A DNA stretch of 64,000 bases from Stentor roeselii. Lineage: Eukaryota > Ciliophora > Heterotrichea > Heterotrichida > Stentoridae. The DNA is taken from positions 62,001 through 126,000 of the forward strand of contig RSEH01000128.1 of the NCBI GenBank assembly GCA_006503475.1, read 5' to 3'. Below the pieces are notes generated by a model. It saw only the letters and a list, made by a program, of their open reading frames with translations. It searched no databases and was not told the DNA's origin. The first letter of the stretch is position 1, and each line of letters begins with the position of its first letter. Made by a program: the position numbers and the translations under genes. Positions 1 to 64,000 of the stretch are shown here, piece by piece.

Positions 1-59
1 TCATTTTCATTGATATTTCCTTTAAGCTTTCAAATTTTCATACTAAAATAATTAATTGA

Positions 60-1178
60 ATGCATCACAAGCTCCTACCAGAGAGGAATGAATTTTCAAA
101 AAGTGAGCCAAAAAGACTAAACCCGCAGGAGAAACCTTCATCAATAAAACAAGTCTCTTATGAACAATCTGAAAGATATAAAGCAGGAGCCATTCAGTCA
201 ATAATCGATGAAAGCGAGTCGTTAAAGTACGCTCTAACTTCCGCAATCAAGAAAAAAGAAGAAATGTACAAAGTCCTCCTTCAATACAAAGACGCTCTCG
301 ACTCCGCAAACCAAAAAATCAGAGACCTCGAAAATCACTTAAACGAAGTCGACCAAGTCAAGCACGAAGTAGAAAAAGTTCGAAAACAACTGATAAAAAG
401 AGACGAAAAAATCAAATCTTTGCACAACCGAAACAAAACCCTTGAAGCTCTTCTCGAACAGCAAGAAAATGATCAGATTTATTTGAAAAGTATTTCATTC
501 AAAAAAACAGCAGACCAATCAAAAGTCCTTCTTTCACTTTCCTTAGAAGGACTAGTTCAAAAAGTGAAGTCAAATCCTATTTTTCATAAAATTTTCAAAG
601 GAGTATGTCCTTGTCTCAACTCTTTTCTTGACCTGGCCAATCAGAAAAAAACTGAAGAAGTTTGTTTGAAACTCTACAAATTTTCCTGTGAACTTATGAA
701 AGAAATTGAAAAAAACTGCTTGAGAAGATCCAGTCCTCTCTTGAATGACCTTCTTCAAAGTCATCAAACTCTCAGTTCATATCAAAGTGCAATAAACCCG
801 TCTTTTGTGAACTCAATCGACGAAGAGTACTACTCGAAAAATGATGAGGAAAGAATAGAAAAACTGAATTTAGAACTGAAAACTATCATGGCAAAGTCTA
901 AAGAAGTCCTTTCAAATAGAAGTTTCTCTGTAAATCTCAAGAATAATAAACTTGAGTCCAGCTTTTCTCCTTTACAGACTCAGAACTTGCCGAGCGAAAT
1001 GAAATCTATGGGAAAAATCATTGATACCACTAAAGATTCACTTCAAGATATCATCGAAGTCCAGCCGAAGTCAACAAAAAGTATCGCTCGTCGTATTCCA
1101 AAAGTTGAAATAATTGGAAAGCCAGGAAATCGTTCAGCGAAGATAATCCCCAAGTCTTCAATTCTAAAAAAAAAGTAA
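60..1178 (+). CDS. coiled-coil protein, unknown function
   Basis: This 372-residue protein is not recognised. Residues about 45-150 are rich in K, E, L and Q with heptad-like spacing and should form a long coiled coil. Residues 160-240 look globular and contain a small group of cysteines (VCPCLNSF, VCLKLYKFSC). The tail is basic and ends in KKK. The ATG at 60 is the first in frame and is preceded by an AT-rich stretch with no other gene. The stop lies 11 bp before the next gene on the same strand. A cytoskeletal or basal-body role is possible for such a protein in a ciliate, but that is only inference. Confidence 0.7.
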   Translation: MHHKLLPERNEFSKSEPKRLNPQEKPSSIKQVSYEQSERYKAGAIQSIIDESESLKYALTSAIKKKEEMYKVLLQYKDALDSANQKIRDLENHLNEVDQVKHEVEKVRKQLIKRDEKIKSLHNRNKTLEALLEQQENDQIYLKSISFKKTADQSKVLLSLSLEGLVQKVKSNPIFHKIFKGVCPCLNSFLDLANQKKTEEVCLKLYKFSCELMKEIEKNCLRRSSPLLNDLLQSHQTLSSYQSAINPSFVNSIDEEYYSKNDEERIEKLNLELKTIMAKSKEVLSNRSFSVNLKNNKLESSFSPLQTQNLPSEMKSMGKIIDTTKDSLQDIIEVQPKSTKSIARRIPKVEIIGKPGNRSAKIIPKSSILKKK

Positions 1179-1189
1179 TAATAATAAAA

Positions 1190-1888
1190 ATGTCAACTAT
1201 TGAAGATCAGCAGAAGGAGCAGGATTACTCAGAAGATTCAAATTTTTTTACAGAGAATTATCTTTATTTCTTGTTTTTCTTTGTGATTTTCGCAGCTTTG
1301 TTAAGTGGAATCCTTATTCTGGCAGTGTACAAGTCCTCGAAAAGGGAAAAGTACAAAATGGTGAAAAGGTAAGAAAAAGATAGAATGCTGCGAGTCATGC
1401 AAGGACTTGCTGTCGTTGAAATCGCAGATGCTTTTATTATCATTGCCTGGGCATACCGGACTTACTACTATGCGAAATGTTTGGGAGAGGTGATGTGCGG
1501 AATTGTTCTTTACTTTGTGAAAGATTCTCATTTGTTTAGATGGATTGTAAGAGAAATACAGGCGATTTTAGTGAATATTTTTATGATGGTCATTCAGGTG
1601 ATCTTTATGGTGTGGATTCAGACAGATATTTATTGTGAGATGAATGATGCTTGTAACCCTGAGAAGTCTACTTATACAATGTACTTGATGTACTCGCAAT
1701 GTGCTATTGCCTTTACTATTGAAGCTGTTGGAATTGTTTTAACTACAAATATGATGATGAGTCTTGGATGGTTTTATACTGAACAGTTCCCTCCGCAACT
1801 CAACCTTGAACAGTATAAAGTTCAGAGACCTGACAAGACTTCAAATATTTTTGACTTGTTCCCTCATCCGGTCAATTATCAATTTTAG
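1190..1888 (+). CDS. multi-pass membrane protein, one 15-nt intron
   Basis: Two open segments (1190-1368 and 1384-1888) join in frame once the 15-nt intron 1369-1383 is removed, giving about 227 residues. Exon 1 encodes an acidic N-terminus followed by a strongly hydrophobic segment at about residues 24-48 (YLYFLFFFVIFAALLSG). Exon 2 adds at least three further hydrophobic helices (AIIIAWAY-like, ILVNIFMMVIQVIFMVW, CAIAFTIEAVGIVLTT). No family was recognised. The splice is supported by the frame, by the identical length and ends of the other introns here, and by continuation of membrane character across the junction. The next gene starts 52 bp downstream. Confidence 0.75.
1369..1383 (+). other. 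15-nt spliceosomal intron (GTAAGAAAAAGATAG)
   Basis: The sequence GTAAGAAAAAGATAG lies in phase 2 of the membrane-protein gene, so that AG plus A forms an Arg codon. It contains an in-frame TAA and its removal restores one reading frame. It is nearly identical to the intron at 25423-25437 on the other strand. Confidence 0.9.
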
Positions 1889-1940
1889 GATGTTTAGATT
1901 AGGTAAATCTAATTTGGTTTATTTATATTTTGATATAATT

Positions 1941-2999
1941 ATGGGTTGCTGTCAACCTGCTAAAGTTGAAAGTGAAACTTTTATAACTGAAAATGAAAAG
2001 ATTTTAGAAGCTATTAAAGTTAACTCGAGTAAAAAACTTGAGGCATTGATTCGGTTCCACTTAAAGCGTTCATCCATCGAAGCCTTCGACCTAATCCTTC
2101 TGCATCAATGTGGAAAAACCCTAAACGCTTTAGGACTCTGCGCAGTCCTAGGTTACTCCGAGTTATTCGAGTTGCTCCTAAACCACGGCAGCAGTATCCG
2201 TCAAATGGAAGAACATTTCGTCCAACAAAATATTTCTCTATTAGAAATAATTTGCACGAACGGGTACTCAGACCTTCTATCAAAATATTTTCCTTATTAC
2301 CTAGAAATGAACAAAGCAATTCACGAGAATCACGTGAATCCCAGCTTTCACTTCACCCAAAATAAAGAAAAGCGTCCAATAATATTATCAGTCGAGCACG
2401 GGCACTTAAAACTCGTTCAATACTTCTGGGATTACTTCAAAGGCTACCTGAGCATCCCAAGCGATTTCAACGTTCATTCTCTTGATGAGGTCAGTGGGGA
2501 AAACTCTGCTTTCATCGCCTGTCGAGAAGGTCACTACGAAATTGTGACTTATCTTTATCAGACCTGTGAAGTCGATTTCAGCATTTTAAACAATTCAAAG
2601 GAAAGTACTTTAATGGTAACAGTGGCAGGTATGCAGAAGAAAATGACTTATTCTTACATAGATATCACTGAATATCTGATAGAAACTGCAGGAGTTGACG
2701 TGACTTACAACTACGAAGAACTTTTGATATCCGCTCAGTTGCCTTCTCTAGTAAGTTACCTTGAGTCAAAACTGAAAGAAAAGGGAATCGTGATTTCAAA
2801 GAAAGCTGTTGATAAGACAGATCAAATACAAATAATCTTCAGAGACTCGAGTACTTCAATAGGGACTGTCTTCACTCCTTCAATTCTTAATTCAATACAA
2901 GGAACCGCGAAGTACTCTCAGATAAGTTCTATTGCATCTCCTCGGGAATCAGTGGATTTAACCGATTCACTTGGAAGTATTTTCTGGTACGCTAGATAA
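1941..2999 (+). CDS. ankyrin-repeat protein with N-terminal acylation motif
   Basis: I place the start at the ATG at 1941, giving 352 residues that begin MGCCQPAK. Gly2 followed by Cys3-Cys4 is a typical N-myristoylation and palmitoylation signal, so the protein is probably anchored on a membrane. An earlier in-frame ATG at 1764 would overlap the preceding gene and is less likely. Residues about 20-250 contain four to six degenerate ankyrin repeats, recognisable by segments such as LGLCAVLGYSELFELLLNHG, ILSVEHGHLKLVQYF and AFIACREGHYEIVTYLYQ. The C-terminal 90 residues are Ser/Thr-rich. Partners are unknown. Confidence 0.8.
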   Translation: MGCCQPAKVESETFITENEKILEAIKVNSSKKLEALIRFHLKRSSIEAFDLILLHQCGKTLNALGLCAVLGYSELFELLLNHGSSIRQMEEHFVQQNISLLEIICTNGYSDLLSKYFPYYLEMNKAIHENHVNPSFHFTQNKEKRPIILSVEHGHLKLVQYFWDYFKGYLSIPSDFNVHSLDEVSGENSAFIACREGHYEIVTYLYQTCEVDFSILNNSKESTLMVTVAGMQKKMTYSYIDITEYLIETAGVDVTYNYEELLISAQLPSLVSYLESKLKEKGIVISKKAVDKTDQIQIIFRDSSTSIGTVFTPSILNSIQGTAKYSQISSIASPRESVDLTDSLGSIFWYAR

Positions 3000-3029
3000 T
3001 TGTGTAAATTTTCATGGGGGGCATAATTG

Positions 3030-5750
3030 ATGGAACAGCCTCAGATACAAACAAGTCTTCAGCTGTCACTTGATGAGAAACTGCAGAATTTGATTAGTCA
3101 GGCAGAGACTTATGCGAAACATCTTTTTTTGATGAATAAACTGGAAGGTCCTGCCGGGTACCAGAAGCGTCGTCGAATTAATCAAGAGGAATATGAGAGC
3201 AGCTCTTATTCTTTGATGATTAGGCAGCCTTCTATATTGATTGGAAGTCTTCGTACTTATCAGTTGGATGGTGTGAACTGGCTGATTTCTTTGTTTAGAG
3301 CTGGGATCAACGGCATCCTTGCGGATGAGATGGGATTGGGAAAGACTATACAAACTATCGCGTTTTTGTCGTTTTTGTATGAAGTTGAAGAGATTCAAGG
3401 ACCCCACCTTGTTGTCGTACCTAAGTCCACTCTGGGTAACTGGGTAAAGGAATTCGAGTCCTGGTGCCCCATCATAAAAACCTTAAAACTCGTCGCCGCA
3501 AAGCCTTTCCGCGAAGAAATCATTCAAAACAGCCTTGTCCCAGGTCAATTCGACGTTTGCATCACCAGCTATGAAGGAATCACTCTCTGTTACTCATCTC
3601 TTCGAAAGTTCAACTGGAATTTCCTAATAATCGACGAAGCCCAGAAGATAAAAAACGACGAATCAAACCTTTCCCTTCTAATTCGAAAGCTTTCCAGTAA
3701 AAACCGATTGCTGATAACAGGAACTCCTCTTCAAAACAACCTTCATGAACTTTGGAGCCTTCTGAACTTTTTATTACCAAAGATCTTCAGTTCAAGTTCC
3801 GACTTCGACGAGTGGTTTAGACTAGGAGCTGAGGAAGGTCTAAGCGAAAGTGAAATTGAGAAGAAAAACGTGAGAATGGTTCAATTGTTGCATAAAGTCC
3901 TGAAACCTTTCATTCTAAGAAGGACTAAATCCGAGGTGGAAACCGCGATTCCTCCAAAGAAAGAAATTTTAGTGACTATTAAAATGACTCCTTTGCAAAA
4001 AGACTTGTATCGCAAGATACTCTGCAATGAATTATATAAAAAGGACAGCAAATGTCATTATTTAAATGTTGTCATGCAACTTAGGAAAGTTTGTAATCAT
4101 CCTTATTTGTTCCCTGGGGTTGAAGATGAGAAAGCTCCGGACTTGGCTGAACATCTTATCACGAATTCAGGGAAAATGAAGATTATTGATCAGCTTTTGC
4201 CTAAATTGAAGGAATCTAGGTCTCAGGTCTTGATTTTCACTCAGATGACTATGATGCTGGATATTTTAGAGGATTATTGCAACTTTAGAGGATTTTCTTA
4301 TTGTCGGTTGGATGGAATGACTGATATTTATGAAAGGGAAAAAATGATTGCTTTGTTTACTGAACCTCAGTCTAGTTATTTCATTTTTTTGCTTAGTACT
4401 CGTGCTGGCGGACTTGGAATTAACTTGGCTTCGGCTGATACTGTTATTATTTATGATAGTGATTGGAATCCTCAGGTTGATTTGCAGGCTATGGATAGGG
4501 CACATCGGATTGGACAGTCTAAGCAGGTTAATGTTTATCGACTAGTAACAAGAGACAGCCTAGAAGAAAGAATAATCGAAAGACAATGTCTAAGGTTAAA
4601 ACTCGACTCTCTAATAATCCAAACCGGGCGTTTAGTCCCAGGCCACAAATCCTTAAACAAAGAAGAACTTCAAGAAATGCTTCATTTCGGCGCAGACCAA
4701 ATTTTCAGTACCCAAAACGACGACACAGAAGTAAACGAAGAAGACCTGGAACTAATGCTTCACCGAGGTGAGCAGAAAATAAAAAAAATCAACGAAGAAC
4801 TAGAGATCCAGCTTGCAAAGCGTCGAAATCTCATCGAATTTGAAAGCAAAATCGACATGTGGAACTTCGAAAGCATCGACTACTCAAAAAAACGAAAAGA
4901 AGACTCAAAAGACGTTCTCAACAAAATCGTTCAAGAAAGACTCTCCAATGATCCTGATGAAAGACGTGATAAAAAAAATCTAGTTGTTTATAACGTCGAG
5001 AGTAAAAACTTGAAGGTTAAAGAATTTAAGCCTGCTGCTGATTTTAAATTTTTTCAGTCAAGGGAAAGACTTTTAATCCTTCAGGAAAAAGAATTTCGGA
5101 AGGAAATTTTAGATGATGAAAAAGAAGAACTTGAAAAATTAATGCGCACTGGATTTGATTGGAAAAAAAAGGAATATTGGGCGTTTGTTAAAGGATGTGA
5201 AATGTATGGAAAACATGCTTTTTCGCTTATTTCGGAAATGGTTGGAAGTAAAAATGAAGAGGAGGTCAGGGCTTACTCTGAAGTCTTTTGGAATAGGCTG
5301 CATGAACTTGCTGATAAGGAAAAAATTGTAAAAAATATTGAAAAGAGGGAAAGTTTATTGGAAAAATATAAAAATACTCAGAGTCTTGTTGATAATAAAT
5401 TTTTGACTTATAAGGATCCTTGGAGAGAACTCAATTTTGACTCGAGTATTTCTCATAAGTCAAAGGTTTTCACGCAGGAGAATGATAGGCACTTGCTTTG
5501 CTATGTTAAATTAGTTGGGTATGGAAATTGGGAAGCCCTCCGTCAAAGAATCCGAAGAAGTGAATTTTTTAAGTTAGACTACATGATCCGATCACGTACA
5601 TCAAACGAGCTGCAACGAAGAGTCGATTTTTTAGTCAAGCAGTTAGAAAAAGAATCAGAAGAAAAAATATTCGACCTAGGAAAGCGAAAAAAGGAACCCG
5701 ACGACGACCCAAAGCTTGAAAAACTAATGAAGATAGACCAGGTAGATTAA
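3030..5750 (+). CDS. ISWI: ISWI-family chromatin remodelling ATPase
   Basis: This 906-residue protein is an SNF2-family nucleosome-sliding motor. The order of parts is classic ISWI: helicase lobe 1 with Walker A DEMGLGKT (about 99-106) and DEAQ in place of DEAH at about 203; lobe 2 with LSTRAGGLGINL and QAMDRAHRIGQ; then HAND, SANT (about 709-757, WKKKEYWAFVKGCEMYGKHA) and SLIDE (about 792-875, GYGNWEALRQRIR). The start is the ATG at 3030; the TTG just before it is not needed. It converges on RCL1 with 7 bp between the stop codons. Codon choice switches abruptly several times along the gene (see findings), and its last 0.7 kb has a decayed copy at 56042-56730. Confidence 0.97.
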   Translation: MEQPQIQTSLQLSLDEKLQNLISQAETYAKHLFLMNKLEGPAGYQKRRRINQEEYESSSYSLMIRQPSILIGSLRTYQLDGVNWLISLFRAGINGILADEMGLGKTIQTIAFLSFLYEVEEIQGPHLVVVPKSTLGNWVKEFESWCPIIKTLKLVAAKPFREEIIQNSLVPGQFDVCITSYEGITLCYSSLRKFNWNFLIIDEAQKIKNDESNLSLLIRKLSSKNRLLITGTPLQNNLHELWSLLNFLLPKIFSSSSDFDEWFRLGAEEGLSESEIEKKNVRMVQLLHKVLKPFILRRTKSEVETAIPPKKEILVTIKMTPLQKDLYRKILCNELYKKDSKCHYLNVVMQLRKVCNHPYLFPGVEDEKAPDLAEHLITNSGKMKIIDQLLPKLKESRSQVLIFTQMTMMLDILEDYCNFRGFSYCRLDGMTDIYEREKMIALFTEPQSSYFIFLLSTRAGGLGINLASADTVIIYDSDWNPQVDLQAMDRAHRIGQSKQVNVYRLVTRDSLEERIIERQCLRLKLDSLIIQTGRLVPGHKSLNKEELQEMLHFGADQIFSTQNDDTEVNEEDLELMLHRGEQKIKKINEELEIQLAKRRNLIEFESKIDMWNFESIDYSKKRKEDSKDVLNKIVQERLSNDPDERRDKKNLVVYNVESKNLKVKEFKPAADFKFFQSRERLLILQEKEFRKEILDDEKEELEKLMRTGFDWKKKEYWAFVKGCEMYGKHAFSLISEMVGSKNEEEVRAYSEVFWNRLHELADKEKIVKNIEKRESLLEKYKNTQSLVDNKFLTYKDPWRELNFDSSISHKSKVFTQENDRHLLCYVKLVGYGNWEALRQRIRRSEFFKLDYMIRSRTSNELQRRVDFLVKQLEKESEEKIFDLGKRKKEPDDDPKLEKLMKIDQVD

Positions 5751-5757
5751 TTTATAA

Positions 5758-6885
5758 CTAAAACGCCACACGGGCCATATTTTCATAGTCGATTCCAAGA
5801 CAACTCAAAATCGTACTTTTAGGCAAATCCTCAGGAATCTCTCCCTCATCATCATCATCATCATTCCTCTGATAAACCGGGTTATCAACATCAGAAAACC
5901 TGAATTTTACATTGAAAACATCAAAAATCATCCTCAATACTTCAACACTCGTGATTGAGACCCTTCCAAAGCGAATCTTCGACTCTTCTCCACCCAAAGC
6001 CATGAGAATCAATGCGAGGGGTTGACTTGGAGTGTCGAGGCACCCTCCGTACCACACCTCGTCTAACAAGTGAAGGACTGCCAAGTTGGCTAAGTCTTCT
6101 GGGACGTCACTTTCTAGGTGCTCTAAATGACTTGCTTCGCTTGATAGAAACTCGCTTGTCAAATAACAACCTGTGTTCGTTTCTGCTACTAAAGTTATTC
6201 CTAAGGATGCTTCACCGTGCTTGGTGTGGTCTGTGTGGATCCAGATGTCTGGTAGGAAACTGTGGAGCAGACCTTTCGCTGCGTAGGCTGCACGGTTTCC
6301 CATTTGGACGTTCATTCTGCTTGTGAATGCGAGACCTCTTACTTTTTTCACCTTTCCTGGCTCAGTGATTGATATTTTCTGAACCTTACGAATAGGACTA
6401 AGACTGAGGATCACTTCACAATCAAGTCCTCTACCTGTTACTTTGATGTTAATATCTTCAACGCCAAAACTCTTCAATAAGGGTATTTGAGAATAAATAA
6501 TTGAGTCTACCCCAACATCATTAGGTGAATGACTAGCACCTTTCATCGTGAGTTTCAGTTTGTTTTTTCCAAAAATGACGAAAGGTAAAATCCCTTCTAA
6601 ATAAAAGCCAATACTACGAGACTGATGACATTCAAACGTTATGCCGACATGTCCTGGATTATTGATGATGACTCCAGGCACGAAATTAACCTGAGTTCCA
6701 GATTCGCTGATATCAACAACAGTGCCAGCAGTTAATTGACTAACAAGCTGCAAGTAGTTGACTTCAGCATCAGTAAGTCCAGGGTATTCACTACTACTCC
6801 TGACTTTCGAGATTTTGACAGGTCGTCCACTGATCAAAGAAGCGATGATCCTAAACCTGAAAATCTTGGCACCCTGGAGTTCCAT
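5758..6885 (-). CDS. RCL1: RNA 3'-terminal phosphate cyclase-like protein (18S rRNA processing)
   Basis: This 375-residue protein matches RCL1, the non-cyclase RTC-fold protein of the small-subunit processome that works with Bms1 in pre-18S rRNA processing in the nucleolus. Visible signatures are SLISGRPVKI near the N-terminus, IRKVQKISITEPGKVKKVRG in the middle, PDIWIHTDHTKHG, LGITLVAETNTGCYLTSE and CLDTPSQPLALILMALG. An acidic insert of five Asp lies near the C-terminus. I start at the ATG at 6885 (MELQGAK); the in-frame GTG at 6897 is unlikely. It is divergent from RPA2 with only 17 bp between start codons. Part of its 3' half is duplicated as a decayed copy at 56738-57515. Confidence 0.93.
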   Translation of the reverse strand: MELQGAKIFRFRIIASLISGRPVKISKVRSSSEYPGLTDAEVNYLQLVSQLTAGTVVDISESGTQVNFVPGVIINNPGHVGITFECHQSRSIGFYLEGILPFVIFGKNKLKLTMKGASHSPNDVGVDSIIYSQIPLLKSFGVEDINIKVTGRGLDCEVILSLSPIRKVQKISITEPGKVKKVRGLAFTSRMNVQMGNRAAYAAKGLLHSFLPDIWIHTDHTKHGEASLGITLVAETNTGCYLTSEFLSSEASHLEHLESDVPEDLANLAVLHLLDEVWYGGCLDTPSQPLALILMALGGEESKIRFGRVSITSVEVLRMIFDVFNVKFRFSDVDNPVYQRNDDDDDEGEIPEDLPKSTILSCLGIDYENMARVAF

Positions 6886-6902
6886 GATTATAAACACGAA
6901 AA
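6886..6902. promoter_or_regulatory. 17-bp shared spacer between divergent RCL1 and RPA2 starts
   Basis: Only 17 AT-rich bases separate the two ATG codons. Promoter elements and 5' leaders of at least one gene must therefore lie within the coding sequence of the other, or the two transcripts overlap. Confidence 0.6.
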
Positions 6903-7676
6903 ATGAGCAGTCAACCTTTTACCCGCGATAACGTATCTGCCAGGTACCTCACTTATCAGCCTGTTAACATCAAAATGATCAAGAAAGTTATGTCGGGAAA
7001 TCTTCCGTACACTATCGGCAATGTTCCTGTCGAGCATGTCATCCTTGTGGCTCGCTTGAAGTCGTTTAAACAAACTAGTTTTATTCTTATGGAACTACAA
7101 GATGAGACTGGCGAAATTAGTGCAATTATGTACATTGGAAGACAGTCAAAAATGATTCGACCTCTGGCTGATTTCACTCCAAGAGAAGGAGAATATGTTT
7201 ATTGTCTAGCAGTTCTAATGAAACAAAGTCATGCTGTCGATACAATCACAGTAGAAAAACTCATGAACATCAACGATTATCAGTCCGTTATTCTTCATCG
7301 TATCCAAGTAATATGGGCTCACATGGTAAGGAACAGAGATTTACATGCATGCACTCAAAATAATCCAGGAGTTGAAAACCTTGATTCAAGATTTCAAGAA
7401 GTGGAAGATTGGAGAAAACCAGCTGAACAAAGAAAAGATTTGCAAAATACTGAAAAAATAGATGATCCTAATGATGAACTTAGCAAACTTAAAGATCCTC
7501 AAAGAATAATCATTCAATTTTTCAGAACAAGACCTGCTGGAAAAGCTGTCAATCTTCATGAAATACTTGAAAACTGTCGCATGCCTAAAGAGGAAATTTT
7601 AAGAAATTTGAAAGAACTTGACGAATTTGGCTTTATTTACGTTGGACATGATCAAGAAGTTTATTATCTTTCTTAA
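6903..7676 (+). CDS. RPA2: replication protein A 32-kDa subunit
   Basis: This 257-residue protein matches RPA32, the middle subunit of the heterotrimeric ssDNA-binding complex used in replication, repair and recombination. A short polar N-terminus is followed by the OB fold at about residues 40-150 (NVPVEHVILVARLKSF, DETGEISAIMYI, GEYVYCLAVLM). A linker leads to a C-terminal winged helix at about 190-257 (IIIQFFRTRPAGKAVNLHEI). The N-terminal Ser/Thr-rich phosphorylation tail of animal RPA2 is much reduced here. DNA polymerase delta lies elsewhere in the same window. Confidence 0.92.
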   Translation: MSSQPFTRDNVSARYLTYQPVNIKMIKKVMSGNLPYTIGNVPVEHVILVARLKSFKQTSFILMELQDETGEISAIMYIGRQSKMIRPLADFTPREGEYVYCLAVLMKQSHAVDTITVEKLMNINDYQSVILHRIQVIWAHMVRNRDLHACTQNNPGVENLDSRFQEVEDWRKPAEQRKDLQNTEKIDDPNDELSKLKDPQRIIIQFFRTRPAGKAVNLHEILENCRMPKEEILRNLKELDEFGFIYVGHDQEVYYLS

Positions 7677-7920
7677 GGATTACTAATTAGGCAACCTGAT
7701 CCAATATCAACGTAGCAGGTTAAATGGAATAAGTAGCTTTTGGGGTAATTTTAAGTGAGGAAGAAATTGATGAGGATTTATTTAAAGTTTTTGAATAGTT
7801 AAGAAAAAGTTGAAATCGAATGAGTAATAGAAATTCTTATAATATCAGGATTAGCATGTTCTATTCATTATAAAATTTCTATTATCATCAATCTAAAATT
7901 AATCAAATAGACTGCTATAA

Positions 7921-8343
7921 ATGGAGCTCGAATCCTTAAACCCACAACAGCTCTCGATAGTCAAAGAACAACTAGAAGAAGAGGTGGAGGGTCTAGCGAA
8001 CTCAGCAAACAACCTTCGTCATGCAAAAGCCAAATATCGAGCCTCCAGGAATGCATTAGAGTCAATCAATGAACGCCAAATTCTTGTACCGCTGACCGCA
8101 TCTGTCTATGTCCCCGGAAGACTTGTTAATGCGAATAACTTTTTAGTAGAGGTCGGAACTGGATACTATGTTGAAAAAAACAGAGAACAAGCTGCTGAGT
8201 TTTGTACAAGGAAAGTCAATATGCTTACCGAAAACATTGAAAAGATTTCTAAGTTAATCAATGAGAGAAAAAGAGGTTTGGAAATCGCAATGAAAATACT
8301 TCAAAAGAAAATTCAGGAATCTAGAGCTGCGAATAATGCTTAG
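7921..8343 (+). CDS. PFDN5: prefoldin subunit 5 (alpha-type)
   Basis: The 140-residue protein has the alpha-prefoldin layout: N-terminal helix, a central beta-hairpin pair with LTASVYVPGRL and EVGTGYYVEK, and a C-terminal helix. These hairpin motifs are diagnostic of prefoldin 5. Prefoldin is the hexameric co-chaperone that passes unfolded actin and tubulin to CCT. The start ATG directly follows TATAA. The 244-bp gap before it holds no gene. Confidence 0.92.
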   Translation: MELESLNPQQLSIVKEQLEEEVEGLANSANNLRHAKAKYRASRNALESINERQILVPLTASVYVPGRLVNANNFLVEVGTGYYVEKNREQAAEFCTRKVNMLTENIEKISKLINERKRGLEIAMKILQKKIQESRAANNA

Positions 8344-8566
8344 AAGAATAGATAATTTAAGGTTAGGAATGAATTTCAAAGAAAATTATGATTTTATATG
8401 TTTCGATATAAGTTTTCATATTCGAATAGGTGAAGATTGGATTTATATTATTTGGTAAGGAATAAGTTGATTCTATATGATTTTGTAAAGATCAAGAATA
8501 TTTTTAATACTAATGATGTTATCCTGATATGTCATCTTATCACTAAAATATCATTTATTACTTCAC

Positions 8567-9337
8567 TTATATTATGTTACACTGGTTGCAGCATTTCCTA
8601 GTCATCTCATTGCGACTTGAGGCTGGTACTTCGATTGAATTAAAAAAACTATCATACCCATTCAATATATTCGCGGTTTCAAATATTTCTAAGAATTCAT
8701 TTTTTAACTTCTGTTTACACTCAGCACAAACAATTTTTCCAATTCGATCAATAGGCGCAAATCCTCTAAGATCACACTTAATTTTATCAACAATAGAAAT
8801 CAAGTACTTCTGATCACTAGTCATTTCTTCAAAGTCATTTTTTGCCAAATGAAGTTGATGCATGGAGTAATTCAATTTCTCAATCATAGAGTTTTCACCT
8901 TTTTGACTTTCTGTAAGAGACTGATGCAAGTAAAGAATAAGTTTTTCTTCACTTCTGATTTTTTCAGTCTCCTGAAGAGTTTTAGTTTCAAAGATCGACA
9001 CTTTTTCAAGATGAAGTTCAGAATTAGTCTTATATTGTTTTTCAAGTCTTGAAATTATATCATTTTTCGAGTTTATTTCAATTTGATGCTTCTTTTTATC
9101 TTTTTCCAAATACGTCAGTTCTGATTTCAAGTTCTTTATTTGAAAAACTCGATCTGGGAAATACTTCAATTTTATCGAATTTTTTTCACAGACTTCACAG
9201 AAAATGTGCTCTCGAATCACAGAATGTTCCTTGCAGACCATCATTTTGCAGTTGAAACATTCGACACGTTTGCTGAGAAAACTTGGACTTGTTTTGCAAA
9301 CAGGGCAAATCTGAAGATTTTGGGAGTTTTTTTCCAT
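8567..9337 (-). CDS. Cys/His zinc-cluster and coiled-coil protein
   Basis: This 256-residue protein begins with a cluster of metal-binding residues at about 11-55 (CPVC, CFNC, CKEH, CEVC), which resembles a FYVE- or RING-like treble clef, though the family could not be fixed. Residues 65-180 are coiled coil. A second set of cysteines (CAECKQKL near 207, and CCNQC at the end) could form another zinc site. No catalytic motif is seen. It may be a membrane-lipid or ubiquitin-related adaptor, which is inference only. Confidence 0.7.
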   Translation of the reverse strand: MEKNSQNLQICPVCKTSPSFLSKRVECFNCKMMVCKEHSVIREHIFCEVCEKNSIKLKYFPDRVFQIKNLKSELTYLEKDKKKHQIEINSKNDIISRLEKQYKTNSELHLEKVSIFETKTLQETEKIRSEEKLILYLHQSLTESQKGENSMIEKLNYSMHQLHLAKNDFEEMTSDQKYLISIVDKIKCDLRGFAPIDRIGKIVCAECKQKLKNEFLEIFETANILNGYDSFFNSIEVPASSRNEMTRKCCNQCNII

Positions 9338-9427
9338 AATATTTGAAAAAATTTCTAGGATAGGAAATTTTTGCTTCTGGATATTGTTGCCAGATATTTA
9401 ACAGAAAGGTTTCTATAATAATTCAAA

Positions 9428-10003
9428 ATGTTCTTAGTCAATTGGTTTAAGTCTGCTTTAGGCTACCTCGGGCTTCATCAAAAAAACGCGAAGCTAGTCT
9501 TTTTAGGACTTGACAATGCAGGAAAGTCGACTTTACTGCACATGCTAAAAGACGACAGAATGACTCAGCTTGTTTCAACGACTCATCCTCAATCAGAAGA
9601 ACTAGTGATGGGAAGCATCAGGTTCAGAACCTTTGACCTGGGAGGTCACGAAATAGCAAGAAAGATCTGGAGAGACTACCTGGGCCAAGTCGACGCAATC
9701 ATTTTTGTTGTAGACGCAGCTGATCGGGAAAGGTTTCACATCGCAAGAAATGAACTTCACGAGCTTTTAGAGTCAGAAGAACTGCAAACTACCCCTTTTT
9801 TGGTTCTAGGAAATAAAATCGACCTTTCAGACGCTTCGAGTGAAGATGAACTGAGAAGTGAACTAGGACTTGACACTTATGCTGTTAATACTCAGGGAAA
9901 AGTCGAACCTGGATCGAGACCTGTCGGGCTTTTTATGTGCTCTGTTGCGAAACGGTCTGGATATGCTGACGGGTTTAAGTGGATTAGTCAGTACTTAAAT
10001 TAG
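9428..10003 (+). CDS. SAR1: small COPII GTPase SAR1
   Basis: This 191-residue protein is SAR1, the Arf-family GTPase that starts COPII coat assembly at ER exit sites. It has the amphipathic N-terminal segment (MFLVNWFKSALGYLG), the P-loop GLDNAGKST (27-35), switch II DLGGHE, the guanine motif NKID, and the C-terminal FMCSVAKRSGYADGFKWISQ that is typical of SAR1. There is no Gly2 for myristoylation, which fits SAR1 and not Arf. Length equals the family norm. Confidence 0.96.
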   Translation: MFLVNWFKSALGYLGLHQKNAKLVFLGLDNAGKSTLLHMLKDDRMTQLVSTTHPQSEELVMGSIRFRTFDLGGHEIARKIWRDYLGQVDAIIFVVDAADRERFHIARNELHELLESEELQTTPFLVLGNKIDLSDASSEDELRSELGLDTYAVNTQGKVEPGSRPVGLFMCSVAKRSGYADGFKWISQYLN

Positions 10004-10211
10004 AGATTATTATATACGTGGAAGATGGGGAATGAGTTTCGGTTAATTGGTGAATTTGGGAATTATTGGTGAGTTTGAATTGGGTTTATTGTTTTTAGAG
10101 GTATGTTGGAGTTGAGTTTTTAGAGGATTGGTTGGAGTTTAGTGTTTTTAGATGATATGTTGGAGGGTAGAGATTTGGGTTATCATAATGATCAAACAGA
10201 GTTATAGATAT

Positions 10212-10754
10212 ATGGTGCGTGTCTTGGTTGCTGTATGTACTGGAAGTGAAGAAATTGAAACTGTTACCCCGGTTGATGTCCTACGCAGAGCGGGAGCAGA
10301 GGTAGTCCTAGCAGCTTCAGGGAATGATTTAACAGTAACAATGTCAAGAGGAATAAAAATCCAAGCAGACTCTCTCCTCTCATCCCAGTCCACCTTAGAC
10401 TGGGACATGGTAGTAATTCCAGGAGGTCCAGGTGCATCAACCCTTCGAGACGACATAAATTTATTAGAAATTCTGAAATCCCAGCATTCATCAAACAAAT
10501 GGATCGCATCAATCTGCGCAAGTCCAGTAGTAGTATTAAAAACTCACGGTTTCCTCGAAGGCCACTCAGCGACTTGCTACCCTTCCTTATCAGATCAGCT
10601 TCCTGGGCGTCGAGAAGAACGAGTGGTAGTCGATGGAAAATTAATCACTAGTCAAGGACCTGCCACTTCAATGGACTTCGCTCTTGAACTAGTCAAAGTC
10701 CTTCTTGGAGAACAGGCAAGGGAAGAGGTCGCTGCTCGGTTGTTGCATGTTTAG
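10212..10754 (+). CDS. DJ-1/PfpI family protein
   Basis: Starting at the ATG at 10212 gives 180 residues that align with DJ-1/PARK7 from its first strand (VRVLVAVCTGSEEIETVTPVDVLRRAG). The conserved Glu (E14) and the nucleophilic-elbow Cys (C102, in ICASP where DJ-1 has ICAGP) are present, as is the GGPGA loop. Family members act as glyoxalase/deglycase-type or redox-protective proteins, and which applies here cannot be told. Longer in-frame starts upstream exist but would add a tail unlike the family. The 208 bp upstream is G/T-rich and switches to A/C-rich coding sequence near 10265. Confidence 0.88.
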   Translation: MVRVLVAVCTGSEEIETVTPVDVLRRAGAEVVLAASGNDLTVTMSRGIKIQADSLLSSQSTLDWDMVVIPGGPGASTLRDDINLLEILKSQHSSNKWIASICASPVVVLKTHGFLEGHSATCYPSLSDQLPGRREERVVVDGKLITSQGPATSMDFALELVKVLLGEQAREEVAARLLHV

Positions 10755-10799
10755 ATTAATCTTAGTAAATAGGTGAAAATGAAATTATAATTGATAAAT

Positions 10800-11273
10800 A
10801 TGAGCCACTTGGAACAGAAGCTTCAAACTTTCACATCGTCTCGAAGTCCGAAGTCGACTTTTAAGGCGTCTAGATCGATTAACCCCGAATTTCCTCATAT
10901 CAGCAAATTTGAAGATGTCACACGTTTTAACAGTGCGAATTATAATGTGTACTTTTATAAAGACTACCCTAATAGGTCGGGAACTCCTATTAAAGCTGAG
11001 AGGAAACAGAATGCCTTAGGCTTCAGGAAGAGTGTCAGCCCAAAACACCAGAAGGTCACCCAACTTGTTGATAACGGCACCTCTGTATCTGACCATATAA
11101 AGCGTGAACTCATCCAGAAAGCTTTAGAAGCTCAGTTAAGAAATGATACTAGTCCTCCTAAAGTCATCAAAGTTTCTCCTGGTCCTGCCAGTTCAACTAT
11201 GAACGACTTTCACAAAAGAGAGACAAATGCTGGATATGCCAGAAATGGTTCAGGAGGATTTTACACGAGATAA
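10800..11273 (+). CDS. small basic protein, unknown
   Basis: This 157-residue protein is basic and Ser/Pro-rich and is probably largely disordered. It has many SP/TP sites (SRSPKS, SGTPIK, SVSPKH, TSPPK, VSPGP) that could be proline-directed kinase targets. It ends NGSGGFYTR. No domain was recognised. The start at 10800 avoids a non-ATG codon further upstream. The tail motif and composition would fit a microtubule-associated ciliary protein, but this is a guess. Confidence 0.6.
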   Translation: MSHLEQKLQTFTSSRSPKSTFKASRSINPEFPHISKFEDVTRFNSANYNVYFYKDYPNRSGTPIKAERKQNALGFRKSVSPKHQKVTQLVDNGTSVSDHIKRELIQKALEAQLRNDTSPPKVIKVSPGPASSTMNDFHKRETNAGYARNGSGGFYTR

Positions 11274-11363
11274 GCTTAGATAACCATAACTAGTTTAATA
11301 AAACCTAAAAAAAATCTCCTAAAATCCCAAAAAATTCACCAACACTATAACATCTTATTATTC

Positions 11364-12338
11364 ATGAATATAAACCACATCATGGTCGAAAATGTAATAA
11401 GGACGATTCCAGAAGAACGAAGCCCACTTTCCACAATCAGAGCGCACACCGACTCAGTCGACTTCATCCGCCTTCACACAAGGACTTCAGAATTTTTACT
11501 ATCCGCATCTCACGACAAGACCTTAAAATTATGGGACCCAACTCAAGAATCTCTAATCACGACCTTATCAGGCCACACAGAAGCAGTATTTTGTTGCGAC
11601 GTGAACTCATCAGGCCAAATCGTTTCATGTTCCCCGGACCAAAGCGTGCGAGTTTGGGACTTCAAGTCCGGTCGAGAAATATCTCGAGGTTTAGGCCACA
11701 CTTATAAAATCTACTACGTCCTCTTCATAAACGACCATGAATTCGTTTCTTGTGGGCGAGATCGAAAAATCTTGCAATGGGACACGAAGAAAATGAACTC
11801 GCCAGTTAGAAGATTTGGAGACGACTCTTGTGGAACTTTCAGGTCTCTCAGCTATTTAAACAACATGCTTCTTGCATCGACTGCCGAGTCAAGTCTCGAG
11901 TGTTTCAACTACTCTTCGGGCAGTGCGATCTTTAAACAAAACGTCGAGTATGACTTGTCAGTCTTTCCTGAGGACAAGCTCTGGGTGGCCGAGCCTCGGA
12001 TTATCTTTTCGGTGAAGTTTTTGAGGAATGAGGAATTTTTGACTGCACATCAAGATATGGCTATTCGGAAGTTTCATCGAGAAGGAGGAAGTATCAGTCA
12101 AAATATGTTGAGAAGGTGTCATTATGACGCAGTTCGTCATATTGAAATGTTTCCTGATGAAGGGTCTTTCATCACCACCTGTCAAGACGGCTCAGCTCGC
12201 ATCTGGGAAAACTTCAGACCTAAGTTCACTTTGACAGGACACAGCCAAATAGCCTCTTGCGCTGTGATCAGCCCGGATTCAAGAAGATGCTTTGTTTCTT
12301 CATATGACCAGTCTGTCAGCATCTTCGCCTTAGTCTAA
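11364..12338 (+). CDS. WD40-repeat protein (7-blade propeller)
   Basis: The 324-residue protein is almost entirely WD40 repeats, for example LSASHDKTLKLWDP, SCSPDQSVRVWDFKSG, SCGRDRKILQWDTK, TTCQDGSARIWENF and the last blade SSYDQSVSIFAL. It is long enough for a single seven-blade propeller with no extra domain. The fold resembles that of WDR82/Swd2-type or other scaffold WD40 proteins, but no diagnostic feature decides. An internal ATG at 11382 could be the true start. Its stop is 3 bp from the stop of the convergent gene. Confidence 0.85.
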   Translation: MNINHIMVENVIRTIPEERSPLSTIRAHTDSVDFIRLHTRTSEFLLSASHDKTLKLWDPTQESLITTLSGHTEAVFCCDVNSSGQIVSCSPDQSVRVWDFKSGREISRGLGHTYKIYYVLFINDHEFVSCGRDRKILQWDTKKMNSPVRRFGDDSCGTFRSLSYLNNMLLASTAESSLECFNYSSGSAIFKQNVEYDLSVFPEDKLWVAEPRIIFSVKFLRNEEFLTAHQDMAIRKFHREGGSISQNMLRRCHYDAVRHIEMFPDEGSFITTCQDGSARIWENFRPKFTLTGHSQIASCAVISPDSRRCFVSSYDQSVSIFALV

Positions 12339-12341
12339 TAA

Positions 12342-13859
12342 TCAATTAGAAAAACTATCTAAAAACTTCTCACCTGACTTCAACTCTTCTTGATTACCTT
12401 CTGCTATTGTTGGAATCCTCTCGGATCTTCTTATGTAAAAGTTCTGGGTCGGGTGGACTTCGGACATGTTCAGGATTGAAGAGTCGGAATTCTCGTCTGG
12501 ACCTGGAAAACGGAATTTTAAACTTGGAGACTTGTAGGATAGGCTGTTGTTTAGGTCTTTGCTTAGGTCTAGCTCACCTTTCGTTGAGATCCGACGGACC
12601 TCGATTTTACAGATGCTGTTTTTACTTTCTTGGGATTTTGGAGAGTTTTGGAGTTTTTTGGTGAAGAAGTCTTCACTTTCCGAGGCGTTGAAGGACAGGT
12701 TCTTCGGAGTCTCATATGTAAAAGGTCCAGAATGATTCGGACTCAGCAGTTTACTTGACATATTGTTAGGAGTGATTGAAAGTTCACGAAGAGAAATTCT
12801 TTTAATCAGCTTTGAGGTTAGATATGAAGAATCTTGAATTATTTGAAACTCTTTTTCTTTCACTTCAGGACTAAGTACTGAAGCCTGCTCTATCACTATA
12901 TCAGGTGAATCACTGTCTGAAATTTCTTGAGATGACGTCGAACTTGATTCGATGTCCGATTTCGTCTCTTTTGGAGCTGTTCTGTGAGCGTAAAAACTTT
13001 GAAAGTCATGATGAAGACGAGCCAAGTCTTTGAGTTTCATGTTCAATAATGATCGTTTCTGTTTCATTTGTGGTGAAATCGGAACAGTTACCCCAGAATC
13101 TGGTTTAAAGTGAAGGTCAAGAACGACCAACAAGAAATATTGTAATTCTTCACTTTTTACCTTCCCGTCTTCATATCCTCCAAGAACCTTCCAAGCCTTA
13201 AGTACAAGTCCAGTTTCCGCTTCAGACTTATTAAAAGAATTTTCAATAAACCTCAAATTTTTCAAGACCATGCAAAACTGCGAATAATTCAAAAACCTAG
13301 CACCCGAAAAATCGACATCATAAACACAAGAGTTAAACTCCGATATGAAACTTTTAAGCATCGCCTTTTCATTTTTTCCAAGACTTTTCCTTCCCTTGAC
13401 CTGAGCATTTTTTGACTTGCTTCCCTGACTGAATTTGTTTTCCAGAGGCAGAGGTTTCGAGTTCGCAGGTTTAGAGACTTTGACTGAGTTTTTCGCTTTG
13501 GTCTTTTTAAGACTTGTGAGTAACTTTTCCTTTAGAACTTGAGGATTTATTTCCTGATCTAAGGAGTCGTGTTTTCCTTCTCGAAAAGATACGCTTCTTG
13601 TTGTTATTCGTTTACATGAAGTTTCTTGCTTTGATGACCCTCTTGGGCGCATGCTGAATAAACGACTGTTGGTTTTTCTTGGCTTGCATCTCATGTAAAA
13701 TCTTTTGGAATGCTTTGGGTGAAGTTTTGAGTTAGAGTTGAGTAATTTTGAAGGTTTTAGGTTGAAGTAACCCAGGATCCCCTTTTTTGGTAAGTTGGAT
13801 GAAGGAGACTTTGGAAGCTTCTCTATTAACGGAGAGGAGTTTAATACTTCTGATTGCAT
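12342..13859 (-). CDS. EF-hand-like protein with long disordered tails
   Basis: This 505-residue protein has a basic, disordered N-terminus (about 1-165), a folded middle part (about 165-255) and a Ser-rich, disordered C-terminus. The middle part (LNYSQFCMVLKNLRFI and KAWKVLGGYEDGKVKSEELQYFLLVVLDL) looks like a degenerate pair of EF-hands of a type often seen in ciliate proteins; the calcium loops are not canonical, so calcium binding is doubtful. The tail contains many SP sites and an acidic Ser cluster. Function is unknown. Confidence 0.7.
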   Translation of the reverse strand: MQSEVLNSSPLIEKLPKSPSSNLPKKGILGYFNLKPSKLLNSNSKLHPKHSKRFYMRCKPRKTNSRLFSMRPRGSSKQETSCKRITTRSVSFREGKHDSLDQEINPQVLKEKLLTSLKKTKAKNSVKVSKPANSKPLPLENKFSQGSKSKNAQVKGRKSLGKNEKAMLKSFISEFNSCVYDVDFSGARFLNYSQFCMVLKNLRFIENSFNKSEAETGLVLKAWKVLGGYEDGKVKSEELQYFLLVVLDLHFKPDSGVTVPISPQMKQKRSLLNMKLKDLARLHHDFQSFYAHRTAPKETKSDIESSSTSSQEISDSDSPDIVIEQASVLSPEVKEKEFQIIQDSSYLTSKLIKRISLRELSITPNNMSSKLLSPNHSGPFTYETPKNLSFNASESEDFFTKKLQNSPKSQESKNSICKIEVRRISTKGELDLSKDLNNSLSYKSPSLKFRFPGPDENSDSSILNMSEVHPTQNFYIRRSERIPTIAEGNQEELKSGEKFLDSFSN

Positions 13860-14217
13860 TAATTAAGTTTATTTTGTTAGGTTTTTTGGTATGGATAGGA
13901 TTAAAGAGGAATGGGCTTGGAAGAGGAAAGATTAGGTGGGTTGGTCTTCGTCGGATTTGGGAGTAGGGAGTTTTGGAAAATATTTGTTTTATTTTTATGG
14001 ATTTTCAACGGATTTTAGAAGATATTAGGGGTGTTTAAATAACTTATCATTTTCCCATATATATTTCGATTTCTGATTAGTAAGAATATCAATAATTTCC
14101 CAAAAAAAACCGATAACTAGTTTAATTATTTTCGAGATTCATAAATAGAAACCTCTATAAGTAAAGCCACGACTCATATTTATAGATCTCTTAATTTAAA
14201 ACATAATAAAAAGTTAA
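13860..14217. other. intergenic spacer, no gene seen
   Basis: The spacer between two divergent genes has a G/T-rich left half (to about 13990) and an A/T-rich right half. It contains an AACTAGTT palindrome at 14115-14122 followed by TAAT, a motif that recurs in other spacers here. No RNA gene or ORF of interest was found. Confidence 0.5.
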
Positions 14218-14406
14218 ATGGGCTGCGCAAGTTCAAGGAAAAATAAATCAGTTTGCCGACAAGAAAAAGTTGAACCAAATATAAAGATTACTGAATCAAG
14301 TGCAAATTCTTCCGATGTTTTGTTGAGATGTCAAACAAAAAACAACATTTACACAATAAAGTTGTTAAAATCGAATCCTGTGACTCAAATAACTCAAAAT
14401 TCCTGA
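14218..14406 (+). CDS. small acylated protein, possibly a kinase N-terminal remnant
   Basis: This 62-residue ORF begins MGCASSRKNK, a strong N-myristoylation plus palmitoylation signal with a basic patch, like the N-termini of calcium-dependent protein kinases. The second half (DVLLRCQTKNNIYTIKLLKS) resembles the beta2-beta3 strands of a kinase N-lobe, with IKLLK in the position of VAVK. It then ends at TGA. No 15- or 16-nt intron was found that would extend it. It could be a real short membrane peptide or the 5' stub of a lost kinase. Confidence 0.45.
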   Translation: MGCASSRKNKSVCRQEKVEPNIKITESSANSSDVLLRCQTKNNIYTIKLLKSNPVTQITQNS

Positions 14407-14550
14407 ATGAATAATATTTCATTAAAAGCTAGAATTTTTTTCTATTCCTCGTAAAAATCCCAAAGTCTATTCAAATAAATTCTAATGGATAATCCTTAAA
14501 CATAAAAATCATTTAAATTCCACATTCTTATCAAATTCTAAAAAATCATC

Positions 14551-15528
14551 ATGTCTGAAAACAAAAATCGTCCAAAAGATACCAAATTTCGACAGCAAAC
14601 TTTAAACGGCTTTCAACCAATATACACTTCAAAGCTAGTCTCGATAATTTTCTTTACTGCAGCTATTTTGTTTTACTCCTTCGGGTTTCCACTCTATGTC
14701 TTATCAGAACGAGTAGTTGAAGTCAGCAAAAGATACGATGATTGTGAAGTTGATCAATACGGAAACTGCACAATAAATATAAAAATCGATAAGAAAATCC
14801 CTTCTCCAGTTTACGTCTACTACAAACTCGAAAACTTTTACCAAAATCACCGTCTTTACGTCAGATCTAGGAGTTATATGCAATTACGTGATGGAAAACC
14901 GACGAATAATGAACTAAATCTCTGTGAACCAGCAAAGAAAAACAAAGACATGCTTGAGTACTTTGAAGAAGAATACAAGGATACTTTATCTAAAGATATC
15001 AAAGATATAAAGAAAAAGTTAAAAAGTTTAGATGAAGATGATGTTGCTATTCCTTGTGGAATGATTGCCAGAAGTATTTTTAATGATAAATTCTCATTTA
15101 AATCAGAATCAGATAACTTATCTATCGATTTTGATGATTTAGTCTATGAAAGTGATAAAAACATCTGGAAACAAGGAGATAAAAAAAAACAATGGATCGA
15201 TATTAATGACAAACTTCGCATTTGGATGAAAATTTCTCCTTTCTCTACTTTTCGAAAGCTTTACGGGGTCATAGACAAAGACATAAAAAAAGGCACAATT
15301 CAACTAAAAGTCGAAAACAACTACAAAGTCGACGAGTGGAACGGGAAAAAAAGCATAGTTCTCAGCAACGCTTCTACTTTCGGAGGTAAAAACAACAAAC
15401 TTGGAATAATCTTCATAACAGCAGGTTGTGTATGCATCTTTTGTGCAATGATGTTCATGGTACTCGGCCTTCTAAGCAAGAAAATCGAAAGAATTTCAGA
15501 ATCCGAGTTGAAAAAGCTTAAATTTTAG
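14551..15528 (+). CDS. CDC50/LEM3 family, P4-ATPase (flippase) subunit
   Basis: This 325-residue protein has the CDC50/TMEM30 layout: cytosolic N-terminus with RQQTLNGFQPIYT, a first membrane helix at about 29-50, a large lumenal domain with paired cysteines, and a second membrane helix near residues 285-310. The SPVYVYYKLENFYQNHRLYV stretch is characteristic of the family. CDC50 proteins escort P4-ATPases out of the ER and are needed for lipid flipping. Two AT-rich spacers flank it. No flippase ATPase gene is in the window. Confidence 0.93.
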   Translation: MSENKNRPKDTKFRQQTLNGFQPIYTSKLVSIIFFTAAILFYSFGFPLYVLSERVVEVSKRYDDCEVDQYGNCTINIKIDKKIPSPVYVYYKLENFYQNHRLYVRSRSYMQLRDGKPTNNELNLCEPAKKNKDMLEYFEEEYKDTLSKDIKDIKKKLKSLDEDDVAIPCGMIARSIFNDKFSFKSESDNLSIDFDDLVYESDKNIWKQGDKKKQWIDINDKLRIWMKISPFSTFRKLYGVIDKDIKKGTIQLKVENNYKVDEWNGKKSIVLSNASTFGGKNNKLGIIFITAGCVCIFCAMMFMVLGLLSKKIERISESELKKLKF

Positions 15529-15559
15529 TCTAGTTAACCAAAAATGATTACGAAATATT

Positions 15560-16453
15560 CTAACAAACGACCTCTCTACATACCGGGCAGGTATTTTTCG
15601 CAGAAAGCCAAGGTTCAATGCAAAGATCATGATAAAAATGTGAACATCTCAGTTTTTTCACCCTTTCTCCAGTTTTCAGCTCTTCCTGACAAATAGTGCA
15701 AGAAGGGCAGAGCCTTTTAACACTTTCAGTGACCCTTACCATAGGAATTCTTTGAATCACTTCAGGGTCAGTTGGAGAAGTTTGCTCAGGGTGCAGAGTG
15801 ACCAGGTTTCGAAGAAGGTTCCCTATGCTGAAAATTTCTGAGTCACTTTGAAATGCAGAGAGATGAGGCATGTATTCAATTTCAGCGAAACCGTCGAAGA
15901 AAAGGTTAAAAAGGTTCTGAGAGACTCGATTCAGAAGTCCTCGATCAAAGTGCTCTTGGAAGACTGACCTATGACTGATGTAAACTGGGTTAAACCCGAA
16001 AACAGGCGTTTCTAGCGAAAAACCTTCGAAAGAGTCCGAAAAATAACCCTCGTTTCGCAGGTCATCTGAAAAAAAATCGACAAAAGCTGGGTCTTCTGGA
16101 GAGTTTCTTCGTTTTTTTACTAGTTTTTTCTTTTTTGATTTTTTTGCTTGAGGAGCTAAGTCTTTTGTTTTAGGTTTCAGTGATGGTCGCAGGTCTTTTG
16201 AAGGTTTTTTATCGGGTTTTGGTTTTTTTAGAGTTTTTTTCTTTTCTTCTTCTTTTTGACGCGGCTTTAGTGGCTCTTGATGGGTCTTGGCTATTGGCTT
16301 TGGAGCTTTTTTCTCGCTTTGATAACGGGGGGGTCGTGGCCGTGAGATTAGTTTAGACCCGCAGAAGGAACATGGCGCTGTACTGTTTGTTTCGATCAGC
16401 GTTTTTTGAGAACATTTAGAACATTGGATTGATTTCAGGGAATAGGTTTCCAT
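15560..16453 (-). CDS. RING-H2 E3 ubiquitin ligase with N-terminal zinc ribbon
   Basis: The 297-residue protein starts with a zinc-ribbon-like pair of CxxC knuckles (CSKC near 11, CSFC near 28), continues with a very Lys/Pro-rich low-complexity linker (about 40-120) and ends with a RING-H2 finger (about 248-293: CTICQEEL, CSHFYHDLCIEPWL, CPVC). N-terminal zinc ribbon plus C-terminal RING-H2 is the layout of RNF115/RNF126-type ligases. Substrate is unknown. Confidence 0.88.
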   Translation of the reverse strand: METYSLKSIQCSKCSQKTLIETNSTAPCSFCGSKLISRPRPPRYQSEKKAPKPIAKTHQEPLKPRQKEEEKKKTLKKPKPDKKPSKDLRPSLKPKTKDLAPQAKKSKKKKLVKKRRNSPEDPAFVDFFSDDLRNEGYFSDSFEGFSLETPVFGFNPVYISHRSVFQEHFDRGLLNRVSQNLFNLFFDGFAEIEYMPHLSAFQSDSEIFSIGNLLRNLVTLHPEQTSPTDPEVIQRIPMVRVTESVKRLCPSCTICQEELKTGERVKKLRCSHFYHDLCIEPWLSAKNTCPVCREVVC

Positions 16454-16560
16454 TTATTTGTATCGATACTGATTTAAGTTTTTGGGAATTAATGGAGGTT
16501 TTGGCGAAGGTTGGAAGGATTTTGGTTTGGTGGGTTTAGTTTAGTTAGGGTTTTAGATTT

Positions 16561-17826
16561 TCATGCGAATTTAAAATCGTTTCGTGAAGAACGGTGAGAT
16601 ATTATTGATGAGTTTTGGGACCCTGCAAAGCAATTAACAGCGCTAATCTTAAAAGTAAGCGAGTGCTTCCTATTGCTAATAGCATCTCCGACTTTCGAGC
16701 AAAATTCATCAGGGTCATCTCCAATTTTCATGCCTTCACACCAAAGTTCCCCAAGCGAAATATTTTCAGTAATTCCCTTACAAAACGATTCAAGTGAAGC
16801 ATGATTCAAATGCTGAAGTTCAATTGAGTAAGAAATGTTGAGTTTTCTTAAAGTGCGAGATGTTCTAAAGAACTTCCCAAAAGTGTCTAACACAGAATTG
16901 TTCCTGAAGTCATTATAAGAAACATCAAGACTGACAACAAAGTAACTTAAAGATCCTAGTAGCAGGTCGATACCCTTGGCTGTCAAGAAGTTGCTTTGCA
17001 GGTCTAAGATCATCAAAGGCATGACAGGAAAGATTATTTTCGCGACAATTTCAAGTGATTTATCCTTTAAATTTAAGTTTCCGAAAATGAGTTCTTGCAA
17101 GGACTTGTTATTTGAGATGCCCGACAAGAACTTAATAAAAATCAAATCCTTTTGAATAGAAGTATTTCCACTCAAGTTCAAACTTTCAATATTCGAGTTA
17201 ATCCCGATGCTAATCCCAAAGGTATGAACAACTTCAGAACTAGTAAAAGCCGAAGGGTTATAAGAAAGGTCCAGTTTGATAATAACTTTATTTTTCGCCA
17301 GTACTTCTGATAATGCCAAGAGCGCTTCTGGAGAAAGTCTCGTATCATAAAGCGACAGTTCTTTAAAATCCCGATTCACTGACAGTAGTTTCGTCATAAC
17401 CATAGCAGGTATAATCAAGTTGCCCTGAAGGTTCAGAGTGATTTGCTTTGGCTTGAAAGAACCTTCGAAAAACCTTGAAATTTTTTCAGAGAGTTTTTCG
17501 TTGATTTCGATTTGGTTGTTTGACAAGTCGAGATGAATCACATTATGACGCATTTTCATCTTGCTCAGCTTGTTCAGCAACTTGATTAGAAGCTTGTTGC
17601 TCAGCAAACAGTTCTCCAGGACAAGGCTTTTGTAGGTGTTAAATGTTGTGAAGTGGTTTAGAAGGGAAGCTGTGAAGTAATCGAATGAGTCTTTTATTAG
17701 GTACTTGTTTGATATGTCAAGGATTTTTGAATTACGCCCAAGGTTACTTCGGATGAATTCGATTGTTTTTTCTTCTTCGTCTGTTTGGATTTGTTTCAGC
17801 TTTTCTTGAATTGAATGCATTTCCAT
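16561..17826 (-). CDS. leucine-rich repeat protein (RNase-inhibitor type)
   Basis: This 421-residue protein is made mostly of long LRRs of about 28 residues with LxLxxN cores, for example VIHLDLSNNQI, IKLDLSYNPSAF, IESLNLSGNTSI, MILDLQSNFL and VSLDVSYNDF. The N-terminal 60 residues are helical and capping. No NACHT, kinase or membrane part is attached. Such LRR proteins are common in ciliates, in ciliary or scaffold roles, but none can be assigned. Its stop lies about 107 bp from the start of the RING gene on the same strand. Confidence 0.85.
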   Translation of the reverse strand: MEMHSIQEKLKQIQTDEEEKTIEFIRSNLGRNSKILDISNKYLIKDSFDYFTASLLNHFTTFNTYKSLVLENCLLSNKLLIKLLNKLSKMKMRHNVIHLDLSNNQIEINEKLSEKISRFFEGSFKPKQITLNLQGNLIIPAMVMTKLLSVNRDFKELSLYDTRLSPEALLALSEVLAKNKVIIKLDLSYNPSAFTSSEVVHTFGISIGINSNIESLNLSGNTSIQKDLIFIKFLSGISNNKSLQELIFGNLNLKDKSLEIVAKIIFPVMPLMILDLQSNFLTAKGIDLLLGSLSYFVVSLDVSYNDFRNNSVLDTFGKFFRTSRTLRKLNISYSIELQHLNHASLESFCKGITENISLGELWCEGMKIGDDPDEFCSKVGDAISNRKHSLTFKISAVNCFAGSQNSSIISHRSSRNDFKFA

Positions 17827-18146
17827 TTTTTCATTGAGATTCTTGGTTTTTGATGAGGTTTTGATGTGGATTTTGGTTTTGGGTAATTTTTAGGGTTATA
17901 GATTTGTGATATTATATTGCTCAGGAGTAGATCGTTAAATATTTTTTGGATGAATCGAATGAAATTTTTTGCTGATAGTTCTGGAATTTTAAGATGGCTT
18001 TTATACTAAGTTAATCATGAGAAAAATCTTCATTGTAATAGTATAACGATATTCTTGCTATTCATCTATCATTGAACCGCAATCAAGCAATAGAAACCGA
18101 TGTCTATTATAATAAAAAAAACCTTATCATTAAAAAATTAATAATC
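17827..18146. other. intergenic spacer, no gene seen
   Basis: This 320-bp AT-rich spacer lies between two minus-strand genes. It would hold the promoter of the LRR gene and the 3' end of the giant coiled-coil gene. No repeat or RNA gene was seen. Confidence 0.5.
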
Positions 18147-21100
18147 TCACCTCAAAGACCGATTTGATCTCTCAGGAGTAGTAAAATAAGTATAATCACT
18201 TCTCTTAATAACCAGCTTCCTACTCGGACTAACCGAATCCCCCTTCTTCACAAAACTTCCTTCACGACTTCTATTCGATGCAACAAGATCATAATACTTT
18301 TTCTTCCATTCTCCCTCCTCAAAATGATCAATTCCTTCAAGTTCCGCTAAAGTCGTAACAGTCAACTTTTCACAACTTTCTAAAATTTTAGTTTCCTGTA
18401 AAATTTTTTTTTTTAAATTTTCAACATCCCTGACCTGATTATTATAAAAGTTCTGATACTGCACATCAGGTGAAAGTTGTGCATTTTTAAGATGACTGAG
18501 CATTTTTTCTTGTTTAAATTGTTCCTGGGCGATTTTTGTCTTATCGATATTAGAAAAGTCTTTAAACTTCGCAACTCTTTTCTGCATTTTCTGAATTTTT
18601 TTATAATTTTGATGTTTAAAAGTTTGAAGTGATTCTTCCTGAAACTTCATTTCTCGTATCTGTTGTTTCAACTTGTTTTCAAGTTTTTCAACTGACAAGA
18701 GCGAGTTTTGAGTGAATCTTAATTCTTGCTTCAATATTTCTTCACGTCCTTTGCTTTCATTCAGCTGGTCAATCAAGTACTGATTAGAAGTGAGCTGTTC
18801 CTTCAGTTCATTTATAAATTTCTGAAACTTCTGCATTTCTTGAAGTCGATTCCACTGACCATTTTCCCTAAGTCTCCTCAAAACGACCTGTAAAGATACT
18901 AAAGTACTTGAAACTCCTTTAGAAGCAGGTTCAGAGTCTTCATACTTATCACCAGAAGAAATACTTTTACTTGAAAAATGAGGACCTTCAGGTTTAAAAG
19001 CATCGATCGAGTTTCTTAAAGTAAATGAAAGCTCAGACTGAAAATTTTTAAATTCATCTTCCATATTTTTCAGTTTTAAAGATTTTTTCTTGTAGTTCTC
19101 GATGTACTCTTGAGTGATTTTTTCCCGAACTTGAACTTCTAAGATATGAGAGTTTTCTTTGATTTCTTTCAGTTGACGTTGAGAAACGTCGATTTCGTAC
19201 ATGAACTGTGCACCTTTCTGAGTGATTCTTGCAGTTACCATGTCAGAGACTTCTTTTTCCAGCTGAATTTTAGTTTTTTGGTATCCTTGCAGTTTTTTAT
19301 GCTTTTCTTTAATGTTTTGAATTAGTTCCTGCACCTGTCTTGAGAGTTTATCAAGATATTCTCTTTTTTCAGTTTCTCGGTATCGCAAAGATTGGTCTGC
19401 CAGTCGAGAAACGATTCCTGCTAAGTCTTTCATTGCGTAAACAATTGCCTTGCCTTGAGGGGCCTGGACGATGGTTCCACGATTTTTCAGTAAATTGATG
19501 AAACCATTGAAAAGATTCACTTTTTTCAAGTAATCCGGAGCGGTTTTAACTGGAAGAATCGTTCCGAAGACTTCACTTGTCGAAGCTGTTTGAGTGATGG
19601 TCTTGATTTTCGCGTCAAGAACCCTGACACTTTCCTTACAAATATATAAATCAAAAAATTCTCTTAAAATTTTGATTTCTGCATTAGTTTTCGCGATATC
19701 TCTTTTCGAAACAACATCTTTTATGATTTTTTCTGCCCTTTCTTCAATAATTTCTCGGTACTTCTCTTGGATCACCTCATATTCACCTGATTGACTTCTA
19801 TAAAAATTCGACTTAAGTCTCAGTAAATGGATATCGACTTTTAAAAACTCAATCAAAGATTTGATTTCTTTCATTTTTGAAGTACTTCTCAAAGTCCTTA
19901 AAAAGTTCTCAGTCTTCAGCTGTACACTGATGGCCACTGTGAAGCCTCGGCTTCGTTCAGCAGGTGCAAGGTTCACAAAAGTCCAGATCAACTGTTGAAA
20001 TTTCGGAGGTTGAACTAATTGAGTTGCTTTTTGATGATGTTTGATGTGAGTCACTTGAAAGGCCTGACCTGGAAACGGGATGTATGAATATTTGAATAGT
20101 CTTCTTTTGCATGACATCACTTCTGATGCACTTTCTAGTTTACTGTGGATTCTTAAGAAATGATGAGTGGAAATCACTGATATTGTTAAAATGTCGAAAT
20201 TGTGACGGGTTAGTAATGCGAGGTATTTTGTTCTTTCTTCTTTTTCTAGAGATAGTTGAGCCTCGTTTAGAACTTTTAAAATTGAAAAGGCTTCTGTTAT
20301 TTGGTCTTCTATTAATGTCTCTGGGGTTTGCTCTAAAACGTTTGATTTCTCGTTGTTGAAAAATTTTTCACCGTTTGTTGTGCTTTCCCAGAGTTCGATT
20401 ATTTCTTCACTTGGGATACTTAAAAAGTTTAGGAATAAACGGATCCATAGAAGTTGAACGACTGAGACTAGACTTGAGAGGATTTTTAACAGGTCGTGAG
20501 ATAGGTTCCAGGTATAGGTAAAGGAAAGTAAGGTTCTGCTTTGGTCTGATGAATTTGACTGGTCAGGTAAATTTTCAAGAGCTTTCATCGGAAAATCAAG
20601 AATATACTCAACACTCGGAAAAACCGAAAAATTACAAAGTCCCCTTTCAGAGTCAAAAAATTGTTCTCCCCTAAACATAAAACCAAAAGAAGAAGGCGGT
20701 ATAATAGAAACCAATTTCGTGTACTTTTCCATAGTCTCCAATATCTGCACCTTAAAACCCAAAGGATAAATTTCCTGCAATACCCCCTTGCAATACATAG
20801 AAATACTAAAAATCCTAGCCCTTCTAACAAGCATAGCCAAACTTTTATCCTTAAGCCCCTTTCCATGAAGATGCACAAAAATTTTAAACTTCTCTAAAGT
20901 CTGAACTCGATTTCTATTCTTAAACCCAGAAATATTAAAAAATCCTTTTTGCATCCTATTCAAATTCCTTTGTTTATACTTCTCAAGTTTTTCAACATTC
21001 AACCCTCGATCATCAACAATTTCTTTCCATTCAGCGAAGTACTTATTAGGAATAAACCCAAGTTGAGTCCTTACCTGAAGTTCCGAAGCGATTCTTAAGA

Positions 21101-23942
21101 ATTTCCAACAAAAATGTTGATTTGCCTGAATTGCGAGGGCCAAAGCCTGGACATGCATGACTTGGTACTGAAGGCATGCGATGAACTCTTGCATGCCCCA
21201 AGGTGTTAGAAGATGTTTGATTTCTTCAATATCTGAAAAGTTTATATGTGACTGCGCAGATCTGTCGATTTCTGAAACTGCAAGATGAAGACCTGAACGA
21301 TGACCTGACCCTTCGTCTACCTCTTGATGAATCTTGATGCCCCAGTCGAGGTTGTCAAGAAAACTCACTTCTTTCCCTGCTCTTGAAGCTTGTTGGGTGT
21401 AAAACTGGGAAAGAAGTTCTGATTCTTCTAGGTAATTGAAAAGGTCTTCTTTTAATAGCCAGAGTTTGCAGTAGTTGCAGAATAAATCGATTTCTGTTAG
21501 TTTTGAAGGATTTTTATCTTCGATCTCGGGGTATACCGCACGTTGACCGGTTTCAAAATCAGTTAAAAGGCTTGATATCACTTTTTGCATCAGCTCTGCA
21601 TTGTCTAAAAGATTTCCTGCTGTTAAAATATGGGAATTTCTACGGACTACTGATTTCCAGAGTTTAAATGCATAGTCCCAGATTGAACCTTCTAAAAAGT
21701 TTTGAAATTTTGAGGACTCGATATGATGCTTTCTTGATAAACTTTCACTGCTTTCGCTTAGGATCTGAAAGAGATCCTCGATGTTGAATGGCAGAGGGGA
21801 TATTACTGGGTTTTCTTGAGGGTATACTTGGAGGATTGCGTTTAGAAGGCTGAATTTGGATTTTAAGGTGAATATGCATGACTTGTAACTTTCGAAAAAA
21901 TAAGAGTTTCGTAGACAGAGTTTTGGACGGGTTGTTATTAGTTTTAAGATACGGTATCCGAGATTTTGTTGTTTTTCTTTGGATACGGTATTGTTGTAGA
22001 AGTGGAAAAGAACTTGCAGAAGTTTGTATTTTGATGACTGGAATTCGTATTCTAGGTCAAGCATCTCTGATGTCAAGGTACTGACATCAATCTCAGAGAA
22101 TTTAGAATGCTTATTTATATAATAAGTCCCAAGTTTAATAAGTTCTCTCGAAATCTCTTTAAAATCATCAAGAATACAGTCATAAACCACATACTCTCCA
22201 TTTCCATCCTTAACATAAACCTCATCATCAACCTCAGAAATCAAATCAGTTCTATCATGAAGTTTTGACTTCTGAGAAATATTGCAATTCACAAAATCTT
22301 CATTTAAAGGCAAGTCATTTAAATCAAAAATAATTTTTCTCTGAATACTTCTAAAGGCATTCAACAAGTCAATAATCTTATTTTTCAGTTTTCTATTCTT
22401 AAGAAAAACGAGCATATAATAAGTTTTAATCATCTGAGAAGGAATCTTTACCTGAGAAGTCTGTTGTTTAGTAATATTTTCAGCAAGCAAGATACTGAAA
22501 TATTTTTTACTCTTTTCAAGAGTTTCTTCTTTTTTCTCTTCCGATTCTTGACTTTTCTGAGAAATTTGATGATGAAAAACGATTTCTTCTAAAGCTTTAT
22601 TAGAAAGTGCGATATTTTGTTCATCAATCAATTGAAAAACCTGTTCAAGTTGTTGACTATTTTTCTCTATTTTATTAAGTCTAACATTTTGATTGTAAAG
22701 CCATGCCGAGGTCTTCACATTAAACTCATTTTTATTCCAGTCACTTTTTTTTAAATAAGCGACTTCAAATGATTTCAAAACTGGAACATTAGTTTCAGAA
22801 GAACTCGAATTTTTCCTTATAAAAGTCACTCGATAGCTCTTCATAAACTGCAAATTTTGAAGTTTTTTCTCAGTTTTTTGCTTTTCAGTCAAATTTCCAT
22901 ATTCAGCCCATTCCAGTTTGAGTCTTTGCAGTTCGTAAAGTTCTGGAAAAAGGTGAGTGACTTGATATGCTAGTGAATGACCATCGTCTAGTTCCATTTC
23001 ACCTTTAAGGCCGAATTCTTTTGAGATCTTTCGAACGATTCCTTGAAGTTGTTTTATGTCTGAGATGAACATTGGCGGCATCTCGATTTCTGAGTCTTGA
23101 TGGTCAAGCTCTTCTTTTAGAAGAGGCTTTTTTGGAAGGTTGATTGTTGAACGGTCTGAACTCCCTGTCAGGACGCTCATTCGGTCTATGCTTTCTTTTC
23201 GGGTTTCTATTGACTTGGATATCATGTGTTCCCAGATCTCGAAGGCTTTGCAAGTGCTGAGCCATTTTAATTGGATCAGAAAGTTTTTGAATTTTCTGCT
23301 TTTGTATGAAACTTTTGAACTGTTAGATATGAATAAACGTATATCCTCTCTGCTAATGTTGGTATATTCAATATTTGGGGCGTGAAGGTAAAGATTAGTA
23401 TTTTCAGAGGTTTTTGGAACTGGCTTTTTGCATCCTGTACGGAAGTCATCATCTTCTTTGAGTCTTGCCACACGCTCTGAAGCATCTACAAATGATTTGT
23501 TTACATTTTCTAACATATCATCAATACAAGTTGTCTGGCCTTGCTCTTCTAGATGTGCCCAACGGGTTAGTATTTTAAATCTCAATTGAGCATTGAAATT
23601 TTCCTCTTCCCTAAAATACTCTAAAAGCAGTTGCTTCAAAGAACTAACTGAAAACTGTTGTTCAACTTTTGAAAAGCTATCAAATAACTGATCAGCATAT
23701 AAAGTAAGTTTAGGAATAAAAGGTGGTTCCTGAAGGCCATCAATGAATTTTTCCCTGTACTCAGTCTGAAGATCAGGGTCTTGAAAATGAATATCCTCAG
23801 AAAATTCCGAAATGATAACTTTATGCAATCTTTCCTCAGTATCCAAAGCCGGATCATGGCGACTTTTAAGTTCCTTATAAAGCAAAGCCTGACTTCTAAG
23901 CCTCGAGTGACATTCAACGAGTTCATCCTGAAGTGAGTCCAT
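18147..23942 (-). CDS. giant coiled-coil protein, possibly CCDC162-like
   Basis: A single uninterrupted 1931-residue frame. The N-terminal two thirds are mostly alpha-helical with conserved-looking stretches such as LKWLSTCKAFEIWEHM and PWGMQEFIACLQYQVMHVQ. Residues about 1440-1900 are long coiled coil with repeated LEKEV/KLKQQI-like heptads. The C-terminus is basic and Ser-rich. The size and helical layout recall the CCDC162-type ciliary protein family, but I could not confirm this and treat it as a weak possibility. It is the last member of a four-gene minus-strand run; its ATG is 10 bp from the MCU stop. Confidence 0.75.
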   Translation of the reverse strand: MDSLQDELVECHSRLRSQALLYKELKSRHDPALDTEERLHKVIISEFSEDIHFQDPDLQTEYREKFIDGLQEPPFIPKLTLYADQLFDSFSKVEQQFSVSSLKQLLLEYFREEENFNAQLRFKILTRWAHLEEQGQTTCIDDMLENVNKSFVDASERVARLKEDDDFRTGCKKPVPKTSENTNLYLHAPNIEYTNISREDIRLFISNSSKVSYKSRKFKNFLIQLKWLSTCKAFEIWEHMISKSIETRKESIDRMSVLTGSSDRSTINLPKKPLLKEELDHQDSEIEMPPMFISDIKQLQGIVRKISKEFGLKGEMELDDGHSLAYQVTHLFPELYELQRLKLEWAEYGNLTEKQKTEKKLQNLQFMKSYRVTFIRKNSSSSETNVPVLKSFEVAYLKKSDWNKNEFNVKTSAWLYNQNVRLNKIEKNSQQLEQVFQLIDEQNIALSNKALEEIVFHHQISQKSQESEEKKEETLEKSKKYFSILLAENITKQQTSQVKIPSQMIKTYYMLVFLKNRKLKNKIIDLLNAFRSIQRKIIFDLNDLPLNEDFVNCNISQKSKLHDRTDLISEVDDEVYVKDGNGEYVVYDCILDDFKEISRELIKLGTYYINKHSKFSEIDVSTLTSEMLDLEYEFQSSKYKLLQVLFHFYNNTVSKEKQQNLGYRILKLITTRPKLCLRNSYFFESYKSCIFTLKSKFSLLNAILQVYPQENPVISPLPFNIEDLFQILSESSESLSRKHHIESSKFQNFLEGSIWDYAFKLWKSVVRRNSHILTAGNLLDNAELMQKVISSLLTDFETGQRAVYPEIEDKNPSKLTEIDLFCNYCKLWLLKEDLFNYLEESELLSQFYTQQASRAGKEVSFLDNLDWGIKIHQEVDEGSGHRSGLHLAVSEIDRSAQSHINFSDIEEIKHLLTPWGMQEFIACLQYQVMHVQALALAIQANQHFCWKFLRIASELQVRTQLGFIPNKYFAEWKEIVDDRGLNVEKLEKYKQRNLNRMQKGFFNISGFKNRNRVQTLEKFKIFVHLHGKGLKDKSLAMLVRRARIFSISMYCKGVLQEIYPLGFKVQILETMEKYTKLVSIIPPSSFGFMFRGEQFFDSERGLCNFSVFPSVEYILDFPMKALENLPDQSNSSDQSRTLLSFTYTWNLSHDLLKILSSLVSVVQLLWIRLFLNFLSIPSEEIIELWESTTNGEKFFNNEKSNVLEQTPETLIEDQITEAFSILKVLNEAQLSLEKEERTKYLALLTRHNFDILTISVISTHHFLRIHSKLESASEVMSCKRRLFKYSYIPFPGQAFQVTHIKHHQKATQLVQPPKFQQLIWTFVNLAPAERSRGFTVAISVQLKTENFLRTLRSTSKMKEIKSLIEFLKVDIHLLRLKSNFYRSQSGEYEVIQEKYREIIEERAEKIIKDVVSKRDIAKTNAEIKILREFFDLYICKESVRVLDAKIKTITQTASTSEVFGTILPVKTAPDYLKKVNLFNGFINLLKNRGTIVQAPQGKAIVYAMKDLAGIVSRLADQSLRYRETEKREYLDKLSRQVQELIQNIKEKHKKLQGYQKTKIQLEKEVSDMVTARITQKGAQFMYEIDVSQRQLKEIKENSHILEVQVREKITQEYIENYKKKSLKLKNMEDEFKNFQSELSFTLRNSIDAFKPEGPHFSSKSISSGDKYEDSEPASKGVSSTLVSLQVVLRRLRENGQWNRLQEMQKFQKFINELKEQLTSNQYLIDQLNESKGREEILKQELRFTQNSLLSVEKLENKLKQQIREMKFQEESLQTFKHQNYKKIQKMQKRVAKFKDFSNIDKTKIAQEQFKQEKMLSHLKNAQLSPDVQYQNFYNNQVRDVENLKKKILQETKILESCEKLTVTTLAELEGIDHFEEGEWKKKYYDLVASNRSREGSFVKKGDSVSPSRKLVIKRSDYTYFTTPERSNRSLR

Positions 23943-23952
23943 TAATATCTAT

Positions 23953-24849
23953 TTAATTACTTTTTTTCAAAGAACTGTCAAGAGTAAGCATGCCCTGCAG
24001 ATTTTCCAGTTCTTTCTTCAAATTTTGAAATCTTTCCAAGTTAAAATTGCAAGAATTTGATTCATTTTTTAAGACTTTTTGATAAATTCGACTGTAAAAG
24101 CTTAGCTGATGTGGGTGGAGTTGATAATAAGTGTACATTCCCAGTCCAAATACTGTATTTCCTAAAGTAATCAAATATGCCTGAGCTTCCATGATGTCCC
24201 AACAGTAGAAGTAGTAAGTCCCTGACGCTATATACGCCATTTGCGCTAAAGTCACTACGAATCCTGCCCAAAGAGTTCTTTTCGCTGACTTATCTGCTAT
24301 TTTATTAAGATCCTCGAATTTTAATTTCATTTCTTGAATTTCTGAGTAGTTTTTCATTATTCGGTCATGAATTTCTTGTGATGTTAGAGAATTACTAGTG
24401 TTTGATGGGCAAGTGTCTTGGATTATGCTTGCCAGGGCTTCTTTTGAATAGCGCTTGCCTGGAAGGGTTGCTTTGTGGATCCGGCTGAGATAGTGATGCA
24501 TGAAGATGTACTTTTCTATGCCTTCAGATTCGTTCTCGAATAAAAATTGGTGCATTCCTAAAGGAGTTTCGAAATCGCTTTGAATTACTTTAAAGGATTG
24601 GTCACCCACTTTGATGTAAAACGATGATCCTTGAAGTTCGGAGAAGTAAGTTGTTTGACCGATTTTTATACCTTCCAGGGACTGTACTCGAACGTTCTCG
24701 AAATCTTTGAGGGTTTTATATATTATCTCGATTTTACCGTTCGGGGCGAGGCTGATGAAGTATTTTTTATCATTCAAATTTAAATGAATTCCTGACCCGT
24801 GAACTTTTACATTGATATTTGAAAACTTCCTAAAAAGAAATAAAGCCAT
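23953..24849 (-). CDS. MCU: mitochondrial calcium uniporter pore subunit
   Basis: The 298-residue protein carries the MCU pore: two membrane helices (about 193-215 and 222-243) joined by WDIME (about 217-221), the calcium-selectivity motif. After the pore the pattern FNLERFQNLKKELENLQGML matches the MCU C-terminal coiled coil. The family usually reads WDIMEPVTY; here it is WDIMEAQAY, so the Pro and Thr after the Glu ring are replaced. A short basic-aromatic N-terminus (MALFLFRKFSNINVK) may be the targeting signal. It sits in the inner mitochondrial membrane in other species. It is followed by the giant coiled-coil gene and preceded by the rhomboid gene with a 3-bp gap. Confidence 0.9.
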   Translation of the reverse strand: MALFLFRKFSNINVKVHGSGIHLNLNDKKYFISLAPNGKIEIIYKTLKDFENVRVQSLEGIKIGQTTYFSELQGSSFYIKVGDQSFKVIQSDFETPLGMHQFLFENESEGIEKYIFMHHYLSRIHKATLPGKRYSKEALASIIQDTCPSNTSNSLTSQEIHDRIMKNYSEIQEMKLKFEDLNKIADKSAKRTLWAGFVVTLAQMAYIASGTYYFYCWDIMEAQAYLITLGNTVFGLGMYTYYQLHPHQLSFYSRIYQKVLKNESNSCNFNLERFQNLKKELENLQGMLTLDSSLKKSN

Positions 24850-24852
24850 TAA

Positions 24853-25635
24853 TTATGAGTTAATTAAAATAGATAGAAACCAAACCATAACAGCAAAATA
24901 AACCAAAACAGCAATCCCATTGACAATCCTAATCATATCCCAAGTATCATTCCTTTCATCCTTCGGCAGCAAGAAAAATCCAAGAGAAAACCCGACCACA
25001 TACCCTCCAAGATGTCCAATAATTTCAATAGAAGCCAAAGTAATAGGCAATTCAAGGCTAATAACAACAAAAAACAAATAAATAAGTAAACTCAAGTTCC
25101 TACCAGGGCCAATCGAATGCCAATTATAAACAAAATAACACCCAAAGCATCCAAAAATCCCAAACAAAGAAGCTGAAGACCCAACTAAAACATTCTCAGG
25201 ATACATGATTCCAGAAAGTAAATTCCCTCCAAGTCCTGCCAACAAATAAATAATAACAAACCTTCCTACCTTGTAAAACTTTTCCATTGAAAAGCAAAGT
25301 CTAAGCTGAGAAAAAACGTTGATCTTTTTAACTCTCACCATCAAATGCATGAAATTTCCATGAAGCAGCAAAGCGCTGAAAAGTCTCCAAAACTCTTGCT
25401 TTTCAATGACAAGCCTCATGTTCTACCTTTTTCTTACCATCGCTCCTAACCTGATCAAAGACTCTTCACTTGGGTTGATAATTTCATAGTTTCCAAGAAA
25501 GACTGAGCAGAAGTAAACCACAATTTGAGTTAAAGTAATGAAAAATGTGAAGGTTTTCATTCGAAATCCAGGAAAAGCTTGAACGATTCTTGAATTTCTT
25601 ATTGTTAACCGGTCGTCTACCTGCAGGTTGTCCAT
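24853..25635 (-). CDS. rhomboid intramembrane serine protease
   Basis: Two segments join across the 15-nt intron 25423-25437 to give about 255 residues. The catalytic dyad of rhomboids is visible: Ser in GSSAS (about residue 149) and His in EIIGHLGGY (about 203). The family WR motif is present as EFWRLFSALLLHG. Six or so hydrophobic helices are predicted. The start at 25635 (MDNLQVDD) is chosen because the earlier ATG lies inside the upstream gene. Between HLM and INVF five residues (VRVKK) interrupt the conserved HxxxxHxxxN motif, which suggests a second, hidden intron (see findings). Mitochondrial (PARL-like) or secretory location cannot be decided. Confidence 0.88.
25324..25338 (-). other. 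candidate hidden 15-nt intron in the rhomboid gene
   Basis: GTGAGAGTTAAAAAG starts with GT, ends with AG, is 15 nt long and contains no in-frame stop, so it is invisible in the open frame. Removing it turns HGNFMHLMVRVKKIN into HGNFMHLMIN, which fits the rhomboid HxxxxHxxxN motif exactly. The 3' end AAG differs from the TAG of the four clear introns. Confidence 0.55.
25423..25437 (-). other. 15-nt spliceosomal intron (GTAAGAAAAAGGTAG)
   Basis: This phase-0 intron contains an in-frame TAG. Removing it joins GAM to NMRLVIEK in the rhomboid gene and keeps the frame. Confidence 0.9.
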
Positions 25636-25642
25636 GTTATTA

Positions 25643-27106
25643 TTAATTATTCGGGATTTGACTGAGAAAGGCCTTCCAAGTGACTCTGCCAGTTTGAAAG
25701 AGTTCATTAGGAGGGAAGATTTCTTTTCCTTTGATGTTCACATCGGTATGTCTTCTAGAAGAAATCGTTGTAGCTAAACTTTTAAAGGCTCTGACTAGTT
25801 CAGCGACTTGTTCAGTCCCTTCTTCTAGTTTTTCTAGTTCTTCTTCGATTTTCACCTCTCCGACGTTGATTCGGTCTGTGAGTGTCTTGATGCCGATGAG
25901 AGGTTTGGACACTGAGGAGCCTGTTAAGTTGACGATGATGGCTGAGACTATTATGATTATCACTCCGATGATACATGTCAAACCTAGCAATAAATAACTG
26001 AAACTGTTCAAAGTGTCTTGTGTCTCGTTTTTGTACTTCATCAATGTTTTTTCCTTTAGAAATAAAAAAAGATAAAGCCAAGGCTCTTTAGAACCTGCAG
26101 GAATTTTTTGAATAGTTACTCTGTAAAAGACATGGTTTTCATGGAGAATGAATAAACTTTCATTTACTTTAGAGTTGTTTGCATCTTTCCAGATGTCAGA
26201 GTTGAAGTCTTTCATGGTTTTGTAGATGGTTTGATTGATGAAACTTGAGTTTTTATTGTAAAGAATTCTTCCATCACTGGTGGTGAGAACTTTTTCCTCG
26301 CTTTCTAAGATGTAGGCATTTGTGGAGAAGAGAGAATACAAAACATGTTCTTGAATCTCGACGTTTAAACCGATGATAGAAGAGTTCATGTCTATTGTTT
26401 GACTGATGCTGACAACTTTTTGATTATTTAACGAGTCGTTATAAGAAGGGTTGAAGACAAAAGGCTCTTGAAGGTTGTTAAGAAGTGACTTGAACCAGAT
26501 GCTCTGTTCAGTATCATAGCCATATGGCAGTCTTTGACCAGGAAAAAGAATAGTCGAGTTTTCACTTGATACGAAAATAATGATGCGGTGGATGTAAGGA
26601 CATAAAAGAGTGAAAATATCTGGTAATATATAAGCTAGATACCCAAGGTCATCTGTCACTTTGTGGCTTTTGTTGTTGTAACTCACTGAAGAGTAGTTCA
26701 TGCATACATAGTTCAGGTCGTATTGTGGCAGTCTTATTGTGCATTCTCTTGGAAGGTCTTCATATGTCGTTATGTAAGGACGACGGAAAGGACTTGATTC
26801 TTTCAAGTTTTGCATGAAAAAGTTTATGTAACTTGAGATTAGAGCAGTGTTTCTTAGAAGGTTCTCTATTGATAAGGCGTATTCTTTTGTGAAGTCTACT
26901 ATGTTGTGATTGTTTATCGTGTTTAAAGTGTCTTCTATCTCGTATACGGTTGAGTTCTCCAGGTTGTTTAGAAGGATGTAGATTGTTAACACTAAAAATA
27001 TCATCACTAGGGAAATCCCGGAGATGTAACAGAGAAGCAGCTGGGATTTTAAGCGAAAAGTTTTTATTGACTTGAATAGGTCTTTCCATATCAGACTGAA
27101 ACACAT
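25643..27106 (-). CDS. membrane sensor-like protein with extracellular domain and HAMP-like linker
   Basis: The 487-residue protein has a membrane helix at about 22-46, an extracellular part of about 310 residues with many Asn-X-Ser/Thr sites and two or more Cys, and a second membrane helix at about 365-392 followed by a HAMP-like amphipathic segment (SKPLIGIKTLTDRINVG, then EELEKLEEGTEQVAELVRAFKSLA). This Cache-type layout is common in ciliate sensory proteins, but no kinase, cyclase or other output domain follows: the protein ends about 60 residues after the HAMP-like part. The ligand and output are unknown. Confidence 0.75.
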   Translation of the reverse strand: MCFSLIWKDLFKSIKTFRLKSQLLLCYISGISLVMIFLVLTIYILLNNLENSTVYEIEDTLNTINNHNIVDFTKEYALSIENLLRNTALISSYINFFMQNLKESSPFRRPYITTYEDLPRECTIRLPQYDLNYVCMNYSSVSYNNKSHKVTDDLGYLAYILPDIFTLLCPYIHRIIIFVSSENSTILFPGQRLPYGYDTEQSIWFKSLLNNLQEPFVFNPSYNDSLNNQKVVSISQTIDMNSSIIGLNVEIQEHVLYSLFSTNAYILESEEKVLTTSDGRILYNKNSSFINQTIYKTMKDFNSDIWKDANNSKVNESLFILHENHVFYRVTIQKIPAGSKEPWLYLFLFLKEKTLMKYKNETQDTLNSFSYLLLGLTCIIGVIIIIVSAIIVNLTGSSVSKPLIGIKTLTDRINVGEVKIEEELEKLEEGTEQVAELVRAFKSLATTISSRRHTDVNIKGKEIFPPNELFQTGRVTWKAFLSQIPNN

Positions 27107-27213
27107 TTATTAAAGATTGTTTTATTTTTCTGAGATTTATTGAAAATTAGCATCTTGAGACTGGGGTTAGGAGGATTTAAGAGTCGGGGTTTGGGTTATG
27201 TTGTTGTATATAA

Positions 27214-27597
27214 ATGTCAAGCATTCAAAAAAACTGGAAGGCTAAAGTATTTGGGTGCTGTAATAATCCTTGTATGACAGCTTTTACATGCTTAGTACCT
27301 TTCAGCTGCTCAATTATTCAGTGTATTGACTCGAAACTAATTTACCCTGAAAGCAATGAATACATAGGAGCTTATTTTTGCACGTTTCTAGGATGCATAG
27401 GAATGGCTTATAACCGGTCAAAAATCAGAGCGAAAATATCAATTGAAGGAAATTACTGCCTCGACTGTCTTTGCCATTCATGCTGCCCTTGTTGTTCTTT
27501 AGTGCAAGAGTGGAGGGAAGTGATGATATTTAAATACAATGATGAAACAAAAAATATTTTCAATCATAGTGCACCAGAAGTCCCTGCAAGGCCATGA
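27214..27597 (+). CDS. PLAC8 family cysteine-rich protein
   Basis: This 127-residue protein has the Cys pattern and hydrophobic core of PLAC8 proteins: an early FGCCNNPC, a middle hydrophobic stretch with FCTFLGCIGMAYNRSKIRAK and a final CLCHSCCPCCSLVQEWREV. PLAC8 members are small, acylated or membrane-associated proteins linked to ion homeostasis or organelle size in other organisms. The ATG follows TATATAA directly. Confidence 0.88.
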   Translation: MSSIQKNWKAKVFGCCNNPCMTAFTCLVPFSCSIIQCIDSKLIYPESNEYIGAYFCTFLGCIGMAYNRSKIRAKISIEGNYCLDCLCHSCCPCCSLVQEWREVMIFKYNDETKNIFNHSAPEVPARP

Positions 27598-27849
27598 ACA
27601 ACTAATAAAATAAGTAGAATCAATACTAATCCCATTCAAAACTGTCATTAATCTAAAAAAATCTAAAAATCTTAAATTTTTTCTAAACTTCTCCTATAAT
27701 AATTCATCCACAAAAAAAATCTCTTTCCTAAAGTATCAATAAAACAAACTCATAATTCCAACCAGAAATTAAAACCTATCCAACAAATTTAATTATCACC
27801 AAATAATAAAAAGCTTCATAATCCACTCAACATCCAAAGTGACTTATAA

Positions 27850-28572
27850 ATGGATTTTTCCTTAATCCTGACCTGGACCGGAGTCCCTTTTTTCTTCATA
27901 AGCCTAGCTTCCGATTTAGTCTCCATGCTGATCTATCGATCATCTTTCCACTCCTCAGGTTTCCTAGTTTTAGGAATGATGGAAAGTTACGTCTTTTTAC
28001 TGAGCATCTTGCTACGAATGTTCTTTACAAGTTCATACACCCAATCACTAATAAGTCAAGGACTACTTTCAATATTCGGTAGTTTTTTCTACGGTTTTAT
28101 TGTTTTTCTCCAACTAGAAACAACTTACAACTTTTTTGAATTAGTTCCAAACGGGATTAAAATTTTAACAATTCTCAGCTGGATGAGCTCAAACATTCTT
28201 TTCGGGCTTATAGCAGGTGACAAGTTTAACTACGAGATCCAAGTCGACAACAGGAGACTTTCAGGGCACTTTTTCCTTGACTTGATCGTGATTCTGCTAA
28301 GTCTAAGTAAAGTGATCCACACAATAAACCGTTTGAACAACTATCTAGATTTTTCAAGATTCAGTGCAATTTCAAACTTTACTCTTTTAATCGGGTCTTC
28401 CTTGTGGGCCGGGTCTTTGATTTTCGACTCTTTCATCTCAGGTCCTTCAGTTTTGCTTTTAAATTTAGGAAAGGCAGGAATAAGCATAACTGGAGTGATT
28501 TTAACACTGGTCTTGATTATCTTGAAGAAAAGACTGAATCACCAACAAAAGAAGTTTATTTGTAGAACCTGA
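27850..28572 (+). CDS. multi-pass membrane protein, unknown
   Basis: The 240-residue protein has about seven hydrophobic helices spread over its full length with very short loops and a basic cytosolic tail (KKRLNHQQKKFICRT). No signature of a known transporter or receptor family was recognised. The start ATG follows TTATAA. The 252-bp spacer before it is C- and A-rich and nearly free of G on this strand. Confidence 0.75.
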   Translation: MDFSLILTWTGVPFFFISLASDLVSMLIYRSSFHSSGFLVLGMMESYVFLLSILLRMFFTSSYTQSLISQGLLSIFGSFFYGFIVFLQLETTYNFFELVPNGIKILTILSWMSSNILFGLIAGDKFNYEIQVDNRRLSGHFFLDLIVILLSLSKVIHTINRLNNYLDFSRFSAISNFTLLIGSSLWAGSLIFDSFISGPSVLLLNLGKAGISITGVILTLVLIILKKRLNHQQKKFICRT

Positions 28573-28614
28573 ACTTCGGAATTCAATAAGAGCTCAATTT
28601 AGATAATAATATTC

Positions 28615-29979
28615 ATGAAAGCTCAAAACTCTCTCAACCTTGCAGAAGAAGAACAGTCATTTTCCAAGTTCATTCAAAAAACACAGGAGGAGACAAAAAG
28701 AGTTCATAACTTGTTGGAAAGTATTGAAAATGAAAGCACTTTGAAAAGTGCTCAGTCTCATTTCGGGATTCGATCTGAAATCAGCAGGTCAAAAGTTGTT
28801 GATCTTGACCAGGAGATACTTTCCATGCGTGACAGGATTTTAATCCAAAAAAAACAGATCTGCCAACAACGGGTCGACGACCAAAACGCTTTAAGGAAAG
28901 TAAAAAGTCTTGAGCAGAACCTTCAAAATGCTCAACTTAAATACAACTCAGCTTTAAGCAGAAATAAACTCATTAAAGACAATATCGATACTTTAAGAAA
29001 AGATCAGAAGATTTTCAAAGACCTCTGTAAAACTCTTGCTGATTCTATCAATGAAGCCAAGGCTAAAATGGAAGAACTCGCTGACGTCGGCTCGAAAACT
29101 CGGAAAAATCGTGAATTCGCTGAGAATCAGATAAATGAGTTAGAATCACAAGCTGCTGTTGAAGATAAAGAGTATCAAAAAAGCATTATTGACCTAAAAA
29201 ACTTGATATCAAAGGAAAAGTCCATGAAAAACGACATCGGATCTGCACGACTTTCAGCAAGTGTCAGCCAGGACATGAAAAATCTTGAGTCCGAAGAAGA
29301 AGACGTCAGGAAGAAAATTGTGAGAGTTTCATGGAAAATCGCTCAAGACAAGGCGAACATGATTATAAATCTCAACAAAATGGAAGAATATGAAATCATT
29401 ATTAAGAAATTTCAGGATTTAACAGGAGTTTCTAACTATCAAAGTTTGTTGAAACATTATCAGAGTACTCGAGAACATAATCAAACTTTATTTAAATATG
29501 TGCAAGGACTTACTAATGAACTTGAACAACTTGAAAATCAATTGATTGACATGAAGGAAAAGGTTAGAAATTTCAGAGTACTTGAAAAAAATCAAAAGGT
29601 TGATGAAAAGAAGAGTAGGGAATTTAATAATGGTGAGAATAGGCAACAGGATTATGATTTTAATGGACTTAGGGAAAAAATTGATGAAGCTTTTGTTAAG
29701 TTGGGATGCTTTGAAATCAAAGATGCTCATAATTTGAATGATAGGGAGATTATTATTGCGAAGATCAGGGAAATTGAAAAAAGGGTAAATGAAGTAGTTT
29801 CTTTGAAAGGAGATTCGACCTGGGGACAGGAGTCGAGATTTAAGTCTAGTTATAAGATTGAAGTTGAAATACCTGCTTTTCAGGATAAGGAAAAAGATAT
29901 TGAAGAGGATGACGGGTACCTCGTTTGGCAGGATTTCGGAAGTAAAGACCCTAAAAAATCTAAAGGAAAGAAAAAATGA
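28615..29979 (+). CDS. outer dynein arm docking complex-like coiled-coil protein
   Basis: The 454-residue protein is coiled coil almost throughout. The central part (SALSRNKLIKDNIDTLRKDQ, then IFKDLCKTLADSINEAKAKM) and the later EHNQTLFKYVQGLTNELEQL match the layout of ODAD1/CCDC114 and its relative CCDC63 (DC2 of algae), which dock outer dynein arms on ciliary doublets. The C-terminus ends in a Lys-rich tail. Assignment to the family is moderate; which paralog cannot be decided. The next gene begins 16 bp after the stop. Confidence 0.68.
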   Translation: MKAQNSLNLAEEEQSFSKFIQKTQEETKRVHNLLESIENESTLKSAQSHFGIRSEISRSKVVDLDQEILSMRDRILIQKKQICQQRVDDQNALRKVKSLEQNLQNAQLKYNSALSRNKLIKDNIDTLRKDQKIFKDLCKTLADSINEAKAKMEELADVGSKTRKNREFAENQINELESQAAVEDKEYQKSIIDLKNLISKEKSMKNDIGSARLSASVSQDMKNLESEEEDVRKKIVRVSWKIAQDKANMIINLNKMEEYEIIIKKFQDLTGVSNYQSLLKHYQSTREHNQTLFKYVQGLTNELEQLENQLIDMKEKVRNFRVLEKNQKVDEKKSREFNNGENRQQDYDFNGLREKIDEAFVKLGCFEIKDAHNLNDREIIIAKIREIEKRVNEVVSLKGDSTWGQESRFKSSYKIEVEIPAFQDKEKDIEEDDGYLVWQDFGSKDPKKSKGKKK

Positions 29980-29995
29980 TTTTTCTATTTATAAT

Positions 29996-30868
29996 ATGAT
30001 AAAATTTATTGTTTTTCTCTTCTCGACAGTCACAGCTTCTCCTGGATCGGATTTTCTGAAAGGTTTTTTAACAGGTTTTCACGGAACTGATGTGATTATC
30101 GGAGAGTTCTGTTTAGACCCTGTCTTTATTAGTAAGACTAAATTGGATGCTGTAAGATTATTTGACGATCTCAAGGAAAAACAATATTTCAGATTCATGT
30201 CTCATATGCAGTTGCTTATCAGTGACCTGGTCACCCAGTCGAATGAATGTCACTTGCCTGATATCTGGAGAATCATTGAATCCTTCAACTCAATAGGTAT
30301 CGAAACAATGCTCTACCGTATCTTCTGCAACTTATTACCAATAATAAGAGAACTAGAAGAAGCATCTCCAAACAACCTATACACTTTCGGTTTCCATCTA
30401 GCGAAAGCCATAAAATTCCTAGAAAAAGAAGATTCCCACCCTCCAAGCATAGACACAGACCAAGTCTCCCAACTTTTCGAAGGTTTTTTAACAGGTCTAA
30501 TTCCTCAAACGCCCAGTTGTTCACATTCACTTCACGACCTTGGCACAAACATTCAAAAACTACTGAATTCTTCCATCTTTTACTTAAACGGAGACGACAC
30601 GCTTCTTCCCTTCATCCAGTATCAATCAATGGTTGTCATCAATTCTGCTGTTCAAGTCGAGTTCAACTGCAAAGCTCTGAGTCTTTTACAATTACTTTTT
30701 GAAAGCCTTGTGACAAGAGAAGGTTTCGTCAAGGCCTACCTGAGATTCGGGATGAAATACGAGGAAATTCAAACCTTGAGCTTACAGGCGGACCTTCTGT
30801 GGAAAGAAGAGGATTTTAAAGGATTCGGAGAACTTTGGGGGAAAATCGTAGGAAAAATTATTCAATAG
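29996..30868 (+). CDS. secreted protein with an internal repeat, unknown
   Basis: The start at 29996 gives 290 residues with a clear signal peptide (MIKFIVFLFSTVTAS). The mature part contains two related motifs, DFLKGFLTGFHGTD near residue 20 and QLFEGFLTGLIPQT near residue 160, each followed after a short gap by a Cys, suggesting an internal duplication of a helical unit. No family was recognised. A longer frame reaching back to 29858 overlaps the preceding gene and lacks the signal peptide at its start, so I reject it. Confidence 0.7.
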   Translation: MIKFIVFLFSTVTASPGSDFLKGFLTGFHGTDVIIGEFCLDPVFISKTKLDAVRLFDDLKEKQYFRFMSHMQLLISDLVTQSNECHLPDIWRIIESFNSIGIETMLYRIFCNLLPIIRELEEASPNNLYTFGFHLAKAIKFLEKEDSHPPSIDTDQVSQLFEGFLTGLIPQTPSCSHSLHDLGTNIQKLLNSSIFYLNGDDTLLPFIQYQSMVVINSAVQVEFNCKALSLLQLLFESLVTREGFVKAYLRFGMKYEEIQTLSLQADLLWKEEDFKGFGELWGKIVGKIIQ

Positions 30869-31087
30869 TTAAGACTCTTCTCAATGATCCTAATTTTTTA
30901 TGCTTTTTTAGCGAAATAATAAAACCTTGATTAAAACTCACTAAAAACAACCTCCTTTCACATCAAACCTTAAAATCCTTTGAAACCATATCAAATCCAC
31001 AATCTCTAAAACCATCAAAAGTACCTAAAAAGTATCCTCAATCAACATTTTCATAAAATGGCCGAAACTCCAGATCCACAGGTATAA

Positions 31088-32485
31088 ATGTCTAAAACAG
31101 CCACCGAAGCTTTCGACCGATTCCAAAAAACAGTAGAACTTCTCTCACGAAACAAAGTAACAAAAGCAAACGCATTTGAAAACCGTTTACTTGACATAAA
31201 CTCTAAACTTCTTCAAGTAAATTCAAAAGATGCTTCAGAAGAAAAGTGGAGGGATTACTCCACAATAGTAGACGCCTGTGGTAAAGTTTATGGATTTTGT
31301 GTTGATCACATTCATGAAGAAACTCTTAAAATTTTAGGAGGAGTTTCCCGAACTTACGATACTGAAACAGCCCAAGATGAACGTCCTCAGTTCCAGCAAC
31401 GGCGACAGCCTATTCATGGAACCCGGACAATAGAATCGAATGAGTCTGCCTTGAATATGAAAGAATGGGACCGTTCTGAGAAGTACGACCCTGACTTCAC
31501 CTCAATGAAGAAAACTTTTGACTCGAATAAGTCTTCGACGATGTTATTAAATACGATTACTTTGAACTCTAATCTTGATTTAATTTGCTCTCCTGAAGAT
31601 AAAGTTATTGTTCTTGAGGATTATCCTCTGCCTGTTTTAATGGCTGTTGACTTCCAGGAATTAACTGAAAATCAACTTTTTAATGGTGAACTTTGTGATA
31701 ATCTTCAAGAGTTTTTAAAGAAAACACTTGTGGTTGGTAAAGAGTTTCAAGAGGTTTGGGAAAATGTTCAGAGTTGTGGGTTAGACTTACCTGCTCATGA
31801 CTCGGAACCTTCTGATGTTGAAGAGGTCAGAAAGACTAACAAGCAACAACTACAAGAAACCTTTTTTGAAATCGACCTTGCAGCACAAGAGACAAATATC
31901 ATCATCCCTTCTTCAGGAGTCGTTTTTTCCAAAGACTTCGTCGAAAAAAACGTAATCAGAAAGGTAAAGAAAAGAAAACCGAAACCTGCTTTAAAAGAGT
32001 CTAACTTTGATTATCCTGTAACGATTTTAAAAGTTGAAATCGACTTGGACGGTGAAAACTTGATGCCCAGGGAAGAAGGCGGCAATGATGAAAAAGAAGA
32101 AGGGTACCGGGAAGAAAGACTCGCTCAACTCTTCACAAGACATGGAAAGTCTGTCGGGGTCGCCTTTGGAAGACAGATCCCGCAGCCTGAGGACTGGGAA
32201 GTTTTCAATGAAACTGAAAATGAAGTGAAAATTGAAAACAATGATCGTAAGATGGACCTTGATATCAGGCTTGTTAAAGAAAAAGTCTCACTTTTGATTA
32301 AAAATAAAAGACTCAAAGACTTTTCTAGTGTTTTAAATGAACTTCCTTACTCGATTGATTTAAGAACTTTAGAAAATCTCTCGATTCATTCGTGTTTTGT
32401 TACTTTGCTGCATATTGCGAATGAACAGAGCTTGGTTTTTGAAAAGTCGGGGGAATGTGATTTCAAGATTAAGAAATTTCATTAA
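31088..32485 (+). CDS. NCAPH: condensin complex kleisin subunit CAP-H (Barren)
   Basis: The 465-residue protein matches CAP-H at both ends. The N-terminal part has FQKTVELLSRNKVTKANAFE and YSTIVDACGKVYGFCVDHIH, then ETLKILGGVSRT, the SMC2-binding region. A middle TIE-N motif (RTIESNESALNMKEWD) and LLNTITLNSNLDLIC follow. The C-terminal winged helix (LENLSIHSCFVTLLHIANEQ) would bind SMC4. The usual length is about 700 residues, so the linkers are much shortened. Condensin compacts chromosomes at division. Its stop is 9 bp from that of the convergent CCDC146 gene. Confidence 0.82.
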   Translation: MSKTATEAFDRFQKTVELLSRNKVTKANAFENRLLDINSKLLQVNSKDASEEKWRDYSTIVDACGKVYGFCVDHIHEETLKILGGVSRTYDTETAQDERPQFQQRRQPIHGTRTIESNESALNMKEWDRSEKYDPDFTSMKKTFDSNKSSTMLLNTITLNSNLDLICSPEDKVIVLEDYPLPVLMAVDFQELTENQLFNGELCDNLQEFLKKTLVVGKEFQEVWENVQSCGLDLPAHDSEPSDVEEVRKTNKQQLQETFFEIDLAAQETNIIIPSSGVVFSKDFVEKNVIRKVKKRKPKPALKESNFDYPVTILKVEIDLDGENLMPREEGGNDEKEEGYREERLAQLFTRHGKSVGVAFGRQIPQPEDWEVFNETENEVKIENNDRKMDLDIRLVKEKVSLLIKNKRLKDFSSVLNELPYSIDLRTLENLSIHSCFVTLLHIANEQSLVFEKSGECDFKIKKFH

Positions 32486-32494
32486 CATTAAATT

Positions 32495-35299
32495 CTAAAC
32501 TTCGATCGGCTTAATTGCTGGCTTACGGATGTGCCTCATTGTTGAACCGAGTTGAGATGGCATGAATGGAGCGTGGGATCCGTATGGTTTAGGAAGTCCA
32601 ATACCATCATCCGGGTTATAACTATTAACTCTCGGTTCAGCAGTACTATGAGTAACCCCTCCACTCATAGCTTTCTCTTCCTTCTCCCTCTCAACCCTAA
32701 CCTTATGTTCTTCTTCCCTCATCCTTTTATTCCTTTCCATTTTCCTAAACTCATCCTCACACTCATCAGTGGGAGGAAGTCCATCTCCCATGCGACTAGC
32801 AGCCAAATCCACAACTTCTTCCAACTTATCCTTTTCCTGTTTCAACTTCATAGCAGTAGCCTGAAACATAGACAACTCACTAACAGTAGCCATCATTTTT
32901 CTCGTCAACTTTTTAATCCTACTCTGAAAATCATTCACTTTTTCCGCAAGTTCCAAAGTGCTTTGCCGTCCAGTCAGTGCTTGGGCTCTAAGTCGATCGG
33001 CTAAATTGCTTATTTCTTCAAGGACTAGTTCTTTTTCAAGCAACTGCTCTTTTTTACTGTTAAGTCTCTCTTCAAGCACCTGGATCTTGGCTTCCAAGGC
33101 TTCTTCATCAGGGTCTTCTCCTGGAAGCTCGTTGAATCTTTTTGAATTTGAAGGGTCTTCGAGTTTTGCGGCAAGTTCTTTTTCTTTTTCTTTTTCTGCT
33201 TGAAGCTCTGTTTGAAGCGCGATGACTTCTGCTGCGAATTTTGGGACTTCTGGGATTTGCTTTCGGACTAATTCGATTTGACGGGTAACGGCGTTTAATT
33301 CGAGTTTTAACATTCGGATTTCGTCTTCTTTTACACGGATTTCGCTTTCTCCTTTCTTTTGGATTCCTTCTTGGATGTTGCATTTTTCGTAGAGAATGCA
33401 AAGTTCGTCGTTTCGGTCGATTAATTGGATTCCGGTGTAGTTTCGACTTTCACAGACGATCTCGTATTTTTGTTTTAGTTCGATCATGTCTTTTTCGAGG
33501 GAGTTGATTATTACGTTTAACTTGTTTATCTCGTTTAGTTGCTGGGTTACGAAACTTTCTTTTTGTTTTACTGCGTAGTCAAGTTTATTAATCTCAGTTC
33601 TAATCCCATCCCTCTTATGCAAAGTGATCTGAACACTATGTCTTTCTTCTTTCAAATTCCTGTCCTTTTCAGAGCTTTCACTTCTCAAGATTTCAACTTC
33701 ACCCTGAAGAATTTTAATTCTTTCCTTAGTCTCAGCAAGTTCCTGTGACGAGTTCTGAATCTGTTTGACATATTTATTCCTATCATTTTTGACTTCATCA
33801 TACATAGCAATGCAACTTTTCAATTTAAAATCGATTTCCTGCTTCCTTTTTTTCAGATCAATCAAAAGCAATTCATTGATTTTCAAGTCCTCAGCAGTTT
33901 CCTTAGCCTGAGAAATATTTTGACTAGCTTTACGAGCCATATACTCTCTTTTAAGACTAAGCCATTCCATTTCCTTCGTCAATTTCGCTTCTTTTACCCT
34001 TTTCTTCTGAGCTTCTTTCTCCTGATTTTCAATTTCCTTCTTCACATCTTCAAGTCTCGTGACTTTATCTTTTTTTTCATCATCTTTATCCATTTTGCTT
34101 TTTTTCATAATATCACTTTCCTCTTCCAGTCTCAACTTGATTTCTTCCTGTCTTTTCTTATCATGATTCAAGGCTTCTTCCCTTTGAGTGGCTTCATCAA
34201 TTTGCTTTTTAAGGTCGCTTAGTTGAGTTTCAAATGTTTTTTTATTTTCAATTAAAAGTTTCAGTTTTTTCTTACTTGCAAAGATTTCTTTGCCATTTTT
34301 CTGAAAGTTGTCGTTTTCTCTGTTAAGTGCGGCTTGAGCATCTGAAATTTCAATGTCGAGTTCAACTTCTCGATTTCTTGCCATTTTATTATTATCGTTG
34401 CATTTGTTTTTCTTTGCAATGATTTCATCTTTCAACTTGAATTTCTGTTCTAAGTCGTTTTGAGAGGACTTGATATGTTGAATCTCATCATTTATCGAGG
34501 AAATCGTATCTTCTTTAGTCTTCTGCAGTTTATTTAACTCATTTTTTATTGAATTCAGTTCTTCTTCCACATTTTTCAGGTCTTTTGTCATTCCAGTGAT
34601 CGCTTTTTCAAGGATTTCTGAATTTTTGCTTATTCTTAACGGTTCGGTCTTTGCTTTGTTGAGAGCTGAAGTGCTTACTTCGAGTTCTGTTTGGAATTCT
34701 TTGCGTTTTAACCGAAGTTCAGTGATTTTTTCGTTTAATTCTTTTTCGTTTTTGAACTCTTCTAGGATTCGGGTGTCGGAATTTTTTATTTCTTTTTCTA
34801 GTTCTGTGATGTTTTTCTCGAGACGGTTGATTTCTGGAGTTATTTTCGCTTCTTGCTCTTCTTTCAGCTGGCGCAGGTAGTTTCTGATCTCGGTTAGGTC
34901 TTGGTCGTATTGGTTGATCTCGAGATCTAAGAACTGAACTCTTTGCTCGGCTTGGTCTAACTCGGCTTGGGTCTAAGTGGCGGTTACTTCTTCTAAGGTT
35001 TTATTCAGACGCTCGAGGGACAAGGATGTTTCATTCTGCTGCTGAGTAACAGTATCAAGTTTATGCTGCTGTTTGGTCAAATCTTGTCTAAGATCCTTAG
35101 CTTTATTCAGCAGAATTTTTTCATTTTCAAAGGACTGGACGACTATTTCATGAAGATATTTGAACTTTTCTTTAAGACTTTCAGCCCTAAATGTCTTTTA
35201 CTTGGTATTGGTGAGTTTGCCTTCTTTTTCCAGTTCAGTGATGATGTTATAAGCGACACTATTTCGAATGTCCTTCACCTCGTCAGTCACGCCGTCCAT
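32495..35299 (-). CDS. CCDC146: CCDC146/MBO2 ciliary coiled-coil protein, two 15-nt introns
   Basis: Three exons (35299-35202, 35186-34988, 34972-32495) join in frame across two 15-nt introns to give 924 residues. The N-terminus (ITELEKEGKLTNTKAESLKE) and above all the C-terminus, with GLPKPYGSHAPFMPSQ and then MRHIRKPAIKPIEV, match CCDC146, called MBO2 in Chlamydomonas, where its loss stops normal flagellar waveform. The rest is coiled coil. The protein is expected along the ciliary axoneme and at basal bodies. The first 17 nt overlap the end of the upstream minus-strand gene. Confidence 0.88.
34973..34987 (-). other. 15-nt spliceosomal intron (GTAACCGCCACTTAG)
   Basis: This phase-0 intron contains an in-frame TAG. 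Removing it joins KTLEE to TQAELDQ and keeps the coiled-coil pattern of CCDC146. Confidence 0.9.
35187..35201 (-). other. 15-nt spliceosomal intron (GTAAAAGACATTTAG)
   Basis: This phase-2 intron contains an in-frame TAA. Removing it gives LTNTK-AESLKEKF, which matches the CCDC146 N-terminus. Confidence 0.9.
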
Positions 35300-35939
35300 T
35301 TAAATTATCAGAACATCTAAAAAACAACGAAGAATGATAAGGATGGAAAAAATTATGAATTAAAGACTCAGCCTTGCTATTCGAATCATTCAAACGATGC
35401 TGATGAAGCAGTTGAAGACTCTGAAGCGACTCCTGATAGAAAATATCAAGCGACTTGTACTTAGATACCCATTTTTTTCGCTTTTCTGCTATTTTTTTCT
35501 TGTATTTCTGCTTCAGGTTCATCTTCAACAGGGAAAATTCCAAGTGAAGCTTTGAAGAAATACTTGAAATTGTTTGAGTCATATCTGAGGAAAATGTTTT
35601 TTTAGTAATTGACTTTTCTTTATATTTTTCCTGAAAAGACTGAAAAAATTTTGAGTTTTGTGACTTTAACTGAAGGTTCTCTTCTTTAAGTCTTTCAATA
35701 GTGGATCGATTTTCTTTGTTTTCTTGAAGGACTTGGTTGAGTCTGTGGTACAAGGACTGGATCAAGTTTTCATATCCTCCCTGAGCCCTTTGAAAGTTTT
35801 CAAGTTGTTCCTGCATTTTTTCCATGCACTGTTCAGTCTCCTCTTGAGAGTCAAAGTGAAGTTTCAGGTCTTCCCGAGTAGCTAAAAGCGATTCTTGAGT
35901 ATCCAAGTGAATCTTCTCTAAATTCTTCGAAATTTCCAT
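35283..35939 (-). CDS. coiled-coil protein, unknown
   Basis: I start at the ATG at 35939 (MEISKNLEK), giving 218 residues; the frame reaches back to a GTG at 35966 that is unlikely to be used. Residues 5-110 form a coiled coil rich in E, Q and L, and the rest is basic. The last seven codons (NLNGRRD) overlap the first 17 nt of the downstream CCDC146 gene in another frame. Either the overlap is real or this gene has an unseen splice near its end; I found no 15- or 16-nt intron there. Confidence 0.65.
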   Translation of the reverse strand: MEISKNLEKIHLDTQESLLATREDLKLHFDSQEETEQCMEKMQEQLENFQRAQGGYENLIQSLYHRLNQVLQENKENRSTIERLKEENLQLKSQNSKFFQSFQEKYKEKSITKKTFSSDMTQTISSISSKLHLEFSLLKMNLKQKYKKKIAEKRKKWVSKYKSLDIFYQESLQSLQLLHQHRLNDSNSKAESLIHNFFHPYHSSLFFRCSDNLNGRRD

Positions 35940-35992
35940 ACTTTTAATAACAATTTCTGAAATCACTTCTTATTAAGTCCGAAAAGATATAA

Positions 35993-37312
35993 ATGGCAGA
36001 AAAAACTCTTGATACCTTTACAGTCATTCAAACTCTAGGGCAAGGGGCCTGGGGAAAGGTGAAACTTGTGCGATCAGAAAACCAGTTTTACGCTGCAAAG
36101 GTTTTCAAGCACCCAGAATCTCGTCCAGCAGAAATTCTTCAAAAGTACTTTTTCAACGAGTTTGAAAACTCTAGAAGCATGTCTCATCCACACGTTCTTA
36201 AAGTATTCGGCTGCAAGGCTGACGGTCTTTATTCAACTCCTCGAGGAAGCCAATGTGTGGCTTATGTTTTGATGGAATTTTGTCCTAAAGGAAACCTTTA
36301 CGAGTTAATCGGCGAATTCGGTTTCATTCCAGAAGAAGTTTCTCGTCTATACTTTAAACAAATTCTAGACGCGATCGAGGCTTGCCATTCAAGAGGCTTT
36401 TGTCATCGAGATATAAAACCTGAGAATATTTTGATAAACTCTGAAGACAACGCGATTTTAGCTGATTTAGGTTTTTCTTGCAGTACTTTTGGAAGAAACG
36501 GGGACCAGATGTTGAAGACGCCAGTTGGGACTTTGTGTTTCCAGGCTCCTGAGATTTTAATGAGGCAGGCTTATAAAGGTGAGCAAATCGATATTTTCGC
36601 TTTAGGTGTTACTTTGTTTTCGATGGTCACTGCTCGGAGGCCGTTCAACAAGGCGCATTCGAGTGACCAGTTGTTTAACTTGTTCAAGGTGAAAAATGTG
36701 GACTATTGGAGGGCGATCAATAAACACATCCCAAGTGAAATCTTGACCCCTGCCTTTATTGAGATGATGAATGGAATGTTGAATAGTTCTCCTTCTGATA
36801 GGTGGACCATCAATGACATCAGGTCCTGTCAGTGGTTTAATGGACCTGTCGGACTTCCTATCAAACGAGTGGTGAACCAGCTGCAAACACAGAAAATCGC
36901 GAATCAAAATAAAAAAACTTTGTTGAAAGGATATCGAGATGAAGTTGGCGAGGTTGTTGTTAGTATTTTCAATGAAGACTTTATTATACCAGCGATCACT
37001 GAAGAAGACTTCAACCGTCTTAAATACTCTAAACTTCTCACGTCACTTGAGGCAAATCAAGTCATCAACGGAATTCAAATACTGTTCAAAAAGTACCAAC
37101 TCGACTTTCCCCCTTACAACGAGGACCTGAAGATAAGACTAACAACAGAAGACCCGGAACTTGACGTGAAGTTCAAATTTTTCAAAGCAGAAGGAAAACT
37201 TGGTTTATTTTTATTTAAAGTCGGTGGACATGAGTTTGACTTTTTAGACCTTTTTGAGGACTTATTAGGAATAGTCGAGATTTTAGAAGAAGAAATGAAA
37301 GAAAATAGTTAA
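35993..37312 (+). CDS. Ser/Thr protein kinase, CAMK/SNF1-like
   Basis: The 439-residue protein has a complete kinase domain: GQGAWGKV loop, AAK Lys36, HRDIKPEN (Asp140), APE (APEILM) and IDIFALGV. The DFG motif reads DLG (Asp158), a tolerated change seen in a number of active kinases. The activation loop has a TPVGT-type sequence. The C-terminal 130 residues (LGLFLFKVGGHEFDFLDLFE) look like a KA1-like or autoinhibitory tail. It is one of a CAMK-like group that is large in ciliates. The ATG follows GATATAA directly. Confidence 0.9.
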   Translation: MAEKTLDTFTVIQTLGQGAWGKVKLVRSENQFYAAKVFKHPESRPAEILQKYFFNEFENSRSMSHPHVLKVFGCKADGLYSTPRGSQCVAYVLMEFCPKGNLYELIGEFGFIPEEVSRLYFKQILDAIEACHSRGFCHRDIKPENILINSEDNAILADLGFSCSTFGRNGDQMLKTPVGTLCFQAPEILMRQAYKGEQIDIFALGVTLFSMVTARRPFNKAHSSDQLFNLFKVKNVDYWRAINKHIPSEILTPAFIEMMNGMLNSSPSDRWTINDIRSCQWFNGPVGLPIKRVVNQLQTQKIANQNKKTLLKGYRDEVGEVVVSIFNEDFIIPAITEEDFNRLKYSKLLTSLEANQVINGIQILFKKYQLDFPPYNEDLKIRLTTEDPELDVKFKFFKAEGKLGLFLFKVGGHEFDFLDLFEDLLGIVEILEEEMKENS

Positions 37313-37328
37313 TAGTTAACCCCCCTTA

Positions 37329-37715
37329 ATGAACGGATCAAGATGCGAGTTTTGTTTTGAGTACTTTTCAGACAATATCAAGTTAAATCTTCACAAAGTG
37401 CTGAAAAGAGCTTCAATATCTGACCCTTGTGTTGTTTGTGGAAAGGTGATTCCAGCTTGTGTCTCTCGTAAGCGTCATCTGGAGTCTCACCCGATGTGTC
37501 GTGTGTGCAAAGTTCACTTTAAATCAGAAGACCTTCTATCAATGCATAAAATCATTCATCATTCCTCATCAATCCCTCCAGAACTTCTGGTTTCAACAAG
37601 GTCAGATGTTTTCATTTGTTATCTCTGCGAATTAGACTTTAACGACGCGTCACTTGCAAGGATTCATGTGAACTCGATGCACTTTCTGTTAAAGCAAATA
37701 ATGACAAGTCTCTAA
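37329..37715 (+). CDS. small C2H2-type zinc-finger protein
   Basis: This 128-residue protein carries four Cys pairs followed by His pairs: CEFCFEYF with later His, CVVCGKVI then RHLESH, CRVCKVHF then MHKIIHH, and CYLCELDF then RIHVNSMH. These look like three or four C2H2 fingers with irregular linkers. It could bind DNA or RNA. The gene begins 16 bp after the kinase gene and ends 4 bp from the convergent Sec6 stop. Confidence 0.78.
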   Translation: MNGSRCEFCFEYFSDNIKLNLHKVLKRASISDPCVVCGKVIPACVSRKRHLESHPMCRVCKVHFKSEDLLSMHKIIHHSSSIPPELLVSTRSDVFICYLCELDFNDASLARIHVNSMHFLLKQIMTSL

Positions 37716-37719
37716 TTAA

Positions 37720-39777
37720 TTAGCTATGTTTCTTTCCCGTTAAAACCGTGGCAACTGCGCATACAAGTTCTCTTGAATTCTGAATAAAAGACTCAACTGC
37801 CGAGATCATTCCGTCCACTTCCCCTCCTTCTCTAACCCTAACAAGAGAGGAGAAAAAAGATTCACAATTAAAACCAATTTCAAATTTATTCGAGTATTCA
37901 AAAAACTCGGACTTGTCACGAAAAACAGTTTCTCTGAAAGAACCGACTAACAACTGCCCAAGTTCTTTTTTTCCAAGACTTTCTTCAGTGATTTTCCCGA
38001 ACTTCGGGAAAAGGACCGGCTCGAAGTTGCAGTGATTTAAAATCTTGAATGCGATAAAAAGCTTTTCAAGGTACACTTGAATCATTATCTCGAAAAAACG
38101 CTTTCGAAACCTTCTCACGTAAAAGTCTGAAGAAAGCCATTTGCTTATGTCGCCTTCGAAGTCTTCCATTGTTGCGAAGGCCAGTGAAACTGGCCTTGAA
38201 GTTAACCAACGTGATGTGAAGAGAAGAGCGATTGTGTCTCGGGAAATCGAACTTAATACGCAGAAGGACATCGCGTTTGAACCTTCGTTGCAGAGGTTTA
38301 AGAAACCTTTTTGAACTGAGGAGAAAAGATTTTCTATTCGCTCTTGATGGAAGGTTTCTGAGAATTTTCCTTGGCAAAATTTTTGAAGGTCTTTGCAGTG
38401 CTTTACTGCACGTTGGTTGTTGTTTATGTCAAGGCAAAATGAAGGGATTTGGATCTCTGGGTCGGATAGGGATAGTAGATCTTGGATTTGATTGTGCATT
38501 TTTTTTTGTTGGGATAGTAAACGATTTGCACAGACACGGAATACTTCTATTAACACTTCACCTGTAAGTCGATTACTAATAAAGCTAAGCTGCTGATTAA
38601 TAGCAGAAAACATCTCCTCCGGTAAAGTATCAGAAAGCGGTTCATTTTTCGCTGCCAATTCCAAAATCTGCGAATTCGAAATATGAGCCTTTAAAGCCCG
38701 ATTAATCCATTCAGAAAGCAATCCTTCCATATGATTAAGAAAATCAGGCATAAGTTCCTTAACCTTAGCAAACAACATTTGAATTTCCAATTCTTCCACA
38801 GCTCCAGGGCAAAGTTTAGTGATTTCATTAGCATACTCATTAATCCACTGAAAAATCAAAACAAGTAATCCAGGCGAATCTCTCAATTTTTCCAAATTCG
38901 ACAAATGCGGTTCAATAGCAGCTTCAATGCGATCTCGATAATTTTTCAAGCAAAACTCTCGAAAATCGTACTTTTCCCCAAAATTCGGCAAAACCTTATC
39001 AAGCATGAAGTGAAGTTCTGAGATAGCTGTATGAGTATTATCAGCTAATTCATTCAACTTATCAGTTCCCAGAAGCCATTCAAGTCGTCTTTCAATTCCT
39101 TTTTCTAAATTTTTTTTAATTTTTTCTGAAGGATTTTTTTCGTATTTTTCAATAACCCTGCAAATTTTCGCTAAAGCATGAGGGTCTTTTTTGGTGACTT
39201 CCACTGCGTTTTCAATGGTTTTCCAGAGATATGAATTCATGTAAACCTCGAAGTCGTCAAGAGGAAGAAAAAAATTTTCAAGTGATTGTCGCTGGTCAGG
39301 GTCGGCTTTTTGGAGAAGTCTTGATTTGTGCTCAGTGAGTTTGATGGTTTGAGAGATGATTGAAGGCAGTTTGTCTTCGTTAAGCATTTCTTGCTTGTAT
39401 CTGGAGAGTGTGCCTTGAAGGTCGGAAAGAGGAGTAAGGATGCTGAGTGTTGAACTTATGTTGTTCTGGGCAATTGTCAGAGCTTTTAAACCTCCTGAAC
39501 GGTTCAGACATAAAGAGTCTAATGATTTTAAAGGATCTATCAAGGCACTTGATGACGCTTTGTGAAGACTGCATAGCACTTTTCGGTGAGTCTCGACTGA
39601 CTTGTTCATGCTTGATGAAAGCTCGACTGATGCGTTTGCTTGGAGCTTGGAGTAGTCGGTTATTAAACGTTTTATTTTTGTTCGGATTAAACCGACGTCG
39701 CCTTCTAGTTCGGATAATGACTTGATGAAAGCTTGACGGCCTTTTTCTTCTGCTTGCTTCTCATCATTAAAAATCAT
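37720..39777 (-). CDS. SEC6: exocyst complex subunit Sec6 (EXOC3)
   Basis: The 685-residue helical protein matches Sec6, a core exocyst subunit that tethers secretory vesicles at the plasma membrane. The best stretch is YLWKTIENAVEVTKKDPHAL followed by AKICRVIEKYE, matching the Sec6 pattern of W..E..v...DP..L....RIIE.E. The later LVLIFQWINEYANEITKL and the long helical rods also fit. Length is close to the animal protein (about 745). No other exocyst subunit lies in this window. Confidence 0.82.
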   Translation of the reverse strand: MIFNDEKQAEEKGRQAFIKSLSELEGDVGLIRTKIKRLITDYSKLQANASVELSSSMNKSVETHRKVLCSLHKASSSALIDPLKSLDSLCLNRSGGLKALTIAQNNISSTLSILTPLSDLQGTLSRYKQEMLNEDKLPSIISQTIKLTEHKSRLLQKADPDQRQSLENFFLPLDDFEVYMNSYLWKTIENAVEVTKKDPHALAKICRVIEKYEKNPSEKIKKNLEKGIERRLEWLLGTDKLNELADNTHTAISELHFMLDKVLPNFGEKYDFREFCLKNYRDRIEAAIEPHLSNLEKLRDSPGLLVLIFQWINEYANEITKLCPGAVEELEIQMLFAKVKELMPDFLNHMEGLLSEWINRALKAHISNSQILELAAKNEPLSDTLPEEMFSAINQQLSFISNRLTGEVLIEVFRVCANRLLSQQKKMHNQIQDLLSLSDPEIQIPSFCLDINNNQRAVKHCKDLQKFCQGKFSETFHQERIENLFSSVQKGFLNLCNEGSNAMSFCVLSSISRDTIALLFTSRWLTSRPVSLAFATMEDFEGDISKWLSSDFYVRRFRKRFFEIMIQVYLEKLFIAFKILNHCNFEPVLFPKFGKITEESLGKKELGQLLVGSFRETVFRDKSEFFEYSNKFEIGFNCESFFSSLVRVREGGEVDGMISAVESFIQNSRELVCAVATVLTGKKHS

Positions 39778-40040
39778 GAAAAATTATTTGGATGTTTAGA
39801 GTTTTTATGATTTTTTAGATGCTGTTTGAAATATTTCACTTGAAACAACCAACAATATCTTTCATGCCAAAAAAAACCATATAATCCCAAAACTTCATTT
39901 TCGATAACAAAACCATTAAATTTTTAAACCTAAAACCATTCCAGCCCATCTCCAACATCCAATCTAAACCAAATCCAAATTCGATAATAATTTAAAAAAA
40001 AATTCAAATCCTTCAAATTGACTAATTCTTAATTTACATC

Positions 40041-40610
40041 TTAGTTCATCAATCTCGAGTAATACGAAGCCCTAAGAGGACTGACTTGCATATACTTATT
40101 AGGTATCACGTTTTGTTTAGCAATTGAGCTAATAGTCGGTTTCCTGACCCTATCAAATTTCGGACTAGTTGCCGAAAAAGTATCTCGACTTCTTCTTCGA
40201 AGTCCTTCTCCATCAAGGTCATACTGGAGTTCAGCGATTTCATCTTGGCATTTTTTGATGCCCTCCACAATAACAGCTTGTTTTTGCACTATTTCACTGA
40301 CCATGCTAAAAATATCCTTCAGTCTCAATGAAACATCTTCTTCTTCCTGTGGGTCCAAAGCGTTTAATAAACGGTTACGTAAGCCGATTGGAAAGCCAAG
40401 TTCAAGGACATCGTTTTCTTTCAAGTATTTTAAGTCTTCGAAGTTGATTCGGTTTTCTCTTAGCTTTTTGTAACAGTCCTCGCACCTCACATTTTTTAAG
40501 AACCTCCAGAGACGGTCGTTTGGATAGGTTTTTTCTTCTGTTTCGATTGGGTCTTCGGACCATCGTCTTCCTTCAGCTTTTGTGGAATTGATGTACTTGG
40601 GTCTGGACAT
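40041..40610 (-). CDS. SAM-domain protein with coiled-coil segment
   Basis: The start at 40610 (MSRPKYIN) gives 189 residues; the frame runs 60 nt further back but without family support. A SAM-like domain covers about residues 33-82 (LWRFLKNVRCEDCYKKLREN, then LKYLKENDVLELGFPIGLRN). A short coiled coil (about 90-130) and a basic tail follow. Such proteins often dimerise and act as scaffolds. The start lies 31 bp from that of the divergent eIF3m gene. Confidence 0.78.
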   Translation of the reverse strand: MSRPKYINSTKAEGRRWSEDPIETEEKTYPNDRLWRFLKNVRCEDCYKKLRENRINFEDLKYLKENDVLELGFPIGLRNRLLNALDPQEEEDVSLRLKDIFSMVSEIVQKQAVIVEGIKKCQDEIAELQYDLDGEGLRRRSRDTFSATSPKFDRVRKPTISSIAKQNVIPNKYMQVSPLRASYYSRLMN

Positions 40611-40641
40611 TTCAAATATTTCATATTCAATAATTAGTGGC
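40611..40641. promoter_or_regulatory. 31-bp shared spacer between divergent SAM-domain and eIF3m starts
   Basis: Only 31 AT-rich bases separate the two ATG codons, so any promoter must be shared or lie inside coding sequence, as for the RCL1/RPA2 pair. Confidence 0.55.
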
Positions 40642-41670
40642 ATGGCAAGTGTGATCATCCAAATTTCCAAGAAAACTCCATCAGAAGAACTATACGATCG
40701 TCTAAAGGTACAAAGTGAGGACTTCTCATCACATTACCCAGAGTTCACTTCAATCAATTACGAGAAGCTATTGGAAGAAACATTATCCCACTTGCCATCA
40801 TTTCTGAAATGCGAGAGTGCTTTAAAAGAGCATTTCACGCTATTAGGTTTCGTATTCAGCGAAAGCCTATTGCCAGTGATCGAAGCTCTTGAAAAAAGCG
40901 ATCTCGCAAGCCAGTCAATGCAAGCTTTGGGTGCCCTTTACACAGTGTCCAGCAACGCTTACCACAAGTTCCGAGTATTCAAGTCGATAACATCACTAGC
41001 GTCTAAAGACCAGTCACTTTCGACACTGCTTCAGCCTCACTTCCAAAAGATAGACAAGTTCGTCACTTCCTGGGGATCAGTCCCTATTGATGAACTCTCT
41101 GAGTTAATTCAAAGCCTTCTTTCTTTCCCCATCTCGAATAATAAAAAGGCTACTCTTATATTCAGACTACTTACAGAAGGTGGATTGGAAGGACCGGATG
41201 CTGATCAAGTTATTGCTAAGCTGGTTGAAACGACAAGCGAGTTTCATTTAGAAAATTTACTTGAATTGCCTGGTTTCCACAAGGCCACTCCACAAGTTCA
41301 GGAGCTAATCAGACTATTACTAACCAAATCTATCCAAGACGTTCTTGTCTTTTGGGAAAAAGAGCAAAGTCTAATGAAAGTCAAAGGATTTACCAAAGAA
41401 AAAATTATTGAAGCTGGAAGAATCGCTGGTATCGTTAAACTCGCCCTGGGCAATCACAAGGTAACTTTCTCAGAAATAGCTGAAAGACTTGGAGTCTCCG
41501 AAAGCGAAGTCGACTTGTGGGTAGTCCGAGCCATCAGTGGAGGACTAGTTCATGGAAAAATCGACACTATTGCCAAAGCCGTTACTTTTGAGCATGAAAA
41601 ATCACTGAAGACCAAGAAGGCTGTATTAGGTTTGATTGCAGAACTAGAAGATACTTTGAATAGTAATTAA
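40642..41670 (+). CDS. EIF3M: translation initiation factor eIF3 subunit m-like (PCI domain)
   Basis: From the ATG at 40642 (MASVIIQIS) the protein has 342 residues. It is helical with a C-terminal PCI domain. ENLLELPGFHKATPQVQELI parallels the eIF3m LLALPAVHQL region, and the winged helix VTFSEIAERLGVSESEVDLW, then VVRAISGGLVHGKID, fits too. The COP9 subunit CSN7 is the main alternative, but the LELP stretch and length favour eIF3m. The DnaJ gene follows 18 bp downstream. Confidence 0.72.
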   Translation: MASVIIQISKKTPSEELYDRLKVQSEDFSSHYPEFTSINYEKLLEETLSHLPSFLKCESALKEHFTLLGFVFSESLLPVIEALEKSDLASQSMQALGALYTVSSNAYHKFRVFKSITSLASKDQSLSTLLQPHFQKIDKFVTSWGSVPIDELSELIQSLLSFPISNNKKATLIFRLLTEGGLEGPDADQVIAKLVETTSEFHLENLLELPGFHKATPQVQELIRLLLTKSIQDVLVFWEKEQSLMKVKGFTKEKIIEAGRIAGIVKLALGNHKVTFSEIAERLGVSESEVDLWVVRAISGGLVHGKIDTIAKAVTFEHEKSLKTKKAVLGLIAELEDTLNSN

Positions 41671-41688
41671 TAGGTGTTTATTCAAGAT

Positions 41689-42327
41689 ATGGTGATAAAT
41701 AGAATGGTCTCGAAGGAAGATTATTACCAAGTACTTGATTTACAACCAGATGCAAGTGATAAAGCTATTAAAAAGCATTATCATTTTTTAGCTTCCAGAT
41801 GGCATCCTGAAAAAAATCACATCGGCAGGGCAAGGGCAGAAAAAGTGTTTTTAGAACTCAGCGAAGCTTATGAAGTCATCTCGAATAGAAGAATTAGAAG
41901 AGCCTATGACGATGGAGGCTTCGAAGCTGTTTATAAGTGCAGGAACACTAAGTATGACTTTTCTAACTTCTCTCTTTTAGATGCAGAAAGTGTTTTTGAA
42001 CGTTTTTGCAGAGGTCGAGACCCATTCGCTATTCTAGAAGAAAACGATCCATTTTTTGAAGACGAGTTTTTTGAACTTGACACACACGACGACTTTTTCG
42101 ATGACCACCACAGCAAATTCTTTGAAACTTCTACAAATACAAAGAAAAGATTTGCAAAAAGTCCTCGTTCAGGAGGAGTAGAAAAAAGTGTGAAGACTGT
42201 GATAGTCGATAAAGACGGTCGTAGAGTGAAAAAAACAGTGACAACGATAATCAACGCAGACGGTTCCCAAGAAATTGTTGAAGAAGAAACCGAAGAGCCT
42301 TCAGCAGGTCGTTTCCTTCATGATTAA
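41689..42327 (+). CDS. DnaJ-like (HSP40) protein with HPE in place of HPD
   Basis: The protein has about 212 residues if it starts at the ATG at 41689; a start at 41704 is equally possible. The N-terminal J domain is clear (DYYQVLDLQPDASDKAIKKH, AEKVFLELSEAYEVISN). The invariant HPD that stimulates Hsp70 is HPE here (codons CAT CCT GAA, about residues 39-41). The middle is rich in F, D and E, and the C-terminus (VIVDKDGRRVKKTVTTIINA) resembles the DNAJB6/B2 tail. It may be a client-holding J-protein with weak or no Hsp70 coupling. Confidence 0.85.
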   Translation: MVINRMVSKEDYYQVLDLQPDASDKAIKKHYHFLASRWHPEKNHIGRARAEKVFLELSEAYEVISNRRIRRAYDDGGFEAVYKCRNTKYDFSNFSLLDAESVFERFCRGRDPFAILEENDPFFEDEFFELDTHDDFFDDHHSKFFETSTNTKKRFAKSPRSGGVEKSVKTVIVDKDGRRVKKTVTTIINADGSQEIVEEETEEPSAGRFLHD

Positions 42328-42345
42328 GAATAGCTTTGAGTATAA

Positions 42346-45300
42346 ATGGCGGGAACCACTTCACAGATAGATAGAAAGCCCTTATCACTGAAGTATCATT
42401 CAAACGATTCATCAATCGCTTTCATGCAGACTGACATAGACTACACGATGGTGACAAATCAAAAGGACGGTACAAATTTCCCAGTTCTTAGAATTTACGG
42501 AGTCACTGAAGAAGGCCACTCAGTCCTCGCCCACGTACATCAATTCGAACCTTACTTCTGGACTGAAGCTCCTGGAAACATCACTCCAAAGGTCTTAGAA
42601 GAGATCAAAACTAAACTCAGCGTTAATCAGACCGTCACTCGCATTGAAGTCGCTCAGAAGGAAAGCATCATGAACTATACTGGGCAGGGACCTGCTGATT
42701 TTCTTAAGATTTTTACTCAAGTGCCGAAAAGCGTAGCTGCTATTCGAGGGTCTATTGAAAAAGGAGCCATTCAAGGACTTACTGGGTCTCTTCAGACATA
42801 TGAAAGCAATATTCCTTTTGCTTTGAGGTTCATGATCGACACAGGTATTGTTGGAATGGGATGGGTTGAATTGCCTTGTTTTTCTTATCAACTCAGAAGT
42901 TCTGAAAGAAAAGTTTCAGAAGAGCAGAGGATGAGTAAAGAGTCGACTTCTCAGATAGAAGTTGATGTTTTTGACTATAGAACGATAGTTGTACATAAAC
43001 CTGAAGGCGAATGGTCAAAAATTCCTCCGTTAAGGGTCTTGTCATTTGACTTGGAGTGCAATAATGATGGAGTCACTTTTCCAACACCTGATAAAAATGA
43101 AGTGATTCAAATAGGTAACATCTGTAAAATTCCAGGAAGTGAGCAAGTGATCAGTAAATGCATTTTTACTTTAGGAAAATGTGCTGAAATCGCAGATGCC
43201 CAGGTATGTTCATTTGTTCATGAAAGAGATATGTTGATGGCTTGGCATGATTACCTGGTGCGATTAGACCCTGATATAATAACTGGTTACAACATCTTGA
43301 ACTTCGACTACAACTACCTCTTTAAACGAGCGGAAGTCCTAGGAATTAAAAGTTTTCATTACATGGGAAGAATAAAGTCTTCCAGAACCCACATAAAAGA
43401 CACTACTTTTCAATCGAAGGCCCAAGGCCTTCGAGAGACTAAAGAAGTAACAATGGAAGGTCGCATCCAACTTGACATGTTTCAACACATTCAAAGAGAA
43501 CACAAACTAAGTCATTATTCTCTCAATTCAGTCTCTCTCGTCTTCCTCAAAGAGCAGAAGGAAGACGTGCACTGGACTCTAATGAAAGACCTTCAAGAAT
43601 CCTCAGAAGAAACTCGTAGAAGAATCGCGGTTTACTGTTTAAAAGACTGTTACCTTCCTCTAAGACTACTTGAAAAACTAATGTGTCTTTATAACTACAC
43701 TGAAATGGCAAGAGTCACAGGAGTTCCTTTCACATTCCTCCTCACTCGAGGCCAGCAGATTAAAGTCACGTCTCAACTACTGCGAAAAGCCGGGTCTTGC
43801 AACATGTTGATCCCGACACAGGCCCGGGTGGACATCGGCGATAAATACGAAGGCGCTTTTGTTTTAGAGCCGAAAAGAAACTTTTACAATGTTCCCATCG
43901 CTACTTTGGACTTCGCATCTTTGTACCCGTCGATAATGATGGCTCATAATTTGTGTTATTGCACTTTGGTACCTCCGAAGATGAGAAACTTGATGAATAA
44001 GACGGATATTACTGAAACTCCTACTGGGGAGTATTTTGTGAAACCTAATGTTAGAAAAGGACTTTTACCTATTATTTTAGAGGAGTTGATTGAAGCGAGG
44101 AAAAGGGCAAGGGAAGAACTGAAGAATACTTCTGATCCTTTTATGAAGAAGGTGCTGGATGGAAGGCAACTCGCTTTGAAGATTTCGGCGAATTCGGTTT
44201 ATGGGTTCACTGGAGCTCAGGTTGGACAGTTGCCTTGCTTGCAGATTAGTGCTAGTGTTACTGCTTATGGACGCATGATGATTGAGGAAACGAAAAATCA
44301 TGTGGAACAGCATTTTACTATTAAGAACGGATATTGTTATGACTCGGTTGTTATTTATGGAGATACTGATTCGGTTATGATTAATTTTGGGACTGAGGAC
44401 TTGTCAAAAACAATGGAACTTGGAAAAGAAGCAGCAGTTCTAGTAACTCAAAGATTTATCCGTCCAATAAAATTAGAGTTTGAAAAAGTCTACTTTCCTT
44501 ATCTCCTTCTAAACAAAAAACGATACGCAGGTCTTTTATGGACCAATCCAAACAAATACGACAAAATCGATATGAAAGGAATAGAAAGTGTAAGAAGAGA
44601 CAACTGTGAATTAGTCAGAGATACAATAAATACTTGTCTCCATAAGTTGCTAATCGAAAGAAACTTAGAAGAAACCATTATTTATGTAAAAAATGTTGTT
44701 TCAGCTCTTTTGCAGAATAAAATTGACTTAAGCTTATTAGTCATCACCAAGGCCATCGGAAAAAAACAAAAACAGGAAGGAAAAGAAACCAAAAATACTT
44801 ATAGTTCTAAACTCGCACATGTTGAACTTGCTCAGAAAATGCAACAAAGAGATGCATCCACTGCACCTGGCGTTGGAGATCGTGTTGCTTATGTCATGAT
44901 CAAAGGGACTAAAGGACAGAAAGCTTATGAACTTGCTGAGGATCCCATTTTTGCTTTGAGGAATGACTTGCCTATTGATTATGATTATTATTTGGAAAAA
45001 CAACTTAAGGCTCCTTTGATGAGACTTTTTGAAGATGTCATTCCGAATTCTGGATCATTGTTCAACGGAGAACACACAAGAAAAAGATACCAACCAAAAG
45101 TAACTTCTGGAGCCATGTCAAAATTCATCCAAGTGACCAACACTTGCATCGGATGCAGGACCTCTTTAAAAGCCGGGTACCTCTGCGAAAAATGTTACAA
45201 AAACGCTCCTGCAATATACATGGAAAAAGTAATAATCTCCTCAAACAACGAAAGAAATTTCCAAGAGCTCTGGGCTGAGTGCCAAAGATGCCAAGGTTCA

Positions 45301-45420
45301 ATCTGCCAAGAAGTCCTCTGCACAAATCGAGACTGCCCAATTTTTTACCGACGAGAAAAGGTGCGAAAAGACATGGACTACGTGAAAGGAGAGCTTGATA
45401 AATTAAGTGCTTGCTGGTAA
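42346..45420 (+). CDS. POLD1: DNA polymerase delta catalytic subunit
   Basis: The 1024-residue B-family polymerase has the exonuclease motifs (Exo I FDLECN near 234, Exo II GYNILNFDYNYL, Exo III YCLKDCYLPL), the polymerase motifs DFASLYPSIM, KISANSVYGFTG and YGDTDS (near 671), and the LVITK motif. The C-terminus ends with CysA (CIGC, CEKC) and CysB (CQRC, CTNRDC), the zinc and [4Fe-4S] sites that bind the B subunit. All catalytic Asp/Glu residues checked are present, so it should be an active proofreading replicase. The family is usually about 1100 residues. It precedes a tandem repeat. Confidence 0.97.
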   Translation: MAGTTSQIDRKPLSLKYHSNDSSIAFMQTDIDYTMVTNQKDGTNFPVLRIYGVTEEGHSVLAHVHQFEPYFWTEAPGNITPKVLEEIKTKLSVNQTVTRIEVAQKESIMNYTGQGPADFLKIFTQVPKSVAAIRGSIEKGAIQGLTGSLQTYESNIPFALRFMIDTGIVGMGWVELPCFSYQLRSSERKVSEEQRMSKESTSQIEVDVFDYRTIVVHKPEGEWSKIPPLRVLSFDLECNNDGVTFPTPDKNEVIQIGNICKIPGSEQVISKCIFTLGKCAEIADAQVCSFVHERDMLMAWHDYLVRLDPDIITGYNILNFDYNYLFKRAEVLGIKSFHYMGRIKSSRTHIKDTTFQSKAQGLRETKEVTMEGRIQLDMFQHIQREHKLSHYSLNSVSLVFLKEQKEDVHWTLMKDLQESSEETRRRIAVYCLKDCYLPLRLLEKLMCLYNYTEMARVTGVPFTFLLTRGQQIKVTSQLLRKAGSCNMLIPTQARVDIGDKYEGAFVLEPKRNFYNVPIATLDFASLYPSIMMAHNLCYCTLVPPKMRNLMNKTDITETPTGEYFVKPNVRKGLLPIILEELIEARKRAREELKNTSDPFMKKVLDGRQLALKISANSVYGFTGAQVGQLPCLQISASVTAYGRMMIEETKNHVEQHFTIKNGYCYDSVVIYGDTDSVMINFGTEDLSKTMELGKEAAVLVTQRFIRPIKLEFEKVYFPYLLLNKKRYAGLLWTNPNKYDKIDMKGIESVRRDNCELVRDTINTCLHKLLIERNLEETIIYVKNVVSALLQNKIDLSLLVITKAIGKKQKQEGKETKNTYSSKLAHVELAQKMQQRDASTAPGVGDRVAYVMIKGTKGQKAYELAEDPIFALRNDLPIDYDYYLEKQLKAPLMRLFEDVIPNSGSLFNGEHTRKRYQPKVTSGAMSKFIQVTNTCIGCRTSLKAGYLCEKCYKNAPAIYMEKVIISSNNERNFQELWAECQRCQGSICQEVLCTNRDCPIFYRREKVRKDMDYVKGELDKLSACW

Positions 45421-45424
45421 TGTT

Positions 45425-45835
45425 AAAACTAGTTTAATCATTTTTTTTCTATCAAAATCCTTTTTTAACACCCAAAAACAAGTCTTTGTTCCTAACACCC
45501 AATTCTCTTTCGATATAATTAAATGGAAAAACTATTTTAATCATTTTTTTCTATCAAAATCCTTTTTTAACACCCGAAAACAAGTCTTTCTTACTAACAC
45601 CCAAATTCCCTTTCGATATAATTAAATTTTAAAACTAGTTTAATCATTTTTTTCTATCAAAATCCTTTTTTAACACCCAAAAACAAGTCTTTCTTCCTAA
45701 CACCCTAATTCTCTTTCGATATAATTAAATGGAAAAACTAGTTTAACCACTTATTTCTATCAAAATCCTTTTTTAACACCCAAAAACAAGTCTTTCTTCC
45801 TAACACCCAAATTCCCTTTCGATATAATTAAATGG
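45425..45835. repeat. tandem repeat, 102-103 bp x 4, with telomere-like octamers
   Basis: Four head-to-tail copies of about 103 bp fill the whole spacer. The anchor CTATCAAAATCC occurs at 45449, 45551, 45654 and 45757. Each unit holds two TAACACCC-type stretches, a TTTCGATATAATTAAATGG end, and most hold AACTAGTT. The last unit ends at the ATGG of the next gene, so that gene's promoter region and start codon are themselves one repeat unit. Copy 3 contains CCTAACACCCTAA (45696-45708), which matches the Stentor telomere repeat CCCTAACA as I remember it. Confidence 0.92.
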
Positions 45836-47289
45836 AAAAAGTTAAATATTTTCAAAGAAACTCCCTTCTCAGAGTCGACACTTTCAGTGAATCAGTTTCA
45901 AGTCAACACAGCCGAAGCAGTGTCCAGTACCTAAAAATCCAAAAACTTGCAGAAGAAGCGAATGAAATAAAAAAAAAACGAATAGCTGAAGAAAACAAGC
46001 GAAATCGAATCAAACTAGCCTTGGAACTTCATCAACAGATGTACAATGAACTTGAACTGGCAGCTGTTTGTATTCAAAAACATGTTCGAATGTTTCTGGC
46101 AAAGAAAATTGTCAGGAAAATCATGGCTCAAAAGCTTGAATATGAAAAAAACTTGATTTTACTACAGAAAAATATTGGAGAAATTTGGATGCAGGACTTT
46201 TGTGTTAAGCATATCGCTGCTTTTCGAATTCAGAGGTTTTGGAAAGGCTTTCGAAAGTACCCTCCTAAGATAGACCTCGTCAAAAGACTTGTTAAGACAT
46301 TCTTAGAAAATAAAAATTTTAAAAAAGTTCAACTTTTGAAAAATTTTCAAAGAAAAACAGCTGAAAAACTTGGGTGTTTAAATAGAAAATTTTTGGATAA
46401 GATACAAGGAATTGCTTTTTTTAACTGGAAAAATTTTCAGGTTTTTGAGTCAAGTGAAAGTTTTGAATCGCCTGATCCGAACGTGGAAGAAACAGTTGAA
46501 ACCTTAAAATCCTCTAAAATCACTGAAAACCCTTTAAAACCCGAAGAAAATCCATTAAAACCCGAAGAAAACCCTTCAAAACCCGAAGAAAAACCATTAA
46601 AACCCGAAGAAAAACCATTAAAACCCGAAGAAATCCAAAAAATTCCCATATCAGAAAAACCAAAACTATTAAAACCAGAAATCCTCCAAAAGTTTCCCCA
46701 AATCCCAGAATACCCAAAACCTAAAAACTTCATCTTAAGCGAAGCAAATTTTCACAGGGCTACTTTCGCATCAAAAGGTAAAAGATTCGACACTCCAGAA
46801 GAAGTCCAACCCACAAAAAAATCCAAAAAGTTGAAAACCTTAAAAACCCGAAGACTTTTAAAGCAAACCACTTCTCGTCTTGTCTACATTCACGAAAAAA
46901 ACCAAGAAAACCAAAAACGCGAGCAATCAGCAAGACCCCGAATGACCTCTGAAGTAAAATTTCGAGTTCCAGCAATTCCCCAGTTATCTTCAATTCCAAG
47001 TAAAATAAGAGAATCTCTTTTAAAGCGAGCTCAAAGAAGCACATCATTCAGCGTCGAGCGAAAAGAGTCTTTCCGAAAAGACGAGGAAAAATCAGAAGAC
47101 CAAGAAAAAAGTTCAGAAAAACGAGAAAAACAAGAAAAACAAGAAAAAACTCAAAACAACCTCCCAACGTTAAACTTTCAACAAGCCCTACCCGACCTTT
47201 TCGGTTTCCTTGAAAACTACGGCCCGAACCTCCGTAAAAATCCAGTCATTCAAAGCACTACAGGTCTTATAGTGCATCGTTTAAAATAG
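45832..47289 (+). CDS. IQ-motif protein with a KPEE repeat
   Basis: The 485-residue protein has a coiled-coil N-terminal part and two IQ motifs (AVCIQKHVRMFLAKK near 83 and AFRIQRFWKGFRK near 130), so it probably binds calmodulin or centrin. Residues about 233-267 are five near-perfect copies of a 7-residue KPEE(N/K)PL unit. The C-terminal part is rich in K and E. It is a likely cytoskeletal protein of the cortex or basal body, where centrin is abundant in ciliates (inference). The start codon lies inside the last copy of the upstream 103-bp repeat. Confidence 0.75.
   Translation: MEKVKYFQRNSLLRVDTFSESVSSQHSRSSVQYLKIQKLAEEANEIKKKRIAEENKRNRIKLALELHQQMYNELELAAVCIQKHVRMFLAKKIVRKIMAQKLEYEKNLILLQKNIGEIWMQDFCVKHIAAFRIQRFWKGFRKYPPKIDLVKRLVKTFLENKNFKKVQLLKNFQRKTAEKLGCLNRKFLDKIQGIAFFNWKNFQVFESSESFESPDPNVEETVETLKSSKITENPLKPEENPLKPEENPSKPEEKPLKPEEKPLKPEEIQKIPISEKPKLLKPEILQKFPQIPEYPKPKNFILSEANFHRATFASKGKRFDTPEEVQPTKKSKKLKTLKTRRLLKQTTSRLVYIHEKNQENQKREQSARPRMTSEVKFRVPAIPQLSSIPSKIRESLLKRAQRSTSFSVERKESFRKDEEKSEDQEKSSEKREKQEKQEKTQNNLPTLNFQQALPDLFGFLENYGPNLRKNPVIQSTTGLIVHRLK
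46529..46633 (+). repeat. in-frame 21-bp coding repeat, about 5 copies
   Basis: The units read roughly CCATTAAAACCCGAAGAAAA with small changes and encode KPEE(N/K)PL. They are so alike at DNA level that recent expansion or contraction by slippage is likely. Confidence 0.85.
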
Positions 47290-47294
47290 TTAAA

Positions 47295-48758
47295 ATGTTT
47301 AATACCTTAAAATCGCTAAAAAGAAGACTTTCTAAAGTTTTTCCTTCTTCAGACGCTGCAGTTGCAGATATTCAAGACTCTTCAATTCTTCTCATCGGAG
47401 GCTTCGGGGTTTGTGGAGTTCCTGAAAATTTACTCAGAGCTATTTCTAGGAAAAAAGTGAAAAAACTTGAAATTTTCACAAATCTTTCAGGAACGAATGA
47501 CTATGGACCTGGAATGCTTGTTTCTGCGAAACAAGTTGAAAAGTTTCATACTTCTTATGTCGGTGCTAATGAAGAACTTGTCAGGCAGTATCTGAATGGA
47601 GAAATAGAACTTGAACTTATTCCTCAAGGCACTTTAATTGAGAAATTTCGAGCTGGAAGCATGGGAATCGATGCTTTTTTTACACCCACTGGCGCTGGAA
47701 GTCTTGTTGAATTTGGAGGAATTCCCCAAAAGTATCGACTTGGAGGAGGGCAAGTGGAAAAGTACTCAGAAGCTAAATTGACTAGAGTTCGGAATGGAAA
47801 AAAATTCTTACTTGAAGATGCGGTTAAGGGACATGTTGCTATTGTTAAAGCTTGGAAAAGTGATTGTTTCGGAAATCTTGTTTATAGGAAAACTGCGAGG
47901 AATTCTAATGGGGATATTGCTGGAGCTGCTGATGTTACTATTGCGGAAGTTGAGGAAATTGTACCTTTGGGAATGATTGATCCTGATCAGATTCATACTC
48001 CTGGAGCTTTGGTTACGAGAGTGGTTAAAGGTGAATACTACGACAAACCCATCGGCTCCTTAACTCTCAACACCGGCGAAGGAGTAAAAATCCCAGGAAG
48101 TCCAGATCAAATCAAGAAAAAGCTTCAAATAACAAGAAGGGCAGCAAAAGAAGTAAAAGACGGAATGTACGTCAATCTAGGAATAGGAATGCCAACTCTT
48201 ATTCCTAATTTCATCCCAAACAACATTAAAATAGTCATCCACGGCGAAAATGGTCTTCTGGGCATCGGGCCCTACCCTCGTCCAGGTGAACAAGACTCAG
48301 ACCTTACAAATGCCGGGAAAGAAACAATCACAATGGTTGAAGGCGCTTCAACTTTTTCAAGTAGCACTAGTTTTGCAATGATCAGAGGAAATCACCTTGA
48401 TTTGACCATTCTTGGAGGATTACAGGTTTCACAAAATGGGGACTTGGCAAATTGGATTGTTCCTGGAAAAATGGTCAAGGGCATGGGGGGTGCTATGGAT
48501 TTAGTGAGTAGTGATACGAGAGTTGTGGTTTGTATGGAGCATACATCCAAAGGAAAAAGTAAAGTGGTAAAAACCTGTTCACTACCAATAACAGGTAACA
48601 AATCCGTCCAAACCCTAATCACCGAATGTGGAGTCTTTGAATTCCACTCCTCAATGATCCTAACAGAGCTAGCAGAAGGTCTGGACTTAGCAACTCTAAA
48701 GTCTCTAACCGATGCAGAATACGAAATTAGTTCTAGTCTAAAAGTAATGCAGCAATAG
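47295..48758 (+). CDS. OXCT1: succinyl-CoA:3-ketoacid CoA transferase (SCOT)
   Basis: The 487-residue fused alpha/beta enzyme moves CoA from succinyl-CoA to acetoacetate in mitochondrial ketone-body use. The alpha half has SILLIGGFGVCGVPENL and FTNLSGTNDYGPGMLV; the beta half has the catalytic Glu in GENGLLGIGPYP and the end LANWIVPGKMVKGMGGAMDL. The N-terminus (MFNTLKSLKRRLSKVFPS) is basic and fits a mitochondrial presequence. The gene starts 5 bp after the IQ gene stops, and its own stop abuts the stop of the opposite-strand p62-like gene with no base between. Confidence 0.96.
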   Translation: MFNTLKSLKRRLSKVFPSSDAAVADIQDSSILLIGGFGVCGVPENLLRAISRKKVKKLEIFTNLSGTNDYGPGMLVSAKQVEKFHTSYVGANEELVRQYLNGEIELELIPQGTLIEKFRAGSMGIDAFFTPTGAGSLVEFGGIPQKYRLGGGQVEKYSEAKLTRVRNGKKFLLEDAVKGHVAIVKAWKSDCFGNLVYRKTARNSNGDIAGAADVTIAEVEEIVPLGMIDPDQIHTPGALVTRVVKGEYYDKPIGSLTLNTGEGVKIPGSPDQIKKKLQITRRAAKEVKDGMYVNLGIGMPTLIPNFIPNNIKIVIHGENGLLGIGPYPRPGEQDSDLTNAGKETITMVEGASTFSSSTSFAMIRGNHLDLTILGGLQVSQNGDLANWIVPGKMVKGMGGAMDLVSSDTRVVVCMEHTSKGKSKVVKTCSLPITGNKSVQTLITECGVFEFHSSMILTELAEGLDLATLKSLTDAEYEISSSLKVMQQ

Positions 48759-49601
48759 TTACTTATGCTGAGCAAGCAATAAGTTCAAGGCACTTTGAAA
48801 GTTATTTTTCGAGTAAGATAAAGCCTGAACGGCAATATCTTTCGAAAATCCCATTTCACAGAGTTTTTTCAAATTAACCCCGACTTCTTCTTTCGGCTCT
48901 GCCTGAGCGATGACTTTTTCCCTAATAAACCTGAGAGCTTTTGAGTCATGTTCAACTTTTTCAGTCCTGACCTTCTCCGACCCTTCAAAATCCTGCGAAG
49001 AGCGAATCTTGAAAAAAGGATGCTCGTGATTTAAACTTTCTTCACAATCTTCACAAAATTCAACAGGACACTCGGAGCACTTATACCTTATCCCGATGAT
49101 TGGAGAGGATCTACAACCAGCACAAGTGACTCCAAAATGTTGAACAATCGACTTTTTTTCTTTTTTTTTCTTCATTTCTTCTTTTACCAGGTTTCTAATG
49201 CTTTCCAAAAGGACTGGATCTGAGTTTTTCTCAGAAGATTCTTCGAAATCTTGAATGTTTAAATCAGAAAGAAGTACTTTCGAGCTTTCCAGGCAGGAAG
49301 ACTCGTCATTTGACTTGAAAGGTAAAACTAAAGATTTTTCATTACTGATAAGTCTAGAACTAGTCAGGTTCACAGGCAAGTCAATGTAAAAAGTAGCGAG
49401 TTTTTCACAGGAGTTAAGAAAATCCAGGTACTCGTCATTTGTGGCGATAGACACCAAGTCACCCTCGTCATCTTTGTACCTGATGCTTACCTGTCGACTT
49501 CCAGTGACTTCAAATAAGTACCGTCTGAACGCCTCCAGATCCCCAGGGGCATGTTTTGCCCTTCGACAGTCAGAAAGAAAAAAAACTTTGATCGCGACCA
49601 T
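48759..49601 (-). CDS. PB1-ZZ-UBA protein, p62/SQSTM1-like autophagy adaptor
   Basis: The 280-residue protein has three domains in the order of p62: PB1 (about 1-78, with the acidic OPCA part YKDDEGDLVSIATNDEYLDF), ZZ zinc finger (about 155-203, CAGC, CSEC, CEDC, HEHPFF) and C-terminal UBA (about 240-278, LCEMGFSKDIAVQALSYSKN). This would bind ubiquitinated cargo and oligomerise. No NBR1/FW domain is present, although many protist adaptors have it. I could not identify a clear LC3-interacting motif in the linker. Confidence 0.85.
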   Translation of the reverse strand: MVAIKVFFLSDCRRAKHAPGDLEAFRRYLFEVTGSRQVSIRYKDDEGDLVSIATNDEYLDFLNSCEKLATFYIDLPVNLTSSRLISNEKSLVLPFKSNDESSCLESSKVLLSDLNIQDFEESSEKNSDPVLLESIRNLVKEEMKKKKEKKSIVQHFGVTCAGCRSSPIIGIRYKCSECPVEFCEDCEESLNHEHPFFKIRSSQDFEGSEKVRTEKVEHDSKALRFIREKVIAQAEPKEEVGVNLKKLCEMGFSKDIAVQALSYSKNNFQSALNLLLAQHK

Positions 49602-49670
49602 ATTCTTAGCTTATTCGAAGAAAAAAACTTCCACAACCGGTTCGATCTTTTGAAAATCTAAAAAAAATGA

Positions 49671-51011
49671 ATGGTTATAATATTAATGTTGAAATTGTTG
49701 ACAATTCTTTTCGTTGTCCTTCCGATGATTGTCTCGTCAGAAACTAGTTTATGCAGACATGACGCCGACTGTGGTCTGCAGTATGAGTGTAAAAATCAAA
49801 TATGTCTTCATAAATCCTTTAATCCGATGCAACCCACTGAGTACCTCGGTAGCGTCTTAGTCTTCCTCATGAGTGCCTTAGCTAATTCCACTGGCATAGG
49901 CGGAGGGGAGATCATGGTACCTTTGTTGATACTTTTATTCTTTTTCGATACACACTCAGCTGTTCCTTTGTCTTTGGCTATCATGCTTGGAGGCAACTTC
50001 ATCAAAACTGTACTCAGGATTCCTGAAAGACATCACGAAGTCGATCGACCAATGATCGACTATCACCTAGTTGCTCTAACCTTAGCCCCTTTACTAGTAG
50101 GAGCCACTTCCGGCTTCCTGATAAATCGAGTGCTTCCCGACTGGTTGATTCTGTCCTTAATGACAGGCCTTCTGTTTTACCTGACAGTCCACATCGGCTC
50201 TCGGGCACAGAAAAGCTTGACTCACAAGAAGAACAAGAAATTTGCAGTGATCAATGAAATCACTTTACCAGATTTTCATGATATCGTTGCAAAGCCTCTC
50301 GTCATTCCAGAGATTTTCCCTCATAGGCCGATTATTGCGATTCTTGCGATTTACACATTCAGCATGGTTTTCGTATTTGTCAGAGGAGATAAAAATGAAG
50401 CGAGTATTTTAGGAATTACTTATTGTTCTACTGAGTTTTGGATTGTTATCTCTTTGAGGGCCTTGGTGCTGCTTTTAGTGTCGATACTTGGTATCAGAGT
50501 CATGATCAGGAGAAGTGGTGAATTGCGTGATAATAATTACAGCTTTGCCCATGACGTAAAATGGAACATGAAAAAAACAACATTTGTAGTCTCAATGGGA
50601 ATCTTAGCCGGTTTAGGAATCGGAGTTCTGGGTATCGGAGGGAGCGCAATAATAAACCCAGCGATGGTTTTCGTTGGAGTCCATCACGATGTAGCCAGAG
50701 CAACAGTAGGTGCCGCAGTATTTTTGACCTGTTCAGTTACTTTAATCCAATACATGATCGCAGGAATGTTAAACAAAAGTTACGCCGTTTGGTTTTTCAT
50801 CATTTCCCTTCTCGGCGCAAGTGTCGGTAGTTGGATAATCACCTACGTTGCAAGGAAGTTTGACAGAAGACACCTTCCATTAATCACTCTTTCTGTGATT
50901 TTAGGAGTAACGACATTGGTGACGCCCACATATGTGATAACGAACATAGTAAACGGAATAACAAGTGATAACTTCCAGTATGGATTTAAAAGTATCTGTG
51001 AAGTTGATTAA
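49671..51011 (+). CDS. TauE/SafE family membrane transporter
   Basis: This 446-residue protein starts with a signal-like hydrophobic segment, then a short Cys-rich extracellular piece (CRHDADCGLQYECKNQIC), then two halves of TauE/SafE type: STGIGGGEIMVPLLILLF and GVLGIGGSAIINPAMVF carry the family GGG/GGS glycine motifs. About 8-9 membrane helices are visible. Family members are thought to export sulfite or other organosulfur anions in bacteria; the eukaryotic role is less known. ATG at 49671 or 49686 could be the start. Confidence 0.85.
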   Translation: MVIILMLKLLTILFVVLPMIVSSETSLCRHDADCGLQYECKNQICLHKSFNPMQPTEYLGSVLVFLMSALANSTGIGGGEIMVPLLILLFFFDTHSAVPLSLAIMLGGNFIKTVLRIPERHHEVDRPMIDYHLVALTLAPLLVGATSGFLINRVLPDWLILSLMTGLLFYLTVHIGSRAQKSLTHKKNKKFAVINEITLPDFHDIVAKPLVIPEIFPHRPIIAILAIYTFSMVFVFVRGDKNEASILGITYCSTEFWIVISLRALVLLLVSILGIRVMIRRSGELRDNNYSFAHDVKWNMKKTTFVVSMGILAGLGIGVLGIGGSAIINPAMVFVGVHHDVARATVGAAVFLTCSVTLIQYMIAGMLNKSYAVWFFIISLLGASVGSWIITYVARKFDRRHLPLITLSVILGVTTLVTPTYVITNIVNGITSDNFQYGFKSICEVD

Positions 51012-51111
51012 TTTAACTGGATAAAAGTCTTTTTTTAATAAGCAAAAAATGAATTTCTGTAGATTATCTGATTTTTAAGTTTTTGAAAAGGAAAGTTGTT
51101 TTAGTTGAAGA

Positions 51112-52326
51112 ATGATAATAATTATTATGGTAAGTCGAAATGTTATTTGTTTTTGCAAGTTCGAGAATTTATTTATTTGTGAATGTGATGTTAATCCTGT
51201 TGACTTTGCTAGTCTTTCACCTATTGTTAAGGAAAAGGTTAAAGAATATACAAAGAAATCTTTGAAAAATGCTGAAATAGAACAAGCTTTTAAGATGAAA
51301 TCAATCGGAGGTGAAATTTCAAGAATGTTGAATACTAATAAAGAACTTTTTGTAGCTTCTCAGCATCAGAACTTTAGAGGAGTTATTTTTAAAGATATTA
51401 ATGAAAGAATGGGAAGACTAATCAATCAACAAAGGAAAGATCAGAAGGTATTTATGAAAGTTAAGAAAAAAATAAAAAGATTTAGTAAATTCCTAAAACT
51501 ACACAACAATAACTATCAAACAAGTCAAATATTAACTAAAGTACTTCATAAACTTGGAGTTTTCTTGTATTCAGTATTTCGTCCTAATAAACTGATAATT
51601 TTTGAATGCATCACGAAACATATAAGTTCATCTATCATCAACACCTTTCCTGAATTTAGCAGCTCTGGCTTAATATGTAAAAATGATAAAGACTCTTTTT
51701 TTTACCTGAAAATGAAACACAATATATCAGATTGGATATTTGAAAATATGATCATAAATTTCTCTAAAAAAACAGTCGATTTTATCAGTCATTGCAATTT
51801 TTCCCAGTTTCAGACAAGTAACTTAGTTCGGGTTAATCAAAAAATTTATGTTTTTGGAGGAGTTGACCAAAATAGATCGATTCTGGTTTTTTCTGAATAT
51901 TATGATGTTGAGAGGAAGGTGTGGGTAAGGATCTGTCCTTTGCCTAAACCTGATTATAGCTTTTCGAGTACTTTATTAGGTAATTATCTTTTAATTGCCA
52001 GCAGATATTTTAAATACTGCATTTTTTATGATCCAGAATTTGATAAATATTATGAGGCTAATTATGATGGGAATAGAGATGAGAAGATTTTGGCTTCGGT
52101 TACAATTTCAAATAATGCTTATTTGATTGGTAGCAGGAATATTTGTTATTATGATCAAAACTATAATTTTGTTGAACTTTTCGCCAATACGGTCTTCAAT
52201 ATGCATACGAAAATAAGGGATAGTGTTGTAATAGATGATAAGGCTTACTTGCTTACAGTTGATAATAATGTATTTTGTTTAGCGCCTCATGATTTTACTT
52301 TACAGAGGATCTGTGAATTAGGATGA
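51112..52326 (+). CDS. Kelch-like protein with helical N-terminus
   Basis: The 404-residue protein has a Cys-rich first part (ICFCKFENLFICECD), a helical basic region (about 20-150), and a C-terminal half with Kelch-like blades, best seen in KIYVFGGVDQNRSILVFSEY followed by WVRICPLP and YSFSSTLLGNYLLIAS. Such Kelch proteins form large families in heterotrichs and bind partners, often in degradation or cytoskeletal complexes. Codons are much more A/T-ending than in the genes before it, and this gene opens the AT-rich, gene-poor part of the window. Confidence 0.7.
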   Translation: MIIIIMVSRNVICFCKFENLFICECDVNPVDFASLSPIVKEKVKEYTKKSLKNAEIEQAFKMKSIGGEISRMLNTNKELFVASQHQNFRGVIFKDINERMGRLINQQRKDQKVFMKVKKKIKRFSKFLKLHNNNYQTSQILTKVLHKLGVFLYSVFRPNKLIIFECITKHISSSIINTFPEFSSSGLICKNDKDSFFYLKMKHNISDWIFENMIINFSKKTVDFISHCNFSQFQTSNLVRVNQKIYVFGGVDQNRSILVFSEYYDVERKVWVRICPLPKPDYSFSSTLLGNYLLIASRYFKYCIFYDPEFDKYYEANYDGNRDEKILASVTISNNAYLIGSRNICYYDQNYNFVELFANTVFNMHTKIRDSVVIDDKAYLLTVDNNVFCLAPHDFTLQRICELG

Positions 52327-52889
52327 TCTTTATTAATTTTGATGAGTATAATTAAGTCAAGATAAGGGTTGATAATTTAGTGTAAATCAATAGAATTTTC
52401 GTATGTTTTAAATATATATTATAGAGTTATAGGATTAAATTAATATGATTTAATACTATTGATTAATTGTAAAAGAGTCTTATTAAGTAAAAGCTAAGTC
52501 TTTATTATATAGTTGATTTTAATAGACTTTTGATGAGTTAAGTAAATATAAAATAGTTATAGAATTAAAATTCTATGGATTATATCATTTAGTGTTTGTA
52601 AAGCGTGAATAAAATCAATGATTATGTAATTTTAGAAAATTGTTTTTAAAATTCTATTACATTTTCGATATGTAACCATTAAGTTGTTTATTTCATTAAT
52701 ATTATGTTGAACTGACTATTAAATACAAATTACTGTTTATATTAAACAATTTAATTATTATCCACAAAATAATCAAAAGCCCTAGCACTATTTAAAATTA
52801 ATTCTATAAATAGTTTAATCTCTCTATTCTCAATAATTTTTTATTCTAGTTAGATTTTCATTTGAAATAAATGAAAAAACTTGCTATTA
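52327..52889. other. AT-rich spacer, no gene seen
   Basis: The spacer is unusually long for this window and very AT-rich. No RNA gene or repeat was found. It may contain decayed sequence upstream of the pseudogene, but no homology to the flanks of the intact kinases was visible. Confidence 0.45.
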
Positions 52890-53327
52890 TTTTTGGATTT
52901 CATATGGGCATCAAACCTGAAAATATTCTGATCGGAAGTGATGGCTATGTGAAAATAATTGACTTCAAAAGTTCAAATTTTAAGTTTAAAGGAGATAATT
53001 TCCTAAGAATTTACATGTGGGGAGTCAAGGATATAACAGTCCAGAAAAGCGAGATGTTATTTTAAATCAGTGCATGCCAGTCAAGTTATGACCCTGAAAA
53101 ATCTGATATTTTCTCCTTAGGTCTTATCTTATATCAGATAATTACTTTAACTGCGCCGATTATCTATCTGGTTGTCTTAGAATTAGAAAATGAAATTAAT
53201 CATATTTAGCATACAGATTAAAGTATAAAATATCTCGTCAATAGCATGTTGATGAAAAATCCTCTTGAACAGTTTAATTATGAAAGAACTTTCGTTGTTA
53301 TTGAAGATATTGTTAAAAAATCAATAA
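52890..53327 (+). pseudogene. broken protein-kinase copy (C-terminal lobe only)
   Basis: This stretch aligns by eye with the last third of the kinase at 53874-55520, from its catalytic loop (HMGIKPENILIGSDGYVKII) through SYDPEKSDIFSLGLILYQII to the end. There are in-frame stops (for example TAA after SEMLF at 53063 and TAG near 53208) and frame changes, and the activation segment is shortened. The catalytic Asp is Gly here. It keeps KPEN where the intact neighbour has KPDS, so the neighbour's change is the newer one. The N-terminal two thirds of the gene are missing. Confidence 0.85.
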
Positions 53328-53786
53328 AAGGTGATTATTATATCTAAATTTAGAATAGATTGATATATTTTTTACTTATATTAGCGGCTATGACAAATTT
53401 ATATGATTTACTTCGAATTGACTTACATATTAATAGGCTTAATGTTTTGTTTAAATTAAAGACTGCTTTAGTAGGATTGTTTTTTTACTTTGTTTTTATA
53501 ATGATAATATATAAGCACAATATTTCGGCCAATTTTTTATCATTATCTGATTATAATTCACAAGCGATTCAGATGAATTAAGTAGTTTAATCAAATATTT
53601 AGAATCAGAAAGACTTGTTATGTATACTAAAATAGGGAAAAAATGTAAAGATGAATACATGAATCTCTTATATTATTTTACAGATAATTAAAAATCTTAA
53701 TTTTGGTTTGATGAATATATAAAATCATCAAGAAATTCCCTAAAATTTTAACAAAATTGTCACTGAAGATTATAAATTTAATTTTC
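53328..53786. other. spacer partly homologous to the 3' flank of the next kinase
   Basis: The bases after the pseudogene match those after the intact kinase (for example AATTTAGAATAG against AATTTAGCATAG, and a shared ATAGGCTTAATGTTTTG at about 53437 and 55605). The duplication therefore extends at least 120 bp past the stop. The rest has no recognisable gene. Confidence 0.65.
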
Positions 53787-53864
53787 ATTGTCTATGTTTA
53801 TTGTCTCTGTTTATTGTCTATATTAATTGTCTATATTAATTGTCTATATTTATTGTCTATATTT
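53787..53864. repeat. 13-bp tandem repeat x 6 (ATTGTCTATATTT-type)
   Basis: Six copies of a 13-bp unit, ATTGTCTATATTT with variants, end 9 bp before the kinase ATG. The unit has no stop in one frame, which makes the open frame run back through it. It occupies the likely promoter or leader of the kinase gene. Confidence 0.85.
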
Positions 53865-53873
53865 ATAAATAAA

Positions 53874-55520
53874 ATGAATGAAATTGGGAGACTTGCTGCG
53901 CAATTCCAACAAGTTTTGATGCAAAGACATTATGAGATCACAAATCTGGATACAAAAGAATCCCTTTGCTGGGATTATACAAATTATGATCCTGATTTCC
54001 AGAAATTTTGGATTTCATCTATTCTCTTTCATCAAGAAGCCCAAAGATTCGGGCCACTTATTTTACCCTCAAATCAGCTACTCTTAGCAGTCTTTAAACT
54101 ATCAATAGAAAACATTCAAAATTTAGGTTCATTCGAGGATTCCGTCCAATTCCATAGATCAATCGATTCGATCTTAACCAAAGAGTTGAATGATTGTCAT
54201 ACTATCGACGACCTTCAAAGACTCCTCGATACACTTAGTTCATATTCTCACAGTAACCAAATAGATTACAAATATTTCCCTCTTGCCATTCAGAAGATAT
54301 CAACTATAACATTAAACTTTTTGATGAATCCTTCAAAAACAGTTGAAAGTCTCCAAAACTTTGTAATGAGTTACTTGAATTTAAGATTCATTCAATATCT
54401 CAATGAGTTGACTTGGACTGTAATTTTCATAGTTTGTGAATTTATCGAAACTGAGATTTTTAATAAAAGATATTATCAAATTGCCTCGAAATGTCAACTC
54501 CTTCTTTTTGCATTAGATGATGTTTGCATTAATCAATACCAGAAGACTCATGTTAAGTCATTAATAGATAAAATCAAACCGATTATTCAAAGAATTTTAC
54601 CTGGTAATGACGATCGTGATCCATTAAATGATATTAGGGCAAGTTTAGACTTAAAGCTAGTTTCAAATCGAGTAAAAATGTTTGTTAATAAAATTTCAAA
54701 TTTTAGTAGAATCCAAATTGATAAAGCTAGGTTCAATAACCAAACAATTACTCTAAAAATTTACGAAATTCACTCAAAAAGACAACAAGATTTAGAAAAA
54801 ATTTATCTAGAAGTTAGAACCTATAAAAAGCTCAGTGACTTAAATAAAAACCATTTTCTAAAATTTTACGGGTCTTCAGTAAACACCGATAAAACCCAAA
54901 ACCCAGAAGAATCTAAGACAACAGTCATTCTGGCTCTCGAATACTGTGAAAAGTCCTTTGCAAATATAATTGAAAGAAACATCATCAATCAAATAAACTT
55001 CACCGTCGAAGATATTTTAAAATATGCTTACCAATTAATTTCTGGATTAAAAACAATGAGAGACTCGGGAATTATTCATATGGACATCAAACCTGATAGT
55101 ATTTTGATCGGAAGTGATGGCTATGTGAAAATAATTGATTTTCAATATTCATATTTTAAAGTCAGTGGAGTTACTTTTACTGGGGTACAAGTGAATTTAC
55201 CTGTTGGGACTCGAGGCTATTCCAGTCCAGAAAGGCTAGAAGTTATTTTAAATCAAGGAATCGGTGCTTCTCAGTCAACTTATGACCCTGAAAAGTCTGA
55301 TATTTTCTCCCTAGGTCTCATCCTATATCAAATTATTACTTTAACTGCACCGATTATGTATCAGCATGTCTCAGAATTGCAACACGATATCAATAGATCT
55401 GTTCATATTAATGATTGGATAAAATATCTAGTCAATACAATGTTGATGAACAATCCTCTTGAACGGTTTAATTACGAAAGGGCCTTTGATGCTATTGATT
55501 GGATTGTGAAAAATCAATAA
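53874..55520 (+). CDS. divergent protein kinase 1, possible pseudokinase
   Basis: The start at 53874 gives 548 residues. Residues 1-265 are helical and not recognised. The C-terminal kinase domain (about 270-545) has a Lys in TLKIYEI and the Glu-bearing helix C region, but no glycine-rich loop that I can see. The catalytic loop is HMDIKPDSIL (Asp404 kept, Asn changed to Ser) and DFG is DFQ. VGTRGYSSPERL and SDIFSLGLILYQI follow. Loss of the Asn and the Gly suggests weak or absent catalysis. It has a paralog at 58179 and a broken copy at 52890. Confidence 0.85.
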   Translation: MNEIGRLAAQFQQVLMQRHYEITNLDTKESLCWDYTNYDPDFQKFWISSILFHQEAQRFGPLILPSNQLLLAVFKLSIENIQNLGSFEDSVQFHRSIDSILTKELNDCHTIDDLQRLLDTLSSYSHSNQIDYKYFPLAIQKISTITLNFLMNPSKTVESLQNFVMSYLNLRFIQYLNELTWTVIFIVCEFIETEIFNKRYYQIASKCQLLLFALDDVCINQYQKTHVKSLIDKIKPIIQRILPGNDDRDPLNDIRASLDLKLVSNRVKMFVNKISNFSRIQIDKARFNNQTITLKIYEIHSKRQQDLEKIYLEVRTYKKLSDLNKNHFLKFYGSSVNTDKTQNPEESKTTVILALEYCEKSFANIIERNIINQINFTVEDILKYAYQLISGLKTMRDSGIIHMDIKPDSILIGSDGYVKIIDFQYSYFKVSGVTFTGVQVNLPVGTRGYSSPERLEVILNQGIGASQSTYDPEKSDIFSLGLILYQIITLTAPIMYQHVSELQHDINRSVHINDWIKYLVNTMLMNNPLERFNYERAFDAIDWIVKNQ

Positions 55521-56041
55521 TAGATGGTTAGTTATTCTTAATTTAGCATAGTTTAGTTAAGCGGGTTTGATAAATATCTATGATTTTTTTTCAATTTAGC
55601 TTGAAAATTATAGGCTTAATGTTTTGATTATTGAAACTTAGCTTTCGTGAGATAATTACAGATTTTAATTATGTTATCTAATGATAAATGAATTAAATAT
55701 AATGATAGTCTTAGTAACTATTTATTTAATCAAGGCTTAGGTTTTACTTGATCAATAATATAATACTTTATGTAGATAGTTTATATATCAAATATCCCTA
55801 ATAAACTTTAGTTTTAATTATAAAATCTTTAGATTTTTAGAATCACAAAAAAATGCATGAAAATTTAGAAGTTTGAATAGAATTTCCCAATTCAGAAAGA
55901 TTTTTTAGGGATGATGTATTAAATGCAATGTATCGATAATTTTTAGAGGGTTATGAATTTGTGCTATTATTAATGCAGTTTAATCACTTTGGCTACAAAA
56001 TTAACAATTTATAGGAATAAATTTCCTTGTACTTTTTGCTT
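55521..56041. other. AT-rich spacer, no gene seen
   Basis: After about 120 bp that match the pseudogene's 3' flank there is unrelated AT-rich sequence with no gene, ending where the decayed ISWI copy begins. Confidence 0.5.
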
Positions 56042-56730
56042 CTGATTTAAAATTTTTTATTCAAGGGATAGACTTTTAATGTTCCAGGAAAAAGAGTTTA
56101 GCGAGGAAATATCTATTATCCAAAAAAAGACTTGAAAATTGATGCGCACTGGATTTGATTGGAAAAAAATGAATACTAGACCTTGTTAAAGATGCGAAAT
56201 TGATGGAAAACATGATTTGAGCTGATTTTGGAAATTTTTGGAAGCAAAAATGAAGATGAAGAAGGACTTACTCTGATATCTTTTGGAATAGGATGCATGA
56301 ACTCTCTTATAAGGAAAAATATTGAATAGAGGGAAGTTTGTAGATAATATAAAATATACTTAGAGTCTTATTGATAATAAATATAAGTATCCTTTAAAAC
56401 TCAAATTTGACTCGAGTATTTCTCACAAAATTAAAATTTTCACGAAGGAAAATGACATGTGTCTCATTTGCTATGATAAATTAGTTGCATATCAGCCACC
56501 CTTGTGTCTATATCATAATTCCTTACTAAAGAATCCAAAGAAGTAAATTTTTTAAAGTTGGACTACATGATTCGATCCTTAATTTCAAACAAACTCCAAC
56601 GAAGAGTTAATTTTTTAGTCAAGCAGTTAGAAAAGAGTCAGAAAAAAAATATTTGACTTAGCAAAGCGAAAAAAAAAAGCCGATTAATATTCAAAGCTAA
56701 AAAATAAAGAAGATAGACCAGTTTAATTAA
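56042..56730 (+). pseudogene. decayed ectopic copy of the ISWI 3' end
   Basis: This aligns by eye with 5037-5750, the part of ISWI that encodes the region from HAND to the C-terminus. Stretches such as ATGCGCACTGGATTTGATTG and CTCGAGTATTTCTCA are unchanged, and many short indels, substitutions and stops lie between them. The copy lacks the ATPase lobes and cannot encode a remodeller. The order and distance to the RCL1 part are kept, so it is a DNA-level duplicate and not a processed one. Confidence 0.93.
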
Positions 56731-56737
56731 TTTATTA

Positions 56738-57515
56738 CTAAGCCGGCCATATTCTCATATTCAATTCCAACTAAAAAGCGTACTCTTGAAAATCATCAGC
56801 AACCTCTCCATCATTTTAATCTTCATTCCTCATATAACGAATTTTTACATTAGAAAACCTAAATTTTACTTGAAAACTTCGAATATCATCCTTACAACTT
56901 CGACACTCGTGATCGAAACCCTTCAAAGTGAATTCTTTACTCTTCTCCAGCTAAGGCGATGAGAATTAATGCGAGAAACTGACGTGTCCAGAAACCGTTC
57001 TTACCACACCCGTCTTACAAGTGAAGGACTATCAGGTTGGGTAAGACTTCTGAGACGTCGCTTTCAGATGACTTGCTTCGTTTTATAGAAACTGGTTGTC
57101 GAAAAGAAACTTTTATTTGTTTCTGTAGTAAATTTTTTCCTAAATATGCTTTCCTGTGCTTTAGGTGGTCTGTGTGGATTCAGATGTATAGCAGAAAACT
57201 TTAAAGAAGACCTAACGCTGCGAAAGCTGCATGGTTTCACATTTGCATATTCATAGTGTTGTGAATGCGATAACTCTTACTTTTCACCTTACCTTGCTGT
57301 GTGATTGATATTTTCTTAACCTTATGAATAGGACTAAGAATGAGAATCACTTCACAATCCAATCCTCGGCTCTAACTTTGATGTTAATATTTTTAAAGCC
57401 AAAACTTTTAAATAAAGGTATTTCTTACTAAATTATTGAGTCTACCCCAATATGATTAGGTGAATAACTATCACCTTTCATAGTGAATTTCAATTTTTTT
57501 TTTCCAAATGACATT
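56738..57515 (-). pseudogene. decayed ectopic copy of the RCL1 3' part
   Basis: This aligns with 5758-6577, the C-terminal two thirds of RCL1, in the same convergent orientation to the ISWI copy as at the source. Recognisable shared stretches include ACAAGTGAAGGACT, GTGTGATTGATATTTTCT (with small changes) and GAGTCTACCCCAA. Indels and stops break the frame many times. The right-hand boundary is close to 57515, where similarity fades into the flank of the second kinase. Confidence 0.92.
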
Positions 57516-57547
57516 ATGTAATTCTTTCTGAAATATTAATTAAATTC

Positions 57548-58045
57548 ACCATTAAAAAGCTTTAAAGGTTCATTGAATAAACTAAGAAATTTACATATAA
57601 GCGGATATGTACTAATTATAGAAACTTTAATTATTTATTAAACATACCGATAATTTAACCTTATTAAATTTAGATTATGCCTGGATTTGAATTTTAATCA
57701 ATCATAAAAAAAATTAACTGCAAAACAATCATCAGAATAATATAATGCAGGGAAAGGTCAACTTTGATTAATTCTTACTGATAGTGCTTGAAACTTCTGG
57801 GTGGTTCTAAATTTGTATCAAGATGGAAGAAATTTGTTCTGAAATTCAAGATGGTTCTAGAAGCGTATCAGATTGATGAAATTTCTTATAATATCCTAAG
57901 GTAAATCAAAAAAAAGTATTTTCAATAAATTTTAGATAAAGCACAAAAATAATAGTTAAACTGGATGATTTAGCATCAAAAATTTCAATATTCTTTAAGA
58001 AAATTCAATTATATATACTGAAAGTAGTTTGGCTTTATCATTCAG
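57548..58045. repeat. flank unit P, copy 1 (upstream of kinase 2)
   Basis: This AT-rich non-coding unit lies directly 5' of kinase 2 and is similar throughout to 60312-60795. Matching landmarks are ATCAGAATAATATAATGCAGG against ATCAGAATAATGCAGG, CTAGAAGCGTATC against CTAAAAGCGTATC, and ATTTCAATATTCTTTAAG against ATTTCAATATCCTAAAAG. Its position suggests promoter DNA. Confidence 0.8.
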
Positions 58046-58178
58046 CGGGATCAATTAACTTACCCTAAACTAATAATTAAAGAAGCTTAAAAGAAATTTC
58101 AAAGATTTAACCAAAATTATATAATTAGAATTATTATATTACTTTTGATTCAGATAAAGTATATTGTCTACAATAAAT

Positions 58179-59834
58179 ATGGCCGATATAGAAAGACTTA
58201 TCTCACAATTTGAACGGGAAGCATGCCGAAAAAGAATGGAAACAATGGAAGACCTTTGCGATGAATATTGTGATTGTGACCAGGCTACAAGAAAGTTATG
58301 GGTAGCATCATTTCTCAAGTGCCAAGAAGAAAGGATCTATGGGAGTCTTTTATCAGAGAATAATGCAGCACTCTTATATTTCTTCGAAAAATTAATAGAG
58401 AGCTTGAATGTATTAGATATCTCTGAAAATTCTTCAATCATTCACAATTCAATCGACTTAATCTTAACCAGAGAACTGACAGATATGAACTCTTTAGAAA
58501 AGATTAAAACTCTTCTATCTTTAATAAATGCATATGATAGAAGCGATCAGATATACTATCAATACATCCCACTAGCCATAAACAGAATCTCAGAATTAAC
58601 CTTAGAAATTTTGATGAATCCTAACAAAACAATTGAAGATATCCAAAAATTTCTGGTAATTTACTTGCAGTTAGTGGTATTAATAGATCTTTCTGAATTA
58701 AGTTGGAGTGTCATCTTCAACATTTGTGAATTTATACGAAAAGAACTTATAATCAATAACAAAAGAGATATCGCCTCAGAATGTTTTTTTGTCCTTTATA
58801 CAATTAGAGAATTCTGTGAAAATCAGAATGAGATTTCTGAAATCAATTCAATGATTTGTAGAATTGAACAACTCTTCCAAATCAGGGCAACTAATGCAAT
58901 CTCTCCTGCAGTACCCCCAGATATACCCCCAGATCTTAAACGATTGAACTTAGACCAAATAACAAACAGTCATACAATTTACATTAACCAAAGGTCAGAA
59001 TTCATAACAGTCCAAGTTGATCGAGTATTCATTAATAATTCGAATATGATTCTAAAGATTTATGAAATTCCAGTATCTAAAAGACAAGATTTAGAAAGAA
59101 TTTACAAAGAAGCTAGAGTCTATCAAAAAATGAGTTCTTCTAATAGCAAATATTTTCTCAAATATTATGGCATTCATTCAGCACGAACTAAAAAATTTGA
59201 AACAGATACAAGCATGATTAAATTAACCCTCGGTATTGAAAACTGTAGCAAATCTCTAGAAAATCTAATCAAAAGAAATATTACTGAGAAAATAGTCTTC
59301 ACCACCCAAGAGATTGCTAAAATCGCATACGAGTTGATTTCTGGACTTCTGACTATGAGAAATTTGGGTGTTATTCATCAAGACATAAAACCTGAAAATA
59401 TAATGATTGGAGATGATGATTGCATGAAAATTATTGACTTTGATGTTTCATATGTGAAAATTAGTGGAGTTACTTTCACAGGGAAAATGATTTCTTTAGT
59501 AGTAGGAACTCAAGGCTACTATAGCCCTGAAAAACTTAAGTGCCATCTTAACAGAAATCGTAATGCGACTCAGATTAGCTATGACCCTGAATATTCTGAT
59601 ATTTTTTCTTTAGGTTTGATCTTATATCAGATGATAACTTTAACAGAAAATATCTTATACCAGAATGCTTCAGATTTGCATAATCATATTGATCAATTCT
59701 TAGAAATAGATCAAAATATCAGAGCACTTGTCAAAACGATGCTAGCTCAAAATCCTAATGATCGGGTAAATTTTGCAACGGCTTTGACAATGGTTCCTTA
59801 TAAAGAGAATAATGGAACATCGGCGATTCCTTAG
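58179..59834 (+). CDS. divergent protein kinase 2 (DFD motif)
   Basis: The start at 58179 (MADIERLI) gives 551 residues, the same layout as kinase 1: an unrecognised helical half followed by a kinase domain. Here the catalytic loop is intact (HQDIKPEN, Asp402), the Lys in ILKIYEI is present, and DFG reads DFD (420-422). VGTQGYYSPEKL and SDIFSLGLILYQMI match kinase 1. It is therefore more likely to be active than kinase 1. The proline-rich PPDIPPDLKR linker separates the halves. Codons are strongly A/T-ending. Confidence 0.87.
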   Translation: MADIERLISQFEREACRKRMETMEDLCDEYCDCDQATRKLWVASFLKCQEERIYGSLLSENNAALLYFFEKLIESLNVLDISENSSIIHNSIDLILTRELTDMNSLEKIKTLLSLINAYDRSDQIYYQYIPLAINRISELTLEILMNPNKTIEDIQKFLVIYLQLVVLIDLSELSWSVIFNICEFIRKELIINNKRDIASECFFVLYTIREFCENQNEISEINSMICRIEQLFQIRATNAISPAVPPDIPPDLKRLNLDQITNSHTIYINQRSEFITVQVDRVFINNSNMILKIYEIPVSKRQDLERIYKEARVYQKMSSSNSKYFLKYYGIHSARTKKFETDTSMIKLTLGIENCSKSLENLIKRNITEKIVFTTQEIAKIAYELISGLLTMRNLGVIHQDIKPENIMIGDDDCMKIIDFDVSYVKISGVTFTGKMISLVVGTQGYYSPEKLKCHLNRNRNATQISYDPEYSDIFSLGLILYQMITLTENILYQNASDLHNHIDQFLEIDQNIRALVKTMLAQNPNDRVNFATALTMVPYKENNGTSAIP

Positions 59835-60311
59835 TTAGAATAAAAAAATACAATAAATGGATGAGGTTGAGTGATAATGATGGTGATGATATATTTTTTG
59901 AAGTAATTCATTTTGTCAAATTTTTAATAAATTAAACTCTATCAAAGTTTTATTTGATTTTCTATAAGATGATTGATATATAATAAAGCCTAGAACATAG
60001 ACTAAAAGACATTAGGCTTATTTTAGTAAATCAAAAGAATATTTAAGCCTACGCTCCTATAACAGGTTTCACTTAACCAATATGAGAATTTTTTTTAGAT
60101 AAAGATATGTGAAGTTTGACTTGATTAACAAATAAAAAGTTCAGCGACTGTATTGATGTTAAAGAGTTGGAATTAGTAGTTTTATAGCTGTTGGGGCAGA
60201 TTTATTGAATCGTAACTCGATTAAAATTAAGAACCTTATAGATCTTTAGTAAGAATTTCGAAATCACACTAGGTAAAATTGGTTATAATTTTATCTAAAC
60301 CATCATGAAAT
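59835..60311. other. AT-rich spacer, no gene seen
   Basis: The spacer after kinase 2 has no recognisable gene or RNA. It leads into the second copy of the flank unit. Confidence 0.5.
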
Positions 60312-60795
60312 TTAAAATTAGAAGCCTTTTAAAGTTCTTTTAAACAATCCACATATAATCAAAATATTTTATCCAAATAACTAATTACTAAACCTTCTTG
60401 AATTCGAAATTCTATCTGGATTAATATATGAAAAAATCATCAAACAATCTCGAAATTACTTAAAAATAATCAGAATAATGCAGGATATTGTCAAACTTTA
60501 TCGACTCTTATTGAAAATACTTTGAAGTGTAAAGTGTTTAAGAATTGTATTAAGATAGAAGAAAATTCTTCTGAACTTAAAGATGTTTCTAAAAGCGTAT
60601 CGAGATTGAAGAAATTACTTCAAGTATCATAGTTTTTCTTAATTTGAATCTAGAAAAGTATTATTAATTCATTTTAGCTAGAAGTTCTTTAAATAAAAGT
60701 TAATCTGTAAGGTTTAGGCTCAACACATTTCAATATCCTAAAAGAAAATTGGTATATTTTTTTAAAGGTGGTTTGCTTTTCAATACTTATTAGCG
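60312..60795. repeat. flank unit P, copy 2 (orphan, no kinase follows)
   Basis: This is similar to 57548-58045 with many small changes. In copy 1 the kinase ATG lies about 130 bp after the unit; here no kinase follows. A kinase has either been lost from this place or was never copied. Confidence 0.8.
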
Positions 60796-61116
60796 ACCGA
60801 ATATCATATAAGAAGAAAGCTACTTTAATTAGAGTTTTTTTGTATTTAAAAATGAAATGGCTTAGTCTAAACATTCTTAACATAATCGATATATTATATA
60901 TAAGTGAATGAGTATACTAAGACTTATTAATGCGATCAATAAGCATTTTTTCAATACTTTTGTTTTTTCTCACCGTGTGAATAAAAAAAAGATACTTTTT
61001 CTTCAGTTTACTTATTCATTCTACATAATTATTTATTTTTCATTATAACTTCGATTTGATTAAGATTAATTATATGCTAAACTTAAATCTTTATAGTAAG
61101 ATAATTTGAGTTTAAT
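60796..61116. other. AT-rich spacer, promoter of the Cys-rich gene
   Basis: No gene seen. It contains a small inverted repeat, CTTATT and AATAAG separated by 9 bases, near 60924, and ends with the start of a secreted-protein gene. Confidence 0.4.
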
Positions 61117-64000
61117 ATGGTGCTTTTTTTATTCCTTATCTCCTTCAGCTTGTCTCTAATCCTTGAGTACCGTTTATGGAAGAACTATGGTCAAGTTCTT
61201 TATGATTACTCTGGAAATGGCAATCACGGATGGAATGGGTGGGGGACTGATACAGATATCAAAGACTGTCTATTCACAGACAGAGGAGCATACTTAAATA
61301 CTGACTGCTGGGTTGATTTCGCTAAAATTCTGTATCCAAATCCAGTTTCATTAGTTTTTTGGGCTCTTTCAGACAGCACCCAATCAACAGGAAATTTAGT
61401 TCTAGGAAGAATATTCAGTAGATGGGATCCTTCAAGAAGTTTCTTAATTTTTCATGATAAACTTAATTTAAGGGCAAGAGTTTACTACCAAGGTGTTAAT
61501 AACTGGCACCAATTATTCAGTTCAAACAATATATGGCAAACTCGTAATAATTACATAGACAAATGGGCTTTGATATCAGGTGAAATTAATCAAAACACAA
61601 TAAAGTTAAAAATCAATGGAAATGATATTATTTTATTTACAGATACTTCAAACTATCAAGAATATTCTCCTGCAATAGTTCATAGAATAGGAAATGACAA
61701 TCCAGGACATACAGGCTTTGGAGGTTTTGTGTGGTATTCAGCAATTTATAATAAAGCAAATGTAGAGAGCAGTTATTTAAGCATAACAAGTACTAATTGC
61801 TTTATTGGAAAATGTTCTACATGTAATCCGAGTTTTATTATACCATCTTTGGGGACTGGGTGTGGACCGGATTCGGTCAGTACTATTGATGACTCTAATG
61901 GAAACAGATGTGATGTGGGGTATGGTTGTAAAGGTTCCATGACTATCAAATGTAATTGTCCTAGCAAGTCTTGTGAGTTTACCTCTACAGATGTTTGCTC
62001 ATGCATTGAATCTACTGGATTATTATATCAAGCAGCATGCAGTTGTGGAATAGGTGGACAAGGTTGCTGTCAAAGTGAATGCTCTTCTTGTTCTATTGAA
62101 AATTATTGTCTGACTTGTAAGGCAAGTTTATCTATTATTGTAAACGGCCAGTGTACATGCCAAGACGGTTACGGCTCCAATCCTTCCACTTCCTCTTTAT
62201 CCTGCCTAAAATGCATCACAGAATGTAAAACCTGCTCAACATACAACACATGCACAAATTGCATCGATAGTTTATCATCCCTTACAAATGGAAAATGTAT
62301 TTGTCTTGAAGGGCACTTCGCATTAATCACTTCTACAAGTTTTACTTGTGAACCTTGCCTTTATGAATGCCAGACCTGTGACAACTCATCTTCCTGTTTA
62401 ACATGTAAAGACTTAAACTCTCTTTTAACATCCGGCAGATGTCTCTGTAAAAACGGTTATTTCAGTATCTATTTAAATCAAGTCCTTCAAAATTGCTTAA
62501 AATGTAACGAAACATGTTCAAAATGTACTCAACTCATTACTTGCACTGAATGCATATCATTAAACTCCTCTCCAATAAACGGAACCTGCACCTGCCACGA
62601 TGAATATTTTCCAAGTTCAACTTTAACTCAACCTGATTCATGTCAACCCTGTTCATTTCCATGTAAAACCTGCAATTCTTCATTTTATTGCTTAAGTTGT
62701 CTAATTAGCAACTATTTAGCAATTGATGGAAAATGTATTTGCCCAGATAAATTTTATGAAGAGTCAAATCTTTGCAAGTCCTGTCTTGACCCATGCGAAA
62801 CCTGCAGTTCTTTAACTTATTGTTCCAGTTGCATTAAAGAAAACTATCAAGCAATAAATGGAAAATGTTACTGTTTACCTGGTTTTTATGAAAATGAAGG
62901 TCTTTGCCGTCAATGTGAATCGCCTTGTAAAACTTGTTTGAATTCTAATTATTGCTTGGAGTGCAGGCCTCTTTATTCTGAAAGTAAAAACGGGACTTGC
63001 TTGTGTAAGGATCAGTATTACAAAAAGAATTTAATGAATTCTAAGGAATTTGTTTGTGAATTGTGTAATACACCTTGTTTCACTTGTTTGTCTTTGAGTA
63101 AGTGTATGACTTGTGATGATGTCTTGAAAAATGTGGATGAATTGGGAAGGTGTAAATGTAAAGATGGGTTTTATTTTGATATTCAAAAATGCTTGCCTTG
63201 TAATGAAACGTGTGCCACTTGTAAGTCTTTAGATAAATGTACTTCTTGCTTTAATAGTAGCTTTGAACTGGTATCGAGTGGAAAATGTTTGAAAAAATGC
63301 CCTGGAAATTTGATCAGGATTAATGAAATTTGTGACTGTAACCCTGGAAAAATCTTAAAAAATGAATCATGTGTAAACCATTACTTCTACTCCTCTCTAA
63401 AAATCAATAAATCAAACAAGATCTACCTTAAATTCGACGACTCTCTAAACACTTCAATAAACTCAGAAGAAATTTCAATAATCCTCCAAAACCGAAATTT
63501 CAAAGATTTCAAATTATTCAAAAAGTCAAGCACTCAAATCATTTTAATCCTAAACCTTCATGAGTCAGTTCAAAAAAACACAAGTATTTCAATAAATCTA
63601 AAAAAACCTCTATTCAGTAAAAATAACGCGATTTTAAAAAACTATGAATTTCATGATTTTCTCTTCGAATTTGAATACATCGACCCCAGCACAAAACTTT
63701 TAATAAAAAATTTTGAAACAACTTCAAAGTCAATGGTAACAGTTTCAATCGGCATTTCAATTATCTCGAACCCAGCAGCTGCCTGGGCAATGATAGGAAC
63801 TTTACAGTTACTACCTTATATTCCTTTAAGCAAGAATTATAATGAAAGTGTCACAAGAACTTTCTTTACTTCAGCAGGAGGTTTTAACTTGTTACCTAAT
63901 TTTCTTGTTTATGTTTTTTCAGAAGACTCTTCAAGTCGCCCTAGTCGAGAAGTCAGGTCAGTGGGAATAAAATCTTCAGTCTTTTGGCTGAATCTCGGTA
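61117..64000 (+). CDS. large cysteine-rich surface protein, 5' part (runs off the window)
   Basis: The frame is open from the ATG at 61117 to the window end, at least 961 codons. It begins with a signal peptide (MVLFLFLISFSLSLI), then a concanavalin/LamG-like domain (about 20-220, YDYSGNGNHG and FVWYSAIYN), then about eight repeats of 50-60 residues with furin-like CxxCxxxCxxC spacing and a recurring NGKCxC start, ending near residue 755. A beta-rich part follows, then a hydrophobic segment at about 873-905 (ISIISNPAAAWAMIGTLQLL). Such proteins are abundant in ciliates and sit on the cell surface. Function is unknown. Confidence 0.88.
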   Translation, partial: MVLFLFLISFSLSLILEYRLWKNYGQVLYDYSGNGNHGWNGWGTDTDIKDCLFTDRGAYLNTDCWVDFAKILYPNPVSLVFWALSDSTQSTGNLVLGRIFSRWDPSRSFLIFHDKLNLRARVYYQGVNNWHQLFSSNNIWQTRNNYIDKWALISGEINQNTIKLKINGNDIILFTDTSNYQEYSPAIVHRIGNDNPGHTGFGGFVWYSAIYNKANVESSYLSITSTNCFIGKCSTCNPSFIIPSLGTGCGPDSVSTIDDSNGNRCDVGYGCKGSMTIKCNCPSKSCEFTSTDVCSCIESTGLLYQAACSCGIGGQGCCQSECSSCSIENYCLTCKASLSIIVNGQCTCQDGYGSNPSTSSLSCLKCITECKTCSTYNTCTNCIDSLSSLTNGKCICLEGHFALITSTSFTCEPCLYECQTCDNSSSCLTCKDLNSLLTSGRCLCKNGYFSIYLNQVLQNCLKCNETCSKCTQLITCTECISLNSSPINGTCTCHDEYFPSSTLTQPDSCQPCSFPCKTCNSSFYCLSCLISNYLAIDGKCICPDKFYEESNLCKSCLDPCETCSSLTYCSSCIKENYQAINGKCYCLPGFYENEGLCRQCESPCKTCLNSNYCLECRPLYSESKNGTCLCKDQYYKKNLMNSKEFVCELCNTPCFTCLSLSKCMTCDDVLKNVDELGRCKCKDGFYFDIQKCLPCNETCATCKSLDKCTSCFNSSFELVSSGKCLKKCPGNLIRINEICDCNPGKILKNESCVNHYFYSSLKINKSNKIYLKFDDSLNTSINSEEISIILQNRNFKDFKLFKKSSTQIILILNLHESVQKNTSISINLKKPLFSKNNAILKNYEFHDFLFEFEYIDPSTKLLIKNFETTSKSMVTVSIGISIISNPAAAWAMIGTLQLLPYIPLSKNYNESVTRTFFTSAGGFNLLPNFLVYVFSEDSSSRPSREVRSVGIKSSVFWLNLG

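Follow-up and report, generated by a model that had tools for sequence, protein, structure and literature searches.

The window is a 64,000-nucleotide stretch of the Stentor roeselii genome, taken from a 133454-base contig (C35:62001-126000) of an assembly that we searched for further copies (44.39 Mb, 522 contigs); positions given without a contig name are those of the window. It contains an ISWI gene and an RCL1-like gene in convergent orientation, whose open frames put their stop codons 7 bases apart (5751-5757), and the parts of both genes that concern us here are uninterrupted single open frames, without introns. Further along, two kinase genes, which we call K1A and K2A, enclose a decayed copy of this junction (copy A), and a truncated kinase-1 remnant adjoins the intact K1A (Table 1). 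Long standard-code open frames occupy the window, consistent with Stentor, and a scan for short introns gave two plausible candidates of 15 nt beside a handful of other lengths; for S. coeruleus, introns of 15-16 nt and the standard code are described (PMC9505925).

Table 1. Source genes, decayed copies and neighbouring features (window positions unless a contig is named)
Feature	Position	Strand	Basis or remark
ISWI	3027-5750	+	Pfam: SNF2-related, Helicase_C and SLIDE domains
RCL1-like gene	5758-6897	-	Pfam: RTC and RTC insert domains
Source stretch (ISWI 3' part, 7-bp gap, RCL1-like 3' part)	5033-6601	.	Alignment, open frames, Pfam
Truncated kinase-1 remnant	52829-53320 (C35:114829-115320)	+	Five in-frame stops: 2 TAG, 3 TAA
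K1A (kinase 1), left neighbour of copy A	53874-55520	+	Pfam; open frame from probable ATG at 53874
Left flank of copy A	55738-56036	.	In this genome only beside copies A, B and C
Copy A, decayed ISWI 3' part	56037-56730	+	Alignment; inner boundary by eye
Copy A, decayed RCL1 3' part	56738-57508	-	Alignment
Right flank of copy A, K2 upstream spacer	57509-58178	.	Most of it homologous to C203
K2A (kinase 2), right neighbour of copy A	58179-59834	+	Pfam; open frame from probable ATG at 58179
Copy B	C35:1945-3370	-	Genome search; match in two pieces
Copy C	C333:1053-1440		Genome search; ISWI tail, junction and RCL1 half missing

A decayed copy of the ISWI/RCL1-like junction

Copy A as a whole (56037-57508) matches source positions 5033-6573 in one continuous plus/plus alignment, with 77.1% identity over 1557 columns and a reported E of 0.0; the score of 1114 bits rules out a chance match, and the divergence from the source (~20%) rules out a recent event. 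The 3' end of ISWI, the intergenic gap and the 3' part of RCL1 follow one another in the convergent order of the source, and weak RCL1 homology may extend slightly past 57508 (copy B reaches source position 6601). Every one of the six reading frames of 56037-57515 contains 30-39 stops, with a maximum open run of 81 codons, and most deletions relative to source 5037-6573 are not multiples of three (28 of 32 in copy A, 18 of 23 in copy B). Copy A thus shows two features of a pseudogene, significant similarity to intact parent genes and disabling frameshifts and stops.

A preliminary description of this DNA had placed a decayed 1.5-kb copy of the junction at 56042-57515, with the ISWI 3' end, the spacer and the RCL1 3' part in convergent order and both halves broken by indels and stops, and had proposed aligning the two intervals. 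The alignment gives the significant match reported above, its limits differ from those proposed by only a few bases, all three parts are present in order, and the damage is as extensive as had been claimed. The copy is thus real; its presentation as a single copy does not stand, as the genome holds two more.

A second ISWI-like gene lies elsewhere in the genome (C460:163143-164199, a 920-aa open frame). It can be rejected as the parent: at 69% over source 4500-5535 it falls below the similarity of the window ISWI, and it has no adjoining RCL1 match among the best candidates scored.

Sister copies and the kinase block

The further copies, here called B and C, lie at the left end of contig C35 and on contig C333, respectively; since the genome searches score the best candidates only, the fragment has at least three copies. 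Copies A and B are in opposite orientation on one contig. At all three loci a kinase-1 gene (K1) precedes the fragment and a kinase-2 gene (K2) follows it, with K1 present only as its 3' part beside copy C, where contig C333 starts inside the gene, and K2 cut by the contig end beside copy B. The spacers on either side of the fragment are also homologous among the three loci, and the copies differ from one another by ~20% (17-24% in the ISWI part common to all three). A lone transposed copy is ruled out by the two sister copies. As the same K1 and K2 neighbours occur at all three, the fragment most likely came in once and was then copied along with the block of kinases.

The left ends of C35, C333 and C203 break inside or just beside kinase genes, marking these regions as repetitive and hard to assemble, and the fragment might accordingly have been joined wrongly to the kinases, or represent a low-copy germline variant assembled beside them. 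We give such an artefact a very slim chance: the three loci, which differ by ~20%, have the same kinds of neighbour, so that the error would be needed three times, together with independent mutations, and on this ground a chimeric assembly join appears very unlikely. Inspection by eye of both ends of C35 and of the left end of C333 revealed no telomere-like repeat.

The left edge of the fragment is nearly identical in the three copies (source 5033-5041), and the right edge lies near source 6573-6601 in the two that retain it (A and B); by eye, nothing clear in the way of target-site duplication or microhomology was found at the edges. The C203 homologue of the right flank sits between two K2 genes, and the genome search reported no ISWI/RCL1 match at that place. 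Similarity between copy B and C203 begins at C35:1937, eight bases from the end of source homology (C35:1945), and that between copy A and C203 begins ~130 bases further in from the fragment edge. The left flank has no fragment-free counterpart in the genome, so that of an empty site the genome shows the right half alone.

The arrangement is like segmental duplication in an expanding (birth-and-death) gene cluster in that the kinase block was duplicated and that intact, truncated and chimeric kinases occur together; it differs in that a decayed fragment of foreign origin travels in the block and marks the order of duplication. The segmental duplications described for Oxytricha (PMC4684698) concern alternative MDS processing.

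Besides K1A and K2A, members of the kinase cluster are found at C35:11-9919, C333:1794-3449 and C203:31-4132. The nine kinase genes compared are open from a probable start, one of them being cut by a contig end, and they evolve fast, with dN/dS values of 0.31-0.91 over whole genes in 16 pairs and, for three K2 pairs, of 1.00-1.29 in the half that carries the kinase domain (a comparison of only 161 codons in two of the three). The K1 proteins seem to be altered at what we take to be the catalytic-loop Asn and the DFG glycine. An apparent chimeric kinase at C333:3644-5506, with a K1-type first half and a K2-type second half, is what unequal exchange would give; one stop is reported in its first half. 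Immediately upstream of the probable K1A start codon, a 13-bp unit is repeated 6.2 times (53787-53866).

Rate of decay and order of events

The preliminary description had suggested dating the copy against synonymous sites, and this comparison places the fragment beside its neighbours in rate. In the homologous block, 262 of 1351 sites differ between copies A and B, a Jukes-Cantor distance of 0.224 (other alignment choices give 280/1361 or, with ragged ends included, 277/1394); for the kinases that flank these two copies, dS is 0.230 in the pair K1A-K1B1 and, over the 439 codons kept in B, 0.217 in the pair K2A-K2B. Identity between A and B is 79.4% in the fragment (1081/1361) vs 81.5% (370/454) and 87.1% (512/588) in the spacers. 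With its divergence close to kinase dS, and no better conserved than its spacers, the fragment has, judged from these comparisons, decayed neutrally since the block was duplicated.

Private substitutions at source codon positions 1, 2 and 3 number 45, 27 and 35 in copy A and 44, 52 and 36 in copy B, and neither set shows a significant codon-position bias (hand-computed chi-square ~4.3 and ~2.8, respectively, 2 df); the deficit at position 2 in copy A speaks against neutrality, and it too is not significant. Changes from G/C to A/T outnumber the reverse in both copies (162 vs 60 in A, 143 vs 63 in B), and the indels of the two gene parts are almost all deletions, 28 against 2 insertions in A and 23 against none in B.

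Six of the deletions relative to source 5037-6573 are exactly shared by A and B (sizes 1, 1, 1, 5, 2 and 3), a number that would be eight if the non-homologous ragged ends were counted, and copy C has two of the six where it can be compared. Because five of these six deletions shift the reading frame, the fragment was frameshifted before the block was duplicated. Sites at which A and B agree against the source number 31, 24 and 59 at codon positions 1, 2 and 3; by half, the counts are 16/18/45 in RCL1 and 15/6/14 in ISWI, the latter with no excess at position 3. The position 3 excess thus stems from the RCL1 half, and synonymous change within the source gene itself is its best explanation.

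If the position 1 and 2 changes common to A and B (55 of 917 sites, 6%) are taken as time before the duplication, and the private changes (107 in A and 132 in B of 1370 sites, ~8-10%) as time after it, about two fifths of the decay predates the block duplication, an estimate that takes no account of source change at those two positions. Among sites lettered in all four sequences, 12 group B with C, 5 group A with C and 2 group A with B, and kinase dS agrees with the B+C grouping (0.131 for K2B-K2C, 0.229 for K2A-K2C).

Mode of copying and possible roles

We consider it about 90% probable that the fragment is an unprocessed pseudogene fragment, copied as DNA and then duplicated as a passenger between K1 and K2, without a function of its own. 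A piece of chromosome of ~1.55 kb across the convergent 3' ends of ISWI and RCL1 would have been copied once into the K1-K2 spacer, presumably through DNA repair or a template switch and presumably in the germline, as a mutual difference of ~20% implies that the copies are inherited. The fragment would then have decayed unconstrained, mainly by G/C-to-A/T changes and small deletions, and later, as the kinase cluster grew, the K1-fragment-K2 block would have been duplicated at least two times, giving the blocks now seen in the window, in inverted orientation at the left end of the same contig, and on C333; functional RNA would not be made from it. The suggestion of the preliminary description that the copy marks a past rearrangement has held up in this form, as a DNA-based, decayed copy that is one of three moving with the kinase block.

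DNA copying is the best reading because the fragment takes in both convergent genes and because its edges, inspected by eye in copies A, B and C, show neither a poly(A) nor a poly(T) tract. It is less certain than had been proposed, since the spacer is only 7 bp long and the source stretch has no introns: the spacer is indeed retained, as the preliminary description stated, and at 7 bp it is weaker evidence against an mRNA-based copy than that description took it to be. An RNA-mediated copy of a read-through transcript across ISWI and RCL1 draws on these same features, with single open frames in the source making the absence of introns unusable as evidence, and an old poly(A) or poly(T) tract could have decayed; it would also need a transcript running ~800 bases into opposing coding sequence, and we rate it very improbable, the least probable of the alternatives considered here. 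The marks of a processed pseudogene are absent, as there is no poly(A) remnant and two convergent genes are represented instead of a single transcript. The DNA-copied fragment resembles unprocessed (duplicated) pseudogenes in being a DNA-level copy with intergenic sequence, frameshifts, stops and neutral-rate divergence, and differs from them in spanning the 3' parts of two convergent genes and in having later multiplied with another gene family. It is an ordinary pseudogene passenger and not a new kind of element.

The fragment had also been proposed as a source of RNA with homology to two essential genes. In such a role, read-through from the kinases into the three decayed copies would give antisense or double-stranded RNA, and small RNAs made from it would tune ISWI and RCL1. 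Paramecium offers a precedent: truncated transgenes there produce siRNAs and silence the intact gene in trans, and it is suggested in that work that pseudogenes could act in the same way (PMC4937312). Small-RNA clusters overlap 117 of 2435 predicted Paramecium pseudogenes in one serotype (PMC6735861), and Paramecium ISWI1 is needed for DNA elimination (PMC9670198), so that regulation of ISWI would matter. The opposite orientation of copies A and B on C35 would also suit such a role. The likeness to these siRNA-producing pseudogenes and transgenes is that of a defective gene copy in a ciliate genome; the difference is that small RNAs occur there (PMC6735861, PMC4937312), whereas the fragment has hardly any long exact match to its source and no sign of constraint.

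Several results make the RNA role very improbable and leave the earlier proposal unsupported: the rate of change in the fragment roughly equals that at synonymous sites in the adjacent kinases and shows no significant bias by codon position, the fragment is not better conserved than its own spacers, copy C lacks the RCL1 half and the junction, and exact runs shared with the source are no more frequent than shuffled alignment columns yield. Within the homologous block, copy A has one exact run of at least 23 bases, the length taken as sufficient for guiding on the parent gene (25 bases; 0.52 expected from shuffles), and copy B none (longest 20; 0.36 expected). Runs of at least 20 bases number three in copy A, where 1.25 are expected and 119 of 1000 column shuffles reach three, and one in copy B, which 593 of 1000 shuffles reach; inclusion of the ragged ends had lowered the expectation for copy A to 0.69, suggesting a mild excess. 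These counts are of perfect identity, and guides with mismatches may act outside such runs. An Rfam search of the whole window at gathering thresholds gave no match to a structured RNA. Even less probable is the wider idea that the dispersed, oppositely oriented copies give low-level small RNA against ISWI and RCL1 and so link expansion of the kinase cluster to the dosage of a remodeller that, in another ciliate, has a part in genome editing. Were small RNAs to arise from the fragment against this evidence, it would exemplify a pseudogene that naturally controls a chromatin remodeller.

As a passenger, the fragment has other uses. It is a datable neutral sequence from which the local neutral rate and the strong small-deletion and AT bias of this genome can be read, and as a marker it helps to place the duplications of the rapidly evolving kinase cluster in order. 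It also shows that a ciliate assembly rich in genes does retain decayed DNA. On C35, 82.6% of the sequence falls within open frames of 100 codons or more, counted from stop to stop; of the stretches outside them, the two longest on the contig, of 2637 and 2507 bases, contain copies A and B, respectively. The preliminary description called such non-functional DNA unexpected in a compact ciliate genome; locally it is unusual, and as a general claim this is overstated, given the 2435 pseudogenes predicted in Paramecium by the authors of PMC6735861.

Further repeats and duplications lie in and around the region. The left ends of C203 and C35 overlap over 1390 bases (C203:1-1390 and C35:1-1390) in opposite orientation and with 93.7% identity, which could reflect alleles, paralogues or adjoining pieces that the assembler separated. 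Cysteine-rich repeat genes adjoining the kinase cluster are duplicated at 73-78% identity (61100-64000 and C35:127577-131636), and C333 contains a large, interrupted inverted duplication in four pieces with 88-90% identity (C333:5575-9071 and C333:10233-17353). Elsewhere in the window, 9418-10008 has a duplicate at C35:33137-33727 (78% identity) with a 191-aa open frame kept in both, and a 103-bp unit is repeated 4.0 times with 92% matches at 45425-45840, between two open frames, the second of which it overlaps by nine bases.
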